DNA from: Chloroflexota bacterium
Lineage (GTDB): Bacteria > Chloroflexota > UBA11872 > UBA12225
NCBI GenBank assembly: GCA_016199265.1
Contig: JACQGX010000258.1
Span: forward strand, 1 to 38,232
Direction of reading: 5' to 3'
DNA: 38,232 nt
This document shows positions 1-38,232 of this stretch, one piece after another (within the stretch, counting starts at the first letter, position 1; each line of letters starts with the position of its first letter). The notes beneath the pieces are model-generated. The model did not search any database, was not told the origin of the DNA, and saw only the letters and a program-made list of their open reading frames with translations. The translations under genes were made by a program, and so were the position numbers.

Positions 1-18
1 GCCTGACGCAGTATGCCT

Positions 19-1131
19 TTACGCCTCGCCCGCGACCTCGGCCCGAATCAATCGAAGGAGCTCTGCCGGCGTCGCCGGGCGCTCGTCGCCCGACCAGCGC
101 TGCTCGAGCAGCGCGAGCTGTTGGGTGAGCTGCGGGTTGCTGCGATATTCCATAAAGTAGCGCACGATCGCCAGCCGCCCGCGTTCGAGGGTGTCCTCTA
201 GCTCCTCCAATTCTTCGATCAACTGCGCGTTGATCTGCCGCAGCCGCTGCAGGCGCTCGAGGGCGAGGCGCCGTCCGGAGCCGGTGGTCATCTTGGGTAC
301 GAAGTCGCGCTCCTTGCCTTCGATCCAAGTTGGGATGCGCTCTCTGAGGTAGCTCTGCAGGAAGTGCGGCAGGTTCTGCCGCAGCCATGCGACGAAGCTC
401 TCGCCGCGCTTGGCGTACTGATTGTCTTGGCCGTGCAGGCTGATCTGGATATTGCGGTAGAACGCCGGCAGGCCAATGTTGGCGTCGATCGTATCGGCGT
501 CGTAGAGCGCCTTCCCTTGGACCGATGCGCCCTCGCCGGCCATGAGGTGCTCGCGAATTGCCTGGTCGATGCGTGACCGAAAAGCGGCCGCGAACCCGTA
601 CTCTTCGAGGAGCACGTCGGCGATCTGGCCGCCGGAGACGTTGTGCAGCGTACCCGCGAGGCCGAGCCGCTCGTACAGCTCGGTCACGCGATTTCGGCGG
701 GCGGGCAGGAGCGTCTCGTTCTTCCAGAACCCGTTCTCGTCGAGGATGCGCTTGCCGTCGGGCCCGACGACGATCTCGCCGTCGTAGCTCTTGGTGACGT
801 CGTGCAGGGTCGCCGCGAATTCGATCACGCGAGCATCGGCGCCTTCCTCGCGCCCGAGCGTGCGCGCCAGCCCGCGCACCCGCTGCATGTGCTCGTACGT
901 GTAGTTGCGCCACGAAAACCCGACCCACTCCTGATCCCAGAGCAGGTGGGTCTGGCGCACGAGCTCATCGAGCTCACTTAGCACTTGGGCGTCTCTTGCG
1001 TCCAACGCGCCGGCTGATTCGGTTGCTGCCGTTGCTGCCGTCACTGCCGTCACTACCGTCACTGCCGTCACTACCGTCGCTGCCGTCGCTGCCGTCGCTG
1101 CCGTCACTGCCGTTCTGGTCGTTGTTGTCAC
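19..1131 (-). CDS. HD-domain metal-dependent phosphohydrolase-like protein; low-complexity N-terminus encoded by a 9-bp tandem repeat (start uncertain)
   Basis: 370-aa ORF with HD-type motifs (YEHMQRVRGLARTL...AATLHDVTKS); GTG start just upstream of the repeat. Confidence 0.75.
   Translation of the reverse strand: MTTTTRTAVTAATAATAATVVTAVTVVTAVTAATAATESAGALDARDAQVLSELDELVRQTHLLWDQEWVGFSWRNYTYEHMQRVRGLARTLGREEGADARVIEFAATLHDVTKSYDGEIVVGPDGKRILDENGFWKNETLLPARRNRVTELYERLGLAGTLHNVSGGQIADVLLEEYGFAAAFRSRIDQAIREHLMAGEGASVQGKALYDADTIDANIGLPAFYRNIQISLHGQDNQYAKRGESFVAWLRQNLPHFLQSYLRERIPTWIEGKERDFVPKMTTGSGRRLALERLQRLRQINAQLIEELEELEDTLERGRLAIVRYFMEYRSNPQLTQQLALLEQRWSGDERPATPAELLRLIRAEVAGEA
1025..1114. 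repeat. 9-bp tandem repeat (consensus rctgccgtc), about 10 units
   Basis: Direct reading: gctgccgtt gctgccgtc actgccgtc actaccgtc actgccgtc actaccgtc gctgccgtc x3 actgccgtt. Confidence 0.95.
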
Positions 1132-1194
1132 ACTCTACTCCTCGGTTCTTCTGGGCAATCTGGTGATTGTTATATGCTACCCACAGCTCTCCGT

Positions 1195-1263
1195 CTAGAC
1201 TGTGGCCAAAGTGGAACCCACAGGTCTCGTCACTTTGCACTCTGCACTTTGCACTTGGTGTAG
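1195..1263 (-). repeat. 69-bp dispersed element, copy A
   Basis: Ungapped alignment with 36261-36329 (56/69 by hand count) and with the reverse complement of 33224-33292 (51/69). Confidence 0.9.
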
Positions 1264-2897
1264 TCACCCGTCCGGCCGGCGATGCGCTCCTGTGCCATCG
1301 CTAGATAGTGTTCTCGGAAGCGTGCGCCGAGGACGGCTTTCTGGACTTTGTTGGTGGCAGAGGTGATCGGCAGGGCGTCGACGAATTCGACGTAGCGCGG
1401 ACACTTGTAGCCGGCGAGCCGCCCGCGTACAAAGCGTTGGAGCGCGGTGGCGTTTAGCTGCGCACCGGCTGCCGACGACTCGCGTACGATACAGGCGAGC
1501 ACCGATTCACCCCATTCTGGATCGGGCACGCCGATCAGCGCCACGTCGGCGACGCCGGGGAACCGCTTGATGAGCTTTTCGACCTCGAGCGGGTAGACCT
1601 TTTCGCCGCCGGTAACGATCACATCCTTGGCCCGGCCGGAAAGGAAGAGATATCCTTCGTGGTCGAGCTTTCCCAGGTCGCCCGAGTGCAGCCAGCTACC
1701 GGCGAGCGCTTCCGCGGTCCTCTCGGGCATCTCCCAGTAGCCCGCCATCAGCGTTGGGCCGCGCGCGACGACCTCGCCCACTTCGCCGGTTGCGACGCGT
1801 TCGCCGTCCGGTCCGACGACGCGCACCTCGACGAGCGGATGGGGCCTGCCGACCGCGTGGAGGTTTCCCCGGCCATCGCGCGTCAGCTTGGAGTAGGTGA
1901 GGATGCACCCGGCTTCGGTCAGGCCGTACGTGACGTAGACGTCGGCGTCGAACCGGCGCAGAATCGCTTCGAGCAGTTCGGCCGGCAGCGTGTCCGACGA
2001 CCCAAGGCAGCGACGGACGCTCGATACGTCGGGCCGGCGACCGGCCGCTTCTAGGGTATCGGCGTGCGCCAGCAGACGGCGCCAGACGGTAGGGACACAG
2101 AAGACGTTGGTCGCGCGATGGCGCGCGATCGCGTCGAGCATCTCGGCCGGATCGGCGCCGTCGAGCAGGACGACGGTTGCTCCCACCAGCAAGTGCGGCA
2201 GCAACACGCAATCGGGACCGCCGGTGTGAAAGAGGGGATAGACGAGCAGGCCGGTGTCGTCGACGACCTGCGCCGTCATCAGCGACCAGGCGATGGCGTG
2301 GAGGCAGTGCGCCTGGTGCGTAAACAGCGCGCCCTTGGGGAAGCCGGTGGTCCCGCTGGTGTACAAGATGATGTGGTAGTCGTCGGGGGAGACAGCAATG
2401 GCCGGCGCCGCATCCGAAGCGCCGGCCATGAGCTCAGGCAAGTGTGCCGCGTCCCGGAGGACGTGCGCCGATTCCGGCGCATCGTCCGGTGCGCCCCACA
2501 CGACCGTGTCCCGGATACCGCCGTACGCGTCGATGGCCGGCGCGGCGACGGCGCCGAAGCGGGCGGTGAGCACGAAGACCGAGGCACCGGATTGGCGGAG
2601 CGTGTACTCGATCTCGCCGCTGCGGTACCAGAAGTTGACCGGCACCATGATGGCGCCGAGCCTGGCAAGGGCGAAGTAGAGCCACACGTACTCCGGGCAG
2701 TTCCGGCCGAGCACGGCGACGCGATCGCCCTTCTGCACGCCCAGCGAGAGGAGCGCGTTGGCGGCGCGGTTGGCGGCGGCGTTCAGCTCCTGGTACGTGA
2801 AAGCGCGGTTCCGCCAGATAAGCGCCGGCTTGTGGCCGTGCCGCTCCGGATCGGCGGCGACGCGCAGGATCTCTCCGAGCACGAGTGCGCGTGACAC
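1230..2897 (-). CDS. AMP-dependent synthetase / long-chain acyl-CoA ligase
   Basis: YTSGTTGFPKGA, YGLTEAG and GWLHSGDLG-like motifs, 555 aa; C-terminal TKCKVQSAK comes from the 69-bp element. Confidence 0.93.
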   Translation of the reverse strand: MSRALVLGEILRVAADPERHGHKPALIWRNRAFTYQELNAAANRAANALLSLGVQKGDRVAVLGRNCPEYVWLYFALARLGAIMVPVNFWYRSGEIEYTLRQSGASVFVLTARFGAVAAPAIDAYGGIRDTVVWGAPDDAPESAHVLRDAAHLPELMAGASDAAPAIAVSPDDYHIILYTSGTTGFPKGALFTHQAHCLHAIAWSLMTAQVVDDTGLLVYPLFHTGGPDCVLLPHLLVGATVVLLDGADPAEMLDAIARHRATNVFCVPTVWRRLLAHADTLEAAGRRPDVSSVRRCLGSSDTLPAELLEAILRRFDADVYVTYGLTEAGCILTYSKLTRDGRGNLHAVGRPHPLVEVRVVGPDGERVATGEVGEVVARGPTLMAGYWEMPERTAEALAGSWLHSGDLGKLDHEGYLFLSGRAKDVIVTGGEKVYPLEVEKLIKRFPGVADVALIGVPDPEWGESVLACIVRESSAAGAQLNATALQRFVRGRLAGYKCPRYVEFVDALPITSATNKVQKAVLGARFREHYLAMAQERIAGRTGDYTKCKVQSAK

Positions 2898-2901
2898 GGC
2901 G

Positions 2902-3954
2902 TCAGCCCATCAGCTCCTTCCGGACGATCTGGACACCGTCGACCATCGCCTTGAGCTTGAGCGCGCACAGCCAGCGGGGCAACTGGAAGAAGCCGCAGTC
3001 GGGCACGATCGTCAGGCGGTCGGGGCCGACGTGCTGGAGGCACGCCCGCACGCGCTCGGCGACGTCCTCCGGCGTCTCGACGTAGAATGATTTGACGTCG
3101 ACCACGCCGGCGGCGGCGTCTTTGCCCCCGCGGACGATCTCGCCGAGCAGCTCGAGCTCGACCATCTCTCGATTGGCGAACTCGAGCACGAGTTGGTCGG
3201 CGGCGATGTCGAGCAGCACGGGGAACATCCAAGCGTAGCGCCGCTTGCCCCGCGGCCGGCTGCTCAGGTTGCCGAAGCAGACGTGGAGCGCCAGCCGGAC
3301 GCCTTTCTCCTGCACGCCGCGGACGGCGGTGTTGTAGAGGCGCACCCACTCGTTCGCCTCGCCGGGGACGATCGAATACGAGGGCTCGTCGAGCTGAATG
3401 AAGCGCACGCCTTCGCCGGCCAGCGCGTGCAGCTCGCGGTTGACGATCTCGGCCACGTCGTACGCCAGGGCCAGCCGGTCGCCGTCGTAGGCGTCGCCCT
3501 TGCGCGCCTGCATGTGGATGGTCAGTGTGAGCGGGCCGGGGCACGTCACCTTGATGGCGTGGTCGGTCTGCTCGCGCAGGTAGCGGTACTCGTCGACGAT
3601 GCCCAGCCCGCGCGAGGCGGTTACCTTGTCCACCAGCCGGTAGCGGGGCGGGCTGTCGTAGCCGTAGACGCCCTGCGTGCGCAGCGGCGGCAGTTGCTCC
3701 AGCCCGGTGAACAGGCTGTAGAACCCCTGGACGAAGAACCAGCGGCGCATCTCGCCGTCGGTGATGATGTCGATGCCGGCGCTCTCCTGGTCGCGAATAG
3801 CCGCGTTGACTGCGTCGTCCATCACCTCACGGATGTCGGTCTGCCCGTATTCTCCTTCTTTGATCGCATCGAGCGCCGTCCAGAACCACCCCGGGAGGGC
3901 GTGGCTCCCAATCACCGACGTCGGCAGGATCTTCGGTACTGCTCGCTCAGCCAT
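2902..3954 (-). CDS. Core MetE-like (cobalamin-independent methionine synthase C-terminal domain family) protein
   Basis: 350 aa; DGEMRRW, QLDEPSYS, HVCFGN (H-x-C Zn ligands), LEFANRE, PDCGFFQLPRW. Confidence 0.85.
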   Translation of the reverse strand: MAERAVPKILPTSVIGSHALPGWFWTALDAIKEGEYGQTDIREVMDDAVNAAIRDQESAGIDIITDGEMRRWFFVQGFYSLFTGLEQLPPLRTQGVYGYDSPPRYRLVDKVTASRGLGIVDEYRYLREQTDHAIKVTCPGPLTLTIHMQARKGDAYDGDRLALAYDVAEIVNRELHALAGEGVRFIQLDEPSYSIVPGEANEWVRLYNTAVRGVQEKGVRLALHVCFGNLSSRPRGKRRYAWMFPVLLDIAADQLVLEFANREMVELELLGEIVRGGKDAAAGVVDVKSFYVETPEDVAERVRACLQHVGPDRLTIVPDCGFFQLPRWLCALKLKAMVDGVQIVRKELMG

Positions 3955-3961
3955 TGTCGTT

Positions 3962-4003
3962 GGCTCCTGGCTCCTGGCTCCTGGCTCCTGGCTCTGAGCT
4001 CCT
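3962..4003. repeat. Heptamer array (ggctcct)n
   Basis: ggctcct x4, ggctctg, agctcct in the divergent gap between the MetE-like and methyltransferase genes. Confidence 0.9.
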
Positions 4004-4054
4004 TGCGCTCAGCCCGCCCCCAGTATACTGGCAACTGAAGTCCGACCACTGATC

Positions 4055-5173
4055 ATGGCTGGCAGCGACGTACAGCGGTTTTATCTTCCGCTCCTCGAAC
4101 GGCAGGTGTCGCTTGCGCGAGGCGCGCGGGTGTTGGACCTGGGGTACTACGATCCGTCGGCCGCCTTGTGGGCGGCGCGGCGGGCCGGGTACGTATTGGC
4201 GTTGCGGCCGTCGGTCGATCTGGCGATCGATCTCGAGCGCGCCGGGCAGGCGGAAGGGGTTAGTCACCTGGAAGTGCGCCTGGCGACGCGACCGAACACG
4301 GAAGAGGTGGGTACGTTCGACGTCGTGCTGCTCCTGGCGCCGTTCTTTCTGGGCAACGCGCCGGTGCGCGAGGCGCTGGCCGCCGCCGCCGCGGCCCTCA
4401 AGCCGGACGGCGCGTTGTACTTCCAGGTGCATCGCCGTCGCGGCGGCGAGACGCACGTGCGCTCCGCAAGCGAGTTCTTTGGCGGTGTCGAGCTGGTCGG
4501 CATCGGCGGCGGGCAGCGCCGGCTTCATCGCGCAACGGCGCCGAAGACCTCGGCGGCAATGGCGGCGATCGGGGCGGTTGCCCAGCCCGAATCCGGCCGG
4601 CCGGAGAGCCTCCACCAACTCGAGTGGCGCGGTGCGACGGTTCGGCTGCGACTCGCGGCCGGCGTGTTTGCGGCGCGGGGGATCGATCCGGGCTCGCGGC
4701 TGCTCCTGAACGCCGTGGAGATCGAACCCGGCTCGCGCATCCTCGACCTCGGCTGTGGCGCCGGCACGATTGGCCTGGCGCTCGCGGCGAGCGACCCGAG
4801 GGCTCGCGTTGTGCTGGTCGACAACTCGAAGCCGGCGGCTGACCTGGCGCGGGAGAACGCTGCCCGCAACGGTCTCAAGAACGTCGAGGTGCCTCTGGGG
4901 GATGGCTACGCCCCGGTGGGAAACCGCGCGTTCGACGCGATCGTCTCCAACCTGCCGGCGCACCGCGGCCTGCAGCACGACACGAGTGCGGCGGAACGGT
5001 TCATCTTCGAAGCGCCCAAGCACCTGCGCCGGACCGGCGAAGCGTGGTTCGTCGCCAATCGCGCGTTACCGTATGAGCTGCCGGCCACCCGTGCCTTCCG
5101 TCAAGTACGCCTCGCCGCGACCGACGGCCGCTACAAAGTGCTCCACTGCACCGAGCCGCGGTCGAGCCGGTAG
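4055..5173 (+). CDS. Class I SAM-dependent methyltransferase, RsmC/RlmG-like two-domain architecture
   Basis: RILDLGCGAGTIGLALA, SNLPAHRG motif; degenerate N-terminal methyltransferase half. Confidence 0.85.
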   Translation: MAGSDVQRFYLPLLERQVSLARGARVLDLGYYDPSAALWAARRAGYVLALRPSVDLAIDLERAGQAEGVSHLEVRLATRPNTEEVGTFDVVLLLAPFFLGNAPVREALAAAAAALKPDGALYFQVHRRRGGETHVRSASEFFGGVELVGIGGGQRRLHRATAPKTSAAMAAIGAVAQPESGRPESLHQLEWRGATVRLRLAAGVFAARGIDPGSRLLLNAVEIEPGSRILDLGCGAGTIGLALAASDPRARVVLVDNSKPAADLARENAARNGLKNVEVPLGDGYAPVGNRAFDAIVSNLPAHRGLQHDTSAAERFIFEAPKHLRRTGEAWFVANRALPYELPATRAFRQVRLAATDGRYKVLHCTEPRSSR

Positions 5174-5239
5174 CGCGTGGCTACGGGTCAGGGCCTGTGT
5201 CGATCGACGATTTGGTCGTACGCTGGTGCGTCCTACATC

Positions 5240-7120
5240 CTACGGCCCTACCCGCACCGGGAAGAACTTGCGGTAGTCGCTGCCGACGTTGGCGCGCTCG
5301 ACCTGCCAATCGGGCGGGTTCTGCGGGTCATCCGTGAGGATCGCCCGCTGGAACGCCTGCACCGTGATCGTGCGCTGCACCGGCCCCCCGGGCAGATACT
5401 TCACCACCGTCGCTTGCTGGGCAGGGGACATCGGCAGACCGATGTCGTGCAGCCAGCCCGCCGGGAAGAGGTCGGTGCGGTTGATGTACGCCCAGAATCG
5501 GCCCGGTACGAGGTGGCCCGGCGCGCCGCTCAGGTCGGCGGTGAACGGCACAAACGTCGAGCCATCCGGGCCGATCGTCATCACGCCCGCGCCCGGGTAA
5601 CCCGCCGGCGGCGCCACCCGGTTCGCCGGGTTCGCCAGCGTGTTGAGGGAGGCGTACGTGAGCGCCGACTCGTCGCCGCCCACCGGCAAGCTCGCTTTGG
5701 CGTTGTGCAGCTCGTCGACCAGCAGGCCGTACATCAACTGCCAGTTCGGATCGGACGACTCGCCGCTGTGGTCCTCCAAGCGTGCTTTCTCGAAGTACTG
5801 GCTCGTAGACCCGTTCACCACCGTCTCGAGCGAGATGGCGGTGCCCATCAGCCGGTACCCGTCATACGCGTCGTAGTACCACTGGAAGCGGGGCAGCACC
5901 GGCCACGCGATGGTGTTCTGGTACACGCCACTCTCCGTCGCCGCAAAGAGCGTCCGGCTCGGGATCGCCAGCGCCAGCCTGTCGGAGCCCATTACCCACT
6001 TGTCCAGGTCGCCGAGCTCGACCCAGGACTGTCCGCGGTCGTTGCTGGCGAAGACACCTCGCATCGGTGGGGGCGCGTTTGGGTCGGGGCTGCGGGGCGT
6101 GCTTACCGATGCGTACACCCAGTCCGGCTTCGCCGGGTGCACCAGCAGGTTGGTGATCGTGCGTGTCCCCTGGAAGGGCACGCGGTCGGTCAGTTTCACC
6201 CACGTGGCGCCGCCGTCGTCGCTCCGCACCAGGCCGCCTGCGCCGGTGACGCTGAGGTTCGCGTAGATCGTGGCGTTTTCTGCCGACGTGCCCGCCACGG
6301 CCAGAGCATCTGGTGATGCGAGCGGCGTAAGTTGGCCGTTATAGACCGCCGCCCAGGTGTCGCCGCCGTCGGTGCTCTTGAGGATGCGCCCGCCGTGATA
6401 GACCTGCACGCCGGCAAACACCGTCCCTTTCACGCCGGGTAAGCCTGCGAGCGTCGTCACCGCGGTCTGGCCGATGCCACCTGCGCCGCGCATGTCCTCC
6501 GGCAGCAGCGCCTTCCACGTCGCCCCGCCGTCGGTCGAACGGAACACCTGCGCCAGCCCGTCGGGGGCCGTGCCGGCGATGTAGATCGTATTGGGGGTAT
6601 GCGGGTCGACGAGGATGTCGCGCATCTGTCGCTGGGTCGAGTAGACCGCGTTCCAGGAGGCGCCACCGTCGGCGCTCTTCAAGACTCGCTGTAGCTCGAC
6701 GTCGGTCGCGTAGAGCGTATTGGGCTGATGTGGATCGATCGCCAGCGACCAGCCCAGCCGCGTCTCGCTGATCTTCGACCAGGCGTTGCCGCCGTTGGCC
6801 ATCTGCCACACGCCGCTTTCGCCGGCCGCCGTTACGGCGAGCTCATTGTTTACGTCTACCGCCACGGTCACGATCCGCTCGGCTGGGCCCGACGAGGTCC
6901 ACGTACCGACGCCAGCAAGCACGTTCGCTGCCGGTGAAACCATAAGCCAGACCACGGCAAACAGCGCCGCGGCCACGGAAACAACACGGAGGCGAAAACC
7001 CCGCCTCACCTCTCTCCTCCTCACAGCGCGTTCTGCGCGACTACCACATACAACGTTTGTCAAGACCGCATGAGCAACGGTTGACCGGCGTTTGCGGGCG
7101 TAGCTATTCCGCAGAATCAA
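5240..7120 (-). CDS. Secreted BNR/Ycf48-type beta-propeller protein
   Basis: Signal-peptide-like N-terminus; repeated STDGGATW/SADGGASW boxes; C-terminal FVPFTAD...GWLHDIGLPMS...ITVQAFQRAILTDDPQNPPDWQVERANVG. Confidence 0.85.
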   Translation of the reverse strand: MILRNSYARKRRSTVAHAVLTNVVCGSRAERAVRRREVRRGFRLRVVSVAAALFAVVWLMVSPAANVLAGVGTWTSSGPAERIVTVAVDVNNELAVTAAGESGVWQMANGGNAWSKISETRLGWSLAIDPHQPNTLYATDVELQRVLKSADGGASWNAVYSTQRQMRDILVDPHTPNTIYIAGTAPDGLAQVFRSTDGGATWKALLPEDMRGAGGIGQTAVTTLAGLPGVKGTVFAGVQVYHGGRILKSTDGGDTWAAVYNGQLTPLASPDALAVAGTSAENATIYANLSVTGAGGLVRSDDGGATWVKLTDRVPFQGTRTITNLLVHPAKPDWVYASVSTPRSPDPNAPPPMRGVFASNDRGQSWVELGDLDKWVMGSDRLALAIPSRTLFAATESGVYQNTIAWPVLPRFQWYYDAYDGYRLMGTAISLETVVNGSTSQYFEKARLEDHSGESSDPNWQLMYGLLVDELHNAKASLPVGGDESALTYASLNTLANPANRVAPPAGYPGAGVMTIGPDGSTFVPFTADLSGAPGHLVPGRFWAYINRTDLFPAGWLHDIGLPMSPAQQATVVKYLPGGPVQRTITVQAFQRAILTDDPQNPPDWQVERANVGSDYRKFFPVRVGP

Positions 7121-7174
7121 TCATATGTTCTAACTGTCATGCCCTTTTGTCAGCACAGCGGCCTGACAAGGTGG

Positions 7175-7466
7175 CTACCTGCGGCGGGCGATCAGGAAGC
7201 TCTTGGCCTTGGACGTGCGGTAGATTTGCTTCAGCTCGAAACCGAGCTCGGCGATCCAGTCGGCGTTCTCGCGCGCTCCGCTCGCGCCCGTGCGCGGCGG
7301 TGAGCCTGTTGAGGTCGCTGCGTGCTACCCACCGCGGTCTTGCCTTGTCGTCGTCGAAGAGGTACTCACCAATGTTGAGCCAGCCACCCGGGCGCGAGGC
7401 CCTGACGTGTTTCTGCGTCCACGGCACGTCATGTGCCAAGATGGAAGCATGTGCGGGATCTGGCCC
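7175..7466 (-). pseudogene. Frameshifted 3' remnant of a SAM-dependent methyltransferase-like gene
   Basis: Frame 1: ILAHDVPWTQKHVRASRPGGWLNIGEYLFDDDKARPRWVARSDLNRL; frame 2: ARENADWIAELGFELKQIYRTSKAKSFLIARRR*. Confidence 0.6.
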
Positions 7467-7509
7467 GAGAGGCGCAGATGTGGTTCACCCGGTAAGCTTT
7501 ACAGCAGTC

Positions 7510-8778
7510 ATGAGTGCGTCCTCTAACCTCCCCGCTGTGCCCGAGGATTCCATCGCGCACCATTCTTCTGAATCGCTGCTTTCGCCTGCGGCCGATGCGG
7601 CTGCACCGGATGGTCTGCCGGCTCCGGCGGCGGCGGAAGAGATGAAAGACGCGCTCTCTGAGGTCGAGCAGCGCGTTGCCGAACTCTCGGCGATCATCGA
7701 AAGCATCCCGGACGCCGTCTTCATTGGGAACGAGCACGGGATCACGCGCTGCAACGCCCACGTGCTACAGCTTCTCGGGTTCGAGACGCTGGAGGAGCTG
7801 AACGCCCACTTTCACGAGCTTGGCGAGCGGATCGAAATGCGCGATGCTGTTACCGGCGAGCGGATCCCGCCCGCGGACGAGCCATTTGCCCGCGCGCTTC
7901 GCGGCGAGCACGTCGAGCAGGAAATCGTCGTCCGACGCCGGAATTCGGGTCGAGATTTCGTGCTGCGCTGTGCCGCTGCGCCGGTGCGCTACCGCGGCCA
8001 GATCGTCGGCGCCGTGGTGATCAATACGGACATCACCGAGGTCCGGCGTGCCGAAGCAGCCAAGGAAGCCTTGCTCGCGGCCGTGGCGCACGATCTCAAG
8101 AACCCGCTGGCGGCTATCAGCGGCATCGTCCAGGTGTTGCAGCGCCGGGCGGCAGCGGGCAACCTCCCGCCGGACCGGCTCCAATCGTGGCTCTCGATCA
8201 TCTCTACGTCGGTCGCCCGCATGACGGTTCAGCTCAACGAGCTCATGGACGTGGCGCGCTTCAGCCAGGGACAGCCGCTGGCCCTCGATTGGCGACCGAC
8301 CGACCTGGTAGCCCTCGCCCAGCGCGTCGCGGCCGCCCAACAGCAGTCGACCGACATCCACACCATCCGCGTTGAGGCGAGTGAGCCGAATCTCGTTGGC
8401 AACTGGGATGCCACCCGTCTCGAGAGGGTGATCGACAACCTGCTCACCAACGCCGTCAAGTACAGTCCTAACGGCGGTGACATCGTCGTCACGGTACGGC
8501 GCGAACCGCCGGTACTGGGCCGCCGTCGAGGCGCGCCGCGTGCGGTGCTCAGCGTACGCGACCCGGGGATCGGCATCCCGGCCGAGGATCTGCCGCGCGT
8601 GTTCGAGCGTTTCTACCGTGGCGCCAACGTGCAGCTCGTCTCAGGTACCGGGATCGGTCTCTCGGCGGCGCGTCAGATCGTCGAGCAGCACGGCGGGACG
8701 ATAAGCGTCAAGAGCCGAGAAGGCGCCGGCAGCACCTTCACCGTCACGCTTCCCCTCGAGGACGGCCCGAGCAACTGA
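7510..8778 (+). CDS. PAS-domain sensor histidine kinase
   Basis: AHDLKNPLAAISG (H box), DNLLTNAVKYSPNGG (N box), VRDPGIGIP (G1), GTGIGLSAAR (G2); ATG at 7510 preferred to the upstream ORF start. Confidence 0.93.
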   Translation: MSASSNLPAVPEDSIAHHSSESLLSPAADAAAPDGLPAPAAAEEMKDALSEVEQRVAELSAIIESIPDAVFIGNEHGITRCNAHVLQLLGFETLEELNAHFHELGERIEMRDAVTGERIPPADEPFARALRGEHVEQEIVVRRRNSGRDFVLRCAAAPVRYRGQIVGAVVINTDITEVRRAEAAKEALLAAVAHDLKNPLAAISGIVQVLQRRAAAGNLPPDRLQSWLSIISTSVARMTVQLNELMDVARFSQGQPLALDWRPTDLVALAQRVAAAQQQSTDIHTIRVEASEPNLVGNWDATRLERVIDNLLTNAVKYSPNGGDIVVTVRREPPVLGRRRGAPRAVLSVRDPGIGIPAEDLPRVFERFYRGANVQLVSGTGIGLSAARQIVEQHGGTISVKSREGAGSTFTVTLPLEDGPSN

Positions 8779-8782
8779 ATCG

Positions 8783-9649
8783 CTACCGGAACATCCGCTC
8801 TCTCCGTTCGGTCAGCCAGCGGGCGATAATGTTGCGCGCCAGGAGAAAGAGCGCGATGAGCAAGAGAATGAGTGCGCCCGCCTGGATGCCCGCGATCCAG
8901 TTGTATCGGTTGGCGACAAAAATCACAAACGAGACGAAGCCCCAGGCCGCGAAAATCAAGCCGGCCAGGATGAGCGGAAAGACGCAGCCAACGGCGAGGC
9001 ACGAGTAGGCGACCGTCCGCCGCTCGCCCCACGGCTCCCGCACGACGAAGGCGCGGCGCGCCTCGGCGTCGACCAACCAGGCCGAAAAGAGCCAGAACAA
9101 GCCGAGGAGCAGCGGTAGCGCGGCCAACATGAGCTGCGACGCGCCGGGATCGCCGACGAGCGTGGCTAGCGGGCTCGGCGCCTCCCCCGGCGCCGGTGTG
9201 GGCCTCGCGGCGAACTGCCGCCCCACCGCCGGCGCGGCGACGATGATCGCGACCAAGAATACGATGGCGAGGCCGCCGACGATGAGCCATGGCCGGTGCT
9301 CCGGGTCGGCCCAGGCGGCTGAGATGGGGTTTGGCGAAGCCGAGCGCGCCGCACCGGACTCCTCGGTCTGCCTATCCGGCTGGACCGGCTCAGCGCGCCC
9401 GACGACGGGCAGGCGCTGGGTGATGTCCTGTGACGTGACCCGATCGCGCGGCGCGCCGCCGCGCCTTGCCTGCATGCGCTGCCCCCATAGGGTGCGAGCC
9501 TCTTCGATGGCGCGGGCGCTCGACTGCCGAGATTGCTCCCACCAGCGACGGATGCTCGTCTGGCGGTTTACCCCGGGTGGCTCGGGGCGCGCACCACCGC
9601 GTTTTTCTGGACCTCCACGACCACCGCGGTCAGCACGATTACCAGCCAT
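8783..9649 (-). CDS. Multi-pass membrane protein, unknown function
   Basis: 288 aa, basic/polar N-terminus then several hydrophobic segments. Confidence 0.7.
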   Translation of the reverse strand: MAGNRADRGGRGGPEKRGGARPEPPGVNRQTSIRRWWEQSRQSSARAIEEARTLWGQRMQARRGGAPRDRVTSQDITQRLPVVGRAEPVQPDRQTEESGAARSASPNPISAAWADPEHRPWLIVGGLAIVFLVAIIVAAPAVGRQFAARPTPAPGEAPSPLATLVGDPGASQLMLAALPLLLGLFWLFSAWLVDAEARRAFVVREPWGERRTVAYSCLAVGCVFPLILAGLIFAAWGFVSFVIFVANRYNWIAGIQAGALILLLIALFLLARNIIARWLTERRERMFR

Positions 9650-10397
9650 ACGTCAGCCGCGTAATCAGCCGCGCCGGCAAACCAGCTTCGCGCATCTTCT
9701 GTTGAATGGCTGCGACCGGGTACGTGACGCGGCGCAGGGTGAGTGTTGGGCGGCCGCCCGAGCCGGCAGAGGCGTAGAGCATATATGCCGCCGCCGGGTT
9801 GCCATCGCGCGGTTGGCCGACGCTCCCCGGGTTGATGATCAGCCGGTGCGCCTCGAGCGGAAACGGTACGTCTTCCGCCGGCACGATCGTCCGGTAGTTG
9901 GGTGGACGTTCGTCTGGTAGCGGCTTCTGGAAAATGAGCGGCACGTGCGTGTGCCCCACGAGGCAATACGGTGTCTGAAAGTACTCGAAGTTCAGCCGCG
10001 CGGCGCTGACGTGGGTCAGGTATTCCCAGACCGGCTCGCGCGGACTGCCGTGCACGATCGTGAACTCGCTCGAAGCACCGGCGGTCAGCACCTCGGGCAG
10101 GTGCTTCAGATACGCCTGGTGCTCAGGAGTGAGCTGGCCGCGCGTCCACAGCGCCGCCTCGCTCGCCTCCGGGTTGAACTCGGCGGTATCCATCGCGCCC
10201 GTACACGCACGATCGTGGTTGCCGGCGACGCACAGCGCGTCGCGCGCGCGCAACACGTCGATACACTCGTTCGGCTGCGGCCCGTATCCGACGACGTCCC
10301 CCAGGCACCACACCTGGTCCACTTCCCCGGCATCGGCGAGGACGGCTTCGAGGGCGTCGAGGTTCCCGTGAATGTCGGAGATAACGGCGCAGCGCAT
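9639..10397 (-). CDS. Metallophosphoesterase (YfcE/calcineurin-like)
   Basis: MRCAVISDIHGNLDALEAVL, WCLGDVVGYGPQP, AGNHD, VHGSP, GHTH motifs. Confidence 0.93.
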   Translation of the reverse strand: MRCAVISDIHGNLDALEAVLADAGEVDQVWCLGDVVGYGPQPNECIDVLRARDALCVAGNHDRACTGAMDTAEFNPEASEAALWTRGQLTPEHQAYLKHLPEVLTAGASSEFTIVHGSPREPVWEYLTHVSAARLNFEYFQTPYCLVGHTHVPLIFQKPLPDERPPNYRTIVPAEDVPFPLEAHRLIINPGSVGQPRDGNPAAAYMLYASAGSGGRPTLTLRRVTYPVAAIQQKMREAGLPARLITRLTYGW

Positions 10398-10458
10398 AGC
10401 GCGAGGTGGGGTTAGTGTACTCCAAGGGACCGGGGCGCGGCACCGGTACACTCACGAA

Positions 10459-11244
10459 ATGGTCGAAGCAAAGGCAGACTACGGCTGGTTGTGGCGGCGG
10501 CCTGGCCACCGGCCGCTCGTCGTGGCACACCGGGGGGCGAGCGGACTCGCGCCGGAAAACACGCTCGCCGCGTTTCGCCTGGCGCTTGAGGCCAGCGCTC
10601 CCGCCGTCGAGTGCGACGTCCACCTGAGCACCGACGGCGTGCCGGTCGTCATTCACGATGCGCAGGTGGACCGCACGACCTTCGGCTTCGGCAGCGTTGC
10701 GCTGCTCTCGTACGCCGCGGTGCGGCGGCTCGACGCCGGCTCGTGGTTCGGTGAGGCGTTTGCCGGCGAGCGAATCCCCACCCTCGACGAGGTGCTGGCG
10801 ACGTGCGCCGGCCGCGCGCGGGTCTTCGTCGAGCTCAAGGCCGGCGGTGGGACGGCACTCGTCGACGCTGCGCTGGCGGCGATCGCGCGCGTCTCGGGTA
10901 CCGAGATCGCCGTTATCTCTTTCGATCCGTCGATCGTGCGCGACGTTGCCACGCGCCGTCCGAGTCTGCCGGTTGGCTACCTCGTCTCTGCGGCCAAAGT
11001 CGCGGCAGCCGGTCCGGCCGCGACCAGCCGCCAGACCGTCGATCTCGGCGCCGGTTTCCTCTCACCGCAGCACACGGCGGCGAGCCCGGCCCTTGTCGAA
11101 GCCGCACATCGCGCCGGTCTGCCCGTCGGCGTCTGGACGGTCGACGATCCAGCCTTGCTCGAGCGCTTGGCGGCCCTCGGTGTCGACGCGATCACGACGA
11201 ACCGGCCCGAAATCGCGCTCCGCTTGCTCTCCGAGCGGCGCTAA
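10459..11244 (+). CDS. Glycerophosphodiester phosphodiesterase family protein
   Basis: VAHRGASGLAPENTLAAF, ECDVHLSTDGVPVVIHD, VFVELK, TTNRPE. Confidence 0.93.
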   Translation: MVEAKADYGWLWRRPGHRPLVVAHRGASGLAPENTLAAFRLALEASAPAVECDVHLSTDGVPVVIHDAQVDRTTFGFGSVALLSYAAVRRLDAGSWFGEAFAGERIPTLDEVLATCAGRARVFVELKAGGGTALVDAALAAIARVSGTEIAVISFDPSIVRDVATRRPSLPVGYLVSAAKVAAAGPAATSRQTVDLGAGFLSPQHTAASPALVEAAHRAGLPVGVWTVDDPALLERLAALGVDAITTNRPEIALRLLSERR

Positions 11245-11292
11245 CGCTTGCTAGAATGCGCGGGAACGCATGTGGGGGAAGGACCTATCAGC

Positions 11293-12048
11293 ATGAAACT
11301 TGCGCGAGTACAGACGGATACGGGCCCGGCGTGGGCGATTGTCGAGGGTGAGACAGTGTTCCGGCTGGAGGGGAGCCCCTTCGAGCACCCGACCAAGGGC
11401 GAGCGAATCGGCGACCTCGCCTCGACCAAGCTGCTGGCGCCGTGCCAGCCAACCAAGGTGGTGTGCATCGGGCTCAACTACCGGGCGCACGCCGCCGAGA
11501 GCGGGCAGGAAGTGCCCCCAGAACCGCTAATGTTCTTGAAACCACCGACGTCGGTCGTTGGCCCGGGTGAGGACGTCGTGTGGGCACCCGGCTCGGAGCG
11601 GATCGACTACGAAGCCGAGCTCGCGGTCGTCTTCAAGAAGCGGGCGAAGAACGTCGCGCCGGGCGCGTACAAAGACTACGTCCTGGGATACACCTGCGCC
11701 AACGACATCTCGGCGCGTGACTTCCAGCGCGGCGACGGCCAGTGGGCACGCGCCAAAGGGTCGGACACGTTTTGCCCGCTGGGCCCTTGGATCGAGACCG
11801 AGCTCGACGCCGGCAACGTGCGCATCACCGGCAAGCTCAACGGCGAGGTCCGGCAGGATAGCACCACCGCCGACCTGGCGTTCACTATCGAGCAGTTGAT
11901 CACCCACTTGACCAAGTACTTCACGATGGAGCCGGGTGACGTGCTCATCACCGGCACTCCCGCGGGCATCGGCCCAATGAACCCCGGCGACGAGTACGAG
12001 ATCACCATCGAAGGCATCGGCTCGCTCAAGAACCGAATCCGCAAGTAA
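11293..12048 (+). CDS. Fumarylacetoacetate hydrolase (FAH) family protein
   Basis: IGLNYRAHAAESG, LMFLKPPTSVVGPGE, DYEAELAVVF, VLGYTCANDISARDFQ, GDVLITGTPAGIGPM. Confidence 0.93.
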   Translation: MKLARVQTDTGPAWAIVEGETVFRLEGSPFEHPTKGERIGDLASTKLLAPCQPTKVVCIGLNYRAHAAESGQEVPPEPLMFLKPPTSVVGPGEDVVWAPGSERIDYEAELAVVFKKRAKNVAPGAYKDYVLGYTCANDISARDFQRGDGQWARAKGSDTFCPLGPWIETELDAGNVRITGKLNGEVRQDSTTADLAFTIEQLITHLTKYFTMEPGDVLITGTPAGIGPMNPGDEYEITIEGIGSLKNRIRK

Positions 12049-13188
12049 GTGCCCATCTACGCCCTCATCGCCGACGACTTGACCGGCGCGCTCGACGCCG
12101 GGGCAGGGTTCGCCCGCGCCGGACTGCGCGGCACGATGCCCTTCTCTGGGCTGCCGGAAGACGCCGGCGAGGCCGACGTGGTGTTGGTGAACACCACCTC
12201 ACGCGAGGGTAGGGCTGAGGAGGCGCGGCGGGCCGCGAAGAAGGCCGCCGCGCACCTGAGAGACGCGGGCATCCCCCGCGTCTACAAGAAAATCGATAGC
12301 GTCTTGCGCGGCTATCCCGGCGCCGAACTGGCCGGTGTGCTCGACGTGTACGGCGGGCGCGCCGCCGTCGCGCCGGCCTTTCCTGCCCAGGGGCGGACGA
12401 CTGCACGTGGAATCCAGTACGTCCACGGACAGCCGGTGTCGCCGTACGGCGGCGACCTGCGCGCTGCCCTGGGGGATGCGGCCGATCGCTGCGACGTTTT
12501 CGACGCCGAATCCGACGACGATCTCGCCCGTATCGCCGGCCACCTCGCGGCCCAGCCCGAGTACTGCGTCTGGTGCGGCACCGCTGGGCTGGCCAGGTAC
12601 GTGCCGGAAGCGCTGCAGCTCAAGCCGGGTCTGGAAGCTCGTGCGCTTCCGCCGCCGCGGGCGGAGCGCGTGGTCGTGATCGCCGGAACCGCGCATCCCA
12701 CTACCGCTGCCCAGATGAACTGCCTGCTCGCCGCCGGCTGGCAGCACGTGCGGCTCGACCTCCGTTCTGCGCTCGACGATGCGGCGCAGCCAGCCCTCCG
12801 TGAAGCCCTATCGCGATTTCCCTCGTCCGGCAGATTGCTTATCTCCACTATTGGCGGTCTCACCGTGGAGGAAGTGGCGGCGCTCCATGCCGGGCCCGCC
12901 GTCACCGGGGACCGGATTGTCGCGATGCTGCGGGCGGCGGCGTGCGCCTTGCGGCTCGAGCCGGGCACCGGCCTCATCATGACGGGCGGCGAGACCGCGT
13001 ACCAAGTCTGCCGCGCTTTGGGCGCCTTCGTCATTCACGTGACCGGCGAGGCGCTTCCCGGTATCCCCCTCGGCTGGCTCGAGCTGCCCCAAGGCACCTA
13101 CCCCGTCGCCACCAAATCCGGCGGTTTCGGCGTATCGGATGCCCTGCTCAGAACCGCCGACGCCTTGGTCATGCCACTACGTGACTGA
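12049..13188 (+). CDS. Four-carbon acid sugar kinase family protein (DUF1537, OtnK/DtnK-like)
   Basis: GTG start adjacent to the FAH stop; IADDLTGALDAGAGFARAG, YKKIDSVLRGYPG, TGGETA, GGFG near the C-terminus. Confidence 0.88.
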   Translation: MPIYALIADDLTGALDAGAGFARAGLRGTMPFSGLPEDAGEADVVLVNTTSREGRAEEARRAAKKAAAHLRDAGIPRVYKKIDSVLRGYPGAELAGVLDVYGGRAAVAPAFPAQGRTTARGIQYVHGQPVSPYGGDLRAALGDAADRCDVFDAESDDDLARIAGHLAAQPEYCVWCGTAGLARYVPEALQLKPGLEARALPPPRAERVVVIAGTAHPTTAAQMNCLLAAGWQHVRLDLRSALDDAAQPALREALSRFPSSGRLLISTIGGLTVEEVAALHAGPAVTGDRIVAMLRAAACALRLEPGTGLIMTGGETAYQVCRALGAFVIHVTGEALPGIPLGWLELPQGTYPVATKSGGFGVSDALLRTADALVMPLRD

Positions 13189-13212
13189 CGGGTAGCTCGC
13201 TTGCGCGGGCGG

Positions 13213-14166
13213 CTAGTCCGGCGCAATCACCTTGAGGCCGTGGGCGCTGAGCCGGCCGGCGATTTGCTGCATGTGCGCCAAGCTTGGCGTTTCGACCTCG
13301 GGCATCGTGTTTGCCTGCCCCAGGCCGAGGTATTTGGAGCCGGCCAGCCGATGATACGGCAGCAGTCGCACGGCCTCGATAGTGTGCAGCGATCCCAGGA
13401 ACTCCCCGGCTGCCTCAATGAACTCGCGCCCGTCGTTGATGGTGGGGACGATCACCATCCTGATCTCGATGGGGACGCCGTGATCGCCGAGCTTCCGCAA
13501 GTTATCCAGGATGAGACGGCTGGATGCGCCGGTGAGGTGCTTGTGGCGCTCGGCCGACATGTGCTTCACATCGTACAGCACCAGATCGACGAACGGCAGC
13601 GCCTGCTCGAATGCCTTCCATCGGACCTGGCCGCAGGTGTCCAGCGCGGTGTGAAACTCCTCCGCCTTGCATTGGCGCAGTACCGCGGTGGCGAACTCGG
13701 GTTGCAGTAGGGGCTCGCCGCCGGAAAGGGTGACCCCGCCGCCCGACGTGGCATAGAACGAGGCGTCTTCGCGTACCTGGGCCAGGACGTCGTCGACGGA
13801 CACTCGCCGCCCGACGACTTCCAGCGCGCCCGCATAGCAGACCTCGACGCACCGGCGATCAAGCTCGCAGCGACTCCGGTCGAGCCACCGCTCGCCGTCC
13901 GGTGTGACCTGCTGGGCCCCATGAGGGCACGCCTCGACGCACGCCAGGCACGCGATGCACCGCTGCGGGTGGAACATGATCTGCACATTGCGGCTGATCG
14001 ACTCCGGATTGTGGCACCAGGCGCACCGCAGCGGGCATCCCTTGAAAAACAGCACCGTGCGCACGCCGGGCCCGTCGTGCACGGCAAAGCGCTTGACGTC
14101 GAAGATCCAGCCCGTGACCGCCTCGGACGCGACGGTGTGGGACCCGGGACTTCGGTTAGAACCCAT
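13213..14166 (-). CDS. Glycyl-radical enzyme activating enzyme (radical SAM, PflA family with ferredoxin-like insert)
   Basis: FFKGCPLRCAWCHNPES (CxxxCxxC) and CIACLACVEACPHGAQ clusters; overlaps the GRE stop by 11 nt. Confidence 0.93.
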   Translation of the reverse strand: MGSNRSPGSHTVASEAVTGWIFDVKRFAVHDGPGVRTVLFFKGCPLRCAWCHNPESISRNVQIMFHPQRCIACLACVEACPHGAQQVTPDGERWLDRSRCELDRRCVEVCYAGALEVVGRRVSVDDVLAQVREDASFYATSGGGVTLSGGEPLLQPEFATAVLRQCKAEEFHTALDTCGQVRWKAFEQALPFVDLVLYDVKHMSAERHKHLTGASSRLILDNLRKLGDHGVPIEIRMVIVPTINDGREFIEAAGEFLGSLHTIEAVRLLPYHRLAGSKYLGLGQANTMPEVETPSLAHMQQIAGRLSAHGLKVIAPD

Positions 14167-16450
14167 AGGCGATCCGGCGGATATACTGATCCTGCTCTTC
14201 CTTCGACAGCGCGTTGAAGTACACGCTCCAGCCGGTCACCCGGATCTGCAGCGATTCGTAGCGTTCAGGGTGCCGTTGCGCGTCCCGCAAGGTATCGGCG
14301 TCGAACACGTTGAACTGCACCGCATAGCCGCCGCGCTGGAAGAACGTCTTCATCAGGGAGACAAACGCGCACAGACCGTCGTCGCCACGCACCGCCGTCG
14401 GATGCAGTGTCACGTCCAGCACCGAACCGTTCGGCGTCTCGCTGAAATCGAGCTTGGTGACCGAGCTCACGAGCCCGGTGACGCCGTTCTTGTCCACTCC
14501 GTAGGCGGCGCCAACGCCGGGCGCGAGCGATTCGTGCGCCTTACGTCCATCGGGTGTCGCCCCGGTGACGCGGCCGAGGCTCAGCGCCGCGGTAAGGGTA
14601 AACAACGCCGCCTGGCACGCTCCCCCGCGCCCGTTGCGGAACGAATGGACCTTCTGGCAGTAGTGATCGGCAATCACTCTCGCCATCGCGTCCGCGTCCG
14701 GTTCGCCGTTGCCCCATTTCGGCACGCGGTTGCGTAGGTAGAGGCGCATCGGCTCACGCCCTTCGAAGTTACTTGACATGGCCTCGAGGACTTCGTCGAG
14801 ACGGTAGCGCCGTTCGTCGAACACGACCCGCTTCAGCGCCAGCAACGAGTCGCAGGCATTCGCCAAGCCGGCCCCTACGAATCCAACCGAGTTGTAGCGT
14901 GGCCCACCCTCGCCCACGTCCTTGCCCCTGGCAAGGCAGTCGTCGATCGTGCCGGCAATCAGTGGCGAGGGGTTGATCTGCGGCCAAGCGCGCTCGGCTT
15001 CCTGAATGTGCCCGTGAATCCGGGTCAGGATAAAGTCGAGTTGGGTGAAGTATGCGTCGAGCAGCGCGTCAAAGCGCGCGAACTGGCGCGGATCCCCGGT
15101 GCGCGGGCCAGCTTTGTCGCCACTGAGCGGGTCGACGCCGTCATGCAGCGCCAGCTCGAGCGGCTTGGCGAGGTTGACCGTCACGTTCATCGTGCAGGCG
15201 GCCTCCTTGCCATCCACCGCCGGCTCGTAGCAGCCGATCGGCAGATACGTGCGCGCATCCTCGATCGACTTACCGCGCTTTACCAGAGCTGCGACCGCGG
15301 GGACGTCGTTCATGAGCACGAACGAGTTGTGCCCTTTCCGCACGAGGTCCGCCACGCGCGCAAAGAGCGCGTCGGGCGTCTCCGGCGTGACTCGGATCGA
15401 AAGCTTCGGATCCGGTGTATTCAACTCTTCGTAGGCATCCAAGGCGAGGTAGGTCAGGTCGTTGACGAGGACCGAGCCATCGGCGTGCTGCCCGGCGAAG
15501 ACGAAGTTCTTGCCGTTCGAGCGTCCTCTGGTGCGCGAGTACCACTTGAACCAGAAGAACTTGATCAACTCCTTGGCCTGCTCGCGAGTTAGGCGGCCCG
15601 CATCGACGTCGGCGCGATAGTAGGGGTACATCACGCGGTCGAAGTGGCCCATCGACCGCACGTTCTCCCCTTCCATCTCGATCAGCTCGTGCATCAGCCA
15701 GGCGAACTGCAGCGCCTCGCGGAACGTGCGCGGCCGGTGCGCCGGGACCTGGCGGCAGGCCGACGCGATGGCGCGCAGGCGGGCCTCGTGTGGTCGATGC
15801 GCGGGCATCATGCGTTCGGCCTGGCGAGCCAGACGGCCGGCGAAGGCCACCGCGGCGGCATAGACGATCTCCACCGCGTCGTAGAATGCCAGTTGCCCCT
15901 CGGTGGCGCCCTCCCCAAGTGCTGCGCGCGCCAGGCTCGCCTCCCGAATCAAGCCGGTCAGGCCGCCGGCCAGCATGTTTTCCCAGCCGGGTGAGATGTG
16001 GCCCAGATCCAGTCCGCCGGTAGGTGCGGCCGCGATGCCGATCTCACGTGCCCGTTTCAGCCACGCCGCTCCTTCGGCGATGGGGCCCCGTGTCGCCTCA
16101 TCGAGCCACCGTTTCTGCACCAGCCTGCGCAGGATATGGCCGTGGTTCAGCTTGTCGGCGAACCAATCCAGCGGGTCGACAGCGATCTGCCCGCGGGTGA
16201 CCACAAGGCGGAACGCGTGGGCCTTCTGCACGACCTTGGGCAGGTCGGCGTGTGCCGCCAAGTAGGTTTCGACCGCGCGCTCGAGTGCCTCGAGCGAAAG
16301 CCCGCTGTCCGGATCAAACGAAGTTTCGCGGAACTGCGCGAAGAGATGGTCGCGGTTCCCTTCAAACGTGCCCCAGACCTGCTCAGCCTCCGCTGTGCCC
16401 CACACTGCCTTCACTTGCTCAGTTTCCGCCGCAGCCGTCGCAACAACCAT
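14156..16450 (-). CDS. Glycyl-radical enzyme (PFL-like family), substrate unassigned
   Basis: C-terminal RVTGWSVYFN glycyl-radical motif, IGCYEPAV active-site Cys-x-Glu, partner activase downstream. Confidence 0.92.
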   Translation of the reverse strand: MVVATAAAETEQVKAVWGTAEAEQVWGTFEGNRDHLFAQFRETSFDPDSGLSLEALERAVETYLAAHADLPKVVQKAHAFRLVVTRGQIAVDPLDWFADKLNHGHILRRLVQKRWLDEATRGPIAEGAAWLKRAREIGIAAAPTGGLDLGHISPGWENMLAGGLTGLIREASLARAALGEGATEGQLAFYDAVEIVYAAAVAFAGRLARQAERMMPAHRPHEARLRAIASACRQVPAHRPRTFREALQFAWLMHELIEMEGENVRSMGHFDRVMYPYYRADVDAGRLTREQAKELIKFFWFKWYSRTRGRSNGKNFVFAGQHADGSVLVNDLTYLALDAYEELNTPDPKLSIRVTPETPDALFARVADLVRKGHNSFVLMNDVPAVAALVKRGKSIEDARTYLPIGCYEPAVDGKEAACTMNVTVNLAKPLELALHDGVDPLSGDKAGPRTGDPRQFARFDALLDAYFTQLDFILTRIHGHIQEAERAWPQINPSPLIAGTIDDCLARGKDVGEGGPRYNSVGFVGAGLANACDSLLALKRVVFDERRYRLDEVLEAMSSNFEGREPMRLYLRNRVPKWGNGEPDADAMARVIADHYCQKVHSFRNGRGGACQAALFTLTAALSLGRVTGATPDGRKAHESLAPGVGAAYGVDKNGVTGLVSSVTKLDFSETPNGSVLDVTLHPTAVRGDDGLCAFVSLMKTFFQRGGYAVQFNVFDADTLRDAQRHPERYESLQIRVTGWSVYFNALSKEEQDQYIRRIAYGF

Positions 16451-16619
16451 GTCCGTTCCTTCCCATTTCCTCGCGATCGAAACGAGTGGACCGGCTGGGG
16501 GCCCTTTCTAGGCGGCAGCCGGACCATCGGCGCATCGGCGTACCGTCACGGGCGCCTTGCCACCATGGACGATGCGCCGACGCTCCAGCCTGATGTAAGC
16601 CCTGCGCAACGACGGCGCA

Positions 16620-16635
16620 TCAGGGAAAACCCTGA
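16620..16635. promoter_or_regulatory. Perfect inverted repeat tcaggg-aaaa-ccctga (candidate operator)
   Basis: Lies in the GRE/Uma2 divergent gap; a second palindrome ctgccggtaggcag follows at 16671-16684. Confidence 0.35.
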
Positions 16636-16699
16636 GTCATGTGCCGAGCATGCCGATGTGGCGCATACTACTGCCGGTAGGCAGAAGTCCCTCGCCACA

Positions 16700-16779
16700 T
16701 GTCATCCTGAGCGTCAGCGAAGGACCTCGAGGCCCTCCGCTCCGCTCAGGGGGACAAAGAAGAGCTCAGGGGGACAAAG
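16700..16779. repeat. TCATCCTGAGC...CGAAGGAC dispersed intergenic repeat plus a 20-bp-period direct repeat (gctcagggggacaaag x2)
   Basis: Core shared with 24521-24544 in inverse orientation; direct repeat at 16744-16759 and 16764-16779. Confidence 0.8.
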
Positions 16780-16838
16780 GACTTCCGGCGTGCTGTACTA
16801 CGCCGATGGCGGCGCGCTTCGCTGTCACCACTGCTATC

Positions 16839-17483
16839 ATGGTTGTTGAGGTAACTCCTATGGCCACTGCGACAGCAATTGCAGCGGAGCCCGTCGCGCG
16901 CCGCGCCGACGAAATGCCTGGCCCGCCACAAGGTCGGTGGACCTACGACGCCTACGCCGCGCTGCCGGATGACGGCAATCGATACGAAGTCTTGGACGGA
17001 GTGCTCTACGTGTCGCCATCTCCAGCGCCGCGCCATCAGCGCCGGCTCGGTCGGCTCTTTCGATTGCTGGCTGGGTATGTTGAAGATCAAGAACTAGGTG
17101 AGCTCTTCATTGCACCGCTCGACCTGGTCATGCCGGGGGCTACGCCCGTGCAGCCCGATGCGTTCCTGTTTCTGCAGGACAACCCGCCGCAGCTCGACGA
17201 TGCCAATCCACCGGTGGTCGGCGTGCCCGATCTCGTGATCGAGATCTCCTCGCCCTCTACAGTGGGCTACGACCGGCGGGAGAAACAAGATGTTTACGCG
17301 CGGGCGGGTGTGCACGAGTACTGGCCGGTGGACCCGGTGGCACGCACGATCGAGGTGCTCGTGCTCGATGCCGGCGTCTACCGTTCGCGTGGTATCGTCA
17401 CCGGCGCCTCGCGCGTCCCGTCCGCCATCCTACCCAACTTACCCTACACGGTGGACGAGCTGCTCGGTCCCCAGCGTGCGTAA
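16839..17483 (+). CDS. Uma2 family (DUF820) PD-(D/E)XK nuclease-like protein; start 16839 or 16860
   Basis: RYEVLDGVLYVSPSP, VQPDAFLF, VPDLVIEISSPST, KQDVYARAGVHEYWPVDP. Confidence 0.9.
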   Translation: MVVEVTPMATATAIAAEPVARRADEMPGPPQGRWTYDAYAALPDDGNRYEVLDGVLYVSPSPAPRHQRRLGRLFRLLAGYVEDQELGELFIAPLDLVMPGATPVQPDAFLFLQDNPPQLDDANPPVVGVPDLVIEISSPSTVGYDRREKQDVYARAGVHEYWPVDPVARTIEVLVLDAGVYRSRGIVTGASRVPSAILPNLPYTVDELLGPQRA

Positions 17484-17542
17484 CGATGGCCGATGCTTCC
17501 AGACGAGCGCCGCATACAAGCTCACGTTTCACGTTTCACGCC

Positions 17543-18265
17543 TCAAATCCCCGTGAACCCCAGTCGCGCCGAGAACGCCGCGATCCACGTCATCACATTG
17601 AACATGACGAGGAAGCCCATGGCGACCATCAGCCCGCCGCTCGTCAGCTCGACGGCGTGCGCATAGCGGTTGAGCCGCCGGATGACGCGTATGGCGGCGT
17701 CGAGCGCGTAGCCGGCAACGAGGAACGGAACGCCGAGCCCGAGCGAATACGCGGTGAGCAGCAGCGCCCCCTGCGTCACCGTTCCCTGCGTCCCCGCGTA
17801 GAGCAAGATCGTTCCTAAGATGGGGCCGATGCACGGCGTCCAGCCGGCGGCGAAGATCACGCCGATGCCAAACGACGCCAGCAGCCCCAGCCGCCGGCTG
17901 GGACGTTTCTGAATGCGCGTATCCCGGTACAGCAGGCCGATGCGCAGCACGCCGGCCATGTGCAGGCCCATCACGATCAGCACGATGCCCGCGACGACGC
18001 GGAAGGCGAGACTCTTCATCACGTCTTGAAAGAGATACCCGACCAGCCCAACCGAGGCCCCCAACGCGACAAAAACGGCGGTAAAGCCCAGCACAAACAC
18101 CATCGCGTGGGAGAGCGTCTGCACGCGCGTGCCCGCCTCTTTGTCCAGCGTGCGTCCCGCCAGATGGCCGACGTACGCCGGTACCAACGGCAACACACAC
18201 GGCGACGCAAACGAAAGCACGCCGGCAGCGAACGCGACGAGCAGCGAAAGATTATCGGGGCTCAT
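17543..18265 (-). CDS. ccdA: Cytochrome c biogenesis protein, CcdA family
   Basis: AAGVLSFASPCVLPLVPAYVGHLAG and GWTPCIGPILG motifs, six hydrophobic segments. Confidence 0.92.
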   Translation of the reverse strand: MSPDNLSLLVAFAAGVLSFASPCVLPLVPAYVGHLAGRTLDKEAGTRVQTLSHAMVFVLGFTAVFVALGASVGLVGYLFQDVMKSLAFRVVAGIVLIVMGLHMAGVLRIGLLYRDTRIQKRPSRRLGLLASFGIGVIFAAGWTPCIGPILGTILLYAGTQGTVTQGALLLTAYSLGLGVPFLVAGYALDAAIRVIRRLNRYAHAVELTSGGLMVAMGFLVMFNVMTWIAAFSARLGFTGI

Positions 18266-18276
18266 AGGTCTTCTTC

Positions 18277-18374
18277 GAAGCGTGAAACGTGAAACGTGAA
18301 CTACGAGGGAACATCCTGCGGCACCGGGTGGCGTCTACCGACGGAGCCACGCTTCACGCTTCACGTTTCACTCA
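18277..18374 (-). repeat. Stop-anchored heptamer hairpin (GTGAAAC/GTGAAGC)
   Basis: Arms 18282-18300 and 18353-18371 pair at 18 of 19 positions; begins at the glutaredoxin TGA. Confidence 0.85.
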
Positions 18375-18605
18375 TCGTAACGCCCTCAGCAGCCGGAACT
18401 CGGTGACCTTGCTTACCAACACGTCCCGCCCGTCGATCGCCACCACTGGAATCACCGTGCCGTAGCGTTGCAGGAGCTGCGGGTCGGAGCGGATGTCGAC
18501 CTCTTCGAGCTCAAACGACACGAAGCGGCGCACGCGCTCGATCTTTGCCTTGGCGGCGTGGCAGAGGTGGCAATCAGGTGTGCTGAAGAGGGTGACGTGC
18601 TTCAC
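18372..18605 (-). CDS. Glutaredoxin-like thioredoxin-fold protein
   Basis: [23 protein letters not shown] (CxxC), 77 aa. Confidence 0.87.
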   Translation of the reverse strand: MKHVTLFSTPDCHLCHAAKAKIERVRRFVSFELEEVDIRSDPQLLQRYGTVIPVVAIDGRDVLVSKVTEFRLLRALR

Positions 18606-19375
18606 GACGCGGTGCCCGGCACGTCGAAGATCGTCTTGATGTTCTCCATCAACATCCGGTGATCCATGACTCGCGGTTGCACCGAGCGGATTACGCCCGC
18701 GGGGTCGACGAAAAACGTCGACGGCACGCCGAGCAACTTATACGTTTGCGCGGCCTCCTGCTTCGTATCGAGCATCACCGGGAAGGTGTACGAACCGACC
18801 CGTGGACTGCCCTCTTTCAGGTACGCACCCACGTCTTTGGCGCTGCTTTCGCCGTCGATGCTCACGGCGAGCACGACGAGCCCTTGATCGTTGTACTGCC
18901 GGTAGATCTGCTCCAGCTCGGGCATCTCCTCGCGGCACGGCGCGCACCACGTGGCCCAAAAGTTGAGTACGACCGCCTTGCCGCGGAACTGCTTGAGCTC
19001 GATCGGCTTGCCGCTGGGGTCCTTCAGCCGGATGTTCGGCGCCTCGTAATCGACCTTTGGCCCCACGCCCTTGGCCGGCCCGCCGCGGCTGACGACCCCG
19101 GCGGTGCTGCTGTCCCCGACGAGCGGCCGGGTCAATCCCATCCACACCAGCGGCGCCACCACGAGCGTCGCCCCGGCGCCAATGACCAAGCGGCGATGTA
19201 CGCGAAGCCACGTCGCGCGCTCCGGCGCTTCGACGCTGGCGTGGGCTTCATCCGTGGGACTGCGCTCCACCGACTGTGCGGGGGCCGCTCCGCGTGCCGT
19301 CGCTTCTCCTTGCATCTCGCTTGTCAGTGGCTGCGTACGCCTCACTCCTACCGAAGTATACGCGCCGCCACGCAA
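18602..19375 (-). CDS. TlpA/ResA-like membrane-anchored thiol-disulfide oxidoreductase (start uncertain)
   Basis: [24 protein letters not shown]; single N-terminal TM; overlaps the glutaredoxin gene by 4 nt. Confidence 0.9.
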
Positions 19376-19407
19376 TCCCCGGATGTGGCTCTACCCCGGA
19401 TGGACAC

Positions 19408-19437
19408 GAAAAAAGGGCGACGCATGCGTCGCCCTTT
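19408..19437 (-). terminator. Rho-independent terminator downstream of groEL
   Basis: Perfect palindrome gggcgacgcatgcgtcgccc followed by TTTTTT on the minus strand. Confidence 0.88.
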
Positions 19438-19495
19438 CCCTTCGCCCCAGCACCAGAAGCCACTGCCAACCGGCTACCGAGTACCGACTACTGGC

Positions 19496-21127
<1,632 letters not shown>

Positions 21128-21205
21128 CTAACCTCCTGCTTCGTTGGGATTCCTGCGGTGTGCTTACCTGTGCTACACAGGCGGTGCTACACAGGCGGTG
21201 CTACA

Positions 21206-21292
21206 GACGAACGACGAAGGACGACTGACGAGCGTTCGCTTCCGTGGCTCTCTTCCGTCGTTCGTCGTTCGTCTCGTCTACGTGTCCGTCTA
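21206..21292 (-). repeat. Stop-anchored heptamer hairpin (GACGAAC)
   Basis: gacgaacgacgaa (21206-21218) and ttcgtcgttcgtc (21261-21273) perfectly inverted; follows the TAG of the 72-aa ORF. Confidence 0.85.
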
Positions 21293-21508
21293 GTTGTCCG
21301 ACAGCTTGCCCTGATCGATGAGCCAGCGGATGAAGTCCTGCCGCTTATCAATTGGGAAGTAGTCGCTACGCTCGCCGCCAGCGACCGCGCGGCGCAGACG
21401 GACCAGACGCTCGTGCTGCTCGACGGAAAACTCGTCGAGCAACACGGCCACGTCGGCCACGTCGGCCATCATGGTCGTCTCATCGGCCATCGTCGTCTCG
21501 TTAGTCAT
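21290..21508 (-). CDS. Small 72-aa protein of unknown function, between the CIRCE promoter and groEL
   Basis: ORF co-directional with groEL; acidic N-terminus, basic middle, FIRWLIDQGKLSDN end. Confidence 0.55.
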   Translation of the reverse strand: MTNETTMADETTMMADVADVAVLLDEFSVEQHERLVRLRRAVAGGERSDYFPIDKRQDFIRWLIDQGKLSDN

Positions 21509-21568
21509 GCGCTGAAACTCGTATGTTGGTGCCCCGGCGGATTGGCGAATAGTGCCTTGTCCGCACGA

Positions 21569-21598
21569 AGTATAGGACGGTCATTAGCACTCCGTCAA
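21569..21598 (-). promoter_or_regulatory. Sigma70-like promoter TTGACG-18 bp-TATACT reading toward groEL
   Basis: Reverse strand AGTTGACGGAGTGCTAATGACCGTCCTATACTTCG. Confidence 0.7.
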
Positions 21599-21610
21599 CT
21601 AGACTGCTAA
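21584..21610. promoter_or_regulatory. CIRCE element (HrcA operator), one mismatch
   Basis: TTAGCACTC-N9-GACTGCTAA versus consensus TTAGCACTC-N9-GAGTGCTAA. Confidence 0.9.
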
Positions 21611-21799
21611 TGACCCCGAGACTCGGTGCTATACTTCGCATAGCGGTCCTTCCCAAAGGGCCGCGTGGCGCGGGGGCTTACCTCCCGTCTGATCTGCCAC
21701 CGTCGACAGCCGCGTGGTTCCCCGCCCAACGGTTGCCCGCGGGGGAATTACGCAAGGAAAGCAGTCCAGGATTCTGCTGAGTGGGCCGGGAAGAGAGCG

Positions 21800-22954
21800 A
21801 TGTTCGGGTTCAAGAGCGGTAAAACGAACGGAAAGACGAACAGCACGCCGGCAGCGCCGGGCGTGACCGAGCAGGACGTCTTGAATGCGCTTGCGCGTAT
21901 TCAAGATCCGGACCTGCGCCGCGACATCGTCTCGCTCGGATTCGTCAAAGACGTGGCCATCGACCAGGGTAAAGTCAGCTTCAAGATCGAGCTCACGACG
22001 CCGGCGTGTCCCGTAAAGGGTGAGATGGAGCGCCAGGCGCGCGAGAACGTCGGCCGGTTGCCCGGCGTCGAGCACGTCGACGTCGCCATGACGTCGCAGG
22101 TCCGGTCGATTGCCTCGCCCGCGCAGGCGAACCTCCTTCCCGGCGTGCGCAACGTCGTCGCCATCGGCAGCGGCAAGGGCGGCGTCGGCAAATCCACCGT
22201 TACTGCCAACATCGCCATCGCGCTCGCCCGCACCGGCGCGAAGGTCGGTCTGGTCGACGCCGACGTCTACGGCCCCACGATCCCCGGCCTCATGGGCCTG
22301 ACCGGCACCAAGCCGATGGTCAAGGAGATGCCCGATGGCCGGACGATGCTCGTGCCCGCCGAGGCGCACGACGTCAAGGTCATGTCGATCGGCTTCTTCG
22401 TCGACGACCCGACGCAGCCGGTGATTTGGCGCGGCCCGATGGTCGGTTCCGGTGTCAAGCAGATGCTCGGCGACGCCGATTGGGGCGAGCTCGACTACCT
22501 GCTGGTCGACATGCCGCCGGGCACGGGCGACGCGACACTGACGCTGGCGCAGAGCGTCCGGCTCTCCGGCGTTGTCATCGTCTCACAGCCGCAGGACGTC
22601 TCGCTGGCAATCGCGCTCAAGGCGCTCAAGGCGTTCCAGAGCCTGAAGGTACCGGTTCTGGGAGTGCTCGAGAACATGAGCTATTTCATCTGCGACGATT
22701 GCGGCAAGCGGCACGACATCTTCAGCCACGGCGGCGCGCGCAAGGTGGCCGAACAGCTTGAAGTGCCGTTCCTCGGTGAGATCCCGCTCTCGCCGGACAT
22801 CTGTGAGAGCAGCGATACCGGCGTGCCCGTTGTCGCGCTCAAGCCCGAATCGCCACAGGCGGTCACCTTCACCGACATCGCCAAGGCCCTCGCGGCTCAG
22901 GTCAGCATCCTGGGTTTCCGCCAGCGCCAGGTGATTCCGCTGCGCGCCGTCTAG
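21800..22954 (+). CDS. Mrp/ApbC-family P-loop ATPase with N-terminal DUF59 domain
   Basis: MFGFKSGK start; DUF59-like N-terminus, GSGKGGVGKSTVTANIA, DYLLVDMPPGTGD. Confidence 0.93.
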   Translation: MFGFKSGKTNGKTNSTPAAPGVTEQDVLNALARIQDPDLRRDIVSLGFVKDVAIDQGKVSFKIELTTPACPVKGEMERQARENVGRLPGVEHVDVAMTSQVRSIASPAQANLLPGVRNVVAIGSGKGGVGKSTVTANIAIALARTGAKVGLVDADVYGPTIPGLMGLTGTKPMVKEMPDGRTMLVPAEAHDVKVMSIGFFVDDPTQPVIWRGPMVGSGVKQMLGDADWGELDYLLVDMPPGTGDATLTLAQSVRLSGVVIVSQPQDVSLAIALKALKAFQSLKVPVLGVLENMSYFICDDCGKRHDIFSHGGARKVAEQLEVPFLGEIPLSPDICESSDTGVPVVALKPESPQAVTFTDIAKALAAQVSILGFRQRQVIPLRAV

Positions 22955-23030
22955 ATCGAGTTCCGAGTTCCTAGTTCCTCGATAGGGCCAACCCGCAACT
23001 CGGAACCAGCAACTAGGAACTCGGAACCGG
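22952..23030 (+). repeat. Stop-anchored heptamer hairpin (GAGTTCC)
   Basis: Perfect 17-bp arms: 22960-22976 and 23011-23027. Confidence 0.9.
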
Positions 23031-23045
23031 GAGCTTGCCAGCGCC

Positions 23046-23531
23046 ATGCGTCTCCGCTTGCTCGTGCCCGCCTTGGTTGCCCTGCTGCTCGTCGGCTGCG
23101 GCGCCCTCAGCCTAGGTGAGGACGCGGGCGGGAGCGTGTCGCCGACCAATTCCGCCGGCCCGCGCGTTCTCTTTCCCACGGTCGGTGTCGACGTCGAGCT
23201 GGCGCGCACCGACGCGCAGCGCGCCAAGGGGCTGGGTGGGCACGCACCCCTCGGCCCGCGCGAAGGTATGCTCTTTATCTTCGAACGGCGGGACATTCAC
23301 GCCTTCTGGATGAAAGGCATGACGTTCCCGCTCGACATCATGTGGATCGACGACGGTAAGGTCGTCCACCTCGAAAACGACGTGCCGCCGCCCGCGCCCG
23401 GCCAAGCAGAAGCCACGTTGCCTGTCTACGCGCCTCCCGTACCCGCACGCTACGTGCTCGAGGGAAACGCCGGCTTTGCTCGCCGCCACGGCATCACCGT
23501 GGGCACCCCGGTGCAGACCATCGGCATCTGA
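23046..23531 (+). CDS. DUF192 family lipoprotein-like protein
   Basis: Lipobox-like LLLVGCG; ELARTDAQRAKGLGGHAPLGPREGMLFIFE...FWMKGMTFPLDIMWIDDGKVVH. Confidence 0.9.
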   Translation: MRLRLLVPALVALLLVGCGALSLGEDAGGSVSPTNSAGPRVLFPTVGVDVELARTDAQRAKGLGGHAPLGPREGMLFIFERRDIHAFWMKGMTFPLDIMWIDDGKVVHLENDVPPPAPGQAEATLPVYAPPVPARYVLEGNAGFARRHGITVGTPVQTIGI

Positions 23532-23648
23532 GGCGCAGACGGCACAATTCCTGCAGGGTCCTCTTCGTCCGTCGCTGGTCCCCGCGAGACCGGGACTTCC
23601 CAGGCGGCGTATAATCCAAATCAACCCATCTCGAGGAGGCTTCCACCC

Positions 23649-23900
23649 ATGGCCAGCCTGCGCGTGTTGAACTGGCGCGGTGATACCAAGGTGACGTACG
23701 ACGTCGAACGGGCCGTAACCGGCGATCCTGAACAGATTGCCGCCGTCCAGGAAGCCGAGCGGATCTTCGCCGAAGAGCGTGCCCGTGGTGCCACCGCCTT
23801 TAGGGTCCGGCCGGACGAGCCGGCGGAGCGCATCGACGAGTTTGATCGCACGGCCGAGCAGATCGTCGTGGTGCCGCGCATCGCCGGCGGCGTTAGCTGA
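23649..23900 (+). CDS. Small conserved-looking hypothetical protein (83 aa)
   Basis: Upstream gaggagg SD and TATAAT at 23610-23615. Confidence 0.65.
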   Translation: MASLRVLNWRGDTKVTYDVERAVTGDPEQIAAVQEAERIFAEERARGATAFRVRPDEPAERIDEFDRTAEQIVVVPRIAGGVS

Positions 23901-24016
23901 GTGGAGGATGAAGAGTGACGAGTGAAGCATGAAAAGCGAAGCATGAAACCCGGCACCTGTGACGCCAGCCGGTCACTTTGCGCTCTTCACTCTTCATCCT
24001 CCACTTTGCACTTCCA
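23898..24016 (+). repeat. Stop-anchored heptamer hairpin (AGTGAAG/AGCATGA-type)
   Basis: Perfect 18-bp arms gtggaggatgaagagtga (23901-23918) and tcactcttcatcctccac (23987-24004). Confidence 0.9.
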
Positions 24017-24477
24017 TGATCGTCGATCCGCTATCGGTTGTCCTTACGCTGGTGGTGCTCGTCACGGTCGCTGCCGCCGCCGTGCGGTGGTGGCGGACGG
24101 GGCACCGCCGGCCGGGGTATCTGCCGCCCGTGCGCACGCTCCAGCGGCGCGCGCTTCAGGTACGCCACTCGTATCGTTTGCGCGCGGAGGCCGAGCGACG
24201 CGCCGAACTTTTGTTACGGGATCTGCTTGGCGATGCCTCGTTCTACCACTTCCTCCGCCGCGGCTACCTCGAAGTCCGCAGTCTCAACTTTCCTAACCGG
24301 ACGTACCTCATCCCAGAGCGCCAGGGTCCGGTAACCGTCTGCGATCGCGGCCGGCCGGTGATGCGCCTGTGCGTCCAGTGTGTCGAGCGTGTCCCCGAGT
24401 ACGATACCGTGGTGATGCACAAGCTCATGATCGAAGGCAACGAGCAGGAATACCTGCGCATCGCGAACCGGGTATAG
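24017..24477 (+). CDS. Hypothetical protein with N-terminal TM
   Basis: MIVDPLSVVLTLVVLVTVAAAAVRWW... then soluble domain ending VVMHKLMIEGNEQEYLRIANRV. Confidence 0.7.
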
Positions 24478-24516
24478 GGAGCCTGGATTGTGCGCCGCTC
24501 CGGGGTAGTGCGTGCG

Positions 24517-24545
24517 CGTCCTTCGACAAGCTCAGGATGAGCGGA
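24517..24545. repeat. Second copy of the TCATCCTGAGC...CGAAGGAC intergenic repeat (inverse orientation)
   Basis: gtccttcgacaagctcaggatgag. Confidence 0.7.
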
Positions 24546-24589
24546 GCCCGCGTGAATAGAGCCCGCGTGAATTTCCGGAGGTAGTGGTT

Positions 24590-25039
24590 TTACTCCGGCT
24601 GCCGCCTTCGCTCGGCCGCCGCCTCACGCACCTTCCGCACGATCTCGTCGAGCGACGCCCCGGGGCCGAACACCTCGGCGATGCCCATCGCCTTGATCGC
24701 CGGGACGTCATCTTGCGGAATGATGCCGCCGGCGAAGACGATCACGTCGTCGACGCCGCGGGCGCGGAGCGCCTCCATGATCCGGGGGAATAGCGCCATG
24801 TGCGCGCCCGAATGGATCGATAGGCCAATGACGTCGACGTCCTCTTGTAGCGCCGCCTCCGCGATCATTTCCGGCGTCTGCCGGATACCGGTATAGATCA
24901 CCTCCATCCCGGCGTCGCGCAGCGCCCGCGCCACTACCTTCGCGCCGCGATCGTGCCCGTCGAGCCCCGGCTTGGCGACCAACACCCGAATGGGCCGCTC
25001 GTCGACCGTGGTCTCGGTTTTCTCGTCGGTCTCAACCAT
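24590..25039 (-). CDS. Cobalamin-binding small subunit of methylmalonyl-CoA mutase
   Basis: [31 protein letters not shown]; DxHxxG B12 motif; [13 protein letters not shown]. Confidence 0.93.
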
Positions 25040-25094
25040 TTGCTCAGCTCACACCAGTGTCCCCCAAACGCCGCCGCACCACCCGCTCGCCCGC

Positions 25095-25898
25095 TCACTC
25101 TCCCCTAAACCGCGGCGCCCGCTTCTCCAAGAACGCGGCGATCCCCTCGTCCTTGTCCGCCGTGCCGAAGCATTGGCTGAACAGGTCGATCTCGACGCCG
25201 TTGGCCTCGCGCAACGGCAGATCGCGTCCCAGGTGCATCGCTCGCTTGGCATAGCTCACCGCCAGCGGCGGGAGCGTGGCGAACTGCGCCGCGAACTCCA
25301 GCGCGTGCCCGAGCAAGAGTTCGCGCGGCACCGCACCGTTGGCGAGTCCGAAGCGGACGGCATCCGCCGCGCCGATCGACCGCCCCGTGAGCACCATCTC
25401 AGCCGCCCGCGTCACACCGATCAGCCGGGGCAGGCGCTGCGTGCCGCCCCAGCCGGGGATCAGCCCCAATCTGATCTCTGGCTGGCCGATCTGTGCCTCA
25501 TCGGCGATGACTCGGAAGTCGCACGCCAGTGCGAGCTCGCAGCCGCCGCCCAGCGCCAATCCGTTGATCGCCGCGATTGCCGGCAGACGAACGCCTTCGA
25601 CTTGCTGGAACACGTCGTGTCCGAGCTGCGCCCACCGGCGCCCATCGTCGACACTCATCGTGCGCATCTGCCGGATGTCCGCACCGGCGCAGAACGCTCG
25701 CTCGCCCGCGCCGGTGATCACCAGACACCGCAGCATGCTATCCTGCGCCGCCGCGCCCAGCGCCTCACGCAGCAGGTTCAGCACTTCCTCGTTCAGCGCA
25801 TTGAGCGCCTGCGGCCGGTTCAACGTCAACACCGCCGTCGCGCCCTCCCGCCGAATCAGCAGCGATCCCTCTGTAACTTCCTTCACCTCATTCTCCAC
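25095..25898 (-). CDS. Enoyl-CoA hydratase/isomerase family protein
   Basis: [43 protein letters not shown]. Confidence 0.93.
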
Positions 25899-25954
25899 AC
25901 ACGTTTTCTGTCACCATATCGGCGTTCATCGGCGGTTTCATTCCCTTTCCTCGG

Positions 25955-27730
25955 TCAGAGGACGGGCATTTCCTGGTATTCGCCGAACACGCCCCGCAGC
26001 ACATCGCAGATCTCGCCGAGCGTCGCGTACGCCCTCACCGCGTCCAGAATCGGCAGCATCAGGTTATCACGACCACGCGCGGCGCGCTCCAGCTCGCGCA
26101 AGCAGCGCGCCACCTCGGCCGGAGAACGCTCTCGCCGTACGCGGCGCAACCGGTCGATCTGCCGTACTTCGCTCGCCTCGTCGACCCTCAGCAGCGGCAC
26201 GCCGAGCGTCTCCTCGGTGACGTACTCGTTGACGCCGACGATGATCTGCCGCTTGGCTTCCACGGCCTGCTGGTACCGAAACGCGGCCTCGGCGATCTCG
26301 CGCTGGAAGAACCCGGCCTCGATCGCGGGTATGACGCCGCCGTACTGCTCGATCCGCGCGAAGTACTCGTCGCAGCCGCGCTCCATCTGGTCGGTTAGCC
26401 ACTCGACGTAGTAACTGCCACCCAGAGGGTCGACCGTATCGGGCACACCGGTCTCGTGCAGGATGATCTGCTGCGTGCGCAGCGCGATCTGGACCGCCTT
26501 CTCCGATGGCAGCGCCAGCGCCTCGTCGAGCGAGTTGGTATGCAGCGACTGCGTGCCACCCATTACCGCCGCCAGCGCCTGCATCGCGATCCGCACGACG
26601 TTGTTCTCCGGCTGTTGCGCGGTACACGTCACGCCGGCCGTTTGTGTGTGAAACCGCAGCCACAGGCTGCGCGGGTTCTGCGCGCCGTAACGCTCGCGCA
26701 GCTCGCGCGCCCAGATGCGCCGCGCTGCTCGATACTTCGCGACCTCCTCAAAGAAGTTGTTGTCGGCGTTGAAGAAGAAGCTGATCCGCGGCGCGAAGTC
26801 GTCGATCTGTAACCCACGCTCCAGCGCAGCCTCGACGTATGCCTTCCCATCGGCGAGGGTGAACGCCAGCTCCTGCAGCGCCGTGCTCCCCGCCTCGCGG
26901 ATGTGGTACCCGCTCACCGAGATCGTGTTCCAGCGGGGCAAATGCCTCGTTCCGAACTCGATCGTGTCGACCACCAGGCGCAGGTGCGGCCGCGGCGGAA
27001 AGATCCACTCCTTCTGCGCGATGAACTCTTTGAGGATGTCGTTCTGGATCGTGCCGCCGAGTTGCTCCATCGCGATGCCGCGCTTCTCGGCGGCCGCGAT
27101 GTACATCGCCCAGATCACCGCCGCCGGCCCGTTGATTGTCATCGACGTCGTGATCTGATCGACCGGGATTCCGTCGAAAAGGAGCTCCATATCTGCGAGC
27201 GACGAGACGGCGACGCCGCACTTGCCGAACTCGCCCATGGCAAGCGGGTGATCGGTATCGTAGCCGTAGAGCGTCGGCAGGTCAAAGGCGACCGAAAGCC
27301 CCGACTCGCCGTGCGCCAGCAGGTACTTGAACCGGGCGTTGGTCTCCTCGGCGGTGCCGAAGCCGGCGAAGATCCGCATCGTCCATGGCTTGCCCCGATA
27401 GCCGGTGGCGTGGACGCCGCGCGTGAATGGGTACTCGCCGGGCAATCCCAGATCGCGTAGATAGTCCTGATCGGCCACGTCGAGGGGGGTGTGCACCCCG
27501 GCAACGGGGAACCCAGAATACGTGGCCCGCTCGACCTCACCGCCCAGTTGCCGCCGCGCCTGCTCCTTCCACGCAGCGAAGCGCGCCGCCAGCGCGCCAT
27601 CGTTCCCCCTCGCCCCTTGGGCGCCTCCCAAGCCACCGCTCCCCCTCTCCCCTTGTGGGAGAGAGGGCTGGGGGGTGAGGGGTTCCCCCTCCTGCCGTGT
27701 CACCCCATCGTGTCGCTGCCTCGTCGCCAT
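25955..27730 (-). CDS. Methylmalonyl-CoA mutase large subunit
   Basis: [61 protein letters not shown]; Tyr and Arg at positions equivalent to MCM Y89/R207. Confidence 0.93.
27626..27690 (-). repeat. REP-like CCCTCACCCCC...CCCTCTCCC-acaa-GGGGAGAGGG repeat inside the mutase 5' coding region
   Basis: Minus strand GAACCCCTCACCCCCCAGCCCTCTCTCCCACAAGGGGAGAGGGGGAGC, translated [17 protein letters not shown]. Confidence 0.75.
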
Positions 27731-27813
27731 AACGGCCTCCTCAGGCTGCATCTCTACCTTTACTCTGCGCAACTCTGCGCCCCCGCTCTGCGTCTCCGCG
27801 GTCAATCCCCGGC

Positions 27814-28692
27814 CTACCCCCTGCGACCACCGTACTCATAGAACCCCACGCCGGTCTTGCGGCCCAGCCGGCCGGCGGCGACCATGCGGCGGAGCAGCGG
27901 GCACGGGCGGTACTTATCGTCGCCCAGATCGCGATGCAGTACCTCGAGAATGTGCAGGCAGACATCGAGCCCAATGAAGTCGGCCAGCTCCAGCGGTCCC
28001 ATCGGGTGGTTCATCCCCAGCTTCATCACCTGGTCGATCGCCTCCTTCTCCGCCACGCCCTCCATCAGCGTAAAAAACGCCTCGTTGAGCATCGGCAGCA
28101 GGAGACGATTGGAGACAAACCCCGGATAGTCGTTCACCACCACCGGCGTCTTCCCCAACCGCTGCGCCAGGGCGACAATTGCTTGTGTTGTCGCCTCCGA
28201 CGTGAGCTGTCCCCTAACCACCTCCACCAGCTTCATAACCGGCACCGGATTGAAGAAGTGCATCCCGAGCACCCGCTCCGGCCCCGAAACGGCCGAGGCG
28301 AGCGCCGTAATCGAGATGCTCGACGTGTTCGATGCCAGCAGCGCCGTCTCCGGCAGCACGTGCGCTGCCTGCGCGAACACCGCCTGCTTTGCGGTGAGGT
28401 CCTCGGTTACTGCCTCGATCAAGAGCTCGTGGCCAATCGCGGCGTCGATCTTCGTCTTTGGCCGGATGAGGGCGAGCGACTGATCGCGCGCCCGTGCCGT
28501 CAGGCTGCCTTTCTGCACCAGGCGGTCGAGCGATCGCTCGATCGCCGCCTGTGCCCGCAGCAACTGGCTCGTGTCGACGTCGACGAGATCGACCTCGATC
28601 CCGGCGGTCGCCAGCACTTGGGCGATGCCGCTCCCCATCGTCCCCGCGCCCACCACGGTCGCGCGATTGATGTCCCGTTCCGTGTCAGCCAT
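27814..28692 (-). CDS. 3-hydroxyacyl-CoA (3-hydroxybutyryl-CoA) dehydrogenase
   Basis: [63 protein letters not shown]. Confidence 0.95.
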
Positions 28693-28695
28693 TAG

Positions 28696-28754
28696 AAGCC
28701 CTCACCCCCAACTGGTGCCCTCACCTTACCACGCTTCCACAGGGAGAGGGAGCC
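28696..28754 (+). repeat. Degenerate second copy of the CCCTCACCCCC...GGGAGAGGG REP-like repeat
   Basis: gaagccctcacccccaactggtgccctcaccttaccacgcttccacagggagagggagcc. Confidence 0.5.
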
Positions 28755-28769
28755 GCCTCCTGCCACGCC

Positions 28770-29987
28770 TCACGCTTCACGCTCGACCGCGATCGCAAAC
28801 GCCTCCCCGCCTCCCAGGCACGCAGCAGCGATTCCCCTCCGGCTGCCGCGGCGGCGCAGCGCATAGAGCAGCGTCGTCAGCAGCCGCGCGCCGCTGCACC
28901 CCAGCGGGTGCCCGAGGGCGATTGCGCCGCCGTAAATGTTGATGCGCTCGGTGTCCCACGCGAGCAGCTTGCCGTCGGCCACCATCTGCGCGGCGAACGC
29001 CTCGTTGACTTCCAGCAGGTCGTAGTCGTCGAGCGTCGTATCGGTCTTTTTGAGCAGTTGCCGGATCGTCGGCACCGGCGCCTCAAAGAGCCACAGTGGA
29101 TCGAGCGCGGCGTTCGCGCTCGCGACGTAGCGCGCCAGCGGCTGCACGCCAAGCTCTTTTGCTTTGCGGCGGCTCGTCAGCACGAGCGCGGCGGCGCCGT
29201 CGGCGATCTGCGACGAATTGCCGGCCGTGACGCAGCCATCCTTGGCAAACACCGGTTTGAGCCCGCGCAGCGCCTCCTCCGACGTGTCTGCGCGGGGGCA
29301 CTCGTCGGTCTCGACCACCGTTGGTCCGCGTCGCCCGGGAACCTCAACCGGCACGATCTCGTCTTTGAACATGCCGGCGCCAATTGCCTCGATCGCGCGT
29401 CGGTGGCTGCGCAGGCTCCACGCATCCTGCTCTTCGCGCGAGGCGCCGTGCTTTTCGGCGATCGCCTCGGCCGACAGCCCCATGTGGTGCCCTTCCCACG
29501 CGCACCACAGGCCATCGTGGATCATGTGATCGACGAGCTTGGCGTCGCCCATCTTATGGCCGGTCCGGCTGCCCATCAGCAGGTGAGGCGCGTTGCTCAT
29601 GCTCTCCATGCCGCCGGCCACCATCACCTCGGCTTCGCCCAGCCGGAGATGCTGCGCCGCGAGCGCCATCGCCGCCAGGCCGCTGCCGCACACCTTGTTC
29701 ACCGTGAGCGCAGGCACCGTCGGTGGCATCCCTGCCTTGAGCGCCGCCTGGCGCGCCGGTGCCATCCCCAACCCCGCCGGCAGCACGTTGCCCATGATCA
29801 GCCCGTCCACCTGCTCCGGCGCGACACCGGCCCGTTCGAGCGCACCCTTGATCGCCACGCCACCCAGCTCAGTGGCGCTTAGGCTTGAGAGTCCGCCCAA
29901 GAACCTACCGACCGGCGTACGCGCCGCCGAGACGACTACCACATCGACATCTGAGAGCTCCGCCGCATTCGTGGTCATAAGAAACAC
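28770..29987 (-). CDS. Acetyl-CoA C-acetyltransferase (thiolase)
   Basis: NKVCGSGLAAMALA, GGMESMSNAPHLL, NEAFAAQ, GGAIALGHPLGCSGARLL. Confidence 0.95.
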   Translation of the reverse strand: MFLMTTNAAELSDVDVVVVSAARTPVGRFLGGLSSLSATELGGVAIKGALERAGVAPEQVDGLIMGNVLPAGLGMAPARQAALKAGMPPTVPALTVNKVCGSGLAAMALAAQHLRLGEAEVMVAGGMESMSNAPHLLMGSRTGHKMGDAKLVDHMIHDGLWCAWEGHHMGLSAEAIAEKHGASREEQDAWSLRSHRRAIEAIGAGMFKDEIVPVEVPGRRGPTVVETDECPRADTSEEALRGLKPVFAKDGCVTAGNSSQIADGAAALVLTSRRKAKELGVQPLARYVASANAALDPLWLFEAPVPTIRQLLKKTDTTLDDYDLLEVNEAFAAQMVADGKLLAWDTERINIYGGAIALGHPLGCSGARLLTTLLYALRRRGSRRGIAAACLGGGEAFAIAVEREA

Positions 29988-30135
29988 TCCGCCTGTGGGC
30001 CAGCGCTACGGCCCTCATACTTGCCTACAGCCGAAGCATAACCCTCGCGAGGCCGGCCGGCCCAACCGGTACTCAGCACCGATGTCGCGTGCAGCAATTC
30101 CTGCGCCACACGCCGCCGGCGCAACCCTGCGAGCG

Positions 30136-30244
30136 TGTCCCGAAGTACGTCACGACCGGTGACGGAGCGGCCCCGTCGGGGGTTGAAGCCGCCCGGCGTC
30201 GGTGGCCCACGCACGAGCCGTCCCCGCGCACTCACTTCGGGACA
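30136..30244. repeat. 109-bp palindromic intergenic element closed by tgtcccgaagt/acttcgggaca
   Basis: Perfect 11-bp terminal inverted repeat (30136-30146, 30234-30244) and internal hairpin gtcac-gaccg-gtgac. Confidence 0.6.
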
Positions 30245-30253
30245 GTCTCAACC

Positions 30254-32071
30254 CTACCCCGACGCGGGCACGGTGAGACGGACAGACGCGGCGATCGTCC
30301 CTGCGTGTCTCCCAGTCGCCGTGTCTCCCCGTCCGGGCGGCGCCGGTGCTCGCCAGCTCTGCGCCGCGGCGTCGAGCTGCGCAGCCGGCACGCGGAGCGC
30401 CGCGGCGACGACCGTGGGATCGAACTGCGTCCCGGCGCTTCGCCGCAGCTCTGCCAATGCCTCGGCGGTCGACCGATTGCGTTGGTATGCTCGGCCCGAC
30501 GTCATCGCGTCGAGCGCGTCTGCCACGCCGACGATCCGCGCGGCCAGTGGGATCGCCTCACCGGCCAGCCCGGTCGGGTACCCGTGACCGTCGAATCGCT
30601 CGTGATGGTGGAAGATGGCGTGGAGGACGATCGTCGACCGGTTGAAGCTGTCGATGATGCGCGCGCCAACCTTGGGATGCGCTCTCACCACGTCCCACTC
30701 GGCGTGGTCGAGCTTCGCCGGCTTCGAGAGCACCTGTTCCGGGATGCCCAGCTTCCCGACGTCGTGCAGCGCCGCGCCGATGGTGAGCTCGTCGAGCGTC
30801 TTGCCCTGGATGCCCATCGCTTGTGCCAGCAACAGCGTGTACTTGCACACACGCTTGCTGTGGCCGCTGGTGTACGGGTCCTTGGCTTCGACGCTGGTGA
30901 TCAGGCTTTCTACCGTATCGAGCAGGCGCGACTCGGCGCTTTGTGCCAGCACGTGGTTGTCCAGGCGGAGACTCCAAGTCGCGGCCAGGAGCGCCAGGAG
31001 CGCCTCCCGCTGCTCTTCGTCTTCCCGGCCGGCGGAGGCCGTCCAACCGAATCGGTCGTGCCGGCGCGACAGCACCAGCCGGCCCAGCGTGCCGCTCTGC
31101 CCGTGCAGTAGCTTCACCCGGCGCGATGCTGGGAGATGCGCCCCCGGTGGCGGGAAGCAGCCGAGGCCGGCGGGCTGCCCCGCCGTCGACTCGTCGAGTG
31201 GCACCCGATACCTGCAGTACGTCCCCGAGTACAGCACGTGGAGCGTGCCGTAGGCAGTCCGCTGCGGGCGCGTGGGCTCGTTGACGAGCAGCGCCAGCTC
31301 GCCGTGCCCGAGCAGCGCCGCGGCCGCCCGCAGATCGGCCTCGCCGATCGGTGCTGCCCCGGCGCCGCTGTCGGCATCGCCTCCAATCGTCGTGTTCGTC
31401 TCACGCAGCACGCCCGCAGCAGCATCCGTGGCATCCGTGCGATCTGCCTCGCCGGTGTGTAGGGCCGCCGCCGGCACGACCGTCGTGCGGGCGAGGTGTG
31501 CCGGCAGGTCCGGCAACAGCGCGCGCCGGCGCAGCGGCGCCGCAACGAGCGCCATGGCGGCCACCGAGATCGCGATCGCCGCCGCCGGCCCCGTGTTGCC
31601 GGTGAGCCCGCCGGTCACACCGGCCGCCAGCGCCGCCGCCGCGGCGGCCCGCGCGGGCGCCGCGACGCTATTGATGGCGCCGGCGGCGACGATCGCCGGC
31701 CCAAGCCAGGCAGCGTTCCACCACTCCGGCGCCAACAGGACGCCGGCCTGCGGCGCCCACCACGCGGCCGCGACCGCGCCGAACTCGGCCGCCATCGCCG
31801 CGAAACGCGCCGCCGTCGTCGCGCGCCCGAGTGCGGCCGCCCCCAACACGACCAGACCGCCGGCCGCGAGCGCGCCGGCCAGCAGCGCGGGAAGCGGAGC
31901 GGCAAGGACGCCGCCCTCCTTGAGGGCGATCGCACCGAGACACGCGGTGGCGAACGTCAGCTTGAGCAGGCCAAGCCGCCGCAGCGCCCCCCGATCCGCG
32001 GGCGCTATCTGAGTGGCAGAATGTATCGTGGGAGTCACCGATCGACCGTCACCTGGCGAGCCTTCGGACAA
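30254..32071 (-). CDS. Membrane-anchored HD-GYP domain protein (putative c-di-GMP phosphodiesterase)
   Basis: TSGHSKRVCKY, AALHDVGKLGIPEQVL, HHERFDGHGYPTGL, VADALDAMTSGRAYQR. Confidence 0.92.
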   Translation of the reverse strand: MSEGSPGDGRSVTPTIHSATQIAPADRGALRRLGLLKLTFATACLGAIALKEGGVLAAPLPALLAGALAAGGLVVLGAAALGRATTAARFAAMAAEFGAVAAAWWAPQAGVLLAPEWWNAAWLGPAIVAAGAINSVAAPARAAAAAALAAGVTGGLTGNTGPAAAIAISVAAMALVAAPLRRRALLPDLPAHLARTTVVPAAALHTGEADRTDATDAAAGVLRETNTTIGGDADSGAGAAPIGEADLRAAAALLGHGELALLVNEPTRPQRTAYGTLHVLYSGTYCRYRVPLDESTAGQPAGLGCFPPPGAHLPASRRVKLLHGQSGTLGRLVLSRRHDRFGWTASAGREDEEQREALLALLAATWSLRLDNHVLAQSAESRLLDTVESLITSVEAKDPYTSGHSKRVCKYTLLLAQAMGIQGKTLDELTIGAALHDVGKLGIPEQVLSKPAKLDHAEWDVVRAHPKVGARIIDSFNRSTIVLHAIFHHHERFDGHGYPTGLAGEAIPLAARIVGVADALDAMTSGRAYQRNRSTAEALAELRRSAGTQFDPTVVAAALRVPAAQLDAAAQSWRAPAPPGRGDTATGRHAGTIAASVRLTVPASG

Positions 32072-32240
32072 AACGCGGCCGCCGCCCCAAAAGTGACGGC
32101 CTTTGCCTGGTGCGATACGCTGGCACGGAAGATGCGGGACGGGGTGGTCAATGCGCCGCTGTGGGCGCCGGCCTGGCTGGTCCCCTCGTTTGGTTGCCTA
32201 TCGAAGTGCAGCCGGCGGTTCTGGAGGTGTTGCAGTAGCG

Positions 32241-33227
32241 ATGAGAGTGCTCGTGACCGGCGGCGCCGGGTACATTGGCAGCGTGATCGTCGCCGCACTC
32301 GTGCGGCGGAACCATGAGGTGCTGGTGATCGACAACCTCTACAAGGGCCACCGTGCAGCCGTGATGGCGCTCGCGCAGCTCTTGACCGTCGATCTCGGCA
32401 ACGCAGCCGCCGTCGAGCGTAGTTTGGCCGAGTACGGCGTTGAGGCGGTGATTCACATGGCGGCCGATAGCCTCGTCGGGGAATCGATGCAGAACGCCGC
32501 CAAGTACTTCCGCAACAACGTCGTCAACAGCTTGTTGCTCGCCAACGCAATGGTTGCCACCGGGGTGAGGCGGCTCGTCTTCTCGTCGACGGCCGCGGTC
32601 TACGGCGAACCGGAGACCGTTCCCATTGCCGAGGACGCGCCGCTTGAGCCGACGAACGTCTATGGCGAATCGAAGCTCGCGTTCGAGCGTATGCTGCGCT
32701 GGTACGACCAGGTGCACGGGCTTTCGTCGATTGCGCTGCGCTACTTCAACGCCGCTGGCGCCGTCGGTGACCTCGGCGAGGATCACGATCCCGAGACGCA
32801 CCTGATCCCCATCGTCTTACAGGTGCCGTTGGGCAAGCGCGATGCCGTGCAGTTGTTTGGCACCGATTACCCCACCCCAGACGGCACCTGCATTCGCGAT
32901 TACATTCACGTCGGCGACTTGGCCGAAGCGCACGTCCTCGCGCTCGACGCTCTGGCGCGCGGCGACGTGCCGAGCGGCGCCTACAACCTCGGTAACGGCA
33001 CCGGCTACTCCAATCGCCAGGTGATCGACGCTGCCCGGCGTGTCACCGGGCACGCCATACCGGCCATCGAGGCGCCGCGCCGGCCCGGCGATCCGGCCGC
33101 GCTCGTCGCCAGCTCCGAGCGCATCCGCCGCGACCTCGATTGGCAGCCTCGTGTTCCCGGTATCGACGAGATCGTCGCCTCGGCGTGGGAGTGGCACCAG
33201 CGCTTCCCCAACGGCTACCCCGACTAA
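32241..33227 (+). CDS. galE: UDP-glucose 4-epimerase
   Basis: MRVLVTGGAGYIGSVIV, SSTAAVYGEPE, YGESKLAFERML, ALRYFNAAGA. Confidence 0.95.
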   Translation: MRVLVTGGAGYIGSVIVAALVRRNHEVLVIDNLYKGHRAAVMALAQLLTVDLGNAAAVERSLAEYGVEAVIHMAADSLVGESMQNAAKYFRNNVVNSLLLANAMVATGVRRLVFSSTAAVYGEPETVPIAEDAPLEPTNVYGESKLAFERMLRWYDQVHGLSSIALRYFNAAGAVGDLGEDHDPETHLIPIVLQVPLGKRDAVQLFGTDYPTPDGTCIRDYIHVGDLAEAHVLALDALARGDVPSGAYNLGNGTGYSNRQVIDAARRVTGHAIPAIEAPRRPGDPAALVASSERIRRDLDWQPRVPGIDEIVASAWEWHQRFPNGYPD

Positions 33228-33292
33228 ACCAAATGCAAAGTGAAAAATGCAAAATGAGGAGGCCTGCGGGTTTCGCCTTGGCTTTGGGTTAG
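33224..33292 (+). repeat. 69-bp dispersed element, copy C (supplies the galE stop codon)
   Basis: 55/69 match by hand count to the reverse complement of 36261-36329. Confidence 0.88.
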
Positions 33293-33307
33293 GGAGTTCA
33301 CCTCGGA

Positions 33308-33341
33308 GAGACGGAGACACGGAGAGACGGAGACATGGAGT
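33308..33341. repeat. Octamer array (cggagaca/cggagaga)
   Basis: cggagaga cggagaca cggagaga cggagaca tggag. Confidence 0.85.
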
Positions 33342-33366
33342 GGCTGTGGAGAGGGGGTAGGTTTAC

Positions 33367-34086
33367 GTGATCCCACTGAGCGACGAAAATCCATCGCAGT
33401 CTGCACCAATAATCACGGTCGCGCTGATCGCGATCAACATCTTGGTCTTCCTCTATCAGATTTCGCTCGGTGAGCAGGCTGAGACGTTCATCAGGGCGTG
33501 CGCTTTCACTCCCACCGAGCTCCTCACCGGCCAGGACGTTCCTCCGCCGAGTTGTGTCCAACCACCGTACTTGACGGTCTTCACGTCGATGTTCATGCAC
33601 GCCGGCCTGCTGCACATCGGCACCAACATGCTCTATCTCTGGATCTTTGGCAACAACGTCGAAGACAGCATGGGCAGCCTCAAGTATCTGGTGTTTTACG
33701 TGCTCGGGGGCGTCGTCGCCGCACTCACGCAGACCTTCATGACGCAGATGTTTGCGCCGGAGGCGCTGAATATCCCCAATCTGGGCGCCAGCGGCGCCGT
33801 CGCCGCCGTACTGGGCGCGTACCTGGTCCTGTTCCCCCACGCGCGGGTCAGGACGCTGGTTATCCTCGGTTTTTTCATCTCCATGGCCCGAATCCCCGCG
33901 TTGATCGTGCTCGGCCTCTGGTTCGTTCTGCAGTTTTTCCAGGGAGTCGGGGCGCTCGGCGGCGGCGAAACCGGCGGTGTCGCCTTCTGGGCCCACATCG
34001 GCGGCTTCGTCACCGGTCTCGTGCTCGCCAAGCTCCTGGCCACCCAGCCTCGCGGCCGCCGCGCCACGCCGGTTTACCGGTTCTAG
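33367..34086 (+). CDS. Rhomboid family intramembrane serine protease
   Basis: GTG start; FMHAGLLHIGTNMLYLWIFG, NLGASGAVAAVLGAYL, FWAHIGGFVTGLV. Confidence 0.93.
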   Translation: MIPLSDENPSQSAPIITVALIAINILVFLYQISLGEQAETFIRACAFTPTELLTGQDVPPPSCVQPPYLTVFTSMFMHAGLLHIGTNMLYLWIFGNNVEDSMGSLKYLVFYVLGGVVAALTQTFMTQMFAPEALNIPNLGASGAVAAVLGAYLVLFPHARVRTLVILGFFISMARIPALIVLGLWFVLQFFQGVGALGGGETGGVAFWAHIGGFVTGLVLAKLLATQPRGRRATPVYRF

Positions 34087-34487
34087 CGTGTGTCGTGTGG
34101 CGCTTCACGTTTCACGATCTGTTCGATCGTTCCCAGCATGAATTCCAGGTCAAACGGCTTGGCGACGAAGGCGGCGATCTTGGGAGCGCCGCTATCGACG
34201 CGGTCGACGCGAGCAGCGGCGCTCATCACGATGACGGGCAGCCGGGCGAGCTCCGGGTGCTCGCCCATCCGGCGGAGCAATTCTCGCCCGTCCATGCGCG
34301 GCATCATCACATCCAGTACGACGAGGTCGGGACGCTCGGCGGGCAGCATCTCGAGCGCCTGCTGACCGTTGCTCGCGACGACGACCGAGTAGCCCTCATC
34401 TTCGAGCACGGCTGCGACAATGTCGCGGATGTCGGGCTCGTCGTCGACGACCATGATCTTCTTGGCGGGTGGGGGGGAAGGTGTCAC
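34083..34487 (-). CDS. Response regulator (receiver domain)
   Basis: KIMVVDDEPDIRDIV, DLVVLDVMMPRMDG, VIVMSA, FVAKPF. Confidence 0.95.
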   Translation of the reverse strand: MTPSPPPAKKIMVVDDEPDIRDIVAAVLEDEGYSVVVASNGQQALEMLPAERPDLVVLDVMMPRMDGRELLRRMGEHPELARLPVIVMSAAARVDRVDSGAPKIAAFVAKPFDLEFMLGTIEQIVKREAPHDTR

Positions 34488-36040
34488 ATGCGGTTACCCG
34501 TTTCGCCAGGCTGCGCTTCAGCTCCGGCGGTTTCCGGCTCGGTCGTTACATCGCGGCGGCCAGCGCCGGTCCAGACTGACTCGGTGGTTCGAGAGGTATC
34601 AGCGATTTCAATACCGCGGTTGGTGATGACGAACTCGCGAATCGCGGTGTCGTAGCTGCTCTCGCGCACCTTGACGATCGAGGCGAACCGGCGCAGTTGC
34701 GAGTGCAGCTCGACGTAACGCAGGAGGATCGCGTTTTCCCCCACGGCGGACACCATCGTCACCGGCATCTCGACCGCGCCGCCAACCAGGGTGCTCGCCA
34801 CGGCACTGAACATACTGGTCACGCCGCGCGCCTGCAGATGGTGCAGCAGCGCGGTCAGGAAGTCGGAGTGTCGCTGTGGATGCAGCGTGAGATGCACGAT
34901 ATCGTCGGCAGAATCGACGAACAGCCGCCGAGGTCGGTGCTGGTCGATTCGTTCAAGCAGCGCCCGTGCCCAGACGTCGATCGTCGTCTCGTACGGCGAG
35001 TGCCACAAGATCTGCAGGCGGCCGGCGTCGATGTGGGGCTCGATCGCGAGCCCGGCGGCCTCCGCCTTGCGCTTGAGCGTGCCGTGTCGCTCGCGGAACG
35101 ACGCGAGCAGGCCACCCTCGCCGTGCGCCGTGCCGGCGGCGAGAAAGTGCAGGCCGGTGAGCGTCTTGCCGGCTCCCGGCGCACCGTAGACGAGCGTCGA
35201 GGAGCCGGCCATCAGCCCGCCATGCAGCATGACGTCGAGCCCGCCGATACCCGTTGACAGGCGCCGCCCCGCACCTGGCTGCTCAGGCAACACAGGTGGC
35301 ACGATCGTCTCGAGGCGCGGATAGACCTGAAGGCCCTGGTGCGTGATTTCATAGGCGTGCCGGCCACGCAGATGGCTCACGCCGCGTATCTTCTTCACGC
35401 GCAGCAGCCGCACGTCGCGCAGGTCAAGGCTCTGCTCTTCGAGTGTGATCGTCCCGTCGACGTGCGTGCCAACCGGCCGCTCGTCTTCGCCGGCGTAGTC
35501 GGCCAGCAGCAGTGTCGTGCAACCAAGCGCCGTCGACTGCGTATTGAGCTCCTGGGCGAAGCGACGAAAATCGATCGGCGAAGCGGCGACGTCGCCAAAG
35601 AGCCGGGCACCATCGACCACGAGCAACGTCGCCCGATGCTCGCGCAACAGCCGGCGAACCATATCGAGCACCGCGTCGAGGCCGCCCGTGCTCAGCTCGT
35701 CATAGAGGCTGACGCAGTGAACACGCTCGGCGATAAGCGACGGTTCGAAGAAGGTAAAGCCTCGCAGGTGCGCCAGCATCTTGCCAAGCGATGCGGCGAG
35801 CGTGGTGGCGATCACCGCGGTGCCGTCCTGCCTCACGTGGTGGAAGGCAATCTGGTTGGCCAGCGTGGTCTTGCCGGTGCCGGGAGGCCCGCTGATCAGG
35901 TACGTGTTGCCCTTCACGAGCCCGCCGTTGAGCACCTCGTCTAGACCTGGAATACCGGTCGAAAGCCGAGCCAGGTCAGGAATGTCGCCTGCACCGGCTG
36001 AGCGGGCGTGCTGCGTTGTGCTGCTTGACTGCCCGTGCAT
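34484..36040 (-). CDS. KaiC-like double RecA-domain ATPase
   Basis: Two Walker A motifs (GPPGTGKTTLA, GAPGAGKTLTG), each after LSTGI-GLD--L-GG. Confidence 0.9.
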   Translation of the reverse strand: MHGQSSSTTQHARSAGAGDIPDLARLSTGIPGLDEVLNGGLVKGNTYLISGPPGTGKTTLANQIAFHHVRQDGTAVIATTLAASLGKMLAHLRGFTFFEPSLIAERVHCVSLYDELSTGGLDAVLDMVRRLLREHRATLLVVDGARLFGDVAASPIDFRRFAQELNTQSTALGCTTLLLADYAGEDERPVGTHVDGTITLEEQSLDLRDVRLLRVKKIRGVSHLRGRHAYEITHQGLQVYPRLETIVPPVLPEQPGAGRRLSTGIGGLDVMLHGGLMAGSSTLVYGAPGAGKTLTGLHFLAAGTAHGEGGLLASFRERHGTLKRKAEAAGLAIEPHIDAGRLQILWHSPYETTIDVWARALLERIDQHRPRRLFVDSADDIVHLTLHPQRHSDFLTALLHHLQARGVTSMFSAVASTLVGGAVEMPVTMVSAVGENAILLRYVELHSQLRRFASIVKVRESSYDTAIREFVITNRGIEIADTSRTTESVWTGAGRRDVTTEPETAGAEAQPGETGNRM

Positions 36041-36260
36041 ATGGTTCTCTTTGTCTCCGGCGCCGTCCAGATCCGTCGATCCTCAGTCGTCGCTCGTCAT
36101 CTACGTCTACTACGATGGTACCCGTCGATAGCCGAAACCTCTCGCCGCTGTCGACGCACCGTCCGGCGCTTGCGCAGGCTCGCACGAGTACGAGGTCATG
36201 CCACATCACCAGATGGACTAAGCGTGATGGCACTCGCCGCGTGCTTCGGGCTTCTGGAGG

Positions 36261-36329
36261 CTAGACCAAAGCCATTGTGGAACCCGCAGGGCGCCTCACT
36301 TTGCACTTTGCACTCTGCACTTGGTCTAG
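36261..36329 (-). repeat. 69-bp dispersed element, copy B (perfect 9-bp terminal inverted repeat; supplies the Mrp stop codon)
   Basis: ctagaccaa...ttggtctag; aligns with copies A and C. Confidence 0.92.
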
Positions 36330-37129
36330 GTTCCCTCCCTCAGCTTCGCCTCCACCCGCCGCGCGATGCGCCGGAACGTCTCCGCCTGCGTCGAGCCGGG
36401 CGACGCCGTCACCAGTGGGTGCCCGGCGTCGATGCCGCGGCTGATGCCGACGTCCATCGGCACGCGCCCGAGCAGCTCCAGTTGCTCGTCCTCGATGACC
36501 CAGTCGCGCTCGCTGCGGTGGAACACCTCTACGTGCTCGCCGCAGTGCGGGCAATTCAGGTAGCTCATGTTTTCGACGACGCCCAGCACGTTCAGCCCCG
36601 CCTTGCGGTACAGCCCCAGCGACCGGCCGGCGTCGAGCAGTGAGAGGTCCTGTGGTGTGGTCACGACTACGACGCCGTCGATCTGTACGTCTCGCACCAG
36701 CGTCTGCTGCGGTTCGCCGCTGCCCGGTGGCAGGTCGATGAGCAGATAGTCCGTCTCGCCCCACATCACGTCGCGCACCGTCTGCTTTACCAGGCTCGCC
36801 ACCAGCGGCTGCTCCGCGAGCACCACGTCCTTCTCTCCCACGAGCAGCCCAAACGACATCACCTTGATCCCGTAGCGCTCGAGCGGCGGAATGTACGGTT
36901 CGCGGCTCGCCCGCGCGATCGGCACCAACGCGCGTGTCGACTCCTGGCGGTGCACCCCCAACATCAGCGGCACGTTCGGCCCATAGACGTCGGCGTCGAA
37001 GATTCCCACTCGTGCGCCCCTCTGCGCCAACGCCAGCGCCAGGTTCACCGTCACCGTCGTCTTCCCCACGCCGCCCTTGCCGCTGGCCACCGCCACAATG
37101 TTCGCGACGCCCTCAATCCGCTGTCCCAT
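36326..37129 (-). CDS. Mrp/ApbC-family P-loop ATPase lacking a DUF59 domain
   Basis: MGQRIEGVANIVAVASGKGGVGKTTVTVNLALALA, DYLLIDLPPGSGEPQ, VENMSYLNCPHC. Confidence 0.92.
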   Translation of the reverse strand: MGQRIEGVANIVAVASGKGGVGKTTVTVNLALALAQRGARVGIFDADVYGPNVPLMLGVHRQESTRALVPIARASREPYIPPLERYGIKVMSFGLLVGEKDVVLAEQPLVASLVKQTVRDVMWGETDYLLIDLPPGSGEPQQTLVRDVQIDGVVVVTTPQDLSLLDAGRSLGLYRKAGLNVLGVVENMSYLNCPHCGEHVEVFHRSERDWVIEDEQLELLGRVPMDVGISRGIDAGHPLVTASPGSTQAETFRRIARRVEAKLREGT

Positions 37130-37214
37130 AGGTCCAAAGTCCAAAGTCCAAAGTCCAAAGTCCAAGGTCAGCCCGCCACTTCCTCGGACTTTGGACTTTG
37201 GACTTTGGACTTTA
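37130..37214 (-). repeat. Stop-anchored heptamer hairpin (AGTCCAA)
   Basis: Perfect 28-bp inverted arms 37136-37163 and 37186-37213, 22-bp spacer; begins in the ddl TAA and ends one base before the Mrp ATG. Confidence 0.95.
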
Positions 37215-38232
37215 CGTCGTGTTCCGTTCTTGCCACCGCTCGATCGCCAACTGGATCAGCCGGTCAATCAGCTCGCCGTACGAGATACCCGTCGCCTCCC
37301 ACAGCTTGGGGTACATACTGATCGGCGTGAAGCCCGGCAGCGTGTTGATCTCGTTGACCAGGATCTCGTGCGTGTCGCGCCGCACGAAGAAGTCGACGCG
37401 CGCCAGCCCGGCGCACTCGAGCGCCAGGAAGACCTTGACCGTGAGGTTGCGCACGCGCTCGCTCACCTCGGGAGGCAGCGGCGCCGGGATCAGGAGCTCC
37501 GATTTCCCGTCGAGGTATTTGGCGCGGTAGTCGTAGAACTCGTTGCACGGCACAATCTCGCCGGGTACCGATGCTTCCGGACGGTGGTTGCCGAGCACCG
37601 CCACCTCGATCTCGCGGCTGTCGACGAACTCCTCCACCAGGATCTTCTCGTCGTGCCGGAAGGCTTCGACGATCGCGTCGGGCAGCTCGGCGGCGTCGTG
37701 CACCTTGCTTATCCCCACGCTCGAGCCCAGATTGGCCGGCTTGACGAAGCACGGGTAGCCGAACCGCGATGCCTCCCGCAGCACGCCGTCGCGGTCCTCG
37801 CGCCACTGCCAGCGGCGGAACGAGACCCACTCGCCTACCGGCAGCCCGTGGTAGCGCAGGACCTCCTTCATCTTGACCTTGTCCATCCCCAACGCCGAGC
37901 CGAGCACACCGGCGCCGACGTAAGGGATGTTGGCCAACTCCAGGAATCCCTGCACGGTGCCGTCCTCGCCGTGAGGGCCGTGCAGCACGGGAAAGACGAC
38001 GTCGAGTGGTTCCTGGAGCGCCGCGCCGGCGCGCCCGTCGTCGAAGGTCACCAACGCGTGCGCCCGCGGGTCGGCGACGAGCGCAGTGCCTGGTGACCCG
38101 TTTTCAGATTCGGGCGCATCGACGGAGGCACCGCCGCCGGCGAGCAGCACCCGCGCCTGTGAGGGCTGCAGCCACTTGCCTTGCCTGGTGATGCCGATCG
38201 GCACGATCTCGTACTTCTCGGTGTCGACTGCC
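37212..38232 (-). CDS. ddl: D-alanine--D-alanine ligase, 5' end cut by the window edge
   Basis: VFPVLHGPHGEDGTVQGFLELANIPYVGAGVLGSALGMDK, EVNTLPGF-type NEINTLPGFTPISMYPKLW; frame stays open to the window end. Confidence 0.95.
   Translation of the reverse strand, partial: AVDTEKYEIVPIGITRQGKWLQPSQARVLLAGGGASVDAPESENGSPGTALVADPRAHALVTFDDGRAGAALQEPLDVVFPVLHGPHGEDGTVQGFLELANIPYVGAGVLGSALGMDKVKMKEVLRYHGLPVGEWVSFRRWQWREDRDGVLREASRFGYPCFVKPANLGSSVGISKVHDAAELPDAIVEAFRHDEKILVEEFVDSREIEVAVLGNHRPEASVPGEIVPCNEFYDYRAKYLDGKSELLIPAPLPPEVSERVRNLTVKVFLALECAGLARVDFFVRRDTHEILVNEINTLPGFTPISMYPKLWEATGISYGELIDRLIQLAIERWQERNTT

Follow-up and report, generated by a model that had tools for sequence, protein, structure and literature searches.

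The eliminases among the glycyl-radical enzymes (GREs) conserve a Cys-x-Glu motif (PMC7077986; PMC8473560) and share no other strictly conserved sequence outside their Cys and Gly loops (PMC7077986), while a common beta-1 site is filled by His160 in HypD, Asp216 in CutC and Gln193 in IslA (PMC8473560). The described systems with which we compare the present locus are the 1,2-propanediol and B12-independent glycerol dehydratases (PDB 5i2a/5i2g, 9rco and 1r8w; 9rco is a 1,2-propanediol dehydratase by its entry title), HypD, Archaeoglobus fulgidus PFL2 (AfPFL2, PDB 2f3o) and E. coli PflD and YbiW (PDB 8yjo and 8id7). Here we analyse a window of 38,232 nt of Chloroflexota DNA (the whole stretch under study), in which a GRE, an oxygen-sensitive radical enzyme, is encoded next to a radical-SAM activase. 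At a probability of roughly 0.6, judged from sequence comparison and a predicted structure, the pair would consist of a GRE eliminase, likely a radical dehydratase acting on a polyol- or sugar-type substrate, and the activase dedicated to it.

The GRE gene (P0001; 14156–16450, minus strand) is an intact ORF of 764 aa with an ATG start and a TAA stop, and a ribosome-binding-like site, GGAAGGAA, can be read from the sequence 5 nt before the ATG (16456–16463, minus strand). These coordinates and the motifs GCYEP and RVTGW, as given in the original prediction, are borne out by the ORF call and by an alignment of 14 members of the family described below. The protein matches the Pfam PFL-like (E=5.8e-130) and Gly_radical (E=6e-23) domains far past chance level, and with these domains, a catalytic Cys and a radical Gly it has the features of the GRE family by alignment and profile. 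Its Cys loop, YLPIGCYEPAVDGKEAACTMN, carries C407 of GCYEP (codon 15230–15232, minus strand), which aligns with C433 of glycerol dehydratase (GD) and C434 of HypD and is invariant in 14/14 members, and E409, the Glu of the Cys-x-Glu eliminase motif (15224–15226, minus strand), which aligns with GD E435 and HypD E436. The Gly loop, QIRVTGWSVYF, holds the predicted radical residue G740 (14231–14233, minus strand), invariant and aligned with GD G763 and HypD G765. H151 (15998–16000, minus strand) aligns with GD H164; a His is also found here in AfPFL2, PflD and YbiW, and the position is invariant in the 33 GREs of a second alignment (A2).

The activase (P0002; 13213–14166, minus strand), a radical-SAM glycyl-radical activating enzyme of 317 aa, scores 341 bits against TIGR02494 (cut-off 174) and carries the CX3CX2C cluster motif (C44, C48 and C51; 14014–14037, minus strand) in invariant columns. 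Its 5′ end overlaps the 3′ end of the GRE gene by exactly 11 nt (14156–14166, minus strand, read from the coordinates), as the proposal of translational coupling had it; the overlap and the TIGR02494 score mark P0002 as the cognate activase, which would form the glycyl radical at G740. Orthologues adjoin the GRE in six SAR202/Dehalococcoidia loci and in genome G177, and no activase was found adjoining the GRE in relatives L008, L009, L033, L035 and L036. Activases unlinked to the family GREs may serve other GREs; a search for pathway genes beside them gave nothing. The second ferredoxin-like motif of the activase has three Cys (C-x5-C-x3-C) in the window and in the six SAR202/Dehalococcoidia orthologues, and four Cys are kept in the G177 activase and in the other activases compared.

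A scan of genome contigs and about 960 genomes gave 13 relatives of the window GRE at 53–69 % identity (a family of 14 with the window protein), hosted by SAR202/Dehalococcoidia, Anaerolineae, other Chloroflexota, a Poribacteria MAG and G177, which belongs to the window's own phylum. The family is rare, with 2/400 genomes in the sampled phylum, 6/247 in a sample of the SAR202 order and 4/249 in a sample of the class of G404. GCYEP, H151, R265, N312-G313, E409 and G740 are invariant in all 14 members, K302 is likewise invariant and lies, as do R265 and N312-G313, close to the pocket strands, and the active-site signature of the family is GHISPGW, EGExVRS, NGKN, YLPIGCYEPAVxGK and RVTGW. In the two deepest members RVAGY stands in place of RVTGW, so within the family the Trp that follows the radical Gly belongs to the inner clade. 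The original prediction had regarded this Trp as unusual, which it is not, since PDB 2f3o has RVAGWSAYF and a Chloroflexota GRE clade has RMGGWSAYF; both rule it out as a mark of novelty. That clade, itself uncharacterized (L016, L053, L054 and L055; SNCWET Cys loop), has members in three SAR202/Dehalococcoidia genomes besides the genome of the window. The Tyr of GCYEP, to which attention had also been drawn, is indeed specific to the family among the sequences compared, but GREs differ in the middle residue of CxE (V, I, S or W), so that it is by itself no sign of a new reaction.

We built a FastTree phylogeny from the family, paralogues encoded in the same genomes and seven references, namely five PDB sequences together with PflD and YbiW of E. 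coli. The family members group as a single clade with full support (1.0) and a long stem (0.62); the seven references sit together in a clade to which the family does not belong. Next to the family stands another uncharacterized clade (support 0.85), and some of the deep branches have weak support. Clustering with a characterized GRE, the outcome that the original prediction had named as counting against it, was not found in this tree of seven references. Judged by these sequences, the family does not nest with the glycerol, propanediol or hydroxyproline dehydratases, PflD, YbiW or AfPFL2, and relative to them it appears to be a separate subfamily; from CutC, IslA, HpsG and the decarboxylases, none of them in the tree, it is set apart by profile scores and weaker pairwise matches only. 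Some paralogues had been taken for radical-less homologues from a regular-expression search, a reading dropped once the alignment showed the Gly to be present.

No NCBIfam equivalog cut-off is reached, or even approached, by the window GRE. The best equivalog match is HypD (NF043068; 406 bits, cut-off 1100), HpfG gives 365 bits (cut-off 1000), and the scores for CutC, HpfG/HpsG, PflD, PFL, HPAD and indoleacetate decarboxylase each fall below half of the cut-off; the subfamily model TIGR01774 (PFL2/glycerol dehydratase, PFL2-3) gives 470 bits, below its curated cut-off of 678. The top PDB sequence matches are propanediol dehydratase (384 bits), glycerol dehydratase (367), AfPFL2 (353), 9rco (352) and HypD (339); isethionate sulfite-lyase gives 232 bits by phmmer, IslA itself being outside the alignment in which H151 is matched to GD H164. 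AfPFL2 shares the CxE motif and the Trp after the radical Gly with the window GRE, but is only 33 % identical to it, has GCVEI where the window has GCYEP and stands apart in the tree. A literature search found no paper on this subfamily. The family is a compact, testable, conserved and uncharacterized GRE subfamily, new but of the familiar GRE-eliminase type; its active-site signature is fixed, and its hosts are uncultured marine and sediment bacteria.

We place the enzyme with the eliminases on the strength of its Cys-x-Glu motif, the alignment of His151, its fold and its top PDB matches. The predicted fold comes from a deeper AlphaFold2 model (mean pLDDT 91.2, pTM 0.90), which replaced an earlier one from 14 sequences whose active-site loops were of low confidence; the highest-ranking Foldseek matches of the deeper model are propanediol dehydratase, glycerol dehydratase and HypD. 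The catalytic Cys, Glu and beta-1 His are retained in the alignment, and the invariance of CxE in 14 members agrees with the earlier view of an eliminase-type layout rather than that of PFL. A His at the beta-1 site would favour a dehydratase, since HypD has His160 where CutC has Asp216 and IslA Gln193, and H151 would accordingly fit a dehydratase better. In the mechanism that we envisage, the radical-SAM cluster of the activase would generate the radical on G740, which would pass to C407 as a thiyl radical; C407 would abstract hydrogen from a substrate carbon bearing a hydroxyl, E409, tuned by H151, would accept the hydroxyl proton, the adjacent group (most likely OH) would be eliminated, and return of the hydrogen would yield an aldehyde, a ketone or a deoxy product. 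The comparison shows sequence, predicted fold, family conservation and coupling to the activase; the elimination chemistry and the substrate class are inferred, the GRE probably removing water from a polyol- or sugar-type compound.

The substrate-binding residues known from glycerol dehydratase and HypD have been lost. Pocket positions were read from the sequence alignment, not from coordinates. For GD we take the substrate residues to be H281, S282, D447 and Y339. In the window S282 is V264, D447 is M421 (T in two members), Y339 is G313 and H281 is N263, at a variable position; in addition F333 is T307 and Y640 is F617 (Y in two members). In the known eliminases the loop ahead of G313 (beta-2/beta-3) is longer by about twelve residues. 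Of the HypD residues, D278 is N263 (again the variable position), D339 is N312, F340 is G313, Y450 is T424 and T645 is L619; all five are retained in a HypD-like GRE of G403, which serves as the positive control of the alignment. The substrate is most likely a polyol, sugar, sugar acid or sugar phosphate, and it appears to differ from what the reference enzymes compared act on. We suggest more tentatively, at somewhat short of even odds, that the family acts on a substrate new to GREs, for example a polyol or cyclitol derived from glycerophosphodiesters or from plant or algal polymers; if this were true, poorly understood Chloroflexota such as SAR202 would gain an anaerobic route to such a compound. 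Since many GREs have no assigned function, the value of the discovery hinges on the substrate, whose assignment would expose an anaerobic carbon-use step in the host bacteria and extend the known eliminase reactions.

The gene neighbourhood bears on the substrate class. The window operon apparently comprises only GRE and activase, beside which no aldehyde-handling gene was recognized, and a convergent group of three genes encodes a glycerophosphodiester phosphodiesterase (GDPD; 10372–11244, plus strand; PF03009, E=1.3e-44), a possible functional neighbour, an FAA-hydrolase family protein and a four-carbon-acid sugar kinase homologue. A GDPD recurs close to the family GRE in three other loci: L030 and L031 have the order GRE, activase, alpha/beta hydrolase, GDPD on one strand, and in L032 a GDPD and a ribulose-phosphate epimerase are convergent to the activase. 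GDPD thus lies within about 6 kb of the GRE in three independent lineages of eight, at a density of 0–4 GDPD genes per genome (ten genomes), for which the chance is about 8e-6 under uniform placement with GDPD chosen post hoc. This link is a lead and not a test, because of that choice, because the collapsing of loci into eight lineages was our own and because the GDPDs of the three lineages are only 31–52 % alike, in comparisons covering part or the whole of the proteins. Other neighbours are mostly of sugar and sugar-acid families and vary by locus (MR_MLE, IlvD/EDD, Gfo/Idh/MocA, xylose-isomerase-like, apiosidase, GH4, GH39 and ribulose-phosphate epimerase), and across the family loci no consistent operon partner was found past the activase. 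An inositol pathway drawn from the Gfo/Idh and xylose-isomerase-like neighbours was dropped, these families being too broad. Two CoA-transferases lie near the GRE in three SAR202/Dehalococcoidia loci and were not encountered elsewhere; as pathway evidence they were set aside for that reason.

Within the sugar-type substrates, a GRE acting on a sugar phosphate in the manner of YbiW or PflD, whose PDB entries carry bound anhydrohexitol 6-phosphates, is an unlikely alternative. An anion could be bound by the invariant R265, K302 and N312-G313, which lie close to the pocket strands; kinase, epimerase and phosphatase functions are encoded in the surroundings, and PflD, too, has Gly at the position of GD Y339. 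PflD and YbiW resemble the window GRE in GRE fold, CxE motif and an adjacent activase gene; however, identity is only 31 % to PflD and 28 % to YbiW, both fall in a separate clade, and the PflD model (PRK09983) gives 356 bits, far below its cut-off of 1109.

We regard it as rather improbable that the enzyme has diverged from the glycerol or 1,2-propanediol dehydratases in sequence while keeping their substrate. These dehydratases are its best PDB matches by sequence and by fold (TM about 0.85), sharing Cys-x-Glu, the beta-1 His and the Gly loop, and a nearby GDPD could supply glycerol compounds. Yet identity is 34–38 % in the aligned part, S282, D447, Y339, F333 and Y640 of GD are replaced and the H281 position is variable, the beta-2/beta-3 loop is shorter, and GD, propanediol dehydratase and 9rco group together in the tree, away from the family. 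Moreover, no shell genes of bacterial microcompartments (BMC; PF00936) were found in ten genomes, the E. coli and Synechococcus controls being positive and the window genome 77 % complete.

We give still less weight to an amino-acid or amine substrate, as for a hydroxyproline-type dehydratase or a C–N lyase such as CutC. HypD, alike in fold and CxE motif and in a GKEA stretch past the Cys loop, is the best equivalog match, but it is 33 % identical, the scores are far under the cut-offs (for CutC 307 bits against 1050), the HypD catalytic residues D278 and D339 and substrate residues F340, Y450 and T645 are replaced where the G403 enzyme retains them, and H151 occupies the site at which CutC reportedly has Asp216. 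The shorter beta-2/beta-3 loop and the differing pocket residues could allow another type of reaction, and the CoA-transferases recall fumarate-addition pathways, but a decarboxylase, fumarate-adding enzyme or acyl lyase is the least probable reading, given Cys-x-Glu with its aligned His, the poorer matches to BSS, MasD, HPAD and PFL in both fold and sequence, and the lack of recognizable small subunits nearby.

Further GRE-like genes and window genes were seen. In L034 a second, partial GRE-like ORF (10628–12367, plus strand; 28 % identity, GCNWP Cys loop) directly follows a family member in tandem, overlapping its end. The window's genome has another GRE homologue (L015, 123–2729, plus strand) that contains GCVETI; its Gly loop, ARMYGQSLYF, is odd, and the local alignment with the query ends ahead of it. 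Elsewhere in the window, a 983-aa ORF (18659–21610, plus strand) has no Pfam match at E<=0.001 and no NCBIfam match, and a run at 24590–29987 (minus strand) encoding methylmalonyl-CoA mutase (two separate subunits), enoyl-CoA hydratase, 3-hydroxyacyl-CoA dehydrogenase and thiolase is ordinary acyl-CoA metabolism. A Poribacteria MAG (G402, 5.6 Mb) is unusually rich in GREs, with eleven match rows, some of them pieces of one gene.
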